From Geovibrio ferrireducens (lineage in GTDB: Bacteria; Chrysiogenota; Deferribacteres; Deferribacterales; Geovibrionaceae), in the NCBI RefSeq assembly GCF_026226615.1, contig NZ_JAJAPB010000004.1, forward strand, positions 1 to 64,000: a stretch of DNA of 64,000 bases, read 5' to 3'. Of the stretch, positions 1 to 64,000 are shown one piece after another. The stretch's first letter is position 1. Each line of letters opens with the position of its first letter. The position numbers were made by a program, and so were the translations under genes. A model generated the notes under the pieces. It saw only the letters and a program-made list of their open reading frames with translations, did no database searches and was not told the origin of the DNA.

Positions 1-55
1 GCAGTTCCATCCATGGAACTGTTATAATCCGGCTTCCTTTAATCTCTCTGCCTGA
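1..55 (-). repeat. Echo copy of the prfA 3' end
   Basis: These 55 bases are identical to 141-195, which hold the end of prfA. Read on the minus strand the copy re-encodes the last ten residues of release factor 1 (QAERLKEAGL) and the stop, followed by the same short palindrome. Similarity stops abruptly after base 55/195. The copy lies downstream of the intact gene, beyond a hairpin element, and the window edge cuts it, so another element copy could lie further left. A following gene (prmC is usual here) could start just outside the window. Confidence 0.9.
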
Positions 56-69
56 GCTGACTAACAACC

Positions 70-160
70 AAAATCTGCACATCCTGTCAGATTTTGCCAC
101 ACGCTCGCGCCTTGCAAAGCAAGCCTTCGCTGCGCACGGCGCAGTTCCATCCATGGAACT
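70..160 (+). repeat. Modular hairpin element, copy A (downstream of prfA)
   Basis: Order on the plus strand: hairpin 1 at 70-95 (8-bp arms, one bulged base, inner ACA/TGT pairs, TCC loop); conserved linker ACACGCTCGCGCC at 99-111; hairpin 2 at 111-123 (CTTGC/GCAAG); conserved core at 124-142; hairpin 3 at 142-159 (AGTTCCAT/ATGGAACT). GCGCC at the end of the linker can pair with GGCGC at the end of the core, enclosing hairpin 2. The element is antisense to prfA and immediately 3' of it. Related copies occur at 3379, 3688, 9484, 16355, 31619 and 51436. Confidence 0.85.
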
Positions 161-161
161 G

Positions 162-1232
162 TTATAATCCGGCTTCCTTTAATCTCTCTGCCTGATCAAA
201 GGAGAACAGAGCATCCAAAATGTCGTCCATTTCGCCTTCCATGAAACGGTCGAGGCTGTATGAGGTTACGTTGATGCGGTGGTCTGTCACCCTGTTCTGA
301 GGGTAGTTGTATGTTCTGATCCTTTCGCTTCTGTCGCCGGAGCCCACCTGAAGCTTTCTGCTTTCGGCGCGCTCGTCAGCCTGTTTGCGGATCTCTATCT
401 CAAGTATCTTTGATTTAAGGTGCTTAAGCGCCTTCTCACGGTTTTTTATCTGGCTTCTCTCATCCTGACAGGTGACCACAATCCCTGTGGGGATATGGGT
501 CATACGCACGGCTGAGTCAGTGGTGTTTACGTGCTGCCCGCCTGCACCGCTGGCACGGTACACATCCACCTTGATGTCTGTCGGGTTCACATCTATCTCC
601 ACATCCTCCGCCTCAGGCAGAACCGCCACAGTGCACGCTGATGTGTGTATGCGTCCGCCGGACTCGGTTTCGGGGATACGCTGAACCCTGTGACCGCCGG
701 ATTCATACTTCAGGCGGCTGTAAGCGCCCTTACCCTTCACCATGAAGACTATCTCCTTGTAACCGCCCACGCCTGTCTCATTGAAATCGATTATTTCGGT
801 CTTCCAGCGCTGGTTTTCCGCATAGCGGGTGTACATCCTGTAAAGCGCAGCAGAGAAAAGCGAAGCCTCATCCCCGCCCGTTCCGGCACGGACTTCCACA
901 TATATGTTTTTATCATCGTAAGGATCTTTCTTAACGAGAAGAAGCTTAAGCTCCTCACCCAAGGTTTCCAGTTTTTCCCTGCCTTCTTCAATCTCCATCT
1001 CCGCAAGCTCACGCAGATCAGCATCATTTGAAGTTTCAAGAATGCTCTTAGCCTCAGCTATCGAAGTCTTAACACCCTTGTACTCCTCATACTTTTCCAC
1101 AACTCCGCGAAGCTCGGAATGCTCTTTGGCAAGCTTCTGAAACGCTTTGGGATCCTTCGCCGCCGCAGGGTCATTTACCTTGCGCGTAAGATCTTCATAC
1201 CTGATGACTACTTCTTCCAGTTTGTCGAACAT
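162..1232 (-). CDS. prfA: Peptide chain release factor 1
   Basis: Recognises UAA and UAG stop codons and triggers peptidyl-tRNA hydrolysis on the ribosome. The 356-aa length is normal for RF1. Visible are the N-terminal helical domain, the anticodon-like tripeptide region with PET (E. coli has PAT) just before RIHTSACTVAVLPE, and the catalytic GGQ loop (SGAGGQHVN) near residue 230, whose glutamine is normally methylated by PrmC. It is last in the rho-rpmE-thyX-DUF1385-prfA block. The final ten codons and stop are duplicated at 1-55 beyond a hairpin element, so prfA is separated from whatever followed it. Identification is secure. Confidence 0.98.
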   Translation of the reverse strand: MFDKLEEVVIRYEDLTRKVNDPAAAKDPKAFQKLAKEHSELRGVVEKYEEYKGVKTSIAEAKSILETSNDADLRELAEMEIEEGREKLETLGEELKLLLVKKDPYDDKNIYVEVRAGTGGDEASLFSAALYRMYTRYAENQRWKTEIIDFNETGVGGYKEIVFMVKGKGAYSRLKYESGGHRVQRIPETESGGRIHTSACTVAVLPEAEDVEIDVNPTDIKVDVYRASGAGGQHVNTTDSAVRMTHIPTGIVVTCQDERSQIKNREKALKHLKSKILEIEIRKQADERAESRKLQVGSGDRSERIRTYNYPQNRVTDHRINVTSYSLDRFMEGEMDDILDALFSFDQAERLKEAGL

Positions 1233-1354
1233 TGTTTATTCCTATTATTTAATAATCCGTTGTATCCGAGGGAACTTTTAGGGAAAAAACGTTCTATCGG
1301 ACTATCTTCCAAAAATCGAATTTCCTGCGGAGCAATCACGCTTTTTTAAGGGGT

Positions 1355-1388
1355 AAGGGGAAGCTTTTTCCGGAAAAAGTTTCCCCTT
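1355..1388. repeat. Long hairpin (GGGGAAGCTTTTT family) between DUF1385 gene and prfA
   Basis: Two 17-base arms (1355-1371 and 1372-1388) are complementary with one G-T pair and almost no loop. The same motif, GGGGAA-CTTTTT facing AAAAAG-TTCCCC, recurs at 9315-9343, so this is a dispersed repeat. It lies 3' of the DUF1385 gene and could act as a transcription terminator or RNA-processing site, but no clean U-tract follows on the minus strand. The remaining bases of the 1233-1409 gap show nothing I can name. Confidence 0.6.
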
Positions 1389-1409
1389 ATAAATTATTTA
1401 AAAAAATTT

Positions 1410-2306
1410 TTACACTACCTCTATCCCTTCCGGAAGTTCCTGATCCAAGGCTGCTTTCAGGGAGATGATCGCTATTTCGAGTTGTTTGTCGTCGGGTTCT
1501 CTGGTGGTTATTTTCTGCACCCAGAGGCCGGGGGTGATGAATATTTTAAGCAGCGGGTTTCCGCAGTGGCGGCCGCTGAATTTCAGTATTTCGTAAGATA
1601 TGCCTGCAATAAGCGGGATGAACACGACCCTTGCGCCGAGTTTGATTAAAAAGTGCGAATCGTTCGGTATGAGTGAGAACGAGAGTATGCACACCGCCAT
1701 AACTATTATTATGAAGCTTGTTCCGCATCTGGGGTGGAGTCTGCCCATTTTACGTGCGTTTTCCACCGTAAGTTCCTGCCCGGCCTCAAAGGTGTAGATA
1801 ACCTTATGCTCAGCGCCGTGGTATTGAAAAACACGCTGAATATCCTTAAAAAAGGATATTATCCACACATACAGCACAAAGAAAATCACCCTGATAACGC
1901 CGTCGATCGCGTTGTACAGCAGGGATGAGGTTTCAACAGCGGGCAGTATATGTTTGGAGAGATCCGTAAGCAGCAGAGGCAGATATACAAACAGCAGCAG
2001 ACCGAGACCCAGTCCGCCCGCCATGCTGAAAAACATGCCGACTTTGCTTACCTGCTCCTCTCCTTCGCCTGTGGAGTGGTATGCGCTGAAATTAAGCGCC
2101 TTTATGCCGAGAACAAGAGCGTCATAGAGGGCAATAAGTCCTCTGAGCACAGGCTTTTTCAGCCATTTATTCCTGTCCAGACTCACGTCCTGTTTTTTGA
2201 TTATTATGTTATCGTCCGGTTTTCTTACTGCGATTACGAATCTGCTGGGCGCGCGCATCATTACACCCTCAATAACCGCCTGTCCGCCTACGTCAAATTT
2301 TGCCAT
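1410..2306 (-). CDS. DUF1385 family membrane protein
   Basis: A 298-aa protein of the DUF1385 (YqhQ-like) family. The conserved start (VGGQAVIEGVMMR) and the segment FQYHGAEHKVIYTFE are visible, together with hydrophobic segments around residues 95-120, 133-152 and 195-235, consistent with an inner-membrane protein. In many bacteria this family lies between rpmE and prfA, as here. No biochemical function is established that I can assign. It starts at an ATG about 70 bases after the thyX stop and probably belongs to the same transcript. Confidence 0.9.
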   Translation of the reverse strand: MAKFDVGGQAVIEGVMMRAPSRFVIAVRKPDDNIIIKKQDVSLDRNKWLKKPVLRGLIALYDALVLGIKALNFSAYHSTGEGEEQVSKVGMFFSMAGGLGLGLLLFVYLPLLLTDLSKHILPAVETSSLLYNAIDGVIRVIFFVLYVWIISFFKDIQRVFQYHGAEHKVIYTFEAGQELTVENARKMGRLHPRCGTSFIIIVMAVCILSFSLIPNDSHFLIKLGARVVFIPLIAGISYEILKFSGRHCGNPLLKIFITPGLWVQKITTREPDDKQLEIAIISLKAALDQELPEGIEVV

Positions 2307-2380
2307 TAAACATTCCTTATAAAAAATATCATGGGATAATATATACGATTTTTGAGATACTTAAAGGTTTAAAAAATACG

Positions 2381-3133
2381 CTAGCGCTCTTTTTCTGAAA
2401 GGAGGGTTCTGTATTTTTCTCTGACTTCTTTTGCCTTGCCGCAGGTGAAAGCCCCCTCAGGGCATGCGCCTGAAACACAGCCGGGGCCTGAGTCCTTAAA
2501 TATGGACGGAGCAATTTTCATACATTCGACAAGCATAAGTTCGGCCATTTTCCTTATTTCCCACTGCGCCCTGTTGCAGCAGCGTATGCGGAAAAAGTGG
2601 ATGAGTTCACGGGCATTCATAGTGACTATGATTTTGGTTTCACAGGCATTCGGGAGAACATAGCGCGCGTCCTCAGCGGGAACACCTTTTGAGGCGAGGA
2701 GGTCATAAGCCTTTGCCACCTCTCCCATTATGCGTTCAAATTCCTGCTTTGCCTCAGAATCAGCCGCAACGGTTTCGGGAATAATATATTCAAACCCGCC
2801 GCCGTGCTTAACGTATCTCTGTGATTTCTGGGAGTAGCTTGCTATGCGATGTCTGACAAGCTGATGGGTGAGCGCTCTGGATACACCTTCAATGCCGAAA
2901 GTGAATGAGACATGCTCAAGAACGGAATGGTGACCGATGGAAACGATTTTCTCTATGAATTTTGTCTGCTCGGTGGAGGAGACTTTTTCAAAGAGATCAT
3001 CAATACCTGCATCGGAATAGCAGAGCTTGGCAGCCATAGCTGCCGTAAGTTCACCTTCTGCGGTGCAGTTCAGCAGGCGGACGTTTATTTCCGCCGGCTG
3101 GAAATCAGCAGAACCGCTTTTCTGCCCGCACAT
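2381..3133 (-). CDS. thyX: Flavin-dependent thymidylate synthase
   Basis: Makes dTMP from dUMP using methylene-tetrahydrofolate, FAD and NAD(P)H. The ThyX signature is visible: RHR followed after seven residues by S (RHRIASYSQKSQRY), then the dUMP-binding region ending NARELIHFFRIRCCNRAQWEIR. The 250 aa slightly exceed the usual 215-235; the first 16 residues before INVRLLNC look like an extension and the ATG at 3133 has no clear ribosome binding site, so the true start is uncertain. It begins 8 bases after the rpmE stop. No thyA is in the window. Confidence 0.95.
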   Translation of the reverse strand: MCGQKSGSADFQPAEINVRLLNCTAEGELTAAMAAKLCYSDAGIDDLFEKVSSTEQTKFIEKIVSIGHHSVLEHVSFTFGIEGVSRALTHQLVRHRIASYSQKSQRYVKHGGGFEYIIPETVAADSEAKQEFERIMGEVAKAYDLLASKGVPAEDARYVLPNACETKIIVTMNARELIHFFRIRCCNRAQWEIRKMAELMLVECMKIAPSIFKDSGPGCVSGACPEGAFTCGKAKEVREKYRTLLSEKER

Positions 3134-3141
3134 ATGTGAAA

Positions 3142-3354
3142 TTAACCCTGTGCTTTACCGTATTTCTTCATGAATTTCTCAACGCGGCCTGCCGTGTCGA
3201 GGAATTTCTGTTTGCCGGTGAAGAAGGGGTGGCACTCAGAGCAGATAGCAACGGCTGCTTTAGCAGGGTTAACTGTGGATTTTGTTTTAATCTCGTTACC
3301 GCATGCGCATCTGAAAGACACTTCTTTGTAATCAGGGTGGATACCTTTTTTCAT
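3142..3354 (-). CDS. rpmE: 50S ribosomal protein L31, zinc-binding type
   Basis: A 70-aa ribosomal protein of the large subunit's central protuberance. The zinc-ligand cysteines are present (CAC near residue 16-18 and CSEC near 37-40), so this is the C+ type rather than the zinc-independent paralogue. It lies between rho and thyX, a common arrangement. Upstream towards rho is a 430-base interval filled with two hairpin elements, so rpmE needs either read-through from rho or a promoter of its own that I could not identify. Confidence 0.97.
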
Positions 3355-3378
3355 CTTAATGTACCTCTATATTTTATA

Positions 3379-3472
3379 ATGCAAAAACCAGCGTCCTGCG
3401 GTTTTTGCATACACGCTCGCGCCGAAACAAGTTCGGCTTCGCTGAGCACGGCGCGGTTTCTTCCTGAAACCG
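3379..3472 (+). repeat. Modular hairpin element, copy B (upstream of rpmE)
   Basis: Hairpin 1 at 3379-3410 has 11-bp arms (ATGCAAAAACC/GGTTTTTGCAT), a bulged base, inner GCG/TGC and loop TCC. The conserved linker lies at 3411-3423, hairpin 2 (CCGAA/TTCGG) follows, then the core and hairpin 3 at 3454-3472 (CGGTTT...AAACCG). Arm sequences are unrelated to those of copy A but pair in the same places. A further core fragment (GCGCACGGCCTGCA) lies at about 3501-3515. It is antisense to rho and rpmE. Confidence 0.8.
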
Positions 3473-3616
3473 TATCTTAACCGCATCATGCACAAAACTG
3501 CGCACGGCCTGCATATATTTTCCTTTATCGGCGCAGTCTGTATAAAATAAGACGCACCGAACTATAGGTCAAGGGTAGAGGTTATATCACAACCGCAAAC
3601 CCTTTTCAAGATCAAA

Positions 3617-3648
3617 CCTGTAATCCCGACACTTTCGGAAATTACAGG
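3617..3648. repeat. Intergenic hairpin in the rho-rpmE gap
   Basis: Arms CCTGTAAT (3617-3624) and ATTACAGG (3641-3648) pair perfectly, with an inner CCGA/TCGG stem. Only a few Ts follow on the minus strand, so this is at best a weak terminator or a processing hairpin. It abuts the rho echo at 3647. Confidence 0.5.
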
Positions 3649-3676
3649 CCTGGAACGCCTATTTACCCATAGATTC
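3647..3676 (-). repeat. Echo copy of the rho 3' end
   Basis: Thirty bases match 3773-3802 at 28 positions. On the minus strand they re-encode the last residues of Rho (ESMGK) and a stop; one difference changes AAG to AAA for the final lysine, which is synonymous. The copy sits on the far side of hairpin element B2 from the intact gene, the same arrangement as at prfA. Confidence 0.75.
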
Positions 3677-3687
3677 TTTACATAGTC

Positions 3688-3775
3688 GAAAAAACCAGCA
3701 TCCTGCTGTTTTTTCTTATCGCTTCACCCGAAGAAACTTCGGGCTTGCTCCGCTGCGCGAGCCGCATCATGCGGC
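3688..3775 (+). repeat. Modular hairpin element, divergent copy B2 (downstream of rho)
   Basis: Hairpin 1 at 3688-3715 has arms GAAAAAAC/GTTTTTTC, a bulged C, inner AGCA/TGCT and loop TCC. The linker is diverged (TTATCGCTTCA in place of the usual one). Hairpin 2 is at 3727-3743 (CCCGAAG/CTTCGGG) and hairpin 3 at 3761-3775 (GCCGCA/TGCGGC). The architecture and the TCC loop are kept although most bases differ from copies A, B and D. It abuts the 3' end of rho. Confidence 0.7.
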
Positions 3776-3784
3776 CTGCAACGC

Positions 3785-5026
3785 CTACTTACCCATAGAT
3801 TCAAGGAAGCCGATATTATTCTTAGTGCCCTTCATTTTATCAAGCAGGAATTCCATAGCGTCCACAGCGTTCATGTTGCTGAGGAATCTGCGGAGAATCC
3901 ATACTTTGTTGAGCTCGTTTTCGCCGAGGAGAAGCTCTTCCCTTCTGGTTCCGGACTTGTTGATGTCGATAGCGGGGAAAGTTCTTTTCTCAACGAGACG
4001 CCTGTCAAGGTGAAGCTCCATGTTGCCCGTACCTTTGAACTCCTCGAAGATAACCTCGTCCATTCTGGAGCCGGTGTCAACAAGGGCAGTGGCTATGATG
4101 GTAAGGCTGCCGCCCTCCTCAATGTTTCTGGCTGCGCCGAAAAATCTCTTGGGCTTATGAAGCGCGTTAGAGTCCACACCGCCTGAAAGAACCTTGCCGC
4201 TGGGCGGTTCGATGGAGTTGTAGGCTCTGGCAAGCCTTGTTATAGAGTCCAGAAGGATACATACGTCACGGCCGTGTTCAACAAGCCTTTTAGCTTTATT
4301 GAGAACCATTTCGGAAACCTGCACGTGTCTGTATGCCGGTTCGTCGAATGTTGAGCTCACAACCTCAGCGTTAACGGAACGCTGCATGTCCGTAACCTCT
4401 TCGGGACGTTCATCTATAAGAAGGATGATCATGTAGACTTCGGGATGATTTTTGGTAATGCTGTTTGCGATGGATTTAAGAAGCATCGTTTTACCCGTTT
4501 TCGGGGGGGCAACGATGAGACCCCTCTGTCCTTTACCCACAGGGGCGATGAGGTTCATTATCCTCGTGTCGTAATGAGTGGGGAAGGCCTCAAGCTCCAG
4601 CCTTTCCTCAGGGAAAAGGGGCGTAAGGTTTTCAAAGAGGTTCCTCTGTCTGGCGGGTTCCTCAAAGTTGACCTGCTCAACCTTGAGCAGTGCGAAGTAT
4701 TTCTCATTGTCCTTCGGGGGTCTGATCTCCCCCGCTATTGTGTCGCCGTTGCGAAGACCGAATTTCCTTATCTGAGCGGGAGAAACGTATATATCGTCCG
4801 GGCCCGGCAGGTAGTTGTAATCCGTCGATCTGAGAAAGCCGAAGCCGTCGGGAAGAATTTCAAGTACGCCTTGTCCGAAAATGTGTCCGTTCCTTGCGCT
4901 GGTGGATTTGAGAATCTCAAAAATAAGCTCCTGTTTCAGCAGGTTAGCCGAGTTCTCTATCTCCACGGAATTCGCAATGGCAACAAGATCCTCGATCGAT
5001 TTTTTCTTCAAATCGTTCAGGTTCAC
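3785..5026 (-). CDS. rho: Transcription termination factor Rho
   Basis: Hexameric RNA-dependent ATPase that terminates transcription. The 413 aa include the Rho N-terminal domain (1-45), the RNA-binding cold-shock fold (about 48-125, with GFGFLRS) and the RecA-like ATPase with a P-loop APPKTGKT at 173-180, [13 protein letters not shown] and the RLARAYN Q-loop region. Length is normal. It heads the rpmE-thyX-DUF1385-prfA run. A long leader (about 130 bases) separates it from a sigma70-type promoter at 5163-5189; Rho often autoregulates through its leader. Its last codons are echoed at 3647-3676. Confidence 0.98.
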
Positions 5027-5162
5027 TTATTCACCTCATAATTTTATACATAATACTCAGGTTGAAATAATTTGATTTGTAAATTAATAACCCGGATTCA
5101 GTGTGATTTTTCCGCTAAGTTAAATAGGGTGAGACATGCCATGAAGGCTGTGTACACCAAAC

Positions 5163-5189
5163 TTTATAGACAGCTTTAACCCGTGTCAA
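5163..5189 (-). promoter_or_regulatory. Sigma70-type promoter of the rho operon
   Basis: On the minus strand TTGACA (5184-5189) is followed by TATAAA (5163-5168) with a 15-base spacer, or TAAAGT with 17. It lies 137 bases before the rho start, in an intergenic region with no other gene. Confidence 0.6.
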
Positions 5190-5235
5190 GAGTTTTTTAG
5201 GGCAAAAAGCGTCTGCGCGGGCGGTTCATACAGCC

Positions 5236-6042
5236 CTAAAGCTCCATATCCCGCCCGAAGACGGAGTGGATTATCTCCCTTGCCGTTTCTTCGATTGATT
5301 TATTTGTCGTGTCAACAATATGCCACCTTCTGTTTTTGCGGATCAGTTCATAGACGAACTCAACCTCCTCGAAGATCTTGCGCATATCGTTATACTTGCT
5401 TTGTGTCTTATAATGCTTAAGCCTTGCCGTGCGCACCTTCTGGAGCACTTCCGGGTCCATGATGAGGCAGACGACCTTGTTAGGGTCAACCTTAAAAACC
5501 TCCTCAGGGATAGGCACTTCCGGCACGAGAGGTATATTGACCACCTTAAACCCCTGCTGAGCAAGGAAGAAGGAGGTGGGTGTCTTTGATGTTCTGGAAA
5601 GGCCGAGGACTATTATATCCGCCTCATCCAGCCCGGTGACTATTTTACCGTCATCATGGCTGAGGGTGAACTCCACCGCATCGATACGCTTGAAGTACTT
5701 CTCATCCACCTTGCGGAGAACACCGGGACTCTCCATTGCCTTTCTTCCGAGGAACTCCTCAAGCTTGTCGATGGGAGGCCCAAGAATATCGTAATGAAGA
5801 ATACCGTTTTCATGACAGAATTTATGGATAGTTTCTCGGAACTCCTTGATAACAGTTGTGAAAGCCACAAAACCATTATCAACCCGCGCATGCTCCAGAA
5901 TAGCCTTAAGCTTGTCCAGCTTGTCCACCATGGAATATATGGTGAACTTCACCTGCGGATCCTCAAACTGGAGGAGTGCCGCCTTCATTATATTAAGGGC
6001 GCTCTGCCCTGTTCCGTCAGACAGTATGTAAATACGCTTCAA
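5236..6042 (-). CDS. Phosphoenolpyruvate synthase/PPDK regulatory kinase-pyrophosphorylase (DUF299)
   Basis: Bifunctional serine/threonine kinase and pyrophosphorylase that inactivates PEP synthase or pyruvate phosphate dikinase with ADP and reactivates it with phosphate. The 268-aa length is normal. The N-terminal ILSDGTGQSA motif and the P-loop-like GLSRTSKTPTS (about residue 148-158) are diagnostic of the family. It starts 2 bases after the ligA stop, so it is translated from the same message. Which enzyme it regulates cannot be told here, as neither target gene is in the window. Confidence 0.93.
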   Translation of the reverse strand: MKRIYILSDGTGQSALNIMKAALLQFEDPQVKFTIYSMVDKLDKLKAILEHARVDNGFVAFTTVIKEFRETIHKFCHENGILHYDILGPPIDKLEEFLGRKAMESPGVLRKVDEKYFKRIDAVEFTLSHDDGKIVTGLDEADIIVLGLSRTSKTPTSFFLAQQGFKVVNIPLVPEVPIPEEVFKVDPNKVVCLIMDPEVLQKVRTARLKHYKTQSKYNDMRKIFEEVEFVYELIRKNRRWHIVDTTNKSIEETAREIIHSVFGRDMEL

Positions 6043-6044
6043 TA

Positions 6045-9193
<3,149 letters not shown>

Positions 9194-9265
9194 TGTTTTT
9201 ATTTTTTCCTTTTTTGAGTTACTAAATACTAAAATTTAAAAAATTCGGTTTTTTGGGAAGAGTTT

Positions 9266-9343
9266 GAGAAACACTTTTTTCCCGTTAAAAAAGGGTTTCT
9301 CATTTTTAAGTCACGGGGAAACTTTTTATAAAAAGCTTTCCCC
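9266..9343. terminator. Two successive hairpins upstream of the U32 gene
   Basis: The first spans 9266-9301 (GAGAAAC/GTTTCTC arms with an inner CTTTTT/AAAAAG stem). The second, at 9315-9343 (GGGGAAA-CTTTTT facing AAAAAG-CTTTCCCC), matches the repeat at 1355-1388. They lie between the end of the flagellar/methyltransferase operon and the U32 gene on the minus strand, the place for a terminator. The remaining bases of the 9194-9577 gap hold hairpin element C and the methyltransferase echo. Confidence 0.55.
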
Positions 9344-9395
9344 AAACCCCTTCAAAAATTTTTAACTGCTTCGCATGTCTGATTTACTGATTAAA

Positions 9396-9475
9396 ATTTC
9401 CGTCCATGGAAATCAGAAATTCACCAACAAAACTCCCGAACCAACGGGCAGCAGCGTTGACGATGCAGGCATATC
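9396..9475 (-). repeat. Echo copy of the methyltransferase 3' end
   Basis: Eighty bases match 9561-9640 with five differences. On the minus strand both encode the same last 20 residues (DMPASSTLLPVGSGVLLVNF) and stop; all five substitutions, in four codons, are synonymous (GGC/GGA, GTA/GTT, CTT/TTG, TCA/TCG). The copy includes the short palindrome that follows the stop. A second direct repeat of 24 bases links 9378-9401 and 9474-9497. Confidence 0.9.
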
Positions 9476-9483
9476 TGATTTAC

Positions 9484-9578
9484 TGATTAAAATTTCCTTC
9501 AGTGGAAATTTTAATACACGCTCGCGCCGTGGTAAACACGGCTTCGCTGCGCACGGCGGGATTTCCGTCCATGGAAAT
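9484..9578 (+). repeat. Modular hairpin element, copy C (downstream of methyltransferase gene)
   Basis: Hairpin 1 has 12-bp arms (ATTAAAATTTCC/GGAAATTTTAAT) around TTCAGT; this copy lacks the TCC-type inner loop and looks like a variant of hairpin 3. It is followed by the conserved linker, hairpin 2 (CCGTG/CACGG around GTAAA), the core at about 9541-9559 and hairpin 3 (ATTTCC/GGAAAT around GTCCAT). It is antisense to the neighbouring gene and immediately 3' of it, as in the other copies. Confidence 0.8.
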
Positions 9579-10204
9579 CAGAAATTCACCAAAAGTACGC
9601 CCGAACCAACGGGCAGCAGCGTTGATGATGCAGGCATATCATTTTTTATTTCCTCGATGAAGCTGAGGAGTTCGTCGCGGCCTTGGCGGTATTTTCGGGG
9701 GACTTCCGCTGTTTCCATTGCGAGCATGCCGAAGAGGAGCACGTCATCGAAAATGACGAGTCCGCCTTTGTTGACTCTGGTTTTAACAGTCTGCCACATC
9801 AGCGGGTAGATCCGTTTTACGGAGTCGATGAACACCATATCGTAGTTATCGTTTGTCCGGTTCAGGTATGTAAATGCTGATTCGTTTATGAATTCCACAT
9901 TTTCCAGTTCGATGCACAGGGTTTTCGCCACAGCAATTCGGTTTGGGTTATGGTCTATGCCGGTTATTTTCGCCTTCGGGCAGCCCTGTTTGATATAGGT
10001 TGTGGATGTGCCTATTCCGCTGCCTATTTCGAGTACGGAGGCGGGTTTCAGCACAGATGCCAGCAGGCGGAGCAGCTCCCCTGTTTCCGGTTCCACGGAA
10101 GGGACATCGTGTTTTTTGGCATAGTCGTGCATGTCTTCATTTTTCGCCCTTACGGTGGAGCGTATGTATTCGAGAATACCGGGGATTAGTATATCATTTC
10201 TCAT
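9578..10204 (-). CDS. O-methyltransferase family 3 protein
   Basis: A 208-aa class I SAM-dependent methyltransferase of the family that includes caffeoyl-CoA O-methyltransferase-like proteins. The SAM-binding motif VLEIGSGIGTSTTY (about 60-73) and the metal/substrate acidic motif MVFIDSVK (about 120) are visible. The substrate is unknown. It directly follows the motE-like gene without a gap and so is the last gene of the flagellar operon, though nothing else ties it to motility. Its last 20 codons are echoed downstream at 9396-9475 beyond a hairpin element. Confidence 0.85.
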   Translation of the reverse strand: MRNDILIPGILEYIRSTVRAKNEDMHDYAKKHDVPSVEPETGELLRLLASVLKPASVLEIGSGIGTSTTYIKQGCPKAKITGIDHNPNRIAVAKTLCIELENVEFINESAFTYLNRTNDNYDMVFIDSVKRIYPLMWQTVKTRVNKGGLVIFDDVLLFGMLAMETAEVPRKYRQGRDELLSFIEEIKNDMPASSTLLPVGSGVLLVNF

Positions 10205-10687
10205 TTACTGACCGAGATTTACCTTTTCTGGAGTGAGTTTTTCCGTTATCTGGGATGCTTTTTCAGCGTCAATTTTGCCGAGAGCGGCCATTATTTTGCC
10301 TGCGTTCATGGGGGGAATCCTGCGGATAAGCTGAACAGCCTTGTCCGTGTCCATCTTCACGAAAATTTCCGCCGCTGATTTCGGTTTGGTGGAGGAGTAT
10401 ATTCTGGCGAGGGCATCTAGGTTTTTATCCTCGCTGGACTGAACCTCGTTCAGCCTTTTGCTTATTGTGTCCTTGATGGCGTTGAGCTCGTTCTCTTTTG
10501 CGATAAGCTCTTCCTCAAGGGCTTTCAGGCGTTTTTCCTTATCCGCCAGAGCAGTTTCTTTTTTGTTCAGTTCCTGCTCCTTAGCCTCAAGCCTTGCAGC
10601 GAGGCTCTGAATATCCACAATGCTCTGTGCCTGTGCGGTGAGCACAGCGGTTAATACCAAAAGCGCCGTGAGTAACGGTTTATTCAT
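10205..10687 (-). CDS. MotE-like flagellar periplasmic protein
   Basis: A 160-aa exported protein: signal peptide (about 1-20, ending AQA), a charged coiled coil (about 28-85) and a C-terminal domain resembling the MgtE N-terminal fold (SSTKPKSAAEIFVKMDTDKAVQLIRRIPPMNAGKIMAAL). That layout is typical of MotE-like proteins found after fliJ, which in some bacteria act as chaperones for stator or motor proteins. It overlaps fliJ by 8 bases. The family assignment is good; the exact role is inferred. Confidence 0.75.
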   Translation of the reverse strand: MNKPLLTALLVLTAVLTAQAQSIVDIQSLAARLEAKEQELNKKETALADKEKRLKALEEELIAKENELNAIKDTISKRLNEVQSSEDKNLDALARIYSSTKPKSAAEIFVKMDTDKAVQLIRRIPPMNAGKIMAALGKIDAEKASQITEKLTPEKVNLGQ

Positions 10688-11117
10688 TTCTGCCGCTCCT
10701 TGAAACTATGAGTTCATCTATCATCTTCATCTCTTCCTTATCCAGATAGGCGGAGTAGTCCTTGACATGCTTTTCCTTGAGTTTCAGCATAATTTTGTGG
10801 TTGTTCATGGCCTGAACTGTTTTCTTTTTCTGCCGCTCCACCACTAAACGGGCATCATGCACCATGCGCTCCATGGTTTTTCTGTGCCCTTCAAGCTTGA
10901 GGATGTAAGCATCGTACATGCGCACGAACTGCATCTGTCCGCTTATTTTGGCTTCTTCCTTTTCGGCATGCTTCTGCTTTTCGGTCTCAAGCATATCAGT
11001 AAGCTGAGCGGTAAGTGTGCGGAGCCTTGACTCAAACTCCGCCAGCTTGTTCTTCTCCAGTTCAAAGATGCGTTCTCTGTGCTCCAGAACCTTTTCCAGC
11101 CTGAATTTGGCGTTCAT
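10680..11117 (-). CDS. fliJ: Flagellar export protein FliJ
   Basis: A 145-aa, almost wholly helical, charged coiled-coil protein of the size and position of FliJ, the stalk subunit of the flagellar type III export ATPase. The start (AKFRLEKVLEHRERIFELEKNKLAE) follows the FliJ family pattern. FliJ sequences diverge strongly, so the call rests partly on its position one base after fliI. It overlaps the next gene by 8 bases. Confidence 0.88.
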   Translation of the reverse strand: MNAKFRLEKVLEHRERIFELEKNKLAEFESRLRTLTAQLTDMLETEKQKHAEKEEAKISGQMQFVRMYDAYILKLEGHRKTMERMVHDARLVVERQKKKTVQAMNNHKIMLKLKEKHVKDYSAYLDKEEMKMIDELIVSRSGRNE

Positions 11118-11118
11118 A

Positions 11119-12426
11119 TCATCCCGCCGTTATTTCATTAAGCTTTGTCCGCGCCTCTTCAAGGGTGAAGTTTTCGTCTATCCCCTGACGGAGGAATTCG
11201 TTTATGCGGTTTATCTTCGCTATGGCTTCGTCAATTCTGGGGTTGCTGCCCCTGACATAAGCTCCGATGTTGATTAGGTCTTCCGCCTCGCGGTATGCGC
11301 TGAGCAGGTCGCGGAAACGCCCTGCGGAGGCGAAGTCTTCTTTCGTTATTATCTCCTTCATGAGTCTGCTGGCGCTCATGAGGATGTCTATAGCGGGGTA
11401 ATGGTTGCGGGCTGCGAGCAGCCTGTCCAGCACTATGTGGCCGTCTATTATTGAACGCACTGAATCCGCGATGGGGTCGTTCATGTCGTCCCCTTCCACA
11501 AGGACTGTGTAAAGCCCGGTGACAGCCCCTTCGCCTCTCTTTGTGCCTGCTCTTTCCAGAAGTTTGGGCAATAGAGCGAAGACTGAGGGCGTGTACCCTT
11601 TTGAGGTGGGCGGCTCACCCACGGTGAGGCCTATTTCCCTCTGCGCCATTGCGAACCTTGTCACAGAGTCCATCATGAACATGACATTTTTGCCCTTTGC
11701 CCTGAAATACTCCGCAACGGCAGTGGCAACAAATGCGCCCAGCTTACGCACAAGGGCGGACTGATCACTGGTGGCGACTATTACAACGCTTCTCGCCAGA
11801 CCCTCAGGCCCCAGATCCCGCTCCACAAACTCGCGTACCTCTCTGCCGCGTTCGCCTATGAGCGCTATCACGTTCACATCCGCCTCGGTATTTCTGGCTA
11901 TCATGCCGAGAAGAACCGACTTACCAACGCCGGAACCGGCAAATATGCCCACCCTCTGCCCTGAGCCGCAGGTCATGAGTGCGTCTATCGCCTTAACTCC
12001 GGTGGAGATTGATTCGCGTATGATTTCCCTTTCCAGCGGCAGCGGCGGAGAGGAGTAGACCTTGACCAGTTCGTAATCCTGTATCGGGCCTTTGCCGTCT
12101 ATGGGTTCACCGAGGCCGTTAAGAATACGCCCCAGCATATTTTCGGAAACCTTGACGGTGTTTCCCAGTGCAGTGTTGTGCACCCTGCTTCCGGGGGCTA
12201 TTCCTTCGCTGTCGCCGTAGGGCATCAGAATTATTCTGTTATCATTAAAGCCGATTATTTCAGAGAGAACCGTTCTGCCGTCGCTGCCCTCTATGGCGCA
12301 TCTGGTTCCGATTCCCAGCAGGGGTCCGTCAGCCTCTATGGTGAGACCGATTATCTTTGTTACCCTGCCGGAGATTACTATCTCTTCTTTAGCGTTTATC
12401 TGTCTGAGTCGATTCAAGTTCTTCAT
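11119..12426 (-). CDS. fliI: Flagellum-specific export ATPase FliI
   Basis: The 435-aa ATPase of the flagellar export apparatus, related to the F1 beta subunit. The Walker A motif AGSGVGKS lies at 163-170, followed by ALIGERGREVREFVERDLG, the Walker B region VMFMMDSVTRFAMAQREIGL and EPPTSKGYTPSVFALLPKLLERAG. Length and motifs are complete. The start lies within the end of fliH (38-base overlap), implying translational coupling. Confidence 0.97.
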   Translation of the reverse strand: MKNLNRLRQINAKEEIVISGRVTKIIGLTIEADGPLLGIGTRCAIEGSDGRTVLSEIIGFNDNRIILMPYGDSEGIAPGSRVHNTALGNTVKVSENMLGRILNGLGEPIDGKGPIQDYELVKVYSSPPLPLEREIIRESISTGVKAIDALMTCGSGQRVGIFAGSGVGKSVLLGMIARNTEADVNVIALIGERGREVREFVERDLGPEGLARSVVIVATSDQSALVRKLGAFVATAVAEYFRAKGKNVMFMMDSVTRFAMAQREIGLTVGEPPTSKGYTPSVFALLPKLLERAGTKRGEGAVTGLYTVLVEGDDMNDPIADSVRSIIDGHIVLDRLLAARNHYPAIDILMSASRLMKEIITKEDFASAGRFRDLLSAYREAEDLINIGAYVRGSNPRIDEAIAKINRINEFLRQGIDENFTLEEARTKLNEITAG

Positions 12427-13273
12427 AGATCAGCTTCTTAAAATTCTCCAGCATGGTTTCTATAGTGTAGTCCATCTCCCCTATGCTGGTGTCTATCCTG
12501 AGTCCGCCCTGAGTTATTGCAGGGTCAGCCACGGAATCATAGTCGGGAAATGCCTGCCTCACCGTATCCAGATCATCGGGGTTTACCCTGAAAACCACAC
12601 GGCTGAGCTCATGCAGACTGTCAAGGCTCTTTTTAATGACAGAGACGATAAGCCGCCCGTTCACTTTTCTTTCCGCACCGATAAGGGTTTCAAGGAAGTG
12701 AGTGAGCATTTCGGGCAGTGCGCTGTCCAGTTCCTTCACAGCGGAAGAAAAGACACCCGCGCGGGATATTACCTCTTTATAAGCGCCCTGAAGCATTTCT
12801 ATATAGTCGTTTTTCTCTTTATTATACTGCTTTCTGGAGTTTTCCGCCGCCTCAAGCATACCCTTTTTGTAGCCGTCATTGTATGCCCTTTCGTATTCGG
12901 CTTTCAGGAGTTCCTGAAGCTTCTCCTCATCCATAACCGGAGGCTCTTCCTTTATCTCCGCTTCTTTGAAAACGGTTTCGGAAAACTCCTTGGGCTCCTC
13001 TTTTCCGGGTTCAGGCTTGGCTTCGGGTTCAGGGTCGGGCTTATGATGTTTGTCCAGATAAACAGACGAATCGCCGACTATGCGCGCCTTGCCGAGGTTG
13101 ACTGCTGTGTCGAAGCTGGCGAAAAGAAACGGGATCTCGCCGCTGACGGCATTAGTATCCTTAAGCTTTTCAAGCGTAAAAACCTTTTCTCCGCGCTCCA
13201 CATCACCGAAACTGGTGATGTCCATTTCCTTGAGCCCTTTCTGTCTGTTTTTGCCGACGATTTTTCTGGACAT
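12389..13273 (-). CDS. fliH: Flagellar assembly protein FliH
   Basis: A 294-aa regulator of the FliI ATPase. An N-terminal region of about 75 residues is followed by a proline/glutamate-rich linker (about 76-115), a long coiled coil (about 115-180) and a C-terminal domain that binds FliI (RVVFRVNPDDLDTV...DPAITQGGLRIDT, about 220-265). The DPAI-GGxRIDT stretch is the FliH/HrpE signature. It lies between fliG and fliI in the usual order. No clear ribosome binding site is seen at 13273, so a slightly later start (for example MDITSF) is possible. Confidence 0.92.
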   Translation of the reverse strand: MSRKIVGKNRQKGLKEMDITSFGDVERGEKVFTLEKLKDTNAVSGEIPFLFASFDTAVNLGKARIVGDSSVYLDKHHKPDPEPEAKPEPGKEEPKEFSETVFKEAEIKEEPPVMDEEKLQELLKAEYERAYNDGYKKGMLEAAENSRKQYNKEKNDYIEMLQGAYKEVISRAGVFSSAVKELDSALPEMLTHFLETLIGAERKVNGRLIVSVIKKSLDSLHELSRVVFRVNPDDLDTVRQAFPDYDSVADPAITQGGLRIDTSIGEMDYTIETMLENFKKLIYEELESTQTDKR

Positions 13274-13294
13274 AATTCAATCCGGTGGGATTTG

Positions 13295-14296
13295 TTAAAC
13301 GTACTGCTCTTCCTCTCCGCCGCCGAGGTTGATAACCCCTTCTTCGTCGAGTTCGCGTACAATGGCGACAATCTCGTGCTGAGCCTTTTCCACTTCCTTG
13401 AGCTTGACAGGGCCCATGTAGTCCATCTCTTCGCGCATTGTTTCCACGGCGCGTTTGGACATGTTTCTGAAGAAGCGTTCCTTAGTATCATCATCAGCAC
13501 CCTTGAGGGCAAGGGTAAGAGCCTTTTTATCAGCTTTCTTAAGGATTTCCTGAATGGCAACATCGTTAAGCTCTCTGATATCCTCGAATACGAACATCAT
13601 ATCGCGTATCGCAGCAACAAGCTCCGGCGCTTCCTTCTCCAGTTTTTCCAGCGTGGCCTTGCTGGTCACTCTGTCCATACGGTTGAATATTTCGGCCACA
13701 GACTTAACACCGCCCACTTCAACATTGTATGAGGACAGGGATTCAAACCTTTCCTCAAGCACTCTGGACAGGGTTTTTACAACCGTGGGCGAAATATCCT
13801 GAAGGTTCGCTATCCTCAGCGTTATCTCCGCCTTCAGCTCCTCCGGAAGCTGCGCCAGAGACTCCGCGGCATGGCTGGGGTCAAGGTGGGCAAGGATAAG
13901 CGCGATTGTCTGCGGGTGTTCGGTCTGTATGAATTTTGCAAGCTGTTTGGGATCGATTTTAGTAAGGAATTCAAAGCCGCTGGACTGCTCCATCATTTTG
14001 GTGAGGCGGTCAATAATCTTCCTTGCGCGTTCAGGACCGAGAGACTTGACAAGAACGCTTTTCGCGTATTCAAGACCGCCCTTGGCGATGAACTTTTTAG
14101 CAAGCATCATGTTGTAAAATTCTTCTATGGTTTCGTCCATCTCCTCAGGGGGGATGATCTTAGTCATGGCGATCTCTTTTGAGATCTCCTGCACCTCGTC
14201 ATCATCAAGATGAGCGAAAATAGAGGATGAAATTTCCTCGCCGAGGGCTATAAGCACCGCTGCGGCTTTTCTGATGCCTGAACTGGAAAGACTCAT
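13295..14296 (-). CDS. fliG: Flagellar motor switch protein FliG
   Basis: A 333-aa rotor protein that receives torque from the stator. N-terminal, middle (EHPQTIALILAHLDPSHAAESLAQLPEE uses the classic EHPQ motif, near residue 125) and C-terminal domains are visible; the last carries charged residues that interact with MotA (FEDIRELNDVAIQEILKK). Normal length. It begins one base after the fliF stop. Confidence 0.98.
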   Translation of the reverse strand: MSLSSSGIRKAAAVLIALGEEISSSIFAHLDDDEVQEISKEIAMTKIIPPEEMDETIEEFYNMMLAKKFIAKGGLEYAKSVLVKSLGPERARKIIDRLTKMMEQSSGFEFLTKIDPKQLAKFIQTEHPQTIALILAHLDPSHAAESLAQLPEELKAEITLRIANLQDISPTVVKTLSRVLEERFESLSSYNVEVGGVKSVAEIFNRMDRVTSKATLEKLEKEAPELVAAIRDMMFVFEDIRELNDVAIQEILKKADKKALTLALKGADDDTKERFFRNMSKRAVETMREEMDYMGPVKLKEVEKAQHEIVAIVRELDEEGVINLGGGEEEQYV

Positions 14297-14297
14297 A

Positions 14298-15962
14298 TCA
14301 ACCTTTCAACATGGATTTTATAATATTTGCCGCGCCTTCGGGGTCCTCTTCGCAGAATTCCTCTATCTTCTTAAGCATTACCTTGGACTTAACGGCGTCA
14401 GTATTCATTGGTATGCTTTCGTCAAGCTCCTGTTCAACCTCACGCTCAAGCTCTTCGAGGGTTTTGGGGAATCCGGCGCTGCCTTTCAGGGTTACATCCA
14501 CAGAATCAAGCGCGGAGGTAACCGTGATTGTGCCGTCGTCGTTGTAGGTGACAGTTTTGTCCAGTTTTTTGAGTATGCGCCTGACCACGGCAAAGTAGAA
14601 CAGGAGCAGAATAATGACCGCAAGGGCATATTTGGATGCTATGGTTATGAGTTCCACTGTTTTCTCTCTCTGGAGCAGAAGCTGCTCCTGCTGCTGTGCG
14701 GAGGTATCAAACGATATGTTGTTGACCTCTACCTGATCGCCCCTTGCCTGATCAAAGCCGACAGCGGTGGCGACAAGTGCGCGGATCGAGTTCAGTTCCT
14801 CCTGCGTTCTGGGAACACTTTCGGTTATCTGGTTTCCTGTTGCCTCGTCTTTGCGGAACACATTCTTGTTGTCCACAACAACCGCAACGGAAATCTTCTT
14901 GATTGTTCCGAAAGCCTTGATTTCCTTTGTGACTGTTTTGTCTATTTCAAAGTTTGAGCGCTCTTCCGTATGTTCGTATGATGAGTTGGTGTTTCCGCCC
15001 AGCACCTGCGGCTCGGCGAGGTTTGACTCAACCCCCGGCACACCCTGCGGGCCTCCGGGAGCATTTGTGCTTATGGTTTCTATGTTTTCGGATGAGCGGA
15101 TAACAGGCTCGCGCCCGAACTCCTCTTTGCTGGTTTCCCTTTTGGAGAAGTCAATCTCTGCGGTAACTTTGGCAACCGCTCCGGTTTCACCGAGTGTTCT
15201 GCTGAGAATGCCGTAGAGCTTGGATTCAAGCTCGCGTTCAATCCTTTTCTGATATTCAAGCTGAGTCTGAGTCATCATCACGGGTGAGTTTTCCTCACCG
15301 AGAAAATCGCTCAGGAGTCTTCCTGTGGTGTCCACAACCTGCACATTTTCAGGAATAAGCCCCTTCACGGAGCCGGAGACGAGGGAGCTTATCGCCTTAA
15401 CCTGCTCGCGGTTGAGTTCAGCCCCTCTTTTGAGCTTAATAACCACTGCGGCCTTGGCGGATTCCTCTTCGGATATGAAAAGCCTGTTTTTGGGAATGGT
15501 AAGGTGTATTCTTGCCTCTTCTATTTCGTTAAGGCTGCTGATCGTTCTGGCCAGTTCGCCCTGAAGCGCACGCTGATAGTTTACATCCTGCAGGAATTCG
15601 GTCATTCCGTAGGATGACTTGTCGAAAAGCTCAAACCCTGCTCCGCCGCCTTTGGGCAGACCTTCACGGGCGAGTTCCAGCCTCGTGTCATAAACCAGCT
15701 CCTGCGGAACTTCCACCGTGCCTCCGCCTTCCTTAAGCCTGTACGGAACATTACCCTCTTTCAGTTTCTGAATAACCAAAGGGGCATCGTCAGAGTTCAT
15801 ATTGGCATAAAGGGTTTTGTAGACGGGTCTGTTTGCCCAGATGATAAGGACACCCAGAGTAACAAGCACCGCTGCTAATGCGGCGCCGATGGAAATTTTC
15901 TGAACAAGAGTCAGTTTCTCAAAAATATCTTTAAACTGAGTTACGACGTCTTGAAGTGCCAT
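14298..15962 (-). CDS. fliF: Flagellar MS-ring protein FliF
   Basis: A 554-aa membrane protein forming the MS ring in the inner membrane. Two transmembrane segments flank a large periplasmic region: about 23-45 and about 440-462. The YscJ/FliF domains (for example YKTLYANMNSDDAPLVIQKLKE near 48-70) and the C-terminal cytoplasmic tail that binds FliG (TLEELEREVEQEL) are present. It lies between fliE and fliG in the conserved order. Confidence 0.97.
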   Translation of the reverse strand: MALQDVVTQFKDIFEKLTLVQKISIGAALAAVLVTLGVLIIWANRPVYKTLYANMNSDDAPLVIQKLKEGNVPYRLKEGGGTVEVPQELVYDTRLELAREGLPKGGGAGFELFDKSSYGMTEFLQDVNYQRALQGELARTISSLNEIEEARIHLTIPKNRLFISEEESAKAAVVIKLKRGAELNREQVKAISSLVSGSVKGLIPENVQVVDTTGRLLSDFLGEENSPVMMTQTQLEYQKRIERELESKLYGILSRTLGETGAVAKVTAEIDFSKRETSKEEFGREPVIRSSENIETISTNAPGGPQGVPGVESNLAEPQVLGGNTNSSYEHTEERSNFEIDKTVTKEIKAFGTIKKISVAVVVDNKNVFRKDEATGNQITESVPRTQEELNSIRALVATAVGFDQARGDQVEVNNISFDTSAQQQEQLLLQREKTVELITIASKYALAVIILLLFYFAVVRRILKKLDKTVTYNDDGTITVTSALDSVDVTLKGSAGFPKTLEELEREVEQELDESIPMNTDAVKSKVMLKKIEEFCEEDPEGAANIIKSMLKG

Positions 15963-15974
15963 TTGCCCCTAATA

Positions 15975-16286
15975 CTACACTTGAGTTCTCATAACCTCTT
16001 GGTAAGCTTCAACGATTTTATTCTTAACCTCGAGCATGAGTTTGAGGGAAACATCTGCTTTCTGGAGAGCAATCATTGTGGAATGAATGTCCTTCGTTTC
16101 GCCGCTGAGCACTTTCTGCACAGCCTCATTGGCCTCAAGCTGAGCGTCGTTAACGCTACTGAGGGCATCCTTGAGCAGGGCGGAAAAGTCCGCACCGGAT
16201 TCGCTCTGAGTGCCCGCAGGCTTGGAGGATGAGCTGTCATCAAGCTTGTTCGGCAAAAGGAAGTTGATATTATTTATCTCTGCCAT
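15975..16286 (-). CDS. fliE: Flagellar hook-basal body protein FliE
   Basis: A 103-aa rod adapter joining the MS ring and the proximal rod. The C-terminal half (VQKVLSGETKDIHSTMIALQKADVS then LMLEVKNKIVEAYQEVMRTQV) is a clear FliE match. Normally fliE follows flgC directly; here 433 bases of repeats separate them, so expression of fliE-J may need read-through from the flgB promoter or a local start. Confidence 0.96.
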   Translation of the reverse strand: MAEINNINFLLPNKLDDSSSSKPAGTQSESGADFSALLKDALSSVNDAQLEANEAVQKVLSGETKDIHSTMIALQKADVSLKLMLEVKNKIVEAYQEVMRTQV

Positions 16287-16349
16287 TTTCAGTGTCTCCC
16301 TAACTGAATATATAGTATATCAGGGGTATTTTACAACCTTTATCTAACT

Positions 16350-16508
16350 TTATAAGAACAATCCGCGCGTCCTGCCGGATTGTTCTACACGCTCGCGCCG
16401 TGGTGAACACGGCTTCGCTTCGCACGGCGCGGTTCCTTCCATGGAACCGTTTGGGGTTCCACGTCTTTTGCTTTCCTTATAAGAACAATCCGCGCGTCCT
16501 GCCGGATT
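16350..16508 (+). repeat. Modular hairpin element, copy D, with 32-base flanking duplication
   Basis: Element at 16355-16448: hairpin 1 (16355-16386) with 11-bp arms AGAACAATCCG/CGGATTGTTCT, bulged C, inner GCG/TGC and loop TCC; linker at 16387-16399; hairpin 2 (CCGTG/CACGG around GTGAA); core; hairpin 3 (GGTTCC/GGAACC, 16431-16448). A 32-base stretch including most of hairpin 1 (16350-16381) is repeated exactly at 16477-16508, 127 bases away. It lies 3' of flgC, antisense to it; I find no echo of the flgC coding end. Confidence 0.85.
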
Positions 16509-16539
16509 ATCTGCTCGAATGCTTTAAAGTCCGCACTGT

Positions 16540-16601
16540 GTCATCCTGAGCAGAGCGAAGGATCTCAATACTATGAGATTCTTCACTGCGTTCAGAATGA
16601 C
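16540..16601. repeat. Inverted repeat with GTCATCCTGAGC motif
   Basis: Two 28-base arms (16540-16567 and 16574-16601) are imperfectly complementary around a 6-base loop. The GTCATYCTGARC...GAAGRATCTCA sequence belongs to a type of dispersed palindrome seen in many bacterial genomes. It is unrelated to the modular hairpin elements. Confidence 0.75.
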
Positions 16602-16634
16602 CATAAACAAGCTTTATCTCTGCCGCAACAACCT

Positions 16635-16652
16635 CCCCCTTTGCAAAGGGGG
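16635..16652. repeat. Palindromic repeat CCCCCTTTGCAAAGGGGG
   Basis: A perfect 18-base palindrome embedded in a C-rich then G-rich stretch (about 16631-16662). Sequences of this kind occur as dispersed repeats in unrelated genomes. With the two repeats before it, it fills the 433-base gap between fliE and flgC; I see no gene there. Confidence 0.7.
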
Positions 16653-16719
16653 AATGAGGGGGATTTATCCTTCCGGAAACTGCCGCATTGCCCTGAGTCT
16701 GACAAAATGCCGTCTAAAC

Positions 16720-17124
16720 CTATGCCCTGCCTATTTCAAGTGCCCTTAAGGCAAGCTGTTTGGCTGTTTCAAAAACCGTTGCGTTCGCCTCATAGCTTTT
16801 TGACGCTTCAAGCATATTTACCATCTCCTCGATGGGGTTAACGTTGGGATATGCCACGTAGCCTTCCTCATTCGCATCGGGGTGGTCGGGTTCATATTTC
16901 AGCACAGGCGGTTTCTCGTCATCTATAACTCTCTGAACGCGTACGCCGCCTGCGTATTCGCCTTTCATAACCTGTTCGAAAACAACATCTTTGCGCTGAT
17001 AAGGGCCGCCGTCCGCCGTTCTTGTGGTTTGCGCGTTGGCAAGGTTGGAGGAGATTGCGCCTATTCTTATTCTCTGCGCGGAAAGCCCCGTCGCGGAAAC
17101 ATCCATCACATGCATAAAGCTCAT
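16720..17124 (-). CDS. flgC: Flagellar basal-body rod protein FlgC
   Basis: A 134-aa proximal rod protein exported by the flagellar type III system. The N-terminal rod signature (MDVSATGLSAQRIRIGAISSNLANAQTTRT) and the C-terminal MVNMLEASKSYEANATVFETAKQLALRALEIGR are typical. It follows flgB after 7 bases. Confidence 0.97.
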   Translation of the reverse strand: MSFMHVMDVSATGLSAQRIRIGAISSNLANAQTTRTADGGPYQRKDVVFEQVMKGEYAGGVRVQRVIDDEKPPVLKYEPDHPDANEEGYVAYPNVNPIEEMVNMLEASKSYEANATVFETAKQLALRALEIGRA

Positions 17125-17131
17125 CTAACTG

Positions 17132-17539
17132 TTACCTTCCCTGTATAGCTGTTTTAAGTTTGGTGAAAGTGCCCGCAGTTATCTGACTGAGTTCCTGATA
17201 AAGAACTGAGTTTGAAGCCATCTCACTCATTTCATAATCAAGGTTAACATCGTTGCCGTCGTTGCGGAGAGAGGGGTTGTTCTGAAACCTTACATAATCA
17301 GCCGGTATGCCGTTGAATCCGCCTGTTGCGAAGTGCTTTTCATTGGTCTGAGCCAGCGGAAGTTTTTTCCCTGTTCCGAGAAAATCCTGCATTACCTCGT
17401 CAAACTCAAGCTTGCTTGCCTTATATGTTGGCGTGTCAACATTAGCTATGTTTTCCGCGATCACGTTGTTTTTAACGGATGCAGTGTCCATTCCGTAGGA
17501 AAGCTTATCTACATTGGACATGCTGAAAATATTTCTCAT
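17132..17539 (-). CDS. flgB: Flagellar basal-body rod protein FlgB
   Basis: A 135-aa proximal rod protein. The rod motif (AENIANVDTPTYKASKLEFDEVMQ, about 28-51) and a C-terminal EMSEMASNSVLYQELSQITAG match the family. It is the first gene of the flagellar operon and lies 25 bases downstream of a sigma54-type promoter. Confidence 0.97.
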   Translation of the reverse strand: MRNIFSMSNVDKLSYGMDTASVKNNVIAENIANVDTPTYKASKLEFDEVMQDFLGTGKKLPLAQTNEKHFATGGFNGIPADYVRFQNNPSLRNDGNDVNLDYEMSEMASNSVLYQELSQITAGTFTKLKTAIQGR

Positions 17540-17563
17540 GCAACACCTCTTGCTGATTTAATA

Positions 17564-17578
17564 ACAAAGACTGTGCCA
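17564..17578 (-). promoter_or_regulatory. Sigma54-type promoter of the flgB operon
   Basis: On the minus strand TGGCAC (17573-17578) is followed after five bases by TTGT (17564-17567), one mismatch from the -24/-12 consensus TGGCAC-N5-TTGC. The predicted start is near 17552, just before flgB. The NtrC-family activator at 30172-31611 is the obvious candidate regulator. Confidence 0.75.
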
Positions 17579-17614
17579 GTTTGAGGGGGAAGTTTTTGCT
17601 GATTAAGCCGGAGT

Positions 17615-18370
17615 TCAGATATACTTGCGCGCGCCCATATATGTGCGGACAAAGTAGGGGTCGTTAAGATCGGCTATTGTGACATTGCGCCCGCGTCCGG
17701 GTGCATGGATGAATTTTCCGGAGCCTATGTAAATGCCTACGTGGGAAACTCTTTTTGCTCTGCCGGTGGCAAAAAATACCAAGTCGCCCGGTTTGAGATC
17801 GCTTTTGGCGATGTATTTTCCGTGGCTGTGCTGACTTCTGGAATCACGGGGGAGATTAAGACCGTTGAGCTTGTAAATAACCATAGTGAGTCCGGAGCAG
17901 TCAAACCCGCCCGCAGCACTCTCTCCGCCCCATCTGTAAGGCACGCCGATGTATTTATGGGCAGTTTTCACAAGGTTAGTCCTGATCCCTTTTCGCTCCA
18001 GATCTTCCGGGCGGAAGTTATAGTCATAGTCTTCGGGACGGATGATGAAGTAGTCCTCTATCTGGTTTCTGGTGCGCAGGTTTACGGCGTATCTCACCGC
18101 CCTGTCATATGAGGGAAAGTCGCCTATACGGACTTTGTAAAGCCCCGAATCATCAAGGAAGAAGTAAGCATCCACTCCGGCAGCAACCAGCTTGTCGGTA
18201 TAGTTGGCGGCGTTTGCCACGTTACCGAATGCACCTACCTGAATGGAGTATTTCATCCTCTCAATATCGGAAGGGTCAACACGGCCTCCGGTATAAGGCG
18301 CGGGGCGTCCGCCAAGACACCCCGTTATCACAAATACCAGTAAAACCAGCAGTAAATGCTTTTTCCTCAT
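17615..18370 (-). CDS. SPOR-NlpC/P60 lipoprotein endopeptidase
   Basis: A cell-wall hydrolase predicted to cut peptidoglycan peptides. From the ATG at 18370 (251 aa; AAGG six bases ahead; a GTG and an ATG just upstream are alternatives) it has a lipoprotein signal ending VITGC (Cys near 18), a SPOR peptidoglycan-binding domain (about 39-115, YSIQVGAF) and an NlpC/P60 domain with catalytic Cys (FDCSGL, about 158) and His (SHVGIYIG). It starts 13 bases beyond the livF stop. It could open gaps for flagella or septation, but this is unproven. Confidence 0.9.
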   Translation of the reverse strand: MRKKHLLLVLLVFVITGCLGGRPAPYTGGRVDPSDIERMKYSIQVGAFGNVANAANYTDKLVAAGVDAYFFLDDSGLYKVRIGDFPSYDRAVRYAVNLRTRNQIEDYFIIRPEDYDYNFRPEDLERKGIRTNLVKTAHKYIGVPYRWGGESAAGGFDCSGLTMVIYKLNGLNLPRDSRSQHSHGKYIAKSDLKPGDLVFFATGRAKRVSHVGIYIGSGKFIHAPGRGRNVTIADLNDPYFVRTYMGARKYI

Positions 18371-18382
18371 CATCACCTTATA

Positions 18383-19090
18383 TCAGATTCCAAGATAGGC
18401 TTTTTTAACATCTTCGTTGGAAAGAAGGTTTGAAGCCTTATCCTCCATTGTCACCCTGCCCGTTTCCATAACATAGCCTCTGTCGGCCACCTTAAGGGCA
18501 AGGTTAGCGTTCTGCTCAACAAGGAAGATTGTGGTTCCGCTCTCCTCTTTTATTCTTTTGATAATCTCAAAAATCTGCTGAACTATCAGCGGAGCAAGCC
18601 CCAATGAAGGTTCATCTAGAAGCAGCAGGCGGGGTCTGGCCATGAGCGCGCGGGAGATGGCAAGCATCTGCTGTTCGCCGCCGCTGAGGGTTCCGCCCTG
18701 CTGGTGTCTCCTTTCCGCCAGTCTGGGGAAAAGGTCGTATATCTGCTCAAGATCTTTCTTGATTCCGTCCCTGTCTTTTCTGAGAAATGCGCCGAGATCA
18801 AGGTTCTCAGACACTGTGAGGTAGGGGAAAATATGTCTTCCCTCCGGAACCTGACAGATGCCCATCTGAACTATTTTATCCGGCTTCATCCTGTGTATGG
18901 GCTCACCCTTAAAAAGGATTTCGCCCTGCTTGGGCTGAACTATGCCGCTGACGGAGAGCAGAGTGGTGGTCTTACCCGCTCCGTTCGCACCGATCAGGGT
19001 TATTATCTCGCCTTCGTTTATCTTAAGTGAAACCTCGTGGAGAGCCTGAATATTGCCGTAGTAGGTGCTTATGCCGTTAATCTCAAGCAT
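18383..19090 (-). CDS. livF: Branched-chain amino acid ABC transporter ATPase LivF
   Basis: ATP-binding subunit of the Liv importer for branched-chain amino acids. Walker A GANGAGKTT, signature LSGGEQQM and Walker B LLLLDEPSLGLAP are present. I place the start at the ATG at 19090 (MLEINGISTYYG) because a strong GGGGAGGAAG site lies just ahead; a TTG 15 bases upstream is less likely. It then has 235 aa and overlaps livG by 8 bases. Confidence 0.95.
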   Translation of the reverse strand: MLEINGISTYYGNIQALHEVSLKINEGEIITLIGANGAGKTTTLLSVSGIVQPKQGEILFKGEPIHRMKPDKIVQMGICQVPEGRHIFPYLTVSENLDLGAFLRKDRDGIKKDLEQIYDLFPRLAERRHQQGGTLSGGEQQMLAISRALMARPRLLLLDEPSLGLAPLIVQQIFEIIKRIKEESGTTIFLVEQNANLALKVADRGYVMETGRVTMEDKASNLLSNEDVKKAYLGI

Positions 19091-19886
19091 CGGCTTCCTC
19101 CCCAAGATAGGCTTTGATAACTTCGGGATTATTCTTTATCTCGACCGGGTTTCCCGTGGCAATTCTCTGCCCGTGATCCATGACATATATCCTGTCGGAA
19201 AGGTTCATTACAAGCTTCATGTCATGCTCGATAAGCAGGATGGATATTTTATCCTTGTCCCTGATCTCCCTGATGAGGCCTGTCAGTTCCTCGGTTTCCT
19301 GCGGGTTCATACCTGCCGCAGGTTCATCAAGGAGCAGCAGAACAGGCTCAGTGGCAAGGGCGCGGGCGATTTCAAGTCTGCGCTGCGCACCGTAGGGGAG
19401 GTTGCTTGCCATTTCATTCGCAAGGCTTGTGAGGCCGATTTTTTCCAGAATACCGTAGCTTACCGCTGCTGCGTCCCTCTCCTCTTTTCTGGTGCGGGGA
19501 TCACGCAGGAGCGCACCGATGACCTTTGCCTTCGTGCGGCAGTGGCGGCCTATCATAACGTTCTCAAGAACGGTCATGTTCGGGAAAAGCCTGATGTTCT
19601 GGAAAGTTCTTGCAAGTCCGAGTTCCGTGACCTGATTTGGCTTCTTTCCGTTAACCCTTTTTTCGCCGAATTTGGTATGGACAACTATATCCCCGTCCGT
19701 GGGAGTGTAAATTCCTGTTATGCAGTTGAAGAAGGTGGTTTTTCCGGCTCCGTTGGGGCCTATGAGAGCCACAATCTCACCGTTCTGTATTTCCATATCG
19801 ACATGGTCAACGGCTCTCAGACCGCCGAAATCCATGGTAAGCCCCTTCACCTCAAGAACGGGAAGGCTTGTGTCATTTTGCTTCAT
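19083..19886 (-). CDS. livG: Branched-chain amino acid ABC transporter ATPase LivG
   Basis: Second ATP-binding subunit of the importer, 267 aa. Walker A GPNGAGKTT, the LivG-type signature region LPYGAQRRLEIARALA and Walker B LLLLDEPAAGMNPQE are visible. The start overlaps the end of livM by 14 bases. The PYGAQRRLEIARAL form of the signature and the AGMNP sequence distinguish it from livF. Confidence 0.96.
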   Translation of the reverse strand: MKQNDTSLPVLEVKGLTMDFGGLRAVDHVDMEIQNGEIVALIGPNGAGKTTFFNCITGIYTPTDGDIVVHTKFGEKRVNGKKPNQVTELGLARTFQNIRLFPNMTVLENVMIGRHCRTKAKVIGALLRDPRTRKEERDAAAVSYGILEKIGLTSLANEMASNLPYGAQRRLEIARALATEPVLLLLDEPAAGMNPQETEELTGLIREIRDKDKISILLIEHDMKLVMNLSDRIYVMDHGQRIATGNPVEIKNNPEVIKAYLGEEADA

Positions 19887-21102
19887 TTGCTTTCCCCTCC
19901 CCGAAATTCATTTTGTCGAATAAGTATTTTCGCCGCACATTGCTTATGAGCCCCTGCGGTCTGAAAACCATCATAAGAACCATGGAGCCGCCGAAAATAA
20001 GCATGCGGAGCTCGGAGAACGCCCTGAGATATTCGGGGAGAAGTATGAGGATCAGAGCGGCGAGAATAACGCCCAGGATCGACCCCATACCGCCGAGAAC
20101 AACTATGGCGAGTATGATCGCTGATTCAAGGAAGGTGAAGCTCGCCGGGTTAACAAAGGTGGTTTTCGCGGCGAATACAACACCCATGAAGCCCGCCCAT
20201 GTCGCACCCAGTGCGAATGCGGTGAGTTTTGTCCTTGTTTTGTCTATGCCCATTGCCTGACATGCTATTTCATCCTCGCGCAGGGCAAGCCATGCTCTGC
20301 CTATGCGGGAGTTCTGCAGCCTGCTGACACAGAAGATTGTAATCACAGCAAGCACAAGCACAAGATAGTAAAGCGCTGTCATGGACTGGAAGAGATTAAG
20401 TTTCAGCCCGAAAAACGCAGGTCTGTCTATTCCTGCTATACCGCTGGGGCCGAAAGAGAACGCGTTCCAGTTTTCAAGCACCAGACGGATAATCTCACCG
20501 AAACCGAGGGTAACAATGGCAAGGTAGTCGCCCCTGAGCCTGAGCACAGGAAAGCCGAGAATTATCCCGAACATCATGGCAAGGGCTCCGCCTATGGGCA
20601 GAACAGCCCAGAAACCGAGGCCGAAGTGGTGGTTCAGCAGAGCGTAGCTGTAAGCGCCGACTGCGTAAAACGCCACATAGCCGAGGTCGAGAAGACCCGC
20701 AAGCCCCACAACTATGTTGAGGCCGAGGCCGAGAACAATATACATCAGCGCGGTGGTCATAATATTAACCTGATATGCGTTTGACATATGCGGAAAAGCA
20801 AATGTGAAGGCAACAGCTATGGCTATCAGGGTGTACAGAACTTTCTTGTTGTCAACAATGGTGTTCTGGAGGCCGTTTTTAAGCCTTTCCCTTATGTTTC
20901 TATCGCTGATATGGGTCTTTTTGTAGTGAAGCCAGCGCCAAAGCATAGAGCCGAAGAAAGCCCCCACAGCAACATAAAGCAGGTTGTTCCAGCGCCATGT
21001 TATAGTGTTGTGGACAGTGTTAACCTTTATAACCAGTATGGGGAATGTAAGAAACATAAACCATACTGCCGCGATTAATGATTTTTTAAGCTCATTCAGC
21101 AT
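19873..21102 (-). CDS. livM: Branched-chain amino acid ABC transporter permease LivM
   Basis: Inner-membrane permease, 409 aa. After an N-terminal extension with two membrane segments (about 1-60) comes the LivM core with GLNIVVGLAGLLDLGYVAFYAVGAY and the cytoplasmic coupling region GRAWLALREDEIACQAMGID. The order livJ-livH-livM-livG-livF is conserved. The N-terminal extension is like that of other LivM proteins. Confidence 0.95.
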   Translation of the reverse strand: MLNELKKSLIAAVWFMFLTFPILVIKVNTVHNTITWRWNNLLYVAVGAFFGSMLWRWLHYKKTHISDRNIRERLKNGLQNTIVDNKKVLYTLIAIAVAFTFAFPHMSNAYQVNIMTTALMYIVLGLGLNIVVGLAGLLDLGYVAFYAVGAYSYALLNHHFGLGFWAVLPIGGALAMMFGIILGFPVLRLRGDYLAIVTLGFGEIIRLVLENWNAFSFGPSGIAGIDRPAFFGLKLNLFQSMTALYYLVLVLAVITIFCVSRLQNSRIGRAWLALREDEIACQAMGIDKTRTKLTAFALGATWAGFMGVVFAAKTTFVNPASFTFLESAIILAIVVLGGMGSILGVILAALILILLPEYLRAFSELRMLIFGGSMVLMMVFRPQGLISNVRRKYLFDKMNFGEGKANEAK

Positions 21103-21103
21103 G

Positions 21104-22006
21104 CTACACCTTCTGAGCCGTGGATTTGCCGAGTATGCCCGCCGGTCTGAAAATAAGGATCAGTACAAGCAGGGCAAAGGCGAAAACATCTTCATAGTCG
21201 CTGGACACATAACCGGTGGCGAAACTTTCCGTCCAGCCGAGGATAAGTGCGCCCAAAACCGCTCCGGGGATACTTCCTATGCCGCCGAGAACCGCCGCAG
21301 TAAAGGCTTTGATACCCGCAATGAAGCCGATGTAGAAATTGATCTGCCCTATGTGGGAGGCAATAAGAATGCCGCCGAAGGCCGCCAGAGCGGAACCGAT
21401 GATGAACGTCATGGAGATGACCTTGTCAACATCTATCCCGACAAGAAGCGCCATTTTCTTATCCTGAGCCGTGGCTCTCATTGCTTTGCCCATTCTGGTG
21501 AACTTTATGAAGAGAGTCAGCAGAACCATTATCACCGCACTGCTGAGGATGATAACAAGCTCCGCGGAACTCATTATATGCGATACAGGTTTGATAAACT
21601 CAAATTCCGGTATAAGCGCCGGAAAGGGAAGGAAGTCTGATGTCTGTGCAAGAAGTACATAGTTCTGGAGGAATATAGACATTCCTATCGCGCTGATGAG
21701 AGGAGAAAGCCTCGGTGCGTTTCTCAGAGGTCTGTAAGCGATCTTTTCCATAGTGAAACCATAGGCGGATGAGTAAACCACCGCCGCTATTCCCGCCAGA
21801 ATGAGTATGCTGAGGCCGCTGAAGCCTAAAATAGCAAGCACACTGGCGACAATAAGTGCCGTAAACGCGCCTATCATATAAATTTCCCCGTGGGCAAAGT
21901 TTATAAGCTGAATGATGCCGTAAACCATGGTGTAGCCCAAAGCGATAAGCGCGTAGATGCTGCCTCTTGTGAGGCCGCTTAAAAATAGCTGAAGAAAATA
22001 ATCCAT
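21104..22006 (-). CDS. livH: Branched-chain amino acid ABC transporter permease LivH
   Basis: Inner-membrane permease, 300 aa, with several hydrophobic segments and the family motifs GLTRGSIYALIALGYTMVYGI at the start and GRAMRATAQDKKMALLVGIDVDKV-type coupling region (here MGKAMRATAQDK). It ends one base before livM. Confidence 0.96.
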   Translation of the reverse strand: MDYFLQLFLSGLTRGSIYALIALGYTMVYGIIQLINFAHGEIYMIGAFTALIVASVLAILGFSGLSILILAGIAAVVYSSAYGFTMEKIAYRPLRNAPRLSPLISAIGMSIFLQNYVLLAQTSDFLPFPALIPEFEFIKPVSHIMSSAELVIILSSAVIMVLLTLFIKFTRMGKAMRATAQDKKMALLVGIDVDKVISMTFIIGSALAAFGGILIASHIGQINFYIGFIAGIKAFTAAVLGGIGSIPGAVLGALILGWTESFATGYVSSDYEDVFAFALLVLILIFRPAGILGKSTAQKV

Positions 22007-22047
22007 TATCCGTGACTGCTCCTGTTATTTGCCCTGAAATGGAATGA

Positions 22048-22068
22048 GGGTGCCGAAAGAAGGCACCC
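22048..22068. promoter_or_regulatory. Stem-loop between livJ and livH
   Basis: GGGTGCC (22048-22054) and GGCACCC (22062-22068) pair with a 7-base loop. No T-run follows on the minus strand. Hairpins between a binding-protein gene and its permease often stabilise the first message, giving excess binding protein; that role here is inference. Confidence 0.55.
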
Positions 22069-22091
22069 CCGGAATTTGTATTTTGGAAATG

Positions 22092-23282
22092 TTATTTAAG
22101 TTCGATGTAAGCGCCGTTCTGAACCTGATACATGGAGAAACCAACGCCGATAGCGTCGCCTCTTTCATCAAAGCTGATGCTTCCGAGGGGAGTTTCAACA
22201 TATTCAGTTCTGAGAGCTTTGCTCACAGCTTCATAATCTGTGGAGTCTGCTTTGTCGATGGCGTTAAGGATAGCCATTGCTGCAGAGTAGCCGTTGATGA
22301 AGAATGCGCCGGGATCAGCCTGGAAAGCGGCTTTGTGCTCTTCAACAGCTTTTATATTGAGGGGGTTTGTAGACGTGTCTTTAGGACCTGTGGCATAAAC
22401 GCCTTCTGCAAATTCGCCCGCAACTTTTATGAATGTGTCATCTTTCACGCCGTCATCAGAAATGAAGGGGATGTTGATCTGTTTTTTGCGCATCTGAGTA
22501 ACGATTTTGGAAGCTTCGGGATGGTATCCGCCGAAGATAACCGCTTCAGCGCCTGAACGTGCAATTTTCTGAACAACTGCGGAGTAGTCAACCGCACCGG
22601 GAGTAACACCTTCGTAAAGAACAACTTTAACACCTTCAACAGATGAGTTGTCAAGGAAGGATTTTGCAAATTCGGCAAGGCCTTTGCCGTAGTCGCCTTT
22701 ATCGTGAAGAACTGCGAATTTTTTAACATTAAGAGTGTTGAGAGCAAAGTCAACTTCGAGTCTTGCCTGAGAATCGTCAGGAGCGATTGTGCGGAGGAAG
22801 TTGGGGTATTCGCCGCTCTGAGTGAGTGCGGGGTTTGTAGCAGAGGGAGATATAACAAGGATGTTAGCATCTTTGTATATGCCGAGAGCAGCTTTGGTAG
22901 CGCCTGAGCATATGTGACCGATAACTGCTACGACTTTGTCAGAAACAAGTTTGCTTGCTGTGTTTGTGGCAACTTCAGGCTTGCAAACGTCATCTTCGAT
23001 GTAAAGTTCAACCTGTCTTCCGTCGATACCGCCGTTTTTGTTGACTTCATCAACATAAAGCTTAACAGCGTTGACAGTGGGAAGACCATAGGACGCGAGG
23101 TCACCGGAATGTGCGCCGGCAACACCAATTCTGATCGGTTCTGTTGAAGCAGCGGGAGCCGCAGCCTCAGTTGCATTTTCTGCGGGAGCTTCCGCCGTTT
23201 TTTCTTCAGCTTTCTGGCTGCAAGCAGTCATAAGGAAGACAGCAGAGACCATGACAAGCAGGAACGTAAGGAACTTCTTCAT
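22092..23282 (-). CDS. Branched-chain amino acid binding lipoprotein (LivJ-type)
   Basis: Periplasmic solute-binding protein of the type I fold, 396 aa, presenting leucine/isoleucine/valine or related substrates to LivHMGF. A lipoprotein signal ends LMTAC (Cys near residue 21), followed by an alanine/glutamate-rich linker and the binding domain beginning IRIGVAGAHSGDLASYG. The conserved AVIGHICSGAT segment is visible. It is first in the operon and has a recognisable promoter at 23360-23388. The real ligand cannot be read from sequence. Confidence 0.93.
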   Translation of the reverse strand: MKKFLTFLLVMVSAVFLMTACSQKAEEKTAEAPAENATEAAAPAASTEPIRIGVAGAHSGDLASYGLPTVNAVKLYVDEVNKNGGIDGRQVELYIEDDVCKPEVATNTASKLVSDKVVAVIGHICSGATKAALGIYKDANILVISPSATNPALTQSGEYPNFLRTIAPDDSQARLEVDFALNTLNVKKFAVLHDKGDYGKGLAEFAKSFLDNSSVEGVKVVLYEGVTPGAVDYSAVVQKIARSGAEAVIFGGYHPEASKIVTQMRKKQINIPFISDDGVKDDTFIKVAGEFAEGVYATGPKDTSTNPLNIKAVEEHKAAFQADPGAFFINGYSAAMAILNAIDKADSTDYEAVSKALRTEYVETPLGSISFDERGDAIGVGFSMYQVQNGAYIELK

Positions 23283-23359
23283 AAACCCTCTCCGTGTAAA
23301 AAATTTTCTTGTTCATTTATCCGGAAAAACAGCGCAGGCCGATTCCCGAATAAATGTAA

Positions 23360-23388
23360 ATACTAACTAAGGACTAGGTCTTAGTCAA
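23360..23388 (-). promoter_or_regulatory. Promoter of the liv operon with overlapping palindrome
   Basis: On the minus strand TTGACT (23383-23388) and TAGTAT (23360-23365) are separated by 17 bases. The whole spacer lies within a 20-base dyad (23366-23385) with arms ACTAAG/CTTAGT and a central CTAG. A repressor bound there would block the promoter. The rest of the 23283-23619 gap holds an imperfect hairpin (23563-23587) that may end the upstream gene's message, and no gene. Confidence 0.65.
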
Positions 23389-23619
23389 GATAAAAGGAAA
23401 TCATCGGTTAACAGCGATCATGAGACTAAATAAAGTTAAATACCACTAAACATTAAGGGGTTTTAAGAGGATAATTCATTGTCGAAAACCTTACAAAAGT
23501 TAACATAGGCAAAAAGAGGATTTCAGGCAAGGTTTTTGTGCGCAAAAAACTGAAAGACGAAAGAGGCAGAGCAGGAAATGCTCCGCCTGAAATATAAAAA
23601 CACCAAGAATGCTAGTAAG

Positions 23620-24630
23620 TTAATAGACGGCTACCTTGCTGAGGCGTACAATATCCCCTTTCATTATCTCCATGCCGGAATTAATGAGATACATTGTGGA
23701 ATATCTGCCGTTTACAATAATAAGCTGCCCCTCGCCCACTGGCTCGGTCTTAACCACCCCGTTCTCCTCAAGCCTGCGGAATATGCGGAATTTATCCCCT
23801 TCCTTAACAGGCTGGGGATGACCGATATTCACAATCACGGAGTACCCCTGAGCCGAAAATCTATGGTTTTCAGCCAGATAGACCACCTCACCGGCTATGT
23901 CTGAGTTAACGCTTCTGAAGCCCTTGGGCTTTTTCACGGAGATTTCTTCGCTTTTGGCAGCTTTGTAGCCTGCGCTTATGGAACTGAATGACTTGTATAT
24001 TTCCGCTCTGGAGGTTTCATCCCCGGCTTTTACAACTCTGGCGTAGCCCACGCAGGAATATATTGCTCTGTTCTTTTCCACCCGGCTGCGCTGTTCGTAA
24101 AGAACAACCGTATCGCCTGCGGAAAGGCCTTTTGCAGTGCCCGCATCAATCGTTATGAAATCACCGGTGGAAACCATTTCCCTGTTCTGCTCGGTGGAGA
24201 TTACACTGAACTCAGGCTCCTCATCCAGAGCGGAGTCAAAACCGTTGAGCTTGTCATGGCTGAAACTGTTGAAACTGTCGGCTGTTTCAATACCGGAAGC
24301 AGGATGTTTTTCCGCTGCCGCATCCCTGCCGGCTTCGATTCTGAACATGCCGCCGTTGCCCATGCGGATCGACTCTCCGCCGTCAGGCAGACCGGGAATG
24401 AAAAGCTTTTCTCTGGGGTATATCAGATCAGGGTCGTTTATAAAAACATTGCCCTTCCAGATGATGGGCCATTTCCAGTTGTCGCCGTAATACTTCTGGG
24501 AAATGTCCCAAAGGGTGTCCCCTTTTTTCACTTCATGCGTGTTTTCCGCTCCGGCCGGTAAAACCGTCAGCAGCAGAGCGGAAAGGATTATACCCCCGGT
24601 ACGTTTCAAGCTATTCCCCCATAGAGGCAA
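23620..24630 (-). CDS. LysM-domain exported protein
   Basis: A 336-aa protein with a signal peptide (about 1-28, ending AGA) and an N-terminal LysM domain (HEVKKGDTLWDISQKYYGDNWKWPIIWKGN, about 32-62) that binds peptidoglycan. The remaining 250 residues form a beta-rich region without a motif I recognise, containing IDAGTAKGLSAGDTVVLYEQ and similar stretches like those in other long LysM proteins. It overlaps the CpoB-like gene by 20 bases and probably works at the cell wall with it. Confidence 0.85.
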   Translation of the reverse strand: MPLWGNSLKRTGGIILSALLLTVLPAGAENTHEVKKGDTLWDISQKYYGDNWKWPIIWKGNVFINDPDLIYPREKLFIPGLPDGGESIRMGNGGMFRIEAGRDAAAEKHPASGIETADSFNSFSHDKLNGFDSALDEEPEFSVISTEQNREMVSTGDFITIDAGTAKGLSAGDTVVLYEQRSRVEKNRAIYSCVGYARVVKAGDETSRAEIYKSFSSISAGYKAAKSEEISVKKPKGFRSVNSDIAGEVVYLAENHRFSAQGYSVIVNIGHPQPVKEGDKFRIFRRLEENGVVKTEPVGEGQLIIVNGRYSTMYLINSGMEIMKGDIVRLSKVAVY

Positions 24631-25354
24631 GTTTCTTTTTAGCCAGATTATATGCGCGTGTGCCCGGATGCTCGTTCACTATCTTCTTTAATGTAACCAC
24701 AGATTCCGCTCTTTTGCCTATGTTTCCGTAGGAGTATGCCATTTTAAGGAGACCGTCGGAAACCTTGTTTCCATCGGGATAATCCGTAACAAGCTTATGG
24801 AAAAGCTTAATCGCCCCTTCGTAGTCTTTCAGGGCATACTGTATTTCACCCAGCCAGTAAACTGCGTTGTCCGAGAGTTCATCAGCGGGATATTTCGCAA
24901 GAAACTCATTGAACTTAGCCTGACTTTCCGGATATTTGCCGTTTTTGTACAGTTCATAGGCATAGCTGTAAAGGCTGCTTTTGTCGGCAAAGGCATCTTC
25001 TATTATTATAAGATTCCCCTCTCCCTGTGCGCCCGGCTCTGAAATCTCTGTCATTCCGGCAGCGGCGGGGGCGGGTGCTTTCTGTTTATCTTTAAGGAGT
25101 GTGACCTCGCTGCCTAAAAAGCTCAGTTCAGAGCGTATTTCAGCCAGCGCGTTCGAATTGGCGTTGATGCTCCCTTTGTTGGCTTCGGTTTTACGATCCA
25201 CATCCTCTATGGAAATCTTCATTTCAGCCATTTCCGACTGCATGCTGACCATTTCGTCTTTTATATTGTTTATACTCTGTTTAATAACCTGAGTTTCGTC
25301 CGAGCATGCGAATGCAAGAAAAGAGAGCGTAATTACCGCCATTGTTTTTTTCAT
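24611..25354 (-). CDS. CpoB/YbgF-like TPR lipoprotein
   Basis: A 247-aa envelope protein: lipoprotein-like signal (FLAFAC, Cys near 17), a coiled coil (about 20-90), a short linker and three TPR repeats (about 125-245, beginning SLYSYAYELYKNGKYPESQAKFNEFL). This is the layout of CpoB (YbgF), which links the Tol system to cell-wall synthesis. E. coli CpoB is periplasmic, not lipidated, so the cysteine is a difference. The tol-pal genes themselves are not in the window. Confidence 0.82.
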   Translation of the reverse strand: MKKTMAVITLSFLAFACSDETQVIKQSINNIKDEMVSMQSEMAEMKISIEDVDRKTEANKGSINANSNALAEIRSELSFLGSEVTLLKDKQKAPAPAAAGMTEISEPGAQGEGNLIIIEDAFADKSSLYSYAYELYKNGKYPESQAKFNEFLAKYPADELSDNAVYWLGEIQYALKDYEGAIKLFHKLVTDYPDGNKVSDGLLKMAYSYGNIGKRAESVVTLKKIVNEHPGTRAYNLAKKKLASMGE

Positions 25355-25368
25355 CGTTTCAAGACTCC

Positions 25369-26256
25369 TTATAACACGTATTCATCAATGCTGTTTATGA
25401 GTATGTCCGTATCGGGCTTGCCCACAAACATGTTAGCTCCTATGCTGAGCACCTTCCTTTCGTTCTCCTCGCTGGCGAGTGAGGAGAAAACCAGAATGGG
25501 AAGCTTTGCCAGTTCCGGTTTGCCGCGGAGGGTGCGCACAACAAACGCTCCGTCTGCCACGGGCATTTCAAGGTCGGTTATGATTATGTCCGGCGTTTCA
25601 ATGGCTGTGGCTGCCAGAAGGAGCTTGCCGTTTTCGAAAGCCTTAACCCTGTAACCTGCGTTCTCCAGGTTAATGGCAAGAAAGCGCCTGATCACAGTCG
25701 AGTCCTCGGCAAGATAAACCAGCTTCTTGCTGCGGGCTGCGCTTCTTGAATAATCTATCACCATTTCCTTGAGGGCTGTGGCGGGATTAAGTTCTGAAAC
25801 AATCTTCTCAAAGTCGAGAAGCTGTATAAGGTTTCCGCCTATGTCCACAACGCCGAGAACTGTCTCCGCAAGACTGAAATCGGTTATCGCTGAATAATCT
25901 TTAATATCGGCCCAGGTAATTCTGTGGATTCTCACCACCTCATCAACCAGAAAGCCGTTGTACTGGTGGTTGAAAAAAGTGACGATAATTTTTTTCGCAG
26001 CATAATCCTGCTCAAATTTAAGATCAAGCCAGCTCCCCAGATCTATAAGGGGCACAAGTTTCTGCCTTATGTTGGCTGTTCCGATAACCGCGGGGTGAGC
26101 GTCAGGAACCTTGACAATTTCAGGAAACCTGATAACCTCCCGCACTTTGGCAACGTTAATGCCGAAATGATGCTCCTTTTCGGCGCGGACAATAAACTCG
26201 ACGATTTCAAATTCGTTTGTTCCTGTCTCAAGCAGGATACCGTGATCAAGGGCCAT
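25369..26256 (-). CDS. cheV: Chemotaxis protein CheV (CheW-receiver fusion)
   Basis: A 295-aa coupling protein: CheW domain (about 15-155, with FGINVAKVREVIRFPEI) followed by a receiver domain (about 178-295). The phosphoacceptor is Asp 228 in IIITDLEMPVADG and the conserved lysine lies in VGKPD. CheV couples chemoreceptors to CheA and tunes adaptation. It has a good GGAGG-type ribosome site and is divergent from the TPR gene at 26434. The main chemotaxis operon is not in the window. Confidence 0.95.
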   Translation of the reverse strand: MALDHGILLETGTNEFEIVEFIVRAEKEHHFGINVAKVREVIRFPEIVKVPDAHPAVIGTANIRQKLVPLIDLGSWLDLKFEQDYAAKKIIVTFFNHQYNGFLVDEVVRIHRITWADIKDYSAITDFSLAETVLGVVDIGGNLIQLLDFEKIVSELNPATALKEMVIDYSRSAARSKKLVYLAEDSTVIRRFLAINLENAGYRVKAFENGKLLLAATAIETPDIIITDLEMPVADGAFVVRTLRGKPELAKLPILVFSSLASEENERKVLSIGANMFVGKPDTDILINSIDEYVL

Positions 26257-26397
26257 ATTTCCTCCGGTTATCTAAAAACTAACACGCTTTGCAACGCACT
26301 TCAAGAGATATTACCTTTGTTAACAGGTGTATGACCTTATAAGAAAAAATTCACAGCCCTCCGCCCCCTAAAAGACGTATAGCGTTCCAAAATCGCA

Positions 26398-26426
26398 TTG
26401 ATATTAGTTTCATGTTAGTCTAAAAG
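26398..26426 (+). promoter_or_regulatory. Candidate promoter for the TPR-flrBC operon
   Basis: TTGATA (26398-26403) and TAAAAG (26421-26426) are separated by 17 bases. The expected start is at or one base before the ATG at 26434, and no ribosome binding site precedes that ATG, so the message may be leaderless. The -10 match is poor. Confidence 0.4.
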
Positions 26427-26433
26427 TATTGTA

Positions 26434-29055
26434 ATGAGAAATATCGGCTTTATTGTCTTTGCCCTTTTAATTGCCTTTGCCGCGGGCGCTCAGGATATTT
26501 ACCTGAAAAAGAACAGGTTTTTCACCGAACTGGTCATAGCCGGAGCAGCGGAAAACATCAAAGACGTTAAAAAAGGGGAAAGAACCATCACTCTGTCGTT
26601 CGCCAAAAATCTTTCGGCCGGTTTTTCAGGCAGGCTGGACGACCGCTTCATTTCAAAAATCACCGTAAAGGGCGAGAACCTCATACTGGATTTTGCTCCC
26701 GATACGGACTTCACATTCATGACCGAAGGTGTTGATGCCAAGGTTGTGGCCTCCCGCAAGAGAAAAGCAGATGACATCAAACTCGGCTACGGCATAGAGG
26801 ATGCGATAATCAGAAAAGGGAGCGGCATAGTTGAAAATGCCGAAGCGGACAGGCAGCTGGGCATAGCTGATGAACTTGTGGCAAAAGGAGCCAACGAACA
26901 GGCCGCGGTTGTGCTCGAAGGCCTTCTTGCATCGGATATAAACGCATATTACAAACAGGAAACGCTCTTCCGCCTCGGAAACGCATACTACGGCATGGGG
27001 GGCGGCTCATACAAAAATTATATAACTGCTTCACAGATATTTGATGATTTCACAAACCTCTATCCGGATTCATACCTTTTCAGGGACGCGCTTGTCAGAT
27101 CAGCGGATGCGAAGGAAAAGGCGGACATGTACTATGAGGCTATATTCGCCCACGAAAAGATAATCCGCCTTGTTCAGAATGAGAATATACAGAAAAATTC
27201 TTACAAAAAGATAGCCGATATATACCAGACCCTTGGACAAACCGACCGCGCCATTGAAGCGAGGGAGAACTACCTGAAACGCTTTAAGGACGACAGAGAC
27301 CCGCAGACGGCTGTAATCGGGCAGCTGTATTACAACAAAGGGGATGTTGACACCGCATTCCGCTACTTCCAGGGGCTTACGGGCAGGAAGATAGACTACT
27401 CGAAATTCACCCCCGAATCGCTCTATGCAATGGGCGAAGTGTTTGACAGACGCGGCAGAACAGAGGAGGCACTGAACGCCTTCCGCAGAGTTTACGGCTA
27501 TTACCCCTCGTATGAAAAGTCAGACATGGCAATGTACCGCTCGGCACAGATGTATGAAAAGATGGGCAACAAAAAGCAGGCGGATACACAGCTTCTTGAC
27601 ACCGTAAAGAAATACCCCAAGGAGCCGGGCGGGCTGCTGGCCTCCATCAGATACGCCAACTCGCACATAGGAGAGAAAAATACTCAGGAATGGGAAAAAT
27701 TTCTCGCCTCTGCCCTCGCCTCGAAGGACTTCGAAATACTCGAACAGGCGGATATTGTTATCATAAAGTCGCTTTTCCATGAAAAGGCATATGATAAAAC
27801 ACTGGAAAGGATAGACCGCTTCGGCAGACGGAGCTACAGCTCGCCCCTGATGACGACAGCCTATGAGATAAAGCAGAGAATCCGCCTCCAGCAGGCAAAA
27901 CAGGCCTATGATGAAACCAGATTTGATCAGGCTCAGGAATATGTGAATACACTGCTTAAGGAATTTCCCGATTCACCCTTCAGGCGCGAAGCGAAAACCA
28001 TAGGTCAGGCTGTTTCATACGGCAGAACAGAAGCCAGATACAACAACGGTGATTTCAAGGGTGTAATAGACTTCACCGAGCAGTTTCTCACTGATGAAAC
28101 AGAGGTTATTGAGCCCGCAAAATGGAACAGACTGCTTGATAACGCTTACTTCGGCATGGTGAAAAAGGATTTCGATGCGGCAAGGGTTCCACAGGCTCTG
28201 GTAAACGCCAAGCAGTATATTGCCCAGTTCGGCAGGGAAGGAGCCCACATAAAGGATATAACCGGAATGGCGGAAAGGCTCACCCTCACAATGATCCGCA
28301 GGAGATTTGAAGGGAACAGGTTCCTTGATGTTATCCAGACCTATTCGGAAAACCAGCAGATAATAGACTCATCGGCGCAGGAGCCTTTTAAGGACACCGT
28401 AAAGGCTTACGCGGCTTTCTCGCTCTATAAAATGTCCATGCCCGACAAGGCAGGGGAGCTGCTTGCCACTGTGGGCAAAACGAAAACCCCTGTTTACTGG
28501 CTCACAAGCCTTCTCCTCGGCAACGGAGAAATCAACTTTCAGGTGAACAGCATTGATCCGGAAACACTGATCTTCCTTGCGGATGAGGCGGAAAAGAAAA
28601 ATACCGATACCGCAGTGAAGCTCCTTGATGAGTATTCCAGAGACCCAAAGCTTGCTGCTCAGCAGAAATTTAAAATATCAAAAAATATTTCAGATGATGC
28701 CAAAAGGGAGCAGCTTCTCGTCAGAATATATCAGGATGTAAACAGCGACCCTAAAAAGCGCTTCGCAGGTTATGAGGAAGTTTCCCTCGACATGGGAATA
28801 CTTTACTACAAGAAAAACAGCTTCCGCCCCGCTGTGGACGCTCTGGGAGCCTTCCTTAAAAACTACACGCCCAGAGACGAGAAAAGAGCAGAAGGGCTCT
28901 ACTACATGGGCAAATCATATATCAAACTGAAAGATAACGACAACGCGGTTAAAAACTACATGGAGCTTCTGGAAAGCGTGCCGAACTCGGTTTATGCCAG
29001 CGCGGCGCGCTCGGAACTGGAGGAGATACAGTGGCGGAAAAGTCTGACGAAATAA
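26434..29055 (+). CDS. Large exported TPR protein
   Basis: An 873-aa protein with a signal peptide (1-19, ending AGA), an N-terminal beta-rich domain (about 20-110, SAGFSGRLDDRFISKITVKGENLILDF) and many TPR-like helical repeats through to the C-terminus (for example ALYRMGKS- and YYNKGDVDTAFRYFQGL-type units). It should lie in the periplasm and act as a scaffold; its function is unknown. Its end overlaps the kinase gene by 25 bases, tying it to the flagellar two-component pair. The start was chosen because the signal peptide begins exactly at this ATG. Confidence 0.8.
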   Translation: MRNIGFIVFALLIAFAAGAQDIYLKKNRFFTELVIAGAAENIKDVKKGERTITLSFAKNLSAGFSGRLDDRFISKITVKGENLILDFAPDTDFTFMTEGVDAKVVASRKRKADDIKLGYGIEDAIIRKGSGIVENAEADRQLGIADELVAKGANEQAAVVLEGLLASDINAYYKQETLFRLGNAYYGMGGGSYKNYITASQIFDDFTNLYPDSYLFRDALVRSADAKEKADMYYEAIFAHEKIIRLVQNENIQKNSYKKIADIYQTLGQTDRAIEARENYLKRFKDDRDPQTAVIGQLYYNKGDVDTAFRYFQGLTGRKIDYSKFTPESLYAMGEVFDRRGRTEEALNAFRRVYGYYPSYEKSDMAMYRSAQMYEKMGNKKQADTQLLDTVKKYPKEPGGLLASIRYANSHIGEKNTQEWEKFLASALASKDFEILEQADIVIIKSLFHEKAYDKTLERIDRFGRRSYSSPLMTTAYEIKQRIRLQQAKQAYDETRFDQAQEYVNTLLKEFPDSPFRREAKTIGQAVSYGRTEARYNNGDFKGVIDFTEQFLTDETEVIEPAKWNRLLDNAYFGMVKKDFDAARVPQALVNAKQYIAQFGREGAHIKDITGMAERLTLTMIRRRFEGNRFLDVIQTYSENQQIIDSSAQEPFKDTVKAYAAFSLYKMSMPDKAGELLATVGKTKTPVYWLTSLLLGNGEINFQVNSIDPETLIFLADEAEKKNTDTAVKLLDEYSRDPKLAAQQKFKISKNISDDAKREQLLVRIYQDVNSDPKKRFAGYEEVSLDMGILYYKKNSFRPAVDALGAFLKNYTPRDEKRAEGLYYMGKSYIKLKDNDNAVKNYMELLESVPNSVYASAARSELEEIQWRKSLTK

Positions 29056-30164
29056 AGACGCAGGACAGCAGGATAGATGAACTGAAACTCCTTATGGAGT
29101 CCTTTAATCTCGCCACCACCAAGCTTGAGGACTCATACAGCGTGATTCAGGAGGAAGCCCGCAAGCTGCGCGAAGAGGTGGAGGAGAAAAACCGCCGCCT
29201 GTCAGCACTCAGCAACCTTCTGGAAGGTGTCCTGATGAACTCCGGCAGCGCCATAATAGCTGTCGGGAAGAACGGCTCCATCCTCACCCTGAACAAGGAG
29301 GCTGAAAAAATGGCCGCCTTTTTCGGGCAGGAGAAGTTCCTCTCCATGCTGGGCGGCTTTATGGAGCCGGGGCTCTATGAACATGAGCCGGAGCGCGGCA
29401 TGTATCTCAAAATAAGCCTCGGCGAACTCAGCGCGGAGGGAATATCCGGCACGGTGTACGTCATAGACGATATAAGTGACCTGAAAGCCCTTGAGAAAGA
29501 GAAGCACAGGGATGAAAAACTGATGCTCATGGGGGAGATGGCGGCGAACATCGCCCATGAAATACGCAACCCGCTGGGCAGCATAGAACTTTTTGCATCG
29601 CTTCTGGGGCGGGATCTGGAGGATTCCCCCGATAAAAAGCGCCTCACTCACTCCATAATCAAAGGTGTGCGCACAATAAACGCCATCATTTCAAACATCC
29701 TCCTTTTCACCAAGGAGATACAGCTTGAAATAAAGGAACATTTCCTCTCTGACATAGTGGATGATGTCATACTCTATCTCCAGCACATAATGCGCGACAA
29801 GGAAGTCCGCTTCATCAATAATATAGGCGAAAATCAGAAGATAAAATGCGATGCGGAACTGTTTAAGCAGGTGGTGATGAACATTATTCACAACTCTGTG
29901 GATGCGGTAAAGAGCGGCGGCGAGATCCTTATTCAGGCCGGCACGGATAAAAACGAAAGCTGGTTTTCCATAACCGACAACGGCAGCGGCATCGAACCTT
30001 CCATGACAGGCAAGCTTTTCATGCCGTTTCAGACCACCAAGGCAAAGGGAACGGGACTTGGGCTCGCCATTGTCTATAAAATAGTAAAGGCGCACGGCGG
30101 CAGCATTGAGGCCGACAGTGACGGCAAAACCTACACGGCCTTCCGTGTGGCGGTTCCGGTATAG
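29031..30164 (+). CDS. FlrB/FleS-like flagellar histidine kinase
   Basis: A 377-aa soluble kinase with no membrane segment. A coiled coil (about 15-65) and a PAS domain (about 60-160) precede the HisKA domain, with phosphoacceptor His 176 in AANIAHEIRNPLGSIELFASLL, and an ATPase domain (NIIHNSVDAV, DNGSGI, GTGLGLAIV). The RNPLGSIELFASLL form is typical of kinases paired with flagellar sigma54 activators. It starts at a GTG with AGGAG five bases ahead. The response regulator follows after 7 bases. Confidence 0.88.
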   Translation: MAEKSDEIKTQDSRIDELKLLMESFNLATTKLEDSYSVIQEEARKLREEVEEKNRRLSALSNLLEGVLMNSGSAIIAVGKNGSILTLNKEAEKMAAFFGQEKFLSMLGGFMEPGLYEHEPERGMYLKISLGELSAEGISGTVYVIDDISDLKALEKEKHRDEKLMLMGEMAANIAHEIRNPLGSIELFASLLGRDLEDSPDKKRLTHSIIKGVRTINAIISNILLFTKEIQLEIKEHFLSDIVDDVILYLQHIMRDKEVRFINNIGENQKIKCDAELFKQVVMNIIHNSVDAVKSGGEILIQAGTDKNESWFSITDNGSGIEPSMTGKLFMPFQTTKAKGTGLGLAIVYKIVKAHGGSIEADSDGKTYTAFRVAVPV

Positions 30165-30171
30165 GTGTTGA

Positions 30172-31611
30172 ATGAGCGATAAGAACGAAAGCAGAAAAGT
30201 TCTCATAGTTGATGACGATGACAACATGCGCGAGGCACTCAGGGAAACAGTCAGGCGTATGGGGCTTTCAGTGGAAACCGCAGAAAACGGGCGTGAAGGA
30301 TTCGAAAAGGCCTCCTCACGCCCCTATGACCTGATCATAAGCGACATGCGTATGCCTGAGATTGACGGACTCGCCATGTTCAACATGATGCGCTCCTCCG
30401 GCATTGAAACGCCCACATGCTTCATAACCGCATTCGGAACCGTTGCAAACGCAGTGGAGGCACTCAAACTCGGTGCTTCGGACTATATTCTCAAGCCGTT
30501 CCCGCCGGAAGTTATTGAAGAGCTCATAAGACGCACATTTGAGATAGAGAGCCTCACCAAAGGGGGCAAACGTAAGAAGAACAAGGCTGTTTTCCGCAGT
30601 GCTTTCATGGCGCGTCTGTTCGCGCTGGCCAAGGATGTGGCTGACAGTGAGGCCACTGTGCTTATCACCGGTGAATCAGGCACGGGCAAAGAGGTATTAG
30701 CCCGTTATATTCACGACAACAGTTCAAGGGCCGACGGCCCCTTTGTGGCGGTGAACTGCGCCGCCATACCCGAAAACCTCATAGAAAGCGAACTCTTCGG
30801 ATTTGAAAAGGGAGCCTTCACCGGGGCAATCAACCGCAAGGCTGGCAAATTTGAACTGGCTGACGGCGGAACCATCCTGCTGGATGAGATAGGCGAGGTT
30901 CCGATTCATTTACAGGCCAAACTGCTCAGGGTTTTGCAGGAGCGGGAGGTGGAACGCCTCGGCTCCGTGCGCCCGGAAAAGATAAATGTCCGCATACTGG
31001 CCACCACTAACAGAGAGCTAAAAAAAGAGGTGGCAGCGGGCAATTTCAGGGAAGACCTGTTCTACAGGCTGAACGTTATCGCAATCGAGCTTCCGCCCCT
31101 TCGTGAACGCAGGGAGGATGTGCGGGAACTGGCAGAATTCTTCATGACAAAATACGCCGAAATAAACCGAAAGGGCTCATGCTCTCTGGGTGAAAAGGCG
31201 CTTCAGGCACTCATAGATTACGAGTGGCCGGGAAATGTCCGCGAACTGGAGCACACCATTGAGCGTGCGGTTGTTCTCTGCCGTGATAAGGTGATAAGCG
31301 AGCGCGATCTCTTCCTCCACGGCATAACCATAAAGCAGTTTCTTCTGGAGAGCGATTTCCAGAAGGATGTCCCCGTTCAGCAGGCGGAAGTATGCGTTGA
31401 AAATGCCTCCGGCGCTGAGGTATGCAGACCTGCCCCGGCTGTTCCCTCTGTGGGTGTAACCATTGCAGAGATGGAGAGGGAGCTTATACTGAAAACTCTC
31501 GATGAGGTCGGCGGAAACCGCACCAAGGCGGCGGATCTTCTGGGCATAACTGTACGCACACTGCGCAACAAACTCAATGAATACAGGGATTCGGGGCATT
31601 ACAGCGACTGA
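30172..31611 (+). CDS. FlrC/FleR-like sigma54-dependent response regulator
   Basis: A 479-aa NtrC-family activator: receiver domain with Asp 58 (IISDMRMPEIDG), AAA+ domain with Walker A GESGTGKE at 167-174, the sigma54-contact loop GAFTGA at 214-219, and a Fis-type DNA-binding helix-turn-helix at the C-terminus (TKAADLLGITVRTLRNKLNEY). With its kinase it most likely switches on middle flagellar genes; the sigma54-type promoter before flgB is a plausible target. Complete and of normal length. Confidence 0.93.
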   Translation: MSDKNESRKVLIVDDDDNMREALRETVRRMGLSVETAENGREGFEKASSRPYDLIISDMRMPEIDGLAMFNMMRSSGIETPTCFITAFGTVANAVEALKLGASDYILKPFPPEVIEELIRRTFEIESLTKGGKRKKNKAVFRSAFMARLFALAKDVADSEATVLITGESGTGKEVLARYIHDNSSRADGPFVAVNCAAIPENLIESELFGFEKGAFTGAINRKAGKFELADGGTILLDEIGEVPIHLQAKLLRVLQEREVERLGSVRPEKINVRILATTNRELKKEVAAGNFREDLFYRLNVIAIELPPLRERREDVRELAEFFMTKYAEINRKGSCSLGEKALQALIDYEWPGNVRELEHTIERAVVLCRDKVISERDLFLHGITIKQFLLESDFQKDVPVQQAEVCVENASGAEVCRPAPAVPSVGVTIAEMERELILKTLDEVGGNRTKAADLLGITVRTLRNKLNEYRDSGHYSD

Positions 31612-31618
31612 TATAACA

Positions 31619-31677
31619 GGGTAAATCAGTACATCCTGTCTGATTTACCCACACGCTCGCGCCGTGACGAAGCTCAC
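31619..31677 (+). repeat. Modular hairpin element, partial copy E
   Basis: Hairpin 1 (31619-31650) has 11-bp arms GGGTAAATCAG/CTGATTTACCC, a bulged T, inner ACA/TGT and loop TCC. The conserved linker follows at 31651-31663, then a short hairpin 2 (GTGA/TCAC, 31664-31677). The core and hairpin 3 are replaced by the tandem array that begins at 31679. It is antisense to the AEC transporter gene on its right. Confidence 0.8.
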
Positions 31678-31678
31678 T

Positions 31679-32291
31679 GTCATTGCGAACTTTAGTGAAG
31701 CAATCTCTAAGTATTAACAACACCATCACACCCCCGCAAAGCGGCAAGGAGACAAACACAGCTTAAGACTGCCGCGTCGCGCTGCTCCTCGCAGTGACGC
31801 AAACTACTGCCATTGCGAACTTTAGTGAAGCAATCTCTAAGTATTAACAGCACCCTCATACCCCCGCAAAGCGGCAAGAAGACAAACACAACTTAAGACT
31901 GCCGCGTCGCGCTGCTCCTCGCAGTGACGCAAACTACTGTCATTGCGAACTTTAGTGAAGCAATCTCTGAATATTAAAGCCACATCCTCATACCCCCGCA
32001 AAGCGGAAGGCAAAGCGGCAAGGAGACAATCACAGCTTGAGACTGCCGCATCGCGCTGCTCCCCGCCGTGACGAAGCTCACTGTCATTGCGAACATCAGT
32101 GAAGCAATCTCTAAGTATTAATACCTCATCCTCATAATCTTCGCAAAGCGGCAAGGAGACAAACACAGCTTGAGACTGCCGTGTCGTGCGACTCCCCGCA
32201 GTGACGAAGCTCACTGTCATTGCGAACGTCAGTGAAGCAATCTCTAAGTATTAATACCGCACCCTCATACCCCCGCAAAGCGGAAGGCAAA
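31679..32291 (+). repeat. Tandem array of about 130-bp units
   Basis: Five units start with G(T/C)CATTGCGAAC at 31679, 31809, 31939, 32083 and 32216 (periods 130, 130, 144, 133). Each contains GTGAAGCAATCTCT, then CCCCCGCAAAGCGG, then an inverted GC-rich tail with GCAGTGACG. The CCCCCGCAAAGCGG part is an echo of the 3' end of the AEC gene: 31986-32014 equals 32263-32291 over 29 bases, including the stop codon. The last unit therefore runs into the coding end of that gene. No gene is seen in 31612-32264. Confidence 0.9.
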
Positions 32292-33209
32292 ACCCAGCCA
32301 AAGCGGCATGGAGATGAGCGCCGCTGCCGTGGTGAAAACTATCACAGCGGAAGTCACCCTTGATTCACCCATATAATACTTCACCACGGCGAGGTTCATC
32401 ATCCCCGCAGGCATGGCGGACTGAGCTGCGAGTATAATCTTGAGCCCCCTGTCGTTCACGGCGTATTTTGCTGTAAGCAGGAACAGAAAAGCCATTCCGA
32501 CCATACGCAGCAGGATGCCCGCCACGCCTATCTTCACTGTTCCGCCGAGGCTTGAGCCGCGAAGCCCCTCACCCAAAGCCAGCCCGCTTATGAACAGACC
32601 CAATGGCATAGTGAGAAATGATATGACATCAAGCGCACTCCCCGCAGCACCGCTGAACGGTTCGGGTGAGAAAACAGAATTAAACGCCACAGACAGAAAC
32701 AGCGCATAGAACGGCGTACTCGCGGCAAGCCTTATAATTCCCGCTCTGTAAGAGCCGGTGAGAACGACGATCCCCGCTGTCCAGTATATGAAGTCTATGC
32801 CGAAGTTAAAAAGCAGAAGCTGCCCCGCCGCGTCCCTGCCGAACAGATGCGCAACAACAGGCAGCGTAAAAAAGCCGTAGTTGTAAACCCCTATTGTAAA
32901 AGCGAAAGCCCGTCTCTCTTTCGACTCCCTCAGCCCTATGAACGGAGCCAGAAAATATGCCGCGGCAAAGCCGGAAGCAACGGAGAGCATTCCCCACAGC
33001 GGAAGGAAGACGGAGGAGGTTATATCCCTGAGATTTTCATTGCCTGTTATGAAGTTAACCACAAGGCACGGGAAAAAGAAGTGTATGAACAGGCGGAAAA
33101 GGAATTTATCAGCCTGAGGGGGCAGAGCGAAACCGCGCTTTAATACGAACCCCCCGGCGAATACGCCGAAATACGGCATGACTGTTTTAAAAATGTCTAT
33201 GTAGTTCAA
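32265..33209 (-). CDS. AEC (auxin efflux carrier) family transporter
   Basis: A 314-aa integral membrane protein with about ten hydrophobic segments in two halves, typical of the AEC family. The family includes malate/malonate and auxin carriers; the substrate here is unknown. It starts 4 bases after the DUF523 gene and forms a three-gene unit with it and the cysteine-rich protein. Its last codons (FRFAGV) lie within the last unit of the repeat array, and the 3' end is echoed in the upstream units. Confidence 0.85.
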   Translation of the reverse strand: MNYIDIFKTVMPYFGVFAGGFVLKRGFALPPQADKFLFRLFIHFFFPCLVVNFITGNENLRDITSSVFLPLWGMLSVASGFAAAYFLAPFIGLRESKERRAFAFTIGVYNYGFFTLPVVAHLFGRDAAGQLLLFNFGIDFIYWTAGIVVLTGSYRAGIIRLAASTPFYALFLSVAFNSVFSPEPFSGAAGSALDVISFLTMPLGLFISGLALGEGLRGSSLGGTVKIGVAGILLRMVGMAFLFLLTAKYAVNDRGLKIILAAQSAMPAGMMNLAVVKYYMGESRVTSAVIVFTTAAALISMPLWLGFAFRFAGV

Positions 33210-33213
33210 ACAA

Positions 33214-33699
33214 TTACTCTTCGATATATTTCAGGAAATCTTCCAGAGTTTCCTCACTGAAAAGCTTTACTCCGTTTGCCGCAAGAAGCTCTGCCGTAAC
33301 CCCTCTTCCGTTGATTTTCACCCCGCTGAATGAGCCGTCATAAATGAGGGTTGAGCCGCAGGAAGGGCTTCTGTGCTTAAGCATCGCAGCGGTACAGCCG
33401 TGTTCCAAGGCCTTTTGAAGGGTCATATGCGCGCCTTTCACAAAAGGTTCGGTGAGTTTCTGCCCGTCATCACCGTAAACTTCCCCTCTGCCTTCCAGAA
33501 CAGCTTTTCCGCCGCCCTCTCCTTTAATTTCGCAGGGTCTGCGCGGTGCGGGCAGTCCGGCGTCCACCTCAGGACAGACAAAGACAGCCAGCCCCTGATC
33601 AATAAGCCCTCTGAAAGTCTCGTTCTCTATCTTATTATTCCCGCCGTCATAACGGACATTCTCGCCCGCAAGGCAGGAGCTGAGCAGAAATTTTTTCAA
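33214..33699 (-). CDS. DUF523 family protein
   Basis: A 161-aa cytoplasmic protein of the DUF523 (YbbK-like) family. The conserved cysteines are visible: SSCLAGENVRYDG, VCPEVDAGLPAPRRPCE and HRSPSCGS. The family has been suggested to bind metal or an iron-sulfur cluster, but no function is assigned that I can rely on. Its start overlaps the stop of the preceding gene by 4 bases (ATGA), so the two are translationally coupled. Confidence 0.88.
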   Translation of the reverse strand: MKKFLLSSCLAGENVRYDGGNNKIENETFRGLIDQGLAVFVCPEVDAGLPAPRRPCEIKGEGGGKAVLEGRGEVYGDDGQKLTEPFVKGAHMTLQKALEHGCTAAMLKHRSPSCGSTLIYDGSFSGVKINGRGVTAELLAANGVKLFSEETLEDFLKYIEE

Positions 33700-34130
33700 A
33701 GCAGTTCCTCCAGAACCTCGGCAGCGTAGCCGACAAACTCTTCACACTGTTTCAGTTTTCCGGCCTCTCTGGCTTTTGTGCGCTCAGCCGGGTCTGACAT
33801 ATCCACACCCACAAGCTCAGAACAGCGCAGTGAGCCGAACCTGCCCCTGAACTTCTCTTTGAATTCCGCCATGAGGGAGTAGACAAACTCTTTAGCCTCA
33901 GTGTCTTCCAGAGTGCTTCTGCCGTGTATGAGCCCTATAACCATATAAGCACCGGAGACCGCGCCGCAGGTTTCCCCGCAGCCGCCCACGCCGCCGCCGA
34001 AAGGGGTGGCAAGCATAAGGGCCGTTTTTTCATCCATACCCGCCTCAGCGGCAAAAGCGGTAAATACTCCCTGAGAACAGTTAAAGCCGCTTCTGAAAAT
34101 TTCCGCGGCTGTTTCTTTTCTGCCGGACAA
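33696..34130 (-). CDS. C_GCAxxG_C_C family cysteine-rich protein
   Basis: A 144-aa protein with the pattern C (NCSQGV), GCGETCGAVSGA, CSELVG and a late C, which defines the C_GCAxxG_C_C (putative redox-active) family. Such proteins often accompany molybdenum or sulfur redox genes, but no such neighbour is seen here. It is first in an operon with the DUF523 and AEC genes. Function unknown; the spaced cysteines suggest metal or cluster binding. Confidence 0.9.
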   Translation of the reverse strand: MSGRKETAAEIFRSGFNCSQGVFTAFAAEAGMDEKTALMLATPFGGGVGGCGETCGAVSGAYMVIGLIHGRSTLEDTEAKEFVYSLMAEFKEKFRGRFGSLRCSELVGVDMSDPAERTKAREAGKLKQCEEFVGYAAEVLEELL

Positions 34131-34163
34131 AGCTGTGCCTCCTTAAGGCTTTTTTTGAAAAAA

Positions 34164-34192
34164 TTGCATTTGGTGATAAATTTTTCTATACT
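34164..34192 (+). promoter_or_regulatory. Sigma70-type promoter of the REC-Hpt gene
   Basis: TTGCAT (34164-34169) and TATACT (34187-34192) are separated by 17 bases, giving a start near 34199, 37 bases before the ATG at 34236. This supports the chosen gene start and excludes a longer reading frame that runs through from 33924. Confidence 0.6.
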
Positions 34193-34235
34193 ATGGTATT
34201 ATCAAATACATTTTTTCTCAAAAGGAATATTGATT

Positions 34236-34955
34236 ATGATGAGAATTCTTCTCGCGGAGGACAACCCCGTTAATCAGATGATTACACGGAAGATTGTTGA
34301 AAAGCTTGGAACAAAAGTCGATGTGGCAGGCAACGGACGCGAAGCTGTTGATATGGTGCAGAAGGAGAGCTACGCGCTTATCCTGATGGATGTCAACATG
34401 CCTGTGATGAACGGGGCGGACGCAGCGGCGGAAATACGCAGAATGGGCTACGGCATGCCTATTGTGGCACTCACTGCGGATTCCGAAACCATGACGGCCG
34501 AGCTTGAAAACTGCGGAATGACCGATTTCATATCGAAACCTGTGAATATTGCCAAAATTGAAGCCCTGATAAACAGCTGCAAAAAACCTGCCGAAAGCCC
34601 GGCAAGAAGTATAAGCAGCGACAGCGTGGAAGGATGCATAAACTATGTTTTCACCCAGCTTGGCCTTGAGAGGGAGATAGTTACGGAGCTTCTCGGCGAG
34701 TTTGTGGAAGATTCCAAAATCCATCTGGAATACCTGATCGATGCCGTTAGAGCCAGAGACATGGCCAGAGCCGCCTCCGAAGCGCACTACATCAAGGGCG
34801 CAGCCAGAAACATGGGGCTGAGAAACATAGCGGCTGCGGCTGAAATCATCGAGAAGAACGCCCGCTCAAACTCCTCAAACGACTATGAGCTGCTTTATAA
34901 AGACCTTAAGGAAAAACTTACTGTTTTCGCCGCGGAGTTCAGCAGGCTTTCCTGA
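34236..34955 (+). CDS. Receiver-Hpt domain protein
   Basis: A 239-aa signalling protein: receiver domain (about 2-115) with phosphoacceptor Asp 52 (ALILMDVNMPVMNG) and Lys in FISKPV, then an Hpt domain (about 130-235) with His 184 in SEAHYIKGAARNMGL. Such proteins sit in phosphorelays below hybrid or PAS kinases. The start is supported by AAGGAA about ten bases ahead and the promoter at 34164. A large PAS kinase lies close by on the other strand, but a partnership is only suggested by position. Confidence 0.9.
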   Translation: MMRILLAEDNPVNQMITRKIVEKLGTKVDVAGNGREAVDMVQKESYALILMDVNMPVMNGADAAAEIRRMGYGMPIVALTADSETMTAELENCGMTDFISKPVNIAKIEALINSCKKPAESPARSISSDSVEGCINYVFTQLGLEREIVTELLGEFVEDSKIHLEYLIDAVRARDMARAASEAHYIKGAARNMGLRNIAAAAEIIEKNARSNSSNDYELLYKDLKEKLTVFAAEFSRLS

Positions 34956-34964
34956 GATTTGCTC

Positions 34965-34991
34965 TCAAGTTTTTTAACATTCTGCCGATAA
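34965..34991 (+). promoter_or_regulatory. Sigma28 (FliA)-type promoter
   Basis: TCAAGTTT (34965-34972), exactly 11 bases, then GCCGATAA (34984-34991). The consensus is TAAAGTTT-N11-GCCGATAA, so there is one mismatch in 16. The expected start is near 34998, just before a GGAG ribosome site and the ATG at 35013. It marks the following small gene as part of the late flagellar regulon. Confidence 0.8.
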
Positions 34992-35012
34992 TATATTCAC
35001 GGAGAAAGCTCT

Positions 35013-35299
35013 ATGAATACTGTCGGCATAAAGAATCCTCTGGCGATAACTTATTCCCCATTTAATCCATCCGCAAGAGTCAATACTTCTGCAAAGGGAT
35101 ATAACAAGCTTCACAAGTCGGTCAGACTGCCGGAATGCGAAATTTCTCACTGACAGCACAGGCGGCGCGCGATATTCTGGAAGCAGCAGGGATCAGCATT
35201 TTCAAAACCGGTATAAGCGGCAGCGCAATGATGTATAACCCGCAGAACGACTACCGCAAACTTGCGGACATGGTCTACTCCCCGTATTCAGGCAGATAA
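35013..35299 (+). pseudogene. Small late-flagellar-regulon gene with a -1 frameshift
   Basis: An ATG at 35013 with GGAG eight bases ahead opens a 46-codon frame (MNTVGIKNPLAITYSPFNPS...) that stops at 35151. A second frame, -1 relative to it, is open from 35105 to the TAA at 35297 and encodes a helical then Gly/Tyr-rich end (LTAQAARDILEAAG...MVYSPYSGR). Joined in the overlap they give about 94 residues that look like one protein. I see no slippery heptamer, so this is a mutation, a sequencing error or two small genes. No family recognised. The end overlaps the kinase gene tail-to-tail by 25 bases. Confidence 0.55.
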
Positions 35300-38200
35300 A
35301 CGGTAAAGCAGGCTCCCTCCCCTATGTTGCAGGCGGTTATGGTTCCGTCCATCTTCTCTTCTATGATGGTTTTGGCTGTGCTGAGGCCTATTCCCGTACC
35401 TTTGTCCCCTTTGGAGGATACGTAAGGCTTGAAGACATCCTCAAGCATATCGCCGCTGATGCCGCCGCCGTTGTCGGATACTGTGAGGGCAATTTGCTCA
35501 CCGTCACGCCTTATATCAAGGCGTATTCTGCCGCTGAAAAAGATTCCGTTTTCCTCTCTGCGGTTCACCACCGCATCCCTTGAATTTGAGATGATGTTCA
35601 TCACCACCTGCTTAAACTCGTTTCTGAATCCCCGCACCTCGTACTCACCGTCGCAGGTCACTTTTGCCTCAATGTCACTCTGGCGGAGCTGCGGCGTGAG
35701 CATGCTCACTATCTCCTCAACTGCCCTTCTGACTTCGAAAATCTCAGGTTCCTTCCCCGGCTTGAAGAAGCTGCGGAAATCGTTCATGGTTTCGTTCATG
35801 AATTCCACCTGCTTCATTATCCCTTCTGATATTTCAGGAAGCTCTCTGAGCTTCTCCTCCGTACCCTCTTCTTCAAGCTCGGAAATATACTGCGCAAGGA
35901 TATAAACCACATTAAGCGGCTGTTTCCACTGATGTGCTATAACGCCTATCATCTCTCCCATTGCGGCCATCTTAGACTGCTGGATAAGCATCTGCTCCTG
36001 CACATCGCGGATCTCCTCAAGATGCTTTATGCTTGTTATATCCTGCACACTGCACACAAACATTGTCCTGCCGCCCAGCATAATCCGGGAAACATACACG
36101 GAAACGGTTATCTCCCTGCCGGAGGATGTCACCCCTGTGTGTTCGCTGCTGAAATGCTCCGCCTGACCGTATGCAAAATCCCTTATCTCTCCGGTTACCC
36201 TCTCACGGCACTCAGCAGCGAGAAGCATTTCATATTTAACGCCGATCAGTTCGTCCGCCCTGTATTCGTGCATACTGGCAAAGGTATCGTTCACCTTGCA
36301 GAAAATGCCGCTTTCATCGCAGAGGCATATACCTATACCCGCCGCATTGAATGTGGCCTCCGTGAGCGTGTCACTGTCCTTTTTCTCTTTTTCAAGCCTT
36401 ATGAGGCTGTCTATATCCCTCATGGAGACTATGCACAGAGGTGTGCCGTTTATCTCCACAAAACAACTGCCCACCTCAACGGTTATGCTGCTTCCGGAAA
36501 AGGTTTTAAGCCTGCTTTCATATACAAAATGCTTGCCTTCCGCAACCAGTTCCGCCACATTCAGACCGTGCTTATACTCCTGAGCCTCATAAAGCTCATC
36601 AGGCCGCATGGTATGGATCTCATGGCGGGAGAAGCCTGTGAGATACAGAAGCCGGTTGTTCGCATCTATTATTCTGCCCGGCGCTCCGTTCTGAGAAACG
36701 GGGAAGATTATCATGGCATCGTTAATATTGTTGAACACACCCTTGAGCTTCATCTCGTTACCGAGCCGTACGGCAAGTTCCCGTTCCACAGACTCAGCCA
36801 GATATTCGTTTATTCGCCTGAGTTCCTTCTCAAGGTTTTTCTGGTCTGTCATATCCGTTGCTATGCATATAAGCCCGTTGTTAAGGCCGCTCGGACACTT
36901 CACACGTACTTTTGTAACACTCAGATAACACGTACGCCCGTCAGACAGACACACCTCATGCTCCTTCACGGAAAACCCCGTATTCAGGAGTGTCTCCATA
37001 TCATCAGACGTGAGGGATTCAAAACCCGCGGGCATTTTCTCATAATAGCGCCTGAGACCGCAGACATCGCTTTCGCTTATTCCTGTGGCGCGGCAGAATG
37101 CATCATTGGCTATTTTCAGGCTTCCGTCATAGGAGACAAACCAAATCCACGCCGGAGCATTTTTCAGCACAGCCCGCAGAAGCTCAGTTCTCTGTTCAAG
37201 CTCACGCTCCATCGTCTTTTTATCTGAAATATCCGTAATAATCGAAAACAGGTACTGCCTGCCTTCTATCTGCACCGGGCTTGAAAAAACGCTCACATCC
37301 TTGATCTCTCCGTCAGCAAGCCTGTGGCGAAATTCAAAGGAGTTTTGTTCCCCTGAGAGAGCCTGCTGCATTCTGCAATCCGCTGATTCGTCTATATTTA
37401 TATCGCATACCCTGAGGGTTTTAAGCTTTTCCAGACTATAGCCGTAAAAGTTGACCGCGGCGGAGTTGGCATCTGATAATCTTTTTGTCACAGGATCCAC
37501 AAGGAGCATTACTGCACTGTGTCCGTTGAAAAGAACCCTGAACTTGCTTTCGCTCTCTTTCAGCAGAAGCCTGATCCTTTCTATCTCTGTTATATCAGTG
37601 AAAGTTATGGCCAGCGTACCTTCTGACTGGTCAAACTCGCTGTGGCTGATGAGAAGTACCCGCACCTTTCCGGTGGCAGAATCGCGCATCTTAACCTTGC
37701 TTTCCGCCCCTTCCCTGTCATTTTCCCGCACCTGTTCAAGCCAGTTGCTCCCTTCCCTGTTAAAGATGTAGCCGGGTTCCTCAATGAAAAATTCGCAGAT
37801 GCATAAGTGGTATTGCAGGAAAGCCTCCACAGAGGCGTAACCCAGAAAATCCATGGTGCGCCTGTTGGCTGTGATCATCCCTTTGCCGTCGGTTACACAC
37901 ACCATTGTGGGCAGCATATCAAGCAGACGGTATTTGAATGTTCTTTCATTCCTCAGTTTTTCCAGAGTCTTGGCGCTGAAGGTATAAAGCCACAGGACGG
38001 ATATGAAGAACAGGCTGATAAAAAACGAAAAAGCGATCATCAGCCTGTCAGCTTTTGAATGTTCTGACCTGATGTCGGTCATGTAGGAAAGAACGCCTGA
38101 CCAGTCCGATATTTCCGACTGCTCAATACAGCGTGATGAATATACAGAGAAACGGTTTATTTCTGAGGCAAAATTCTGACTGAGGAGATCAGCCCCGCCG

Positions 38201-38538
38201 TAGAAACTGCTCAGATACCCCTCAATACCTGCCCTGACAGTGAGCATGCAGCCGTCATAGCCTTCGCCTGTGTCTTTAAGATAATACAGCGCATTGTCAA
38301 AGCTCCTCACTGCCTTATCAAGGGCAACGGGGTCTTTCTGAAAATAAGCCTTCTGATACTGGCCGCAACCTTCTGCGATGAGAACAGAAGCCCGGAGAAC
38401 ATTCCTGGAGCGTTCAAACTCATACATATCAGGCTCAATTTTTCTTATACGCAGATAATCCAGCATTATCAGCGTGATAACCACGACTGAAAAAGCAGAC
38501 ACCAGCATAAACAGTCTGTTGCCCGAAATAAAACCCAT
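35275..38538 (-). CDS. Five-PAS membrane histidine kinase
   Basis: A 1087-aa sensor kinase. Two membrane segments (about 10-28 and 172-192) bound a periplasmic helical domain of about 140 residues. Five PAS-like domains follow (about 200-330, 335-450, 455-575, 600-720 and 735-855), then a HisKA-type domain with IAHQWKQPLN (His near 880) and an ATPase domain (NIISNSRDAV, DNGGGI, GTGIGLS). The HQWKQPLN phosphobox is common in large PAS kinases. No response regulator is adjacent on its strand; the REC-Hpt protein across the small pseudogene is the nearest candidate. Confidence 0.9.
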   Translation of the reverse strand: MGFISGNRLFMLVSAFSVVVITLIMLDYLRIRKIEPDMYEFERSRNVLRASVLIAEGCGQYQKAYFQKDPVALDKAVRSFDNALYYLKDTGEGYDGCMLTVRAGIEGYLSSFYGGADLLSQNFASEINRFSVYSSRCIEQSEISDWSGVLSYMTDIRSEHSKADRLMIAFSFFISLFFISVLWLYTFSAKTLEKLRNERTFKYRLLDMLPTMVCVTDGKGMITANRRTMDFLGYASVEAFLQYHLCICEFFIEEPGYIFNREGSNWLEQVRENDREGAESKVKMRDSATGKVRVLLISHSEFDQSEGTLAITFTDITEIERIRLLLKESESKFRVLFNGHSAVMLLVDPVTKRLSDANSAAVNFYGYSLEKLKTLRVCDINIDESADCRMQQALSGEQNSFEFRHRLADGEIKDVSVFSSPVQIEGRQYLFSIITDISDKKTMERELEQRTELLRAVLKNAPAWIWFVSYDGSLKIANDAFCRATGISESDVCGLRRYYEKMPAGFESLTSDDMETLLNTGFSVKEHEVCLSDGRTCYLSVTKVRVKCPSGLNNGLICIATDMTDQKNLEKELRRINEYLAESVERELAVRLGNEMKLKGVFNNINDAMIIFPVSQNGAPGRIIDANNRLLYLTGFSRHEIHTMRPDELYEAQEYKHGLNVAELVAEGKHFVYESRLKTFSGSSITVEVGSCFVEINGTPLCIVSMRDIDSLIRLEKEKKDSDTLTEATFNAAGIGICLCDESGIFCKVNDTFASMHEYRADELIGVKYEMLLAAECRERVTGEIRDFAYGQAEHFSSEHTGVTSSGREITVSVYVSRIMLGGRTMFVCSVQDITSIKHLEEIRDVQEQMLIQQSKMAAMGEMIGVIAHQWKQPLNVVYILAQYISELEEEGTEEKLRELPEISEGIMKQVEFMNETMNDFRSFFKPGKEPEIFEVRRAVEEIVSMLTPQLRQSDIEAKVTCDGEYEVRGFRNEFKQVVMNIISNSRDAVVNRREENGIFFSGRIRLDIRRDGEQIALTVSDNGGGISGDMLEDVFKPYVSSKGDKGTGIGLSTAKTIIEEKMDGTITACNIGEGACFTVYLPEYGE

Positions 38539-38585
38539 AAGCGACCCTTGAATGAAAAATTGTGTACAGTGTTTTGTCTTTATCT

Positions 38586-38614
38586 AGTATTGACGTTAGT
38601 CCTTCGGGTTTCAA
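38586..38614 (-). promoter_or_regulatory. Candidate promoter of the PAS kinase gene
   Basis: On the minus strand TTGAAA (38609-38614) and AATACT (38586-38591) are separated by 17 bases, about 50 bases before the kinase start. The rest of the 38539-38825 gap shows no gene or clear promoter for mazG. Confidence 0.45.
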
Positions 38615-38825
38615 GTTTTTTTATGCAGGTTGCAGCGTATTAAACATTTTACCGTAATCCCGCGCAGTTATTAAAGCCCACATAGCCCGCCGGAAGAATA
38701 ATCTGTTAACATCAGGTAAAACATAAATAGTTCCGTGTCTTATTCCGTTGATTTTTATGAACCGCTGATTTAGTATTTACTATTCTTCAGGCAGTGATTT
38801 CCTGCACAGGCGGAGCCGTTATTTT

Positions 38826-39608
38826 ATGAGCATAAACTTTGACAGACTTGTGGAAACAGTCCGCAAACTGAGAAGCCCCGAAGGCTGTCCGTGGGACAGG
38901 GAGCAAAACCTTTACTCCATAAAAGAGCATTTCATGGAAGAAGCCTATGAGCTGCTTGATGCACTGGATAATAAAGATACAGAAAACATCCGCGAGGAGC
39001 TTGGGGACATTATATTCCATGTGGTGTTCCACTCCGTAATGGCGGAGGATGAGGAAGAGTTCAGCCTTGATGATGTGCTGGAAGAGATAAACAGCAAGCT
39101 CATAAGACGCCATCCCCATGTCTTCGGAAACGAAACGGTCAGCGGAACGGAAGATGTCATCGTAAACTGGGACAAAATCAAGGCGGAAGAGAAAAAGAAT
39201 CTCTCCCGTTCATTCTTTGACGGAATCCCCGCATCCTTTCCGTCACTGCGCAGGGCTGAAAAGCTCCAGAAAAAAGCGCGCAAAGTCGGCTTTGACTGGC
39301 CGGGACTTGAGGACTGCATGGGCAAAGTCCGCGAGGAATTCGCCGAGTTTGAAGAGGCTGTCAGCGAAGGCAGCAGAGAGCACATAGAGCATGAGCTTGG
39401 GGATGTACTGTTCGCCCTTGTGAATGTGTCCAGATTTCTGGAAACTAACCCTGACGAAGCATTAAGAAAATGCAATAAAAGATTCACAGCACGCTTTGAA
39501 TACATTGGCAGAAAGCTTGCCGAAAAAGGCCTGACCTATGAGGATGCCTCTCTGGAAGAGATGGACAGACTCTGGGACGAAGCAAAAGCGGCAGAAAACA
39601 GCATCTGA
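38826..39608 (+). CDS. mazG: Nucleoside triphosphate pyrophosphohydrolase MazG
   Basis: Hydrolyses NTPs to NMPs and pyrophosphate, cleaning the nucleotide pool. The 260 aa contain two MazG domains: the first with SPEGCPWDREQ and EEAYELLDAL...EELGDIIFHVV, the second with EEFAEFEEAV...HELGDVLFALV, both keeping the ExxE...ExxD metal-binding motifs. Length matches the housekeeping MazG of Gram-negative bacteria. Confidence 0.96.
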   Translation: MSINFDRLVETVRKLRSPEGCPWDREQNLYSIKEHFMEEAYELLDALDNKDTENIREELGDIIFHVVFHSVMAEDEEEFSLDDVLEEINSKLIRRHPHVFGNETVSGTEDVIVNWDKIKAEEKKNLSRSFFDGIPASFPSLRRAEKLQKKARKVGFDWPGLEDCMGKVREEFAEFEEAVSEGSREHIEHELGDVLFALVNVSRFLETNPDEALRKCNKRFTARFEYIGRKLAEKGLTYEDASLEEMDRLWDEAKAAENSI

Positions 39609-39640
39609 TTTATCCCCTTAAATTTTCGGCAGGTAGCTTA

Positions 39641-40744
39641 ATGAACAAAGAGATCAGCACATTTCATGCAGGCAGATTCTTATTCACCAACGGCAGAACA
39701 GTAAACCCCACTCTCCTTGCAGAGGCGGAAGGCACACTTTTCCTCGCAGGAAAACTGCCTGTTTTCCCGGACACAGCCGGAGAATTATTCCTCAACCTTG
39801 AACAGCGCTCGCTTTATGCCGCGTCCGAGCTTGCGGGAAACGCCCTTAACATGTCCGAGACAATGAGTATAACCGGCGGTGATGAGTCTTTTTTCGGCGA
39901 GGATTCCCGTGCGGTGCGAATTTTTAACCTCGGAAGAGCCTACGCCGCCCTCGCAGCCCAGAAAGAGTGCGGCAGTTTCCTTATTGATGAAAAGTTTGTA
40001 TCATCCCTTAATTCCGTTCTGGAAAAAAGGCTGAACACAGAACCCGCAAACTACCGCAATCACCCTGTGAGCGTTTTTGAGAAACAGTTTTCAAGGCCGT
40101 ACAGTCCGCCTGAAACAAAACTTGATGTAAACCTTCTTATGAAGTCATTCTTCGAGTGGATAAATTCGCCGGAAATTGTCTCCTGCGGTGTAATCACGAG
40201 AGCATCCCTCGCTCACCTTTACCTTGTGAAAATATACCCCTTCGCCGGGTCATCCGAAACATTGGCGAGACTGACAGAGAGCTTTATATACAAAGCGGCC
40301 GGGGTGGGCTATCTGCCGCATCTGCTCTGCCTTATTTACAGGGAATCAAAAGAATACTTCCCCATACTGGAAAGATTTACAGAGTCGGGCGACCCTTCGG
40401 AATTTATCAATTTTGTCTGCGGGATAATAGGCAGCAGTCTGGGAGAAGTCCAGAAGAGAAGCCTCGAAATAATAACAGAAGAGATGTTCGACAGCTATAT
40501 CCGCAGACTGCTGGCAGCAAAGGAGATAAGCGAACGTCTGGCGGGGCTTGTGGGTATCCTTAAGAAACGCGGCTCATTCCGCCAGAGCGAGCTCCAGCTC
40601 ATGAAGGAGTTCACCGTGCTCTACGGAGGAGTGAGCAGAACCACTGTCCGCAGGGATATTGTAAGGCTTGCTGAACTCAGGCTGATCACAGAGACAGGGG
40701 ATGAAGAGTACACCCTCAACAGGGGAATACTCTTCGGAAAATAG
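39641..40744 (+). CDS. Degenerate Fic-fold protein with C-terminal winged helix
   Basis: A 367-aa protein with the layout of Fic AMP-transferases: an N-terminal helix like the inhibitory region (SELAGNALNMSETMS, about 70), a Fic core (about 170-260) and a C-terminal winged-helix (about 310-365, SRTTVRRDIVRLAELRLI). At the place of the HPFxDGNGR active site it reads YPFAGSSETLAR: the catalytic His is Tyr and the DGNGR loop is lost. Enzyme activity is therefore unlikely; a DNA-binding regulatory role is possible. It starts 32 bases after mazG. The Fic call is my own alignment and moderate. Confidence 0.6.
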   Translation: MNKEISTFHAGRFLFTNGRTVNPTLLAEAEGTLFLAGKLPVFPDTAGELFLNLEQRSLYAASELAGNALNMSETMSITGGDESFFGEDSRAVRIFNLGRAYAALAAQKECGSFLIDEKFVSSLNSVLEKRLNTEPANYRNHPVSVFEKQFSRPYSPPETKLDVNLLMKSFFEWINSPEIVSCGVITRASLAHLYLVKIYPFAGSSETLARLTESFIYKAAGVGYLPHLLCLIYRESKEYFPILERFTESGDPSEFINFVCGIIGSSLGEVQKRSLEIITEEMFDSYIRRLLAAKEISERLAGLVGILKKRGSFRQSELQLMKEFTVLYGGVSRTTVRRDIVRLAELRLITETGDEEYTLNRGILFGK

Positions 40745-40748
40745 ACTT

Positions 40749-41471
40749 CTATACCCTGAAAAAGCCGACTGCATTCACCCTCGTTCCGTCAGAGACTGAA
40801 AACAGGTAATCTCCGCCCTTCTGCTCGATCTTCACCAGCGCCTCCTCAGTTCCGAGGGGGAGCTCATGGGAATATTCTATGCAGAATTCCGTAAAATCTC
40901 TCTTGCCCCCGTTTAACGCAGCAAAAGCCTGAAAGATATAGGCAGAGTAAACTGTGTTGTTCAGGTGCGAGTTTATGTCAAAATCGGTGAGCCTCGTCTG
41001 AATCCTGTGGGCGGCTGCATTTTCAGAGGGCGATTCCGGCTTCCAGTCCTCAATAACTGTTCCGTTTGTCATCTCCTCCACAGGCTTGTACGCCTCCGGA
41101 ATTTCAGGCTCAATCTTTGCAGGGCGTTTTTTCTCAGTATCAATAAACAGCCACACGGAAGACGCGGTGCAGACTGTGCGCCCGTTTCCGGTAAGTTCAA
41201 ACTCCCTGAACCCTTTGAAGCGTTGCATGCCCCTTGACCATGTTTCCGTTTTAAGAACATCATACAGGCGTATGCCGTCGTGGAGCTTGTAGGCCAGCCT
41301 GTGCAGCATCCACAGCCTGTTCATACCCATGTATCTTCCGTGAGTGAAGCCTATGCTGTCAGAGTGCTTTATCGCCGCTTCCTGAAAAATACGGAAGAGT
41401 GCGTCCGGGAGAATGTGTCCGTCTGTTCCTGCATCGTTTATTTTGACCGAGTCGGTTGTGCTGTACTTCAT
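40749..41471 (-). CDS. Acyl-ACP thioesterase
   Basis: Releases fatty acids from acyl carrier protein. From the ATG at 41471 (240 aa, AAGGTG six bases ahead) it has two hotdog halves: the first with HSDSIGFTHGRYMGMNRLWMLHRLAYKL, the second with RLTDFDINSHLNNTVYSAYIF, which carries the conserved Asp, Asn and His (D-x-N-x-H-x-N-N) of the acyl-ACP thioesterase family. A longer reading frame to 41522 adds 17 residues without support. It is convergent with the Fic-fold gene. Confidence 0.85.
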   Translation of the reverse strand: MKYSTTDSVKINDAGTDGHILPDALFRIFQEAAIKHSDSIGFTHGRYMGMNRLWMLHRLAYKLHDGIRLYDVLKTETWSRGMQRFKGFREFELTGNGRTVCTASSVWLFIDTEKKRPAKIEPEIPEAYKPVEEMTNGTVIEDWKPESPSENAAAHRIQTRLTDFDINSHLNNTVYSAYIFQAFAALNGGKRDFTEFCIEYSHELPLGTEEALVKIEQKGGDYLFSVSDGTRVNAVGFFRV

Positions 41472-41662
41472 TTTTTCACCTTTGATAAAGCCTATCATAT
41501 TCCATATGAACATTTTTTCCAAGTTGACAAATTACACCCCGGCGCATTTTTTTGTTTGCATGCTGATATTTTTTTTAGGGTTAACACATGCTCTTGACGT
41601 AAAAATTACCTGAAAGCCTGATTTGCTGAGGCTTTCAGACTGGAAAGTTTTTTTAATTTCCC

Positions 41663-41739
41663 TTGACGCATATATATGCTTCTGCTAAAGTTTGGCATGG
41701 ATTGGATCGATAAGATCATAAATTGGTTTAATTTGGCAT
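41663..41739 (+). promoter_or_regulatory. dcw promoter with TTGG direct repeats
   Basis: TTGACG (41663-41668) and TAAAGT (41686-41691) are separated by 17 bases. Between this promoter and the mraZ start are four TTGG-containing boxes, including an exact TTTGGCAT pair at 41691-41698 and 41732-41739. MraZ in other bacteria binds direct repeats in this position and represses its own operon, so these may be its operator, although the published box (TGGG) is not matched exactly. Confidence 0.6.
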
Positions 41740-41746
41740 AAGTGAG

Positions 41747-42187
41747 ATGGGCAGCTTCAAAGGAAAATACGAACACAAAATCAGCGAGACGGGCAGAATA
41801 AGCGTGCCGTCCAAGTTCCGGGACATCCTCCGCTCTAAATACCAGAGTGATGATCTCGTTCTGCTCTCAATGGGAAGCCATCTCCGTGTGTACCCCGCCG
41901 CTGAGTGGGAAAAGCAGGAAGCACGCTGGGAGCAGGAGCAGTCCGGCAACCCCGAATTAAACGAATTTCTCCGCCGTCTGTACTCGATGATGGATGAATG
42001 CTCCATAGACAAAAACGGCCGCATAGTAATAACACAGGACGTAAGGAAATATAACTCCCTCGAAGGGGACTGCATAATAAACGGCTTCCGCAACCGTATG
42101 GAAATATGGGACAAGGCGGCCTGGGAATCAGCAACCGGAGGAGAAAAACTCGAAGCACTGTTTGCCAAATTTGCGGACAGCTTCTAA
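41747..42187 (+). CDS. mraZ: Transcriptional regulator MraZ
   Basis: A 146-aa DNA-binding protein with two AbrB-like SpoVT halves: KGKYEHKISETGRISVPSKFRD (about 5-26) and SIDKNGRIVITQDVRKY (about 85-101). It heads the division and cell-wall cluster, which it probably autoregulates. The ribosome site is weak, GTGAG directly touching the ATG. Overall size is normal. Confidence 0.95.
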   Translation: MGSFKGKYEHKISETGRISVPSKFRDILRSKYQSDDLVLLSMGSHLRVYPAAEWEKQEARWEQEQSGNPELNEFLRRLYSMMDECSIDKNGRIVITQDVRKYNSLEGDCIINGFRNRMEIWDKAAWESATGGEKLEALFAKFADSF

Positions 42188-42199
42188 GGAGGGCGGAAA

Positions 42200-43132
42200 A
42201 TGCACAAATCCGTTCTGCTTAACGAGGTGCTCTCGTTTCTTCCTGCTAAGGATGACGGGGTTCTTCTGGATCTCACCGGCGGTTTCGGCGGTCACTCCGC
42301 CGCAATGAACGAAAGGCTTAAGCCGGAAGCCCGGCACATAATTCTGGACAGAGACCCGGAATCAGTGGCGAGGCTCAGGGAAAGATTTAAATCCTGCCCA
42401 AACGTGCAGGTGTTTCATAAAAACTTCGGCAGCTTTGACGAAGTGCTCGATGAACTGGGCATCGGAAAAGTTGACGGAATACTGGCGGACTTCGGGGTTT
42501 CCACCATGCAGGTGAGAGACGGAGCGAGGGGATTCTCCTTCCGGGAGGACGGTCCGCTGGATATGAGGATGGACAACTCAGAGGGGATAACCGCCGCTGA
42601 TGTCGTAAACACATTCTCAAGAGAGGAAATCTCCGGAATCATAGATAAGTTCGGGGAGGACCGCTTCGCATGGCGGATAGCCGGGGCTATAGTCAGCGCA
42701 AGGGAGATAAAACCCTTTACCACCACAAAAGAACTTGCCGACACGGTTTTCAAGGCTGTTCCGGCTAAGTTCCACAAAAAAGGTTTTCACCCCGCCACGC
42801 AGACTTTTCAGGCGGTCAGAATATATGTGAACGGAGAGCTGGAAGAGATTGAAACCATGCTCTCCAAACTTGAGGACAGAGTAGAGACGGGCGGAATTGC
42901 TGCCTTTATTTCGTTTCACTCTCTGGAAGACAGACTGGTGAAAGAAAAATTCCGCTACTTTGAAAAAGAATGCATCTGCCCTATTGAGCAGATTTTATGC
43001 CGCTGCGGAAAGAAGAGAACCTTCCGTCAGCTTACAAGAAAACCTCTGGTTCCGTCTGAGGCCGAAGTGGCTGAAAATCCATTAAGCAGAAGCGCGAAGC
43101 TCAGAGCAGCACAAAGGGTGTCATCCTCTTGA
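42200..43132 (+). CDS. rsmH: 16S rRNA m4C1402 methyltransferase
   Basis: SAM-dependent N4-methylation of C1402 in 16S rRNA (formerly MraW). The 310 aa start MHKSVLLNEVLSFL and contain the SAM motif LDLTGGFGGHS, then ADFGVSTMQVRDGARGFSF and FISFHSLEDRLVKEKF. A strong AGGAGG lies before the ATG. Complete. Confidence 0.98.
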   Translation: MHKSVLLNEVLSFLPAKDDGVLLDLTGGFGGHSAAMNERLKPEARHIILDRDPESVARLRERFKSCPNVQVFHKNFGSFDEVLDELGIGKVDGILADFGVSTMQVRDGARGFSFREDGPLDMRMDNSEGITAADVVNTFSREEISGIIDKFGEDRFAWRIAGAIVSAREIKPFTTTKELADTVFKAVPAKFHKKGFHPATQTFQAVRIYVNGELEEIETMLSKLEDRVETGGIAAFISFHSLEDRLVKEKFRYFEKECICPIEQILCRCGKKRTFRQLTRKPLVPSEAEVAENPLSRSAKLRAAQRVSSS

Positions 43133-43149
43133 ATTAGAGGCAGGTTTCT

Positions 43150-43171
43150 CCGGGCGGGGTACGCCGTCCGG
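43150..43171. promoter_or_regulatory. Hairpin between rsmH and ftsL
   Basis: CCGGGCGG (43150-43157) and CCGTCCGG (43164-43171) pair with one G-T, leaving a 6-base loop. No T-run follows, so it is more likely a message-processing or stability element inside the dcw operon than a terminator. Confidence 0.4.
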
Positions 43172-43207
43172 GGAACCTTAATAAATTAAACGCATGGGAA
43201 GGAACCT

Positions 43208-43519
43208 ATGAGAGCGAAAACGATCTATTGGGACAAGGTTTATGAATCAAACGGCGAAAACTCCCTCAGCACCGGAAAGGTTCTTTTGTGGGCCCTGCTC
43301 ATTATTTCGGTCTTTCTCGTAGTATATGTCAGACACCTCTGCGTCCGTGAAGGTTATGCCATAAGCAGACTGGCCTCGGATCTGAACGAAATGGAGATCC
43401 AGTACCAGCTCATGCAGGAAAAACAGTCCGAAATGCGCGACACCGCAAGCCTCTATAAAATGGGGGAGAACATGGGTCTCGTACTGCCGGACATGAACAG
43501 GACATTTAATGTTCAGTGA
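43208..43519 (+). CDS. ftsL: Cell division protein FtsL-like
   Basis: A 103-aa bitopic membrane protein: short cytoplasmic start, a membrane segment (about 26-45) and a periplasmic coiled coil (about 50-85). This shape and the position between rsmH and ftsI identify FtsL, part of the FtsQLB complex that activates septal cell-wall synthesis. Sequence conservation in the family is low. It has GGAAGGAA ahead of the start and its end overlaps ftsI by 11 bases. Confidence 0.85.
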   Translation: MRAKTIYWDKVYESNGENSLSTGKVLLWALLIISVFLVVYVRHLCVREGYAISRLASDLNEMEIQYQLMQEKQSEMRDTASLYKMGENMGLVLPDMNRTFNVQ

Positions 43520-45188
43520 ACGAAGCAGGATAAGATTTTTTATATATCTTTCCATAGTCCTGGGGGTGATAATCTCCGGGCGTCTTTTTTTTCTGCAGGT
43601 GGTTAAAGGCGACTTTTTCGCCCAGATCGCAGGCTCACAGGCCGAAAGTGAATACGCCGCCTTCAAAGGAAGAGGCACAATTTACGACCGTAACGGAAAA
43701 CCCCTTGCGGTAAACAAAAAAGTTGCGTCCCTTTATGTTTTTGCCTCAAACCTCAAAAACAGAAAGGATTTTATAAACAGGCTGAATAAAGCGGGCATAA
43801 AAACCTCCAAAACCACGCAGACAAGGATCCTCAAAAACGAAGGCTTCGTCTGGGTGGAAAGGAATGTGAATATAGCACTTGCCAGAAAGGTTAAGGAGCT
43901 TGTGCCTGAGATAGAGTACACCCTCAGCGAAAACAGGTTTTACCCTGAGCGCCACCTCGCCGCTTCAATCATCGGCTTCACAGGGGTTGACAATCAGGGG
44001 CTCTGGGGGCTGGAAAACAGATACGATGAAGTGCTCAAAGGGGAGAAAATCAACCTTGTGACACTCAAGGACAACAAGGGACACCTTATCCTTTTTGAGG
44101 ATAACAAAGCAAAAATACACGCGGAAAGCGCCCTGTACGTAACAATAGACACCTACCTTCAGGGTACTGCGGAATACCTTCTCCGCAAAGGCGTGGAGGA
44201 ATTCAACGCCGAGCGCGGCATAGCAGTGGGCATTGACATAAAAACAGGGGACATCATATTTGCCGCCTCAAGCGACAACTATGACCCCAACAACTACAAC
44301 CGCTACAGCGACAAGACATGGAAAAACGATGTGACCAGCTTCCTCTTTGAACCCGGTTCAATATACAAGCCAGTCGCATTCTCCTACCTCCTTGAAAAAC
44401 AGGCGCTTGACCTCGCTAAAATGGTCAACTGCGAAAACGGTCAGTTCCGCATCCACGGTCACACAGTAAAGGATGTCAAGCCAATGGGCATGGCAACCGC
44501 CAAGGAAGTGCTGATAAAGTCCAGCAACATCGGAATGATAAAGCTCACAGACAAAATTGACCGGAAAGATTTTTACGAATATATGCGCAGCGCCGGTTTC
44601 GGACAGAAGACAGGGATAAACGGTGTAAGCGAAGAGGACGGACTGCTGCGAAGCTACAAGCAATGGTCGGGGCTGTCGCGCCCCTCCCTTTCCATGGGGC
44701 AGGAAATACTGGTTACACCTCTTCAGATGGCAAGATTTTACGCCGCCGTGGCTAACGGCGGTTTTCTCGTTACTCCTTCCATAGTTGAGAAGGTGGAAAA
44801 AAACGGACGCACGGTATCACCCGAAACACAGAGAACACCTGTAATGTCCGAGGCTACCTCGGAAACGCTGCGGGTTCTTCTTGCAGATGTGGTTAAGGAA
44901 GGAACCGGGCAGAAAGCTAAATCCGACTTTGTGGAGATAGCAGGCAAAACCGGCACGGGGCAGAAGTTTGATAAAGCCTCAGGTGCGTACAGCAGCAGGG
45001 AGTATGTGGCGAGCTTCGCCGGGTTTTACCCTGCGCAAAATCCGGGAGTGGCGATGGTTGTCGTTTATGACAGCCCGAAACTCAGCATTTATGGCGGCTC
45101 CACCGCCGCAGTGACCTTTAAAAGGCTTGCTGAGCTCACTTCGCTTTATCTCGGTTTACAGAGGAAAGATGTCGATGAAAGCATTTAA
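43509..45188 (+). CDS. ftsI: Septal peptidoglycan transpeptidase FtsI (PBP3)
   Basis: A 559-aa penicillin-binding protein that crosslinks septal peptidoglycan with FtsW. A membrane anchor (about 9-30), a dimerisation domain and the transpeptidase domain are visible, with the serine motif SIYK at 284-287, SSN (in KSSNIGM, about 338) and KTG (AGKTGTGQKF, about 480). No PASTA domain. Confidence 0.96.
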   Translation: MFSERSRIRFFIYLSIVLGVIISGRLFFLQVVKGDFFAQIAGSQAESEYAAFKGRGTIYDRNGKPLAVNKKVASLYVFASNLKNRKDFINRLNKAGIKTSKTTQTRILKNEGFVWVERNVNIALARKVKELVPEIEYTLSENRFYPERHLAASIIGFTGVDNQGLWGLENRYDEVLKGEKINLVTLKDNKGHLILFEDNKAKIHAESALYVTIDTYLQGTAEYLLRKGVEEFNAERGIAVGIDIKTGDIIFAASSDNYDPNNYNRYSDKTWKNDVTSFLFEPGSIYKPVAFSYLLEKQALDLAKMVNCENGQFRIHGHTVKDVKPMGMATAKEVLIKSSNIGMIKLTDKIDRKDFYEYMRSAGFGQKTGINGVSEEDGLLRSYKQWSGLSRPSLSMGQEILVTPLQMARFYAAVANGGFLVTPSIVEKVEKNGRTVSPETQRTPVMSEATSETLRVLLADVVKEGTGQKAKSDFVEIAGKTGTGQKFDKASGAYSSREYVASFAGFYPAQNPGVAMVVVYDSPKLSIYGGSTAAVTFKRLAELTSLYLGLQRKDVDESI

Positions 45189-46620
45189 CCTTTTTGACGG
45201 AATACCAATTACCGGATTTGACGCCGATGTCAACTTTGAGGCGGATGTTAAGGCGGTATGCTTCGACAGCAGAGATATAAAGGAAGGCTGTGTGTTCTTC
45301 GCCTATTCCGGCTCCGCTTTCGATTCCCACAGCGTGGCAGAGAAGGTTTACGCAGAAGGGAAGGTGCTGTTCATCGCCGCGGAGAGAAAACTTGAGAATA
45401 TCCCCACTGTCATAGTTGAGGACGGACGCAAGGCACTGGCTCTGGCATGCAGAAACTTCTTCGGCAGACCGGATGAAAAAATGGAAAAGGTCGGCGTAAC
45501 CGGAACAAACGGCAAAACGACTGTGACCTATCTGCTGGAAGCCATTATGGCGGCAGCGGGCAAAAAGCCCCTGAGAATGGGCACAACAGGCCACAGATAC
45601 GCAGGCAAGGATGTTCCCTCGAACGTTACAACGCCTTCATCATATGACTACTACAAGGTGCTGGCAGATGCAGTTGCCGACGGGTGCAACGCTCTGGCTG
45701 TGGAGGTTTCCTCACACGCCCTTGACCAGCAGAGGCTCTACGGCACAAAGTTTGATGTAGCCCTGTTCACAAACCTTTCGGGCGATCATCTTGACTACCA
45801 CCACACCATGGAAGAGTACTTCTCCGCAAAACGAAGGCTCTTTCAGGATGATTACGCCAACATCGCCGTGGTGAACATGGACAATGACTACGGCATGAGG
45901 CTGATAAAAGAGAAAAGCATAGACACCATAAAATACGGCGTCAGTGAGAGGGCTGAAATCTCAGCAGAGGAGATAGCCTTCACCCTTAACGGAATTACAG
46001 CCAGAGTGCGCTATCCGGGCAACACCTTTAACATAAGCACAACCCTTGTGGGGCTGCACAACCTTGAGAATATTCTCGCCGCAGTTTCCGCCGCCATAGC
46101 ACTCGGAATAAATGATGATGCCATAGCAAAGGGGATAGAGAGCCTGAAAAATGTTCCCGGAAGGCTGGAGAAGTTCGAAGTGAACGGAGCCTTTGTATTC
46201 GTGGACTATGCACACACTGACGATGCCCTTATAAACGTACTTGAAGCGCTGACCCCCTTTAAGAAGACGAAGATAACCACAATCTTCGGCTGCGGCGGCG
46301 ACCGTGACAGGACAAAACGCCCCAGAATGGCAAAAGCCGCCGAGAATTACTCGGATGTGATAATAGTTACCAGCGACAACCCCAGAACGGAAAGCCCTCA
46401 GCAGATTATTGAGGACATTCTCAAAGGGTTTGAAAATGCAGAAAAGGTCGTAATCTGTCCTGACAGGGGCGAGGCTATAAAAACCGCCCTCGTGAAGGCG
46501 GAGCCGGGCGACATAGTCCTCATAGCCGGGAAAGGACATGAGGACTACATGGTTATAGGAAAAGAGAAAATTCATTTTGATGACAGGGAAGAAGTCAGAA
46601 AGTTCCTTAAACAGGATTAA
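45175..46620 (+). CDS. murE: UDP-MurNAc-tripeptide synthetase MurE
   Basis: Adds the third residue to the peptidoglycan stem peptide. P-loop GTNGKTT and the DNPR sequence (VTSDNPRTES) are visible; DNPR indicates meso-diaminopimelate. I start it at the ATG at 45175 (481 aa), nine bases from GAGGA; an ATG 6 bases earlier is possible. The start overlaps the end of ftsI by 14 bases. Confidence 0.95.
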   Translation: MKAFNLFDGIPITGFDADVNFEADVKAVCFDSRDIKEGCVFFAYSGSAFDSHSVAEKVYAEGKVLFIAAERKLENIPTVIVEDGRKALALACRNFFGRPDEKMEKVGVTGTNGKTTVTYLLEAIMAAAGKKPLRMGTTGHRYAGKDVPSNVTTPSSYDYYKVLADAVADGCNALAVEVSSHALDQQRLYGTKFDVALFTNLSGDHLDYHHTMEEYFSAKRRLFQDDYANIAVVNMDNDYGMRLIKEKSIDTIKYGVSERAEISAEEIAFTLNGITARVRYPGNTFNISTTLVGLHNLENILAAVSAAIALGINDDAIAKGIESLKNVPGRLEKFEVNGAFVFVDYAHTDDALINVLEALTPFKKTKITTIFGCGGDRDRTKRPRMAKAAENYSDVIIVTSDNPRTESPQQIIEDILKGFENAEKVVICPDRGEAIKTALVKAEPGDIVLIAGKGHEDYMVIGKEKIHFDDREEVRKFLKQD

Positions 46621-46640
46621 GACAGACCCGGAGGAAATGG

Positions 46641-47996
46641 ATGAAGCTGAAAGAGATTGTAAACGCCCTCGGCGGCGTAATCAAGGCAGACACACCCTTT
46701 GATCTGCCCGTGAAAAAACTTGTTATCGACAGCAGAAAGGTCGAGGAAGGCGATATTTTTACGGCTCTTTCCGGTGAAAACACCGACGGGAACCTGTACG
46801 CACAGAAGGCTCTGGACGCGGGCGCGTCTCTGGTCATTGTGGATGACGGTAAAATATATGAAACCCTGAACGGAAACAAGGTACTTGTCCGTGACGGGCT
46901 GAGCGCCATAAAAGCACTGGGCGCGTATAAACTCAAAAACTACAAGGGAACAAAAATAGCCATTACGGGCAGCATGGGCAAAACCAGCACCAAGGAGCTT
47001 ATAAGCTCTGTTCTGCGCACCCGTAAAAAGGTTTATACAGCTTACGGAAATTACAACAACGAACTCGGCGTAGCCATTTGCGCCGCCAACCTCAATATGA
47101 GAACAAGCTGCGCCGTTTTCGAATTCGGCACAAACTCCCCCGGAGAGATAGGACAGCTTTCCATGTACCTCAAGCCGGATGTGGCAGTGCTCACCGGCAT
47201 AGGCCACGCCCACATAGGCAGGATGGGGAGCATGGAAAAACTGGCTGAGGAAAAGCTCTCCATAATAAACGGCATGAACGGCGGAACCCTCTGGGTGCAT
47301 GAATCATGCCGCATGTATCTGGATGAGCGGGTTATGGGCGCTGTTGACGTGAAATACTTCGGCAGCGGGATGAACGCAGATGTGATCCTCGCGGACGCAG
47401 GGCGCAACAACAGGGAGCAGTTTTACTTCACAGCGGTTTACATGGGTGTGCCCTACTGCTTTATGCTGAACCACCCCTATGACCACTTCATAGCCAACTC
47501 CCTCGCCGCCATTGGCATAGGCTTTGAAGCAGGGCTTGACTATCAGGATGTGATGACGGGCATACTCGCCTTCAAACCCGTAACGGGCAGAGGGGCTATG
47601 GTAAATGTCGGCAGCATCAAGGTAATAGATGACACCTACAACGCAGGGTTCGAGTCCATAATGAGCGCGGTTAAAAACCTGGCCGAGATAAACGCTCCCA
47701 AAAGATACGCCATAATAGGCGAAATGGGCGAGATAGAAGGCTTCGAGGAGATGCTTTACCTCAAGCTTTATAAGCTGGCAAAAAGACTGACTGACATAAA
47801 TTTCATATTCGTGGGGCAGAACTACTGCAAATTCGCCGAAACAGCGAACATAACAATAGCGCCCACAAAGGAAAAAGCTAACGAAACCGTGGCTCTCATT
47901 GAGGAGGGTCTGGTTCTTATAAAAGCGTCCAGAGCAAGGAAGTTCGAGGACTTTATAAGCTTTCTGGAACAGGAGAGAAAGAAGCGTGCTGTATAA
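46641..47996 (+). CDS. murF: UDP-MurNAc-pentapeptide ligase MurF
   Basis: Adds D-Ala-D-Ala to the UDP-MurNAc-tripeptide. The 451 aa include the P-loop GSMGKTST (about 111-118), YNNELGVAI and the C-terminal ligase domain (DDTYNAGFESIMSAV). It follows murE after about 20 bases with GGAGGAA ahead. Normal length. Confidence 0.96.
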   Translation: MKLKEIVNALGGVIKADTPFDLPVKKLVIDSRKVEEGDIFTALSGENTDGNLYAQKALDAGASLVIVDDGKIYETLNGNKVLVRDGLSAIKALGAYKLKNYKGTKIAITGSMGKTSTKELISSVLRTRKKVYTAYGNYNNELGVAICAANLNMRTSCAVFEFGTNSPGEIGQLSMYLKPDVAVLTGIGHAHIGRMGSMEKLAEEKLSIINGMNGGTLWVHESCRMYLDERVMGAVDVKYFGSGMNADVILADAGRNNREQFYFTAVYMGVPYCFMLNHPYDHFIANSLAAIGIGFEAGLDYQDVMTGILAFKPVTGRGAMVNVGSIKVIDDTYNAGFESIMSAVKNLAEINAPKRYAIIGEMGEIEGFEEMLYLKLYKLAKRLTDINFIFVGQNYCKFAETANITIAPTKEKANETVALIEEGLVLIKASRARKFEDFISFLEQERKKRAV

Positions 47997-49071
47997 CCTG
48001 CTGGTTCCGTTATCTGACGTTTGGAGCATATTCAACGTCTTCCGCTACATCACATTCCGCACGGCGTATGCGACCCTTACCGCTCTGGTCATTACGCTTA
48101 TTATCGCTCCGTTCATCATCAGGAAGCTGAAGGAGATGGCCTTCTCCATGAAGTCAAAGGGCTTTGAGCCCGCCACCCACAAGGTTAAGGAAGGCACTCC
48201 CACAATGGGCGGTATAATGATAGTTATAGCGGGCACGGTGTCCACCCTCCTCTGGGCGGATCTGAAAAACCCGTACATATGGATTACAATATTCACCTTC
48301 GTCTCCTACGGTATCATAGGCTTCGTGGATGACTACATAAAAACAGTGAAAAAGAACCCCAAAGGCCTTAAGGCAAGGGCAAAGTTCTGGGGACAGGTTT
48401 TTACCGGAGTAATAGCCATAGCGCTTATCATATATGTTGATAAAGGAAAAACGGCGACAGTTCTCGCCATGCCCTTCCTGAAAACCGCGGTAATAGATCT
48501 CTCTATATTCTATTTCGTGTTCGCCCTGTTTGTCATAGTGGGCACATCAAACGCGGTAAACATTACGGACGGGCTGGACGGACTGGCCATAGCGCCTTCG
48601 GTTATATCATTCGGCACACTGTGCTTTTTTGTTTATTTCACCGGACACAGCGAGTTTGCGCACTATCTGAACATCATTTATGTAAAAGGTTCGGGGGAGC
48701 TTGCGGTATTCTGCGGCGCGATGGTCGGCGCGGGGCTTGGCTTTCTCTGGTACAACGCCTTTCCCGCAAGCGTGTTCATGGGGGATGTGGGAAGCCTTTC
48801 CATAGGCGGAGCGATGGGCATAGTGTCCGTTATCTCCAAGCATGAGCTTGTGCTTGCCATAGTCGGAGGCGTTTTTGTCATCGAAACGGTAAGCGTTATC
48901 CTTCAGGTGGGCTTTTACAAGGCTACTCACGGGAAGCGTCTTTTCAGAATGGCGCCCATACACCACCACTTCGAGCTTAAGGGATGGAGCGAAACGAAAA
49001 TTACCGTGCGGTTCTGGATTATTTCCTTCGTTCTGGCGCTCATTGCGCTCAGTACGCTTAAACTGAGGTAA
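47986..49071 (+). CDS. mraY: Phospho-MurNAc-pentapeptide transferase MraY
   Basis: Integral membrane enzyme making lipid I from UDP-MurNAc-pentapeptide and undecaprenyl phosphate. The 361 aa show about ten membrane segments and the catalytic motifs GFVDDYIK, NITDGLDGLA and FMGDVGSL, with HHHFELKGWSE near the end. It starts at a GTG overlapping murF by 11 bases. Confidence 0.98.
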   Translation: MLYNLLVPLSDVWSIFNVFRYITFRTAYATLTALVITLIIAPFIIRKLKEMAFSMKSKGFEPATHKVKEGTPTMGGIMIVIAGTVSTLLWADLKNPYIWITIFTFVSYGIIGFVDDYIKTVKKNPKGLKARAKFWGQVFTGVIAIALIIYVDKGKTATVLAMPFLKTAVIDLSIFYFVFALFVIVGTSNAVNITDGLDGLAIAPSVISFGTLCFFVYFTGHSEFAHYLNIIYVKGSGELAVFCGAMVGAGLGFLWYNAFPASVFMGDVGSLSIGGAMGIVSVISKHELVLAIVGGVFVIETVSVILQVGFYKATHGKRLFRMAPIHHHFELKGWSETKITVRFWIISFVLALIALSTLKLR

Positions 49072-49077
49072 CGGATT

Positions 49078-50337
49078 ATGAAAGCGGCAGTACTCGGCTA
49101 CGGCAAAAGCGGCAAGGCGGCTGAAACCCTTCTCAGGCATGCAGGCGCAGTGCAGGTTGATATTTTTGAGGATAAAAACAATGCGTACCCTTCCATATCC
49201 GAATTTAAAAACGGGTATGACAGGGTGGCTGTGAGCCCCGGAATAGATATAGTCAGACGCGGGCTGAAAATAGATAACCTTACCAGCGAGATAGAGCTTG
49301 CTTACGAAGCACTCGCCGGAAAGGGAAAAATAATGGTGATGACAGGCACAAACGGCAAGTCCACAGTGACCTATCTCACAGCGCAGATACTGGAAAACGC
49401 AGGGCTCAGAGCCGTTGCATGCGGCAACATAGGCATCCCCTTCGGCGAAGTGGTGCTGAAAGGCGGATACGATGTGTTTGTTCTGGAGCTTTCCAGCTTC
49501 CAGATTGAGCTTCTGCGCAATTTTAAGGCGGACATGACGGCGATTACCAACCTCGCCCCGGATCATCTGGACAGGTATCCGAGCTATGAAGCCTACATAA
49601 AAGCTAAAATGGATGTACTCAGGTTCGTAAAAGAGGACGGCTTTGCCGTTCTGCCCGATGAGACCGAGCTCCTGAAACACGCTGAATACTTCAAAGGCAG
49701 AAGAGTGATAATAAACGAAGCCATGAACGGCTTCCCGAAACTCACAGGGAAAACGATGGATTTCGGAGCATACAGTCTGGACACGGCAAGATTCCCGCTG
49801 TTCGGAACCCACAACCTGCTTAATCTTGCCTTTTCCCTTGTCTCGGCGGACAGCCTGCTGAACTTCAAAGGCGATATGACCCCAGCGGTGGAGAACCTTA
49901 AGGGGCTGCCCCACAGGTGCGAGTATTCCGGCACGGTTGACGGTGTCAGTTTCATAAACGACTCAAAGGCAACCAATGTTTACTCCACCCTCGCCTGCCT
50001 TAAAGGCGCAAAGGCGGGGAACGTTATAATACTCGGCGGGCGCGACAAAAACGGAGACTTCGGTCTTCTGGCTGATGAGCTTAACAGGGCTGCAAGCACC
50101 GTAATAGCCTACGGTGAGGCGGCAATAGTAATAAAAGAGAAGCTCAAAGGGCTTCTCACATGCGATTTTGTGACCGCTCCCACCATGGAGCAGGCAATAA
50201 AAACGGGCCTTAACGTAGCCCCCAAAGGGAGCAACGTAATACTTACACCCGCATGCTCAAGCTATGACAGCTTCAACAACTTTGAAGAACGCGGCGAGAG
50301 ATTCATGCAGATAGTAAAGGAACTCGGCGGAAAATAA
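49078..50337 (+). CDS. murD: UDP-MurNAc-L-alanine:D-glutamate ligase MurD
   Basis: Adds D-glutamate to the stem peptide. The 419 aa hold the P-loop GTNGKSTVTY (about 91-100), ELSSFQIE, NLAPDHLDRY and NDSKATNVYST. It begins 6 bases after mraY and ends one base before ftsW. Confidence 0.97.
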   Translation: MKAAVLGYGKSGKAAETLLRHAGAVQVDIFEDKNNAYPSISEFKNGYDRVAVSPGIDIVRRGLKIDNLTSEIELAYEALAGKGKIMVMTGTNGKSTVTYLTAQILENAGLRAVACGNIGIPFGEVVLKGGYDVFVLELSSFQIELLRNFKADMTAITNLAPDHLDRYPSYEAYIKAKMDVLRFVKEDGFAVLPDETELLKHAEYFKGRRVIINEAMNGFPKLTGKTMDFGAYSLDTARFPLFGTHNLLNLAFSLVSADSLLNFKGDMTPAVENLKGLPHRCEYSGTVDGVSFINDSKATNVYSTLACLKGAKAGNVIILGGRDKNGDFGLLADELNRAASTVIAYGEAAIVIKEKLKGLLTCDFVTAPTMEQAIKTGLNVAPKGSNVILTPACSSYDSFNNFEERGERFMQIVKELGGK

Positions 50338-50338
50338 A

Positions 50339-51424
50339 GTGTTTCAGATTAAAGACGAACGGCTGCAAATTCTGATAATCGCCTCTGTCCTCATCACAAT
50401 GGGGCTGATATTCGTGTTCTCTGCGGGCTCCATACAGGCGCTCAGGCTGGAGAAAAACGAGCTCTACTTCTTCAACAAGCAGCTTTTAGCGGTCTTCATA
50501 GGTCTGGGGCTCATGTACGGCGCATACAGCATACCGCTGAAAACATGGCGCAGGTTTGTGCCGGCGCTCTATTTTCTGACACTGATACTGCTGATTTCCG
50601 TGTTCTTTTTCCCGAAGCTCAACGGTTCGCACAGGTGGATCCTTCTTCCCGGATTCAGCTTACAGCCTTCGGAGCTGGCTAAGTTCACCTGCATACTTTA
50701 CCTTGCCCATTATCTGGACAAGAAAGAAGGCAGGCTCAACGACTTTACCACAGGTTTCCTCCCCGCTTCCATAATGCTGGGGATAATCGGCGCACTCATA
50801 CTGAGCGAACCGGACTACGGAACAACACTGCTTATAATCTGCGTGTCATTCACGCTGTTTCTGATAGGCGGAGCCCACATGCGCCACATAATAGGCGTTA
50901 TAGGGTTCATCGCTCCTATTATAACCGCAGGGCTTCTCATGGGTTACAGGAGAGGCAGAATAATGAGCTTCCTTGACCCGTGGGAAGATCGCTACGGAAC
51001 AGGCTATCAGCTTGTGCAGTCCCTCACTGCCGTGGGCAGCGGCGGCATATTCGGCAAGGGAGTGGGCAACTCCTCCCAGAAGCTTTACTTCCTCCCGGAG
51101 GCGCATACGGACTTCATATACGCCATTATCGCAGAGGAAACAGGTCTTGTAGGTTCGCTGGCTGTGCTTGTGATAGTCACCGTGTTTTTTATAATAAGCG
51201 TTAAAGTGGCTCTTAAGCATAAGGAGCTTTTCTATAAACTGCTCACATTCGGGCTCGCTTTCAGCCTGTTTGTTCAGGCTCTGCTTCATATATCAGTGGT
51301 TACCGGTCTCCTCCCCACAAAGGGAATAGGCCTCCCGCTGGTCAGCTACGGCGGCTCAAACATGATGATCTCCCTGCTTATGGTGGGCGTACTCCTGCGC
51401 AGCGCAGAGGAGGCGGGCTCATGA
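50339..51424 (+). CDS. ftsW: Septal peptidoglycan polymerase FtsW
   Basis: SEDS-family glycosyltransferase, 361 aa with about ten membrane segments, partner of FtsI. The signature region GLPLVSYGGSNMMISLLMVGVL is at the end and LDPWEDRYGTGYQLVQSL in the middle. It starts at a GTG. Its last codons lie inside a 19-base sequence repeated before murG (see 51410-51559). Confidence 0.97.
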   Translation: MFQIKDERLQILIIASVLITMGLIFVFSAGSIQALRLEKNELYFFNKQLLAVFIGLGLMYGAYSIPLKTWRRFVPALYFLTLILLISVFFFPKLNGSHRWILLPGFSLQPSELAKFTCILYLAHYLDKKEGRLNDFTTGFLPASIMLGIIGALILSEPDYGTTLLIICVSFTLFLIGGAHMRHIIGVIGFIAPIITAGLLMGYRRGRIMSFLDPWEDRYGTGYQLVQSLTAVGSGGIFGKGVGNSSQKLYFLPEAHTDFIYAIIAEETGLVGSLAVLVIVTVFFIISVKVALKHKELFYKLLTFGLAFSLFVQALLHISVVTGLLPTKGIGLPLVSYGGSNMMISLLMVGVLLRSAEEAGS

Positions 51425-51559
51425 GTGAAGAAAAACTCCACGGAGGGAGATTCGCCGTGCGCAGCGAAGGTCAGCCTGCTGACCGCGAGCGTGTACAGTT
51501 TTCGGACAGGACGTGCCGAAAACTGTTATCAGGACAGACTGAGGCGGGCTCATGAGTGA
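51410..51559 (-). repeat. Modular hairpin element, copy F, inserted at the ftsW-murG junction with target duplication
   Basis: The same 19 bases, covering the end of ftsW and an ATGA overlap, occur at 51410-51428 and 51541-51559. Between them, on the minus strand, lies the element: hairpin 1 (51495-51526, 11-bp arms ACAGTTTTCGG/CCGAAAACTGT, bulged base, inner ACG/TGT, loop TCC), the linker (51484-51494), hairpin 2 (51470-51483, GTCAG/CTGAC), core (51453-51469) and a short hairpin 3 (51436-51449). Before insertion ftsW and murG would have overlapped by ATGA. The element is antisense to ftsW, as at the other loci. Confidence 0.85.
51421..51555 (+). other. Bridging 44-codon ORF across element F
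   Basis: An ATG overlapping the ftsW stop (ATGA) opens a 44-codon frame without interruption through the hairpin element; its TGA overlaps the murG ATG (again ATGA). Its start, MSEEK, echoes the murG start MSEK. It would let ribosomes pass from ftsW to murG by termination-reinitiation. Whether the peptide matters is unknown; the coupling idea is inference. Confidence 0.45.
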
Positions 51560-52589
51560 GAAAAATGTGAGGTTAATCATAGCGGGCGGCGGTACGGGCG
51601 GACACCTTTATCCCGGCATAGCCGTTGCGGATTATCTTAAAAATAAAGATGCGGAAGTGTTTTTCATGGTCTCCGACAGGGGGATTGAAAGAAAAATACT
51701 CACCGAAAAGGGCTACAGCTTTTACGAACAGCCGCAGACTCCCCTCAAGGGAATAAGCATGGCGGGCAGAGTGCGCTCCGTCATTCTCCTTGTCAGAGAA
51801 GTCTACGGAATGCTTAAAAAAATCAAAAAGACCGACACAGTGCTCCTCACAGGGGGTTTTGCCGCAGCAGCACCCGCCATAGCCGCAGTGCTTAAGGGTG
51901 CAAGGCTTTACCTGCATGAGCAGAACAGTGTGATGGGTCTTACCAACAGAATATTCGCCGTATTCAGCAAAAAGGTTTTCCTCTCATTTGAGGGAACGCT
52001 GAAGGCGAAAGGGAACACAGTTCACGCAGGCAACCCCGTAAGGGCTGAGTTTGCCTCCTGCACACCGAAGGCTGAGCCGACCAAGCGGATTCTGGTTCTC
52101 GGCGGCAGCCAGGGGAGCAGGTTTCTCAACAGGCTCATGGCAAGATCGGCAAAAGCACTGGCAGATGCCGGATGGAGCATAACCCATCAGGCAGGTGCGA
52201 AGCTTTATGACGAAGCACTTGAGGACTACCGCAATGCAGGTGCAGAGGCTGACGTGCGGAGCTACATAGAAAACGTGGCTGATGAATACGAAAAGGCGGA
52301 TGTGGTCATAGCCCGCGCAGGCTCAGGCACGGTTTTTGAAACCATGTACGCACGCCGCCCGGCTGTATTAGTTCCCTTTGCGCAGGCAGCAGACGAACAC
52401 CAGCTTTACAATGCCCTCTTCGCGGAAAAACTCGGCATAGCAAAGGTTATGACAGAGAGCGGAGCAAACCCGGAAAGGCTCAGAGAACTGATTGAGTGGT
52501 CACAGAAACAGGAAGTAAAAGACAGGCTGGCGGGTATAAAATATCTGAACAGCCCTGAAATAATAGCAAGAGGTATGGAACTTGACTGA
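51552..52589 (+). CDS. murG: UDP-GlcNAc transferase MurG
   Basis: Peripheral membrane glycosyltransferase that turns lipid I into lipid II. The 345 aa have the N-terminal AGGGTGGHLYPGIA, LHEQNSVMGLTNR and the nucleotide-binding ARAGSGTVFE with PFAQAADEHQLYNA. Normal length. The region before its ATG is duplicated from the ftsW end; the end overlaps murC by 8 bases. Confidence 0.97.
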   Translation: MSEKNVRLIIAGGGTGGHLYPGIAVADYLKNKDAEVFFMVSDRGIERKILTEKGYSFYEQPQTPLKGISMAGRVRSVILLVREVYGMLKKIKKTDTVLLTGGFAAAAPAIAAVLKGARLYLHEQNSVMGLTNRIFAVFSKKVFLSFEGTLKAKGNTVHAGNPVRAEFASCTPKAEPTKRILVLGGSQGSRFLNRLMARSAKALADAGWSITHQAGAKLYDEALEDYRNAGAEADVRSYIENVADEYEKADVVIARAGSGTVFETMYARRPAVLVPFAQAADEHQLYNALFAEKLGIAKVMTESGANPERLRELIEWSQKQEVKDRLAGIKYLNSPEIIARGMELD

Positions 52590-53976
52590 AGTATTCGGGA
52601 AAGTGCGTAATATACATTTTGTAGGCATTGGCGGAATAGGCATGAGCGGTCTTGCCGAAATCCTTCACTCCATGGGCTTTAAGATAACAGGCTCAGACAT
52701 AGCGGACAGCGCAAACTGCAAACGCCTCCGCGCCATGGGGATAAAAGTGTTCGTGGGGCATCTGGCTGAAAACGCCGTCGGTGCGGACGCTGTGGTGTAT
52801 TCCTCCGCGGTGAGAAGCAGCAACCCGGAACTGATATACGCCAGAGAAAACTTCATCCCCGTCATAAAACGCGGCGAGATGCTGGCTGAACTGATGAGGA
52901 TGAAATACTCCATAGCAATTGCGGGCAGTCACGGCAAAACCACCACAACCTCAATGGTTGCTGAAATATTCAACAAGGCAGAGCTTGACCCGACTGTGGT
53001 TGTGGGCGGCATACTCAACAGAAGAGACTCCAACGCCCTCAAAGGGAACAGTAATATAATGATCGCAGAAGCGGATGAATCTGACAAAAGCTTCCTCATG
53101 CTTCAGCCCACAGTGGCGGTGATCACCAACATAGATTTTGAACACACTGACACCTACGCCACAATGGACGAGGTTAAGGACAGCTTCCGCGACTTCGCTT
53201 CCAGAGTGCCTTTTTACGGGCTGAACGTTCTTTGTCTGGATGATGCGAACACTGCGGAGCTCATAAAACGCATTGACCGCCGCTTCATGACATACGGCCT
53301 CTCCGCTCAGGCGGATGTGCACAGCGCGGATATTGAAAAGCACGGCTTTGCCGTTTCCTTCGGTGTGGTGATACACGGCAAAAACATGGGGCGGATAAAC
53401 CTGAACTTCCCCGGTGAGCACAATGTGCAGAACGCTCTGGCGGCAATCGCCGTGGCGACTGAGTTTGATATACCCTTCCGGGTGTGCAAGAAGGCTCTTG
53501 AGGAATTCGAGGGCGTACAGAGAAGGCTCACCGTGCGCTATGACGGCAACTGCTGCACAGTGCTTGACGACTACGGCCACCACCCGACAGAGATAAAGAC
53601 CACCCTGAAAGCCATCAGGGAGGCATACGGCAGCAGGAGGATTGTTGTTGTCTTCCAGCCGCACAGATATTCCAGAACGCAGACGCTGATGAATGAGTTT
53701 TCCACATGCTTCTTTGATGCGGACAGGCTCTTCATAACAGATATATACGCCGCCAGTGAGGAACCCATAGAGGGCATAACCGCACAGGTGCTTGTGAAGG
53801 AGATAAAGGAGAGAGGCTTCAAAGACGTGCACTACCTCCCCTCTTTCGATGATATTTACAAATACCTTGAGGAAGCGGGCTGCGACAACAGCCTCATACT
53901 CACTCAGGGGGCGGGAAGCATAACCAGATTTTCAGGGGAGCTTGCCGCATGGCTGGAGAATAAGCATGAAAAATAA
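52582..53976 (+). CDS. murC: UDP-MurNAc:L-alanine ligase MurC
   Basis: Adds the first residue, L-alanine. The 464 aa include the start motif IHFVGIGGIGMSGLAEIL, the P-loop GSHGKTTTTS (about 112-121) and DDYGHHPTEI. It starts at a TTG with AGAGG eight bases ahead and overlaps murG. No murB follows; the next gene is ddl. Confidence 0.97.
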   Translation: MTEVFGKVRNIHFVGIGGIGMSGLAEILHSMGFKITGSDIADSANCKRLRAMGIKVFVGHLAENAVGADAVVYSSAVRSSNPELIYARENFIPVIKRGEMLAELMRMKYSIAIAGSHGKTTTTSMVAEIFNKAELDPTVVVGGILNRRDSNALKGNSNIMIAEADESDKSFLMLQPTVAVITNIDFEHTDTYATMDEVKDSFRDFASRVPFYGLNVLCLDDANTAELIKRIDRRFMTYGLSAQADVHSADIEKHGFAVSFGVVIHGKNMGRINLNFPGEHNVQNALAAIAVATEFDIPFRVCKKALEEFEGVQRRLTVRYDGNCCTVLDDYGHHPTEIKTTLKAIREAYGSRRIVVVFQPHRYSRTQTLMNEFSTCFFDADRLFITDIYAASEEPIEGITAQVLVKEIKERGFKDVHYLPSFDDIYKYLEEAGCDNSLILTQGAGSITRFSGELAAWLENKHEK

Positions 53977-54853
53977 AAAGGTTGCCGTGCTCTACGGCGG
54001 TCTGTCAGCAGAGAGGGAAGTCTCCTTAAGAAGCGGAGCGGCAGCGGCAAAGGCATTACAGGAAGCAGGGTTCACTGACGTAACCCTCATAGATGCCGGA
54101 CATGACCTGCCCGCACGTCTGCTTGAGCTTAAGCCTGACGTATGCTTCAACAGCCTCCACGGCACATTCGGCGAGGACGGCCGCATTCAGGGCATGCTTG
54201 AACTCATGGGCATCCCCTGCACCGGCTCTGACAGCCAGTCAAGCACAATCGCCTTTGACAAGCTCCTGAGCAAGGTGATCTTCGCGCTGAACAATGTGCC
54301 CACGCCTGAGTATGTGCAGCTTACGAGAGAGACGGGAGCACCCTTTCTCCCCTGTGTCATTAAACCGTGCAGACAGGGCTCAACCATAGGCATTACAGTT
54401 GCTAAAACAGAAGAAGAGTTTGAAAAAGGGAAAAAAGAGGCGTTTGAATATGACGAAAGGGTCATAGCCGAGCGGTTCATAAACGGAAAAGAACTTACAA
54501 TAGGCATATTGTCTTCTAAAGTATTGCCGATAATATGGATAAGACCAAAATCCGGCTTTTATGACTACCAGTCCAAATACACCAAAGGGGCAACCGAGTA
54601 TGTATTTGAGACTGAAATGACGGAAGATGAGGACAGACTGATAAAAAGCACGGCGCTACAGGCGTTTGAGAGTCTGGGATGCGCTTCTTACGGAAGGGTT
54701 GACATAATGTACGACGGCAAAACCCCATGGGTTCTGGAGATTAACACCCTCCCCGGCCTCACGGAGACAAGCCTTCTTCCGCAGGCGGCTGCAAAAACGG
54801 GAATAAGTTTCCCGGAACTCGTAACGGCTATGATAGGCGATGCACTGAGGTAA
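53966..54853 (+). CDS. ddl: D-alanine:D-alanine ligase
   Basis: Makes D-Ala-D-Ala for MurF. From the ATG at 53966 (295 aa, GGAG seven bases ahead, 11-base overlap with murC) it has AVLYGGLSAEREVSLRSG, HGTFGEDGRIQG, the YDYQSKY loop that fits a D-Ala (not D-lactate) enzyme, and EINTLPGLTETS. A longer frame from 53942 has no support. Confidence 0.97.
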   Translation: MKNKKVAVLYGGLSAEREVSLRSGAAAAKALQEAGFTDVTLIDAGHDLPARLLELKPDVCFNSLHGTFGEDGRIQGMLELMGIPCTGSDSQSSTIAFDKLLSKVIFALNNVPTPEYVQLTRETGAPFLPCVIKPCRQGSTIGITVAKTEEEFEKGKKEAFEYDERVIAERFINGKELTIGILSSKVLPIIWIRPKSGFYDYQSKYTKGATEYVFETEMTEDEDRLIKSTALQAFESLGCASYGRVDIMYDGKTPWVLEINTLPGLTETSLLPQAAAKTGISFPELVTAMIGDALR

Positions 54854-54857
54854 TACT

Positions 54858-55547
54858 ATGAAAAAGAGCGGTTTTCTTAAGGCAGCCCTTATTGCGGCGG
54901 TTTTTGCAATTCTGACAGGCGGCGTTGTCTGGGCAGCGGCGGGAATCGTCAAAATGACGGGCGGAAGCAAATACTTCCTTGTGAAAACCGTAAATGTTCA
55001 GGGTGTTATCCGGACTGACAGGGGAAAGGTGGATACCTTCGCCAAGAGCCTTGCCGGAAAGAATATGTTCGAGCTTGAGGAAAAAAAGCTCCGCCGCATA
55101 GATGACATCTGGGTGGAGAAGGTTGAGATAAAAAAGATCTTCCCCGATACGGTGAAGGTTATAATTTTTGAAGAGAGACCGATCGCATCCGTGAGGATAG
55201 GAAAGGAGTGCTTCATTGCAGCAGCAAGCGGAACGCTTATTCCTGATAAATGTTCCGGAGGCGAAATGGTCATGCACAAGGGAACGGAGAAAGAGCAGCT
55301 TGTCAGTTTCCTTAAAATATACGACAAAACACCGGAAATGCACGGCAGCCGCGCCCTTCTGAAACCCATGCACTTTGAGCTTGTGGTGGAGGGTGTTCTG
55401 TACAAATGCGGTTATGACGAAAGCGTCACCGATATGTTCAGAATATACAACAGCAGGATAAGCGGCAGGTACGCCAGGGTGGATTATGTCGACATGAGGC
55501 TGCGCGGAAAAATATACGTGAACGGGGTGAAAAATGTCTCAGGATAA
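54858..55547 (+). CDS. ftsQ: Cell division protein FtsQ
   Basis: A 229-aa bitopic membrane protein of the divisome. A membrane segment (about 9-30), a POTRA domain (about 38-105, VKTVNVQGVIRTDRGKV and NMFELEEKKLRRIDDIWVEKVEIKKIFPDTVKVIIFEERPIA) and the FtsQ/DivIB C-terminal region are visible. It overlaps ftsA by 14 bases. Confidence 0.92.
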   Translation: MKKSGFLKAALIAAVFAILTGGVVWAAAGIVKMTGGSKYFLVKTVNVQGVIRTDRGKVDTFAKSLAGKNMFELEEKKLRRIDDIWVEKVEIKKIFPDTVKVIIFEERPIASVRIGKECFIAAASGTLIPDKCSGGEMVMHKGTEKEQLVSFLKIYDKTPEMHGSRALLKPMHFELVVEGVLYKCGYDESVTDMFRIYNSRISGRYARVDYVDMRLRGKIYVNGVKNVSG

Positions 55548-56769
55548 TAATATTTATGTCGGGCTTGACCTTGGAACGACAAAGGTCTGCATCGTCGTTG
55601 CCAGAAAAAACGCTGACAGAAGTATAGACGTTCTGGGAATAGGCAGTGTCCCGTCCAAAGGCGTTCGCAAGGGTGTGGTCGTCAATATAGAAGAGACTGT
55701 AGCCTGCATTCAGAAAGCCAAGGAAGAGGCGGAGAGAATGTCCGGCGTTGAGATAAAAAGCGTTACCGCCGGGCTTGCCAGCGGGCATATAAAGAGCTTC
55801 AACACCAGAGGAACCATTGCGGTTAAGAGCAAGGAAGTTACCCAGCAGGATGTGGACAGGGTTATAGAATCCGCCTCTGCGTACAACATGCAGCTCGGCG
55901 AGGAGATACTCGATGTTATCCCCCAGCAGTACATACTGGACGGACAGACTGAGATAAAATATCCCGTAGGCATGAGCGGCGTAAGGCTGGAAGTGGATGT
56001 GCATATCGTGACCGGGCAGGTTTCCTCCGCCACCAACATTGTTAAATGCTGCGAGAAGGCAGGGCTGGTGGTTGATGATATAATACTTGAGCAGTTCGCA
56101 TCCGCAAAAGCTGTCCTCAACGAGGACGAAATGGAGATAGGCGTCTGCCTCATCGACGGCGGCGGCGGAACATGCGATATGGCTGTCTACAAACAGGGTG
56201 CGGTTTACCACACCGCAATCCTCCAGATAGGCGGCAACCACTTCACCAAGGATCTCTCCATAGGCTTAAGCACGCCGGAATCTGAGGCTGAAAGGCTTAA
56301 GATTAAGCACGGCTGCGTCTGGATGCCTCTGGTTTCCGATGACGAAATGGTAAACGTTACCACAGTGGGCGGAAGGCCGCCCCGCAAAATAAGCAAGCCC
56401 GTGCTCACGCAGATTCTTCAGGCCAGAGGCGAGGAGATCTTCCAGATGTTCAAGGGTGAGCTCCAGAAGCATAAGCTCCTTGAACTCATGGGCGCAGGCA
56501 TAGTGGTTACAGGCGGCTTAAGCAATTTTGAAGGAATAGAAGAGCTCGCCACAAATGTTTTCAACACGCCGGTAAGGGTCGGCAGACCCACAAATATAGG
56601 CGGACTCACCGATCTGGTTTCAGATCCGAGATACGCCACTGCCGTGGGGCTTGCCATATACGCCACCAGAAAAGGAAAGGCGGGGGCTAAGCTCTCCAAA
56701 GGTAACGAGGACAAGGTTTTTACAAGTATTTTTCAAAGAATGAAAGGATGGTTAAAAGAGTTCTTTTAA
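55534..56769 (+). CDS. ftsA: Cell division protein FtsA
   Basis: Actin-like protein that anchors FtsZ to the membrane. The 411 aa start YVGLDLGTTKVCIVVAR (phosphate-1 motif), have the SHS2 insertion (about 80-165), LIDGGGGTCDMAVY (phosphate 2) and a C-terminal amphipathic helix (FTSIFQRMKGWLKEFF) for membrane binding. It precedes ftsZ by 18 bases. Confidence 0.97.
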   Translation: MSQDNNIYVGLDLGTTKVCIVVARKNADRSIDVLGIGSVPSKGVRKGVVVNIEETVACIQKAKEEAERMSGVEIKSVTAGLASGHIKSFNTRGTIAVKSKEVTQQDVDRVIESASAYNMQLGEEILDVIPQQYILDGQTEIKYPVGMSGVRLEVDVHIVTGQVSSATNIVKCCEKAGLVVDDIILEQFASAKAVLNEDEMEIGVCLIDGGGGTCDMAVYKQGAVYHTAILQIGGNHFTKDLSIGLSTPESEAERLKIKHGCVWMPLVSDDEMVNVTTVGGRPPRKISKPVLTQILQARGEEIFQMFKGELQKHKLLELMGAGIVVTGGLSNFEGIEELATNVFNTPVRVGRPTNIGGLTDLVSDPRYATAVGLAIYATRKGKAGAKLSKGNEDKVFTSIFQRMKGWLKEFF

Positions 56770-56787
56770 GCATATCAGGGGGTTTGT

Positions 56788-57924
56788 ATGTTTGAATTCG
56801 TAGATGTCAAGCAGGGCGCATGCATCAAAGTGATCGGCGTCGGCGGAGCAGGCGGAAACGCAATCAACAACATGATCGAACATGGTATCGAAGGCGTGGA
56901 ATTTATCGTGGCTAATACTGACCAGCAGGCGCTGCGCAGCAATAAAGCTCCGAACAAAATCCAGCTCGGTACAACGCTGACCAAAGGGCTCGGCGCAGGC
57001 GGAATACCCGAACAGGGTAAAAAAGCCGCCATTGAGGATTTAGAGGCTATAGAAGCACAGCTCAGAGGAGCCGACCTCGTGTTTATAGCTGCCGGAATGG
57101 GCGGCGGAACAGGCACAGGTGCTGCTCCCGTAATAGCCAGCGTGGCGAAGGAACTCGGCGCGCTCACAGTTGCTGTTGTTTCCAAACCCTTCTCATGGGA
57201 AGGAAAAAAGAGAAACAGCAATGCTGAGCAGGGGCTGGAATTCCTGAAAAACCATGTTGATACCTACATTGTGGTTCCCAATGACAGAATCACAGCGGAA
57301 TGCAAGGACAACACCCTCTTTGAGGATGCGTTCAGAATGGCTGATGATGTTCTCAGGCAGGGCGTTCAGGGTATCAGCGACTCTATCAACGGAAACGGCT
57401 ACATCAACGTGGACTTCGCTGATATACGCTCAATAATGGAGTCAAAAGGCATGGCTCTCATGGGTATAGGCGAAGCCACAGGCGAAAACAGGGATATAGA
57501 AGCCGCAGAACGCGCGCTTAAGTCTCCCCTTCTCGCTGATATAAGCATAAACGGCGCTGAGGGTCTGCTTGTTAACATAGCATGCGGCAAAGACCTTAAA
57601 ATGCACGAGGTGCAGAACATCGCCACCAAAATACATGACAGCGCAGGAGATAATGCCAACATTTATGAAGGAGTGGTAATAGACCCCAACTTCAACGGCT
57701 CCATCAGAGTTACGGTTGTGGCTACAGGTCTCGGCAAAAAGGAAAAGAAGCAGGCTAAAAGCCCTGAGCTTGAAAGCTTCCTGAATAAACAGCCCAAGCA
57801 TGTCTCCAGCTTTAAGGAGAAAGTTGCGAAAATTACCGAGAGGGATCACTCCCTCAAAACAGTAAGCGATGCTAAAGAAGAGGAATTTGATATTCCGGCG
57901 TATCTCAGGTATCAGCAGGATTAA
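56788..57924 (+). CDS. ftsZ: Cell division protein FtsZ
   Basis: Tubulin-like GTPase forming the division ring. The 378 aa contain the GTP motif GGGTGTGA at 105-112, the T7-like NVDFADIRSIME region and the C-terminal conserved tail EEEFDIPAYLRYQQD that binds FtsA. It is the last gene of the core dcw cluster and has a GGGGG ribosome site. Confidence 0.98.
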   Translation: MFEFVDVKQGACIKVIGVGGAGGNAINNMIEHGIEGVEFIVANTDQQALRSNKAPNKIQLGTTLTKGLGAGGIPEQGKKAAIEDLEAIEAQLRGADLVFIAAGMGGGTGTGAAPVIASVAKELGALTVAVVSKPFSWEGKKRNSNAEQGLEFLKNHVDTYIVVPNDRITAECKDNTLFEDAFRMADDVLRQGVQGISDSINGNGYINVDFADIRSIMESKGMALMGIGEATGENRDIEAAERALKSPLLADISINGAEGLLVNIACGKDLKMHEVQNIATKIHDSAGDNANIYEGVVIDPNFNGSIRVTVVATGLGKKEKKQAKSPELESFLNKQPKHVSSFKEKVAKITERDHSLKTVSDAKEEEFDIPAYLRYQQD

Positions 57925-57939
57925 GGAAAGAATCGGCTG

Positions 57940-58992
57940 ATGAGAGTTCTGAATGTCACAAACGTCCGGTGGTATAACGCCACCGCATGGTATGCACACA
58001 TGCTTTCTCTGGGACTTGAGGCTCTGGGACACCGGACAGCAGTCCTCGGACTGCCCGGCACACCCCCTGTAATAAAGGCAGGAGAAGCAGGACTTCAGAC
58101 CTATGAGGCAGAACTGAACAGCCTGAACCCGCTGAAACTAGCACAGTCCGCAGCGGTATTCAAAAAAGCTGTTAAGGAATTCAAGCCCGATGTGGTGGTA
58201 TGCCACAGAGGCGAATTTTTCTTCTACTTCACCCACGTGCGTTTCTGGGAAAGACCGAAGTGGAAGCTGGTCAGGGTGAGGGGTGACCGCAGACCCCCCA
58301 AGGCGGATGCCCTCTCCCGCTGGCTGTACCACAACGCTGTGGACAAGGTTGTTACATCTTCCGAGTCCATGCGCAGGTTTCATCTGGAAAATCTTAAACT
58401 CCCCTCTGAGAAGGTTGTCACACTCTACGGAGGCGTAGACACCGGACTTTTCAGCCGCAGTGAGGAAGGAAGGCAAAGAGTCAGACGTGAATTCGGCTTT
58501 AACGAAAATGACCTTGTTCTTGGCATTCTCGGCAGATACGACACGGTTAAAGGGCACGAATCCCTCTTCCGCGCTGTCAGTGAGCTGAGAAATGAGGGGA
58601 TGAGCAACCTGCGCCTCCTTGTGGCAGGAGTGGACGCCCGGATGAATGAATCCGACATCAGATTAATGCTGGAAAACAGAGGAATAAGAGACATAACCGC
58701 CGTTACGGGCAAAAGAGACGATGTGGCTGATGTTATAAGTGCCATGGATCTGGGCGTTATACCCTCCCTCGGCTCTGAGGCTGTCTGCCGCGTGGGGATG
58801 GAGATGCTCTCCTGCGGGGTTCCGGTCATCGGCTCAGACATAGGCGTAATACCTGAGATAATCCCCCCTTCAAATATATTCAAGGCCGGTGATGTGCAGT
58901 CCATCAAAAACCGGATAAGAGATTACAAAATTTACAGCAAAAGCTACGATTACATTGACTTTGCTGAGCATTTTGCCGCTTTTTTCAATTGA
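57940..58992 (+). CDS. Glycosyltransferase family 4-type protein
   Basis: A 350-aa GT-B glycosyltransferase. The N-terminal domain starts RVLNVTNVRWYNATAWYAHMLSLGLEALGHRTAVLG; the C-terminal domain has GILGRYDTVKGHESLFRAV and the donor-binding SLGSEAVCRVGMEMLSCGVPVIGSDIGVIPEII. A role in lipopolysaccharide or other surface glycan is likely but not shown. It begins 16 bases after ftsZ, close enough to be cotranscribed. Confidence 0.85.
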   Translation: MRVLNVTNVRWYNATAWYAHMLSLGLEALGHRTAVLGLPGTPPVIKAGEAGLQTYEAELNSLNPLKLAQSAAVFKKAVKEFKPDVVVCHRGEFFFYFTHVRFWERPKWKLVRVRGDRRPPKADALSRWLYHNAVDKVVTSSESMRRFHLENLKLPSEKVVTLYGGVDTGLFSRSEEGRQRVRREFGFNENDLVLGILGRYDTVKGHESLFRAVSELRNEGMSNLRLLVAGVDARMNESDIRLMLENRGIRDITAVTGKRDDVADVISAMDLGVIPSLGSEAVCRVGMEMLSCGVPVIGSDIGVIPEIIPPSNIFKAGDVQSIKNRIRDYKIYSKSYDYIDFAEHFAAFFN

Positions 58993-59020
58993 CAATTGTT
59001 ATGATTAGGCATAACAATTG
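58993..59020. repeat. Perfect inverted repeat between glycosyltransferase and chemoreceptor genes
   Basis: Arms CAATTGTTATG (58993-59003) and CATAACAATTG (59010-59020) are perfectly complementary around a 6-base loop. It begins directly after the glycosyltransferase stop. No T-run follows on either strand, so it may be an operator for the chemoreceptor gene or a message-end hairpin. Confidence 0.6.
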
Positions 59021-59183
59021 AAAATATATCATCCCGATAGGGTTATTTTAAACACAATTTATCAAATATTTGTGTTGCCTGAGAAAAGTCGGGAACTATT
59101 TTAATTTACCTTTTAAAGGATGTAAGAACAATCTGAACAGACTGGGGTTATTCAGCTTAGCAGATTATTCGGGGGTCTACCTT

Positions 59184-60821
59184 ATGCGCCTTTCCATCAG
59201 GACAGTTCTACTTATCATTATAGCCGCTGTGCCCGGCATGACGGCAGGTTTCATCGGAATCAAAAACTACTTTTTTTTCAGGCAGATAATGCCCGGCGGC
59301 GAAGATAGTACTCATGCACTTGAGCTTGCTTCAACAGGGCTTACAATCTCAGTCATATGCATTCTCACCACACTTGTTCTCGCATTTGTGATCCCTTTTA
59401 CGGCATTCAGGCGGGTAAGCAGCGGTGTCCGGGAATTCGGCCTCACTCTGAAGGCGGCCCTCGGCGGGGATCTCACCAGAAGAGTGCCCATCAACGAATG
59501 CACAGGCGAGATGAAGGAACTGGGCATAGGGCTCAACGAACTTCTGGATAAGCTGGACAACACCATCTCAGAGTTTTATCACGCCGCAAACAACATAAGA
59601 AGCCTCGCAGACAACCTCTCATCTGTAAACGCCGAAGTAAACGGACAGATAAACATCATAAATGACAACGTAAACAACGTTTCCAGCGCCGCAGAAGAGC
59701 TCACCTCCACAGGACAGAGCGTTCTTTCCACATGCAAAGTATCCTTTGAGCTTGTGGAGGACTGCAGTGAGAGGGTAAAAACCGGCATCGGCATAATCAC
59801 CAGCAACCGCAAAAGCATGGAAAACATATCCTCAAGCATCTCCTCAATCTCCGCAGTTGTGGAGGAATTCCTCAAACAGTCCGAGAAAATAGAGAATATT
59901 GTCGTCTCCATCAAAGAAATAGCAGACCAGACAAACCTTCTTGCTCTCAACGCCGCAATTGAAGCCGCCAGAGCAGGTGAACACGGCAGAGGCTTCGCAG
60001 TTGTTGCAGACGAAGTGCGCAAGCTTGCCGGTAAAACCACCGACTCCACAGAGCAGATAGGCGCGGTTATCAGAGAGCTCCAGTACAAGATAAACGATGT
60101 TTTCGGCAAGGTTCAGGAAGGTGTTGAAAACGTTGAGAAAGGCATAGAGTTTTCCGGAGAATCGGTCAATTCCATCAATATAATAGCAGACAGCATAAAC
60201 GAACTCACAAGCCAGCTTAACGGCATTGTGCGCGCCATGGAGGAGGAAAACCTCGCCCTCGGAGAAGTTTCAGGCAGCACAGTGGAAATCTCTGATATGT
60301 CCGCTAACATTCTCCATATGGCTAACGAGTCAGTCATAGCGGGCAGCAACCTCCTTGACGTAACCAAAGGACTTGCAGGCAGCGTATCAGGCTTCAAGAC
60401 ATCCGGCGGGGATGAGTTTATTAAATGGTCAAAAGCGCTTGAAACAGGTGTACACCAGTTTGATGAGCAGCATAAAAAGCTTGTAGGCATTATAAATAAC
60501 CTCTACAACGCCATAAGGGAAAACAAAGGCAAACAGATGCTTGAGCGCACCCTTAACGAGCTTGTGGAGTACACTGTCTACCACTTTGACTCAGAGGAAA
60601 AAGCCTTCCGGGCACACGGCTTTCCCCATAGCGCAAACCACATAAAATCCCACGATAAGCTGAAAGATGCTGTCGGGCAGTTCCTTGATAATTATAAGAA
60701 AGGAAAAGAGGTAATAGGCTTTAATCTGATGAGCTTCCTGCAGGACTGGCTGAAAAACCACATAATGCACGAGGATAAGGAATACGGCAAACACCTTGCT
60801 TCAAAAATGAACAGAAAATAA
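59184..60821 (+). CDS. Methyl-accepting chemotaxis protein with C-terminal haemerythrin domain
   Basis: A chemoreceptor of 545 aa from the ATG at 59184 (GGGGG about eight bases ahead; a longer frame from 59070 is less likely). Two membrane segments (about 5-30 and 50-75) leave almost no periplasmic domain. A HAMP-like stretch, then the signalling domain with [38 protein letters not shown], precede a haemerythrin domain (about 415-540) with the di-iron ligands: [28 protein letters not shown] and [10 protein letters not shown]. It should report oxygen from inside the cell, like DcrH. Confidence 0.93.
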
Positions 60822-60830
60822 GAGCACCGA

Positions 60831-60856
60831 CCCCGCTTTTCAGGCGGGGTTTTTTG
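60831..60856 (+). terminator. Rho-independent terminator after the chemoreceptor gene
   Basis: CCCCGC (60831-60836) and GCGGGG (60844-60849) form a stem followed by a run of Ts to 60856. Confidence 0.9.
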
Positions 60857-60915
60857 TTAAGTCTGTTAATAAAAAAAACGCTTTAAACATTTGAAATTTT
60901 TTTTAAATTTTGTTG

Positions 60916-60944
60916 TTGACACGAAAGGATAAAGCTGATAAAAA
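60916..60944 (+). promoter_or_regulatory. Promoter of the tRNA-Leu gene
   Basis: TTGACA (60916-60921) and TAAAAA (60939-60944) with a 17-base spacer, 29 bases before the mature tRNA. Confidence 0.65.
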
Positions 60945-60972
60945 TTCGTTCTCGCTTGAGAGATTATAACTC

Positions 60973-61057
60973 GCCGAGGTGGTGGAATTGGTAGACACGC
61001 AGGACTAAGGATCCTGTGGGAGTTAATCCTGTGGGGGTTCGAGTCCCCCCCCCGGCA
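60973..61057 (+). tRNA. tRNA-Leu (anticodon AAG)
   Basis: An 85-nt type II tRNA with a long variable arm and the Leu-type 5' half (GCCGAGGTGGTGGAATTGG). The anticodon stem CAGGA/TCCTG encloses CTAAGGA, giving anticodon AAG for CUU/CUC codons. The T arm is GGGGG-TTCGAGT-CCCCC. The acceptor stem has an A-C mismatch at pair 5-68, within a run of nine Cs. CCA is not encoded. A promoter precedes it and a terminator follows. Confidence 0.9.
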
Positions 61058-61066
61058 CTTAGAAAA

Positions 61067-61096
61067 AGCCTCTGATTTTTGTCAGAGGCTTTTTTT
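61067..61096. terminator. Terminator after tRNA-Leu
   Basis: AGCCTCTGA (61067-61075) and TCAGAGGCT (61082-61090) form a stem followed by seven Ts. As preceding bases are As, it could also end the phage genes that converge on it from the right. Confidence 0.9.
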
Positions 61097-61127
61097 ATTA
61101 CAGCGTTCAATCAATTTTGCGACCTTT

Positions 61128-61406
61128 TTACATTTTCCCGAACCTCGCCTTCACTTCTGCCACGTGGCTTTCCCATGTTCCGGCATACTGCATATCAAGC
61201 TGCTGCTGCCAGATTCCGTATGCCCCCCTGCGGAGAGCGGCATAGTGTCTGATTCGCACATCCTCAATCTCCTCCGCTGTCGGCTCATAAACAACATTCC
61301 CGTCATCGTCATATTCCGTCAGATGCGCCGCAATTGCCCCGTTTATCTCTTCATCAGTCATTGAGGCCGCAAGCCTCTCAAGCCATTTTTCAAAAGCTTC
61401 CATCAT
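61128..61406 (-). CDS. Small phage tail-assembly-like protein
   Basis: A 92-aa protein, highly charged at the start. Its end (AYGIWQQQLDMQYAGTWESHVAEVKARFGKM) follows the pattern of small proteins encoded next to phage tail fibres (roughly Y-P-x-I-x-x-QLDMxY...W...I-x-x-IKAKYP). It lies just downstream of the propeller protein. Function is not established; the family link is by eye. Confidence 0.55.
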   Translation of the reverse strand: MMEAFEKWLERLAASMTDEEINGAIAAHLTEYDDDGNVVYEPTAEEIEDVRIRHYAALRRGAYGIWQQQLDMQYAGTWESHVAEVKARFGKM

Positions 61407-61414
61407 CCGCCCCC

Positions 61415-62593
61415 TTACAGTTTATTAGTATAAGCGCTCAGCGCCCACCACTGATTGCCGTGCGCACCCTGACGAATCTCAAGCACCTTCGTATGGTTGT
61501 AAGGTACCCCGATAACCACTCCGTTCGGAGCAAGCACACATCCGAACCATTTGCCCGAACCGCTGAAACTTCCTGTAAGCTTTGCGGTATTCACTAACGG
61601 ATCAATAACAAGCACAGAGCCGGCATCGTAAGGGACACAATATATCCTTCCATCCGGAGCAAGAACACCGCCGAAGTACTTTGCAGAGCCGCTAAAACTT
61701 CCGATAAACTCTGTAGTGCCATTTGTCGGATCAATCACAAGAATCTCTGAAGCAGAGCCCGGTACACAATATATCTTTCCGTTCGGAGCAAGAGCACATC
61801 CGTACCACTTTGAAGAACCGATGAAACTGCCGATAAGCTCGGCGGAGTTGTCTGTCGGGTCTATAACCAAAATTTGTGCTGAGTTCAGCGGTGCACAATA
61901 TATTCTCCCGTTCGGCGCTAAGGCTCCTCCGAACCACTTTGACCCGCCTACCGCAAAACTGCCGATGAGTTCCGTAGTGTTATCTGTAGGGTCAATGGTG
62001 AGTATCTGCGGGTAATCGTAAGGTACACAGTATATCTTCCCGTTCGGTGCAAGAACAGCACCGGCCCATTTTTTTGCACCTGTGAAACCCCCTATTAACA
62101 CTGTGGTGTTATCTGCGGGGTCTATAACAAGTACAGAATCAGCATTGAATGGAGGGCAATATATCTTTCCGTTCGGTGCAAGCACTCCGCCCCTCCACTT
62201 TGCAGAACCGCTGAAACTGCCAATAAGCTCTGTAGTGTTACCTGAGGAGTCTATAACAAGTACAGAATTGGCATTGTAAGGAGGGCAATATATCTTTCCG
62301 TTCGGTGCAAGCACACCGCCTCCCCATTTTCCTGTTCCGCTCAGATTCCCGAACAGCAGTCCGCCGCCCAATGCTCCCGCAGGATCTGTTGATGCGTAAC
62401 CTTCAAGGGGATTGGAGTACGGCGTGTTCCCTGCCGCCGCAACACCATCCAGATTAACCTTCAGTCTGCCCGACTGACTGTCAAAAACAAGATTCAGCAC
62501 CTCATCCTCTGTTTTATATTTTGCCTTAAGACGCTGATCAGCAGAATCAAAAACGCTGTTCAGTATCTCAGCGGATGTTTTTCTCTTCCCCAT
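61415..62593 (-). CDS. Phage tail protein with seven propeller repeats
   Basis: A 392-aa protein. The first 50 residues resemble an adaptor repeated twice (ILNSVFD...RLKAKY, then LNLVFD...RLKVNL). Residues about 83-380 consist of seven 43-residue repeats, each with LAPNGKIYC (varied) then a VLVIDP-NTTELIGSF-GS-KW unit; seven repeats suggest a seven-bladed beta-propeller. The last 15 residues differ. In a phage tail this could bind a receptor. The DNA has matching 129-base repeats. It lies in a module with an endolysin. Confidence 0.75.
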   Translation of the reverse strand: MGKRKTSAEILNSVFDSADQRLKAKYKTEDEVLNLVFDSQSGRLKVNLDGVAAAGNTPYSNPLEGYASTDPAGALGGGLLFGNLSGTGKWGGGVLAPNGKIYCPPYNANSVLVIDSSGNTTELIGSFSGSAKWRGGVLAPNGKIYCPPFNADSVLVIDPADNTTVLIGGFTGAKKWAGAVLAPNGKIYCVPYDYPQILTIDPTDNTTELIGSFAVGGSKWFGGALAPNGRIYCAPLNSAQILVIDPTDNSAELIGSFIGSSKWYGCALAPNGKIYCVPGSASEILVIDPTNGTTEFIGSFSGSAKYFGGVLAPDGRIYCVPYDAGSVLVIDPLVNTAKLTGSFSGSGKWFGCVLAPNGVVIGVPYNHTKVLEIRQGAHGNQWWALSAYTNKL

Positions 62594-62604
62594 GCTGTCC
62601 TCCC

Positions 62605-62814
62605 TTAAAGCTTCTTTTTAACTTCGCCGAGATCCACCATTCCAAGAGAAGCGGCAACCTCACTCACTATGCGGTCATCGATTGTAGTTTTTGTTGAGGC
62701 GGCAAGCTCCTTAAGCACCTCGATCACAACCAGAGTAATTATTTTTTCCGTAAGAAAAGCCTTTGCCACACCGAGCATTGCGCCCGAAAACATCTTAACC
62801 AGTATTGGAATCAT
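62605..62814 (-). CDS. Small protein of the phage lysis module
   Basis: A 69-aa protein with one moderately hydrophobic stretch (about 5-38) and a charged end (LGEVKKKL). It overlaps the endolysin stop by 4 bases (ATGA). Position next to an endolysin makes a holin or accessory protein possible, but I recognise no family and the hydrophobic segment is weak. Confidence 0.55.
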   Translation of the reverse strand: MIPILVKMFSGAMLGVAKAFLTEKIITLVVIEVLKELAASTKTTIDDRIVSEVAASLGMVDLGEVKKKL

Positions 62815-63239
62815 TTTCCCCCTCCCGCGTGTTTATACGCTTTTTCAAAACTCACATATTCCCCGCCTATCCTGCCCCAGCGGGCGGAATAGCCCCTTAT
62901 ATCAAGATGGAAGCCCGGCGTGTTCCAGTCGGGATAAATCCCAAGCCCCACATAAGCCGCACTCACCTGTCCCAGAATCTCTGTCCCGTGCAGTGCTTTG
63001 AGAAGGCTGTCCACGGCTTCAGGAAACTTCATCCCTTCGATATGGAAATCCGCGGCATCACCTTTGTAGTGTCTGCTGCCGGAAGCGTGCCCCCCTTCCT
63101 CATAGCCGCAGTGGATTACAAACGGCCTGCCCACCTTCTCCCTGAGCCTGTCAAGGAGCAGGAGCAGCGCAGGGTTCATCCTCTCTGCCTTTCCCCATTT
63201 TTCGTTCTCGGTAAAATACTTAAGATTCTTCCATATCAT
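62811..63239 (-). CDS. Phage endolysin, peptidase M15 family
   Basis: A 142-aa predicted zinc peptidase that cuts peptidoglycan crosslinks. The M15 (subfamily M15A-like) motifs are visible: SRHYKGDAADFHIEG (His and Asp zinc ligands) and GFHLDIRG (second His and Asp). No signal peptide, so release needs a holin. It overlaps the preceding gene by 20 bases. Confidence 0.88.
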   Translation of the reverse strand: MIWKNLKYFTENEKWGKAERMNPALLLLLDRLREKVGRPFVIHCGYEEGGHASGSRHYKGDAADFHIEGMKFPEAVDSLLKALHGTEILGQVSAAYVGLGIYPDWNTPGFHLDIRGYSARWGRIGGEYVSFEKAYKHAGGGK

Positions 63240-64000
63240 TACTTCCTCCCCCGTTTTTTACTTTAATAAGAACAACGTCCGCTGCCGCAGCACCCATACC
63301 GAGATCTACAGTTCCATCTGAGCATGGAAAAACATGCTTTCTCAGCCATTCCCTGCCGCAGAGATACACCGCAAATCCGGTATCTGCCGCGTCTGTTCCG
63401 GTTACGCAGGAAGCCAGCAGAAATTCGCCGCCGCTGTTTCTCCCGCCGTAAAACCCGCCGAATGAGCGTATCTTCTCCCCGCTGTAGACCGGGTAAACAA
63501 ACCAGTCCTCCCGAAAACGGGCGGTTTCGTCATATTCCGAACCGAAACCGAAGCGGTATGAGCGCTCCACCGTCCACCTGTCCCCGTCTATGATTGCCTG
63601 AGCTGTATGCTCATAAAAACATGCGCTGAATCCGGCGTATGCGGACTGGCTGAAAAGAGTGAACCAGCCTCCCCATGTATCCAGCACGCAGAAATCGTAA
63701 TATTCGCTGTCTGCTGAAATTAACCCGCCGTTCAGGCTGAGCCTGTGTGAGGTTATGCTCAGGCACGCATCCTGCTGAACTTTTTCGGATTCGATTCCGT
63801 AGCCGCCGCTCTCCGCAAGAGGCTCAACCCTTATATAGCTGTCCTCAAACTCAGCCTCCGTGACAAATTCACAGGGGACTATCTCTCCGTCATCCGCTAT
63901 GTACCAGCCGCCCTCAGCCGGGTATGCCACCCTGTATGTGAAACAGGGCCTTGCCCCCCCTGCGAAGCCGATAACCAGAGGCACACCTCCGATAAAGCAG
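63220..64000 (-). CDS. Phage structural protein, cut by the window edge
   Basis: A frame open from the window edge to 63220. A GTG at 63984 has GGAGG only one base away, too close to be convincing, and the frame continues upstream (CFIGG), so the gene probably begins outside. The visible 260 residues are rich in Gly, Tyr and Trp (GGWYIADDGEIVPCEFV, FCVLDTWGGWFTLFSQSAYAGFSACFYEH) and predicted beta, as in tail or fibre proteins. No family recognised. Confidence 0.6.
   Translation of the reverse strand, partial: CFIGGVPLVIGFAGGARPCFTYRVAYPAEGGWYIADDGEIVPCEFVTEAEFEDSYIRVEPLAESGGYGIESEKVQQDACLSITSHRLSLNGGLISADSEYYDFCVLDTWGGWFTLFSQSAYAGFSACFYEHTAQAIIDGDRWTVERSYRFGFGSEYDETARFREDWFVYPVYSGEKIRSFGGFYGGRNSGGEFLLASCVTGTDAADTGFAVYLCGREWLRKHVFPCSDGTVDLGMGAAAADVVLIKVKNGGGSNDMEES

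Follow-up and report, generated by a model that had tools for sequence, protein, structure and literature searches.

What history could leave, beyond the stop codon of a gene, a second copy of the gene's own end that differs from it at silent sites only? The question is raised by an O-methyltransferase gene in the window, that is, the whole stretch of 64,000 nucleotides of Geovibrio ferrireducens DNA that we analyzed (contig NZ_JAJAPB010000004.1 of assembly GCF_026226615.1, positions 1 to 64,000). The gene (9,578-10,204, minus strand, as are all features of this locus; an ORF of 208 aa) has a duplicated 3′ end: the segments 9,396-9,475 and 9,561-9,640 form a direct repeat of 80 nt with 94% identity (five differences), a similarity that far exceeds chance expectation. 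The match to the Pfam domain Methyltransf_3 (E = 2.2e-18, residues 36-206) ends only two residues before the C-terminus of the 208-aa product, which makes the upstream copy the genuine gene end. This gene-end copy of the unit we call T (9,578-9,640) comprises the last 20 codons plus TGA and starts at a T|GA junction; the downstream copy, the echo (9,413-9,475), encodes the identical 20 amino acids and the stop. An initial reading of the sequence alone had described the 80-bp copies as differing at five positions in four codons, all synonymous, over the last 20 codons, and our alignment confirmed this (gene end/echo: TCA/TCG, GGC/GGA, GTA/GTT, and CTT/TTG; the stop is kept). Taken alone, the silent differences at this locus are suggestive only (P ∼0.03 for four out of four silent codons, where 0.40 would be expected for an echo in free drift and a gene that accepts silent changes only); a count over every locus of this kind in the genus makes the silent pattern decisive.

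The stretch between the gene end and its echo is a non-coding element with three hairpins (hereafter E). Immediately past the stop codon lies the hairpin hp2 (9,561-9,578; ATTTCC-loop-GGAAAT), at a position that is repeated in other units, followed by a core (9,521-9,556; CTCGCGCC-N11-GGCTTCGCTNCGCACGG in plus-strand reading) that is conserved among the family copies and contains an inner hairpin, hp0, with compensatory stem variation; then come the hairpin hp1 (9,486-9,515; ATTAAAATTTCC-loop-GGAAATTTTAAT, the inverted pair I2) and the 3′ terminus of the element (9,476-9,485), which abuts the echo and has the consensus ∼ATTATAAAGACA before T over 34 junctions. A second unit has left a remnant past the echo (9,373-9,412), in which hp2 is fused to hp1 and the terminus, with the core lost (repeat D2, 9,373-9,413 versus 9,469-9,509). 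A known structured RNA family was ruled out, as a search of Rfam with this locus gave nothing above the gathering score (the best match, Ocean-V, reached 24.2 bits versus the 75 required).

We compared three genomes of the genus: the draft genome from which the window is taken (G000), G001, and the one-contig genome G002. E is present at the methyltransferase gene in all three, with ∼85% identity at the locus and no empty site at that gene. Allowing up to three mismatches, the core occurs in 95 copies in G000, in 76 and 220 copies in the other two genomes, and in none of 43 other genomes of the order; an exact core scan of the genomes of 84,980 species, from which the window's own or very near records may have been left out, gave LUZY01 as the sole match in the Deferribacterales. 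The element is ∼100 bp long and frequently found in tandem arrays, which in G002 comprise as many as six head-to-tail units; their period is ∼90-180 bp, depending on the array, and the units contain hairpins, core, and T only. Most arrays (119 of 155) are placed after a gene end and share the orientation of the gene. Pairing in the inner hairpin is preserved through change: 73 variants have a mean of 3.40 out of 4 Watson-Crick pairs, versus 1.46 when the partners are shuffled. A search of the non-subscription literature gave no published description of this repeat.

Further core copies in the window are located at 3,416-3,451 and 16,392-16,427 (both minus strand), the latter accompanied by hp1-like repeats at 16,338-16,381 and 16,465-16,508. 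Two unrelated loci in G000 (L294 and L296) have an identical extra hairpin block of ∼50 bp within the core (AAAACCGCC...GGCGGTTT...), which marks either an extended form of the element or one insertion nested in another. Flanking hairpins of a similar kind enclose a different core in a second, longer type of element, observed at L277, L086, and L090; at L277 (G002) this type likewise produces an echo of the gene end, its T being ∼41 nt long. Two other tandem repeats of ∼130 bp are found in the window: one at 31,640-32,303 (84% identity), which is composed of another dispersed repeat (GTCATTGCGAAC...GAAGCAATCTC) and begins beside a partial element core, and one at 61,482-62,357 (67% identity), where the minus strand is open and repetitive, with a motif like LAPNGKIYCVP...VIDPTDNTTELIGSF.

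The arrangement at the methyltransferase gene recurs. Across the three genomes, ∼30 arrays hold a copy of the coding end of the adjacent gene, in the order gene end T, hairpin, conserved core, hairpin, and T again, so that the repeating unit is T plus E and the layouts are T-E-T or (T-E)n. The junction joins the terminus of E to a site 9-65 bases 5′ of the stop codon, and in most cases the 3′ limit of T is the stop codon or shortly past it. A T|GA site marks the start of T at 15 of the 34 junctions (background 0.024, P = 6e-16); on the gene side GA is mostly preceded by T, and at the element end by A. Orthologous sites without the element were found for proC, g054, g089, g092, pheS, and prfA, and therefore indicate insertions rather than features common to the whole genus. 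The boundaries of T at one and the same gene may also differ between species (g106 in G000 versus G001, and g051 in G000 versus G002). We dropped the idea that the upstream arm of hp2 is always target DNA; it fits the flagellin-like gene, g051 in G000, and g092 in G001, but misfits proC, g066, and g092 in G002. At L160 (G002) an array lies between pheS-like and pheT-like genes, and its outermost echo also forms the leader of the downstream gene. In two arrays (L131 in G002 and L243 in G001) it is the start of a gene that is duplicated, not its end; the upstream copy of the start, which is dead, has two silent changes in L131 and one amino-acid change in L243.

A second example is located at the very start of the window, where prfA (162-1,232, minus strand) has its gene-end copy at 141-195, a core at 104-139, and an echo at 1-55 that is 100% identical to the gene-end copy over 55 bp and is truncated by the end of the contig; the outermost prfA echo in G000 lies on another contig and has two silent codon differences. 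The contig start of the window thus falls in an element array, and other G000 contigs also end at such arrays (C2, C3, C4, C5, C6, C13, C14, and C26), where array lengths are not readable. Collapsed repeats in the assembly might be suspected from these contig ends, but we consider an artefact extremely improbable, since the arrangement is also found in G001 and the arrays are intact in the single contig of G002.

We compared gene ends with their outermost echoes. In these pairs 34 codons differ silently and three change an amino acid; six stop codons are silently swapped, no outermost echo has a frameshift, and the two length differences are both in frame (+3 in g106, -3 in pheS). Among the 14 informative outermost loci, 11 are purely silent, and 36 of the 44 base differences are at third codon positions. 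With an echo free to drift and a gene tolerating silent changes only, 37-44% of the changes would be expected to be silent; against such a neutrally drifting echo the bias has a P of 1e-9 to 3e-12. Leaving out the methyltransferase, the counts are still 23 silent versus 3 non-silent; the codons are partly non-independent, as three loci are one gene in three species. The non-silent changes in echoes come from the flagellin-like gene in two genomes and from one other locus. The silent and non-silent counts were curated by hand from the alignments of 33 copy pairs, whose presence in the DNA was checked by script; in the pheS pair the 3-bp indel was removed, which leaves the echo sequence in both rows, so that only the in-frame indel is informative there. 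At g054 in G000 as many as four of nine codons differ silently, and none non-silently. Within T, the differences are shifted to the 3′ part (mean relative position 0.59, KS P = 0.014).

One explanation would be a simple tandem duplication that happened once, in place, the echo then drifting as non-coding DNA. The internal copies of the longer arrays look as this predicts: the (T-E)n units are near-identical to the gene end and have few differences of both kinds (11 silent versus 4 non-silent, and one frameshift). They resemble ordinary tandem duplicates within one lineage in which drift has begun, and for them tandem duplication is likely. An example of such decay is the internal echo at L171 (G002), with a 2-bp frameshift plus other changes. 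The prfA echo in the window, without differences, would also fit. For the outermost copies, the 34 silent versus three non-silent codons, the in-frame indels, and the preserved stops (P ∼1e-9 or less) reject neutral decay, a rejection that does not extend to the internal copies; as an account of the echoes overall, tandem duplication is very unlikely. The bias that the sequence-only reading had proposed to look for in other echoes is thus a property of the outermost ones, and its view that the echo is not a neutrally decaying copy holds for them: they differ from the gene ends as one functional allele of a gene end does from another, and the non-silent and frameshift differences at neutral proportions that would speak against this were looked for and not found.

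Which of the two copies is older can be asked by comparison with the orthologous gene ends of relatives. Over the differing codons of the genus, the gene copy matches the relatives at 26, the echo at 23, and neither at 14; by this measure either copy resembles a functional allele about as well as the other. At the methyltransferase gene, three of the echo's four differing codons (TCG, GTT, and TTG) are those that both relatives use, so the echo looks like the older allele. Distant members of the family, which carry the methyltransferase at 36-52% protein identity, were excluded from codon polarity, and codon sharing among the three genomes is mixed, a donor strain being outside the sample. Given the unit remnant behind it, the methyltransferase echo may once have been a unit of an array and not the untouched resident end. 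The clearest case of replacement would be g092 in G002, where the echo ends in GGA TAG and then continues with the downstream sequence as at the empty site of G000, and the gene ends in GGG TAA. In G000, the gene-end codons of prfA and proC are nearer to G002 than those of their outermost echoes are.

The echo could also be held coding-like within one lineage, by direct selection or by constant exchange, for example if arrays contract and expand and echoes regularly serve as the gene end. The methyltransferase copies of G000, G001, and G002 are more alike within a species than between species; therefore homogenisation or repeated replacement does also happen, and the skew of the differences toward the 3′ part of T is compatible with exchange. 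The four silent codons among nine at g054, however, lack a source in a single lineage unless the echo is selected, and we saw no mechanism by which an echo beyond the stop codon would be expressed. We regard this explanation as unlikely, if less so than tandem duplication.

We favor, with some confidence, replacement between strains, in which an incoming T-E supplies the new gene end and the echo is the resident T, moved downstream. Judging from the sequences, each copy probably served until recently as the gene end of a separate lineage, and the echo is the displaced one; the two would differ almost only silently because both were selected as coding ends in those lineages, and, being coding while they diverged, they would have been located in different chromosomes. 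In the proposed series of steps, E would sit directly past the stop, with its terminus joined upstream within the coding end, often at T|GA; the E-bearing gene end of one strain would recombine into the gene copy of another strain; and the incoming T would take over as the working end, leaving the resident T behind E as the echo. The two alternatives of the sequence-only reading, that the downstream copy was the real gene end until recently or that the element arrived with a foreign allele, would then largely be one event: the echo would be the former end, and the present end would have come with the element.

A narrower form of this history is that homologous recombination alone moves established T-E-T arrays, E now being immobile and the T|GA joints being relics or products of microhomology. 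It needs no enzyme, T can act as a homology arm, and the 3′ skew of the differences fits a crossover inside T. However, new joints have formed repeatedly, as the boundaries of T at g106 and g051 differ between species, and the T on the gene side is left unexplained by microhomology, because the element end has A before GA. We hold this narrower explanation to be possible, if somewhat doubtful. The T|GA preference and the differing boundaries speak for repeated sequence-specific joining. The two alleles would have been brought together by between-strain recombination, and the T|GA junction would be created by a sequence-specific nick or join. E may itself promote the transfer, or it may only ride on homologous recombination through T.

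The units themselves encode no integrase or recombinase, and no endonuclease ORF lies between the two C-termini, where there are only hairpins and core. The Y1_Tnp profile (PF01797), which matched control genomes and four further genomes of the family, had no match in any of the three genomes; an origin from a REP/RAYT system was ruled out because this domain is absent from the genus's three genomes. RT-driven copying (retron, DGR, or group II) was rejected as well, since the RT domain (PF00078) is absent from two of the three carriers, G000 and G002, and has one match in G001. Neither domain search gave an enzyme for the element.

Gene ends replaced by an insertion are known from two settings. 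The prophage e14 in icd of E. coli K-12 brings a replacement 3′ end of 165 bp with 12 base exchanges and two conservative amino-acid changes (PMC11148124). As in icd, the Geovibrio insertions are in coding genes, the element-borne end restores the gene, the original end is displaced downstream (the direction being judged from one or two relatives per locus), and the differences are mostly silent; e14, however, is a prophage that encodes an integrase, occupies one site only, and does not form tandem arrays, as opposed to a non-coding repeat of ∼100 bp in dozens of genes. The suggestion that an integrating element replaces the 3′ end of its host gene thus stands for the replacement and not for a conventional integrating element, given the short, non-coding units in tandem arrays with no integrase, Y1, or RT linked to them. 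The mORFs of fungal mitochondria (atp6, atp9, cox2, and nad3) place a foreign C-terminus upstream and leave the native one downstream, keeping the protein sequence, and the C-terminal differences of the atp6 mORF from a relative were reported as all synonymous (PMC3630166). Here too, a foreign gene end would replace the native one with the protein preserved, but each mORF is a solitary organellar insertion that codes for a homing endonuclease, whereas our elements encode nothing and form a bacterial family with tandem arrays. Because integrase and endonuclease are lacking, the element falls outside both kinds.

In size and number, the family resembles REP sequences and BIMEs, short hairpins in hundreds of copies that are mostly intergenic, form modular arrays, and occur in narrow groups (PMC2817692). 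It shares with them the many short palindromic, mostly intergenic copies, and differs from those with a RAYT in having no Y1/RAYT domain, in units that run head-to-tail and do not alternate, and in including the coding end of the neighboring gene. Double-hairpin and other repetitive hairpin elements in the mitochondria of fungi and sponges are likewise short, hairpin-built, and mobile-looking. The likeness in short hairpin make-up is one of description only, and to our knowledge gene-end echoes are not a defining feature of the mitochondrial double-hairpin elements.

Taken further, replacement between strains would make this a genus-specific hairpin element mobilised in trans by a putative nuclease that nicks T|GA, copies or carries the last codons, enters essential genes such as prfA and pheS harmlessly, and spreads foreign gene ends between strains; we offer this tentatively, as transfer is a matter that we infer from three genomes of the genus. 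If true, it would be a bacterial counterpart of the elements that replace gene ends, with its own genes absent and dozens of loci instead of one, and it would be tolerated inside essential genes because it supplies a spare end. A search for the putative enzyme could start from the T|GA junction and from the hairpins, whose stems vary in a compensatory manner. The displaced echoes would record former gene-end alleles beside the current ones, so that one genome could suffice to trace earlier recombination between strains.

Follow-up and report, generated by a model that had tools for sequence, protein, structure and literature searches.

Clusters of REP sequences that are reiterated in tandem together with their flanking DNA have been described before, and they are rare for the CGTC families according to the available portion of the source (PMC3733652). 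In the genome of Pseudomonas fluorescens SBW25 alone, 16 ordered REPIN clusters are reported as tandem repeats that include flanking sequences (Bertels and Rainey 2011, PMC3116915). The accessible part of that paper describes a cluster unit composed of flank, REPIN and flank, with a short unrepeated stretch between units, and clusters with up to four REPINs that extend over more than 700 bp (PMC3116915). A different source of stray gene ends is known from Vibrio cholerae, where homology-facilitated illegitimate recombination is proposed for displaced 3' ends and orphan immunity genes (PMC5361080).

The array presented here belongs to Geovibrio ferrireducens (RefSeq assembly GCF_026226615.1) and lies within the first 64,000 nucleotides of contig NZ_JAJAPB010000004.1, a stretch that was analyzed as a whole and is called the window below. 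The genome carrying the array is denoted G000, G001 is a genome of the same genus, and G002 and G005 are single-contig genomes, the latter from the same family; one genome per species was compared. Two hairpin elements are distinguished, i.e., A, a dispersed REP-like palindromic dimer of ~73 bp, and D, a three-hairpin element. The term 'echo' designates the copy of a gene's 3' end that lies beyond an intervening hairpin element. The array probably arose when the dispersed A dimer was amplified in tandem along with the DNA at its flank, here the last ~16 codons and the stop codon of a transporter gene.

A is short, palindromic, mostly extragenic and present in many copies per genome, like REP-type sequences in general. 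With the CGTC-tagged REP dimers, as outlined in the available text of PMC3733652, it shares the (C/T)GTC tags (either CGTC or TGTC), AT at the start of the stem (AT..AT stem ends), the 3-nt tails, the inverted dimeric arrangement and the lack of a transposase association. Its stem differs, however, measuring 5 bp with a large or interrupted loop, whereas the CGTC-tagged families have a stem of 8-9 bp and a loop of 4-5 nt. The names Denitrovibrio and Deferribacter are absent from that same portion of text. A search for the Y1-type transposase (RAYT; PF01797) gave no match in G000, and five out of 14 control genomes did match.

As in the SBW25 clusters, a REP doublet is repeated head to tail in tandem with its flank, and this flank is identical to the adjoining DNA at this locus only. 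Unlike in SBW25, where the accessible part of PMC3116915 describes near-identical units and RAYT transposases, the units here have diverged, a Y1 match is lacking and the flank is a coding 3' end. The T6SS loci of Vibrio cholerae are similar in that old gene 3' ends persist downstream of one that has been newly joined, but the excerpt of PMC5361080 deals with whole gene modules from other strains and not with a hairpin repeat that carries a gene's own end. As tandem REP-like clusters including flanking DNA have already been published, no special new process is needed to account for the array. Judged by titles, no published 'TCATTGCGAG' repeat or peptide thereof was found, nor any relevant work on Geovibrio repeats or on REP sequences in combination with template switching; a search for GAAGCAATCTC as a published palindromic repeat was equally negative.

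Architecture of the Array

The array is situated between two convergent genes that are 653 bp apart, with the stop codon of the regulator gene at 31609-31611 and that of the transporter gene at 32265-32267. All features are listed in Table 1.

Table 1. Features of the array and its neighboring genes, with positions in the window.
Feature	Position	Strand	Evidence
Sigma-54-dependent response regulator gene, left convergent neighbor	30172..31611	+	ORF; Pfam Response_reg, Sigma54_activat, HTH_8
AEC-type (Mem_trans) transporter gene, 314 aa, ending ..FAFRFAGV*	32265..33209	-	ORF; PF03547, E 2.8e-21
Truncated D: hairpin 1 (GGGTAAATCAG/CTGATTTACCC) and linker ACACGCTCGC, joined to half an A element	31619..31661	+	Sequence; D elements elsewhere
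A copy 1, without left half	31664..31707	+	Sequence, unit alignment
Spacer 1, short form of the gene-end copy, decayed	31708..31764	-	Spacer and unit alignments
A copy 2	31765..31837	+	Sequence, unit alignment
Spacer 2, short form of the gene-end copy, decayed	31838..31894	-	Spacer and unit alignments
A copy 3	31895..31967	+	Sequence, unit alignment
Spacer 3, longest gene-end copy; 29 bp exact including stop (31986-32014), further match into gene past 11-bp gap	31968..32038	-	Alignment score 58, maximum of 2000 shuffles 28
A copy 4	32039..32111	+	Sequence, unit alignment
Spacer 4, degenerate gene-end copy (AATCTTCGCAAAGCGG)	32112..32171	-	Sequence, spacer and unit alignments
A copy 5, directly behind transporter	32172..32244	+	Sequence, unit alignment
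Source segment of spacers: transporter stop and last ~16 codons	32263..32314	-	Gene end in relatives, spacer alignment

The tandem array is real, as confirmed by Tandem Repeats Finder (31660-32283; period 130, 4.7 copies, score 791). Chance is excluded, since none of 100 dinucleotide shuffles of the window gives four matches to CCCCCGCAAAGCGG at two or fewer mismatches. The copies are spaced by 130, 144 and 133 bp, and five units of 129-144 bp can be aligned, the last one running into the gene. The initial annotation of this DNA had proposed five units of 130-144 bp that all carry the sequence encoding the end of the transporter. The five units are indeed present, but CCCCCGCAAAGCGG is exact in four of them (starting at 31731, 31861, 31993 and 32270), and unit 4 carries the changed form AATCTTCGCAAAGCGG in its place, at about 32136-32151. 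According to the unit alignment, unit 1 is a mosaic with a left linker that resembles units 4 and 5 and a center that resembles units 2 and 3.

The five head-to-tail A dimers follow the layout GAGACTGCCGCGTCGC..GCTCCTCGCAGTGACG-linker-GTCATTGCGAAC..GTGAAGCAATCTC and are separated by spacers of 57, 57, 71 and 60 bp. At the left edge, the order GGGTAAATCAG-TACATCCTGT-CTGATTTACCC-ACACGCTCGC is found (about 31619-31661; DNA fold z = -5.6). Hence the array does begin with hairpin 1 and linker of an element, as had been claimed, but this element is single, truncated and from another family than the repeated one. In the same way, a construction from a hairpin element and a gene 3' end is correct with respect to the transporter as the origin of the gene end, but the amplified unit is the GTCATTGCGAAC..GAAGCAATCTC dimer instead of the three-hairpin element.

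Two other identities were considered and rejected. A 127-aa ORF on the minus strand (31837-32220) has no Pfam match and corresponds to the repeat read through rather than to a real protein. A known RNA family was ruled out by an Rfam search across the window, which returned one tRNA only at the gathering score and no model matching the array.

G000 is a draft genome and many of its contigs terminate at elements of this kind, which could raise the suspicion of an assembly artefact. Such an artefact is very unlikely to explain the array, as the five units are distinct, bear private differences and are embedded in a 301-kb contig, while analogous arrays occur in the single-contig genomes G002 and G005. 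The contig ends themselves lie in many cases within ~220 bp of A or D elements (e.g., C1, C4, C5, C6, C11, C19, C22 and C26), and the breaks in the assembly are probably caused by element arrays.

Origin of the Spacers

At the orthologous site of G001, the TAA stop codon of the regulator gene and the stop codon of the transporter gene converge at a distance of 4 bp and nothing is inserted. A is without a match in G001 at an E-value of 0.01; D elements are present. In G002, the unit query finds 43 matches, and the two neighbors are located far apart (regulator ortholog at 725396-726832, transporter at 2560211-2561149). As these genes are not adjacent, the near-empty site is available from one relative only. 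The regulator ortholog of G002 is directly followed by a D array (L112, G002:C1 about 724960-725371) at the point where synteny with the window breaks, and downstream of the G002 transporter neither A nor D occurs in the stretch read.

The transporter also ends in ..FAFRFAGV* in G002, where it is free of the array, and in ..FAFGLAGV* in G001. Against G000, the unit query yields 78 matches, mostly A halves at dispersed loci. These dispersed copies match the A halves of the query (1-63 and 94-141), whereas the gene-derived core (64-93) is matched exclusively within the array. The 15-mer ACCCCCGCAAAGCGG has five matches in G000 when up to one mismatch is allowed, four of which are exact and all within the array, and one of which has a single mismatch (C5:74687); at the same threshold, it has none in G001 and none in G002. 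Because the gene end is conserved without the array, the 15-mer is exact only here and the other A copies lack the spacer, the transporter is the source of the spacer. The array thus copied the gene end and not the reverse.

Flanking ORFs do obtain their stop codon from the repeat in some REP families (PMC3733652, available portion), and in an analogous scenario the spacer would belong to the repeat, with the transporter merely reading into it and the gene-end match being secondary. We rejected this scenario as hardly credible: array-free relatives have kept the gene end, and the spacer core is present at no other A locus. Nor were units with the gene-end part found throughout the genome next to unrelated genes, the outcome that the initial annotation had named as fatal to its own interpretation.

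The alignment scores of the four spacers against the gene end are 27, 58, 41 and 39, compared to maxima of 25, 28, 27 and 31, respectively, among 2000 mononucleotide shuffles. The previously noted exact copy of 29 bp including the stop codon is confirmed in spacer 3, where 31986-32014 is identical to 32263-32291. Beyond a gap of 11 bp that is flanked by CAAA, the match into the gene is renewed (TCTCC.TGCCGCTTTG; 15/16 in the best-showing spacer), and the three short spacers are compatible with an additional loss of 12 bp between GCAAAGCGG repeats. This history of an 11-bp and a 12-bp deletion is the best but not the sole reading, as the aligner favors an alternative path through the gene end in two of the four spacers. 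Where A meets the gene copy, there is no clean microhomology join, and some ten bases (AAGCTGTGTT) lack a secure assignment.

Gene-End Echoes across the Genus

A scan for the core motif of D gives 142 occurrences in G000 and 307 in G002, compared to zero for a reversed-pattern control. In a first set of loci, taken from G000 and G002 and including the studied array, locus-specific direct repeats are present at 34 out of 129 element loci and in only one out of 68 element-free chunks of 1.6 kb (32 of these chunks originate from the window). This sole control chunk is the neighborhood of window positions 62031-62341, a repeat with a period of 129 bp and 2.4 copies that looks like a repetitive coding region. 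In a second set, comprising loci of G000, G002 and G001 but leaving the studied array out, copies were sought within 700 bp downstream, and the last codons and stop of the adjacent ORF occur again at 30 out of 170 element loci (34 pairs) versus 0 out of 376 element-free ORF ends. Since part of the loci was chosen for closely spaced elements, the counts given here do not represent unbiased frequencies. The echo is a real and recurrent phenomenon in this genus.

Hairpin 1 of D displays a conserved loop (of the ACATCCTGT or CATCCATGG type) on self-complementary stems that differ by locus (L114-L143 and L146-L205), and at some D loci in the same ranges the duplicated target also includes one arm of hairpin 3. 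At window positions 51410-51565, D lies between two genes that overlap by ATGA, and a 26-bp duplication carries the start of the downstream gene, which resembles MurG.

Formation of the Array

The anatomy of the array, its origin from the gene, the near-empty site in a relative and the recurrence of echoes in the genus are observed, and from here on the order of steps and the DNA mechanism are inferred. The ancestral genes would have been convergent and almost gapless, as they are in G001, until a three-hairpin element and an A dimer arrived between them. A tandem duplication with one breakpoint in the gene end and the other at the outer edge of A would then have produced the order gene-A-gene end-A. 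The duplicated stretch most likely comprised A and ~50 bp of the gene end, and the palindrome was most likely where slippage or a template switch caused this first duplication. The repeated units may subsequently have undergone unequal exchange or slippage, giving rise to five units of mixed composition. The copies, having no role in a reading frame, would have drifted and suffered deletions between short direct repeats, first of 11 bp and later of 12 bp. The array can be considered an old, dead case, because its copies are frame-shifted (by deletions of 11 and 12 bp, as best aligned) and changed. The earlier suggestion of an echo process that was repeated or amplified in place is retained insofar as the amplification occurred in place and echoes recur in the genus, but it needs no special process and has to accommodate copies that are decayed. 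In the spacers of seven other A arrays (L100, L104-L109), no gene end was seen, so gene capture appears unusual for A arrays. Three of these loci (L104, L105 and L106, all in G005) are A-like tandem arrays with a period of 95-102 bp and spacers of ~28 bp that were not seen to be gene-derived.

The main rival to slippage or template switching is an insertion with long target duplication, whereby A or D would be mobile, insertion would duplicate 30-90 bp of the target, and recombination between the duplicates would generate the array. In favor of such a mechanism, the gene end at L042, L033, L157 and L205 is followed by D, a few bases and the gene-end copy, immediately after which no second D was seen. 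Moreover, the orientation of D relative to the echoed gene is the same at 25 of the 30 echo loci, opposite at three, and the D core is unrecognized at two. Nevertheless, the repeated segment takes in part or all of D at L119, L130, L147, L167 and L173, as predicted by tandem duplication, the duplication lengths vary widely, and G000 lacks a match to the Y1 transposase family (PF01797). We therefore consider the insertion mechanism unlikely and prefer tandem duplication by slippage or template switching.

This preferred explanation requires no function of the array. Given that it sits between convergent stop codons and consists of palindromic units, the array may alternatively have been kept for a function, as a terminator or insulator between the convergent genes or for the protection of mRNA 3' ends. 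A different A-head variant of G000 even folds better than shuffles (z -3.4), but the array's own A halves (z -0.5 and 0.4) and the whole dimer (z -0.5) do not. In addition, the units have diverged and one is truncated, G001 does without the array, and the single tRNA is the only Rfam match in the window, all of which makes retention for a function quite improbable.

Synonymous Differences between Genes and Their Copies

The studied array differs from most echoes of the three-hairpin element in that its copies have decayed. When BLAST defines the ends, 21 synonymous and 2 non-synonymous codon differences are counted in 18 pairs from 16 loci. For these 18 pairs, the expectation of ~39% synonymous differences under free drift corresponds to a P of about 3e-7, and a very generous expectation of 62% to a P of 0.002. 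A stricter count gives 29 synonymous and 8 non-synonymous differences (P 2e-6, or 0.03 under the generous expectation), whereby four of the latter 8 stem from one doubtful row (L201) and the fixed exclusion rules were chosen after a cruder count had been seen. That cruder count (48 synonymous, 27 non-synonymous) is superseded, as many of its rows were ORFs running through the element or had overextended ends.

Comparison of the species illustrates the behavior of individual copies. At window positions 9396-9640, D separates a gene end from its 80-bp copy, and the same arrangement exists in G001 and G002. Within each of the three species, the amino acids are identical and gene and copy differ by synonymous changes only. 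The echoed gene is presumably methyltransferase-like. When this locus is compared to its G002 counterpart L206, a short stretch looks swapped, with the gene copy of G000 resembling the distal copy of G002 and vice versa. At the L205 locus, at least two copies are found behind the gene in G002 and one in G000, and G001 has neither element nor copy. The copy at the L119 locus is present only in G000, with an apparent D remnant in G002 and nothing in G001, and the copy at L147 is likewise restricted to G000. The predominance of synonymous differences and the species comparison together suggest that copies are homogenized or exchanged, or else refreshed by recombination with element-free alleles. 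A limited search of open papers found no published account in which gene-end copies differ mostly by synonymous changes.

Implications

In the array, a non-coding hairpin repeat drags the end of a coding gene into tandem amplification, and the near-empty site of a relative makes this case a clean one. The occurrence of gene-end copies next to hairpin elements is systematic in the genus, and no Y1 transposase was found in the tested genome, G000. The synonymous pattern between genes and copies is a better lead than the array itself, and how gene-end copies stay nearly free of amino-acid changes thereby becomes a testable question. One tentative possibility is that hairpin elements turn gene 3' ends into turnover arrays, in which live copies occasionally serve as the real gene end through unit loss or exchange or through recombination with element-free alleles; the studied array would then be an older, dead example. 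If true, this would amount to a conveyor of interchangeable gene ends in this genus.
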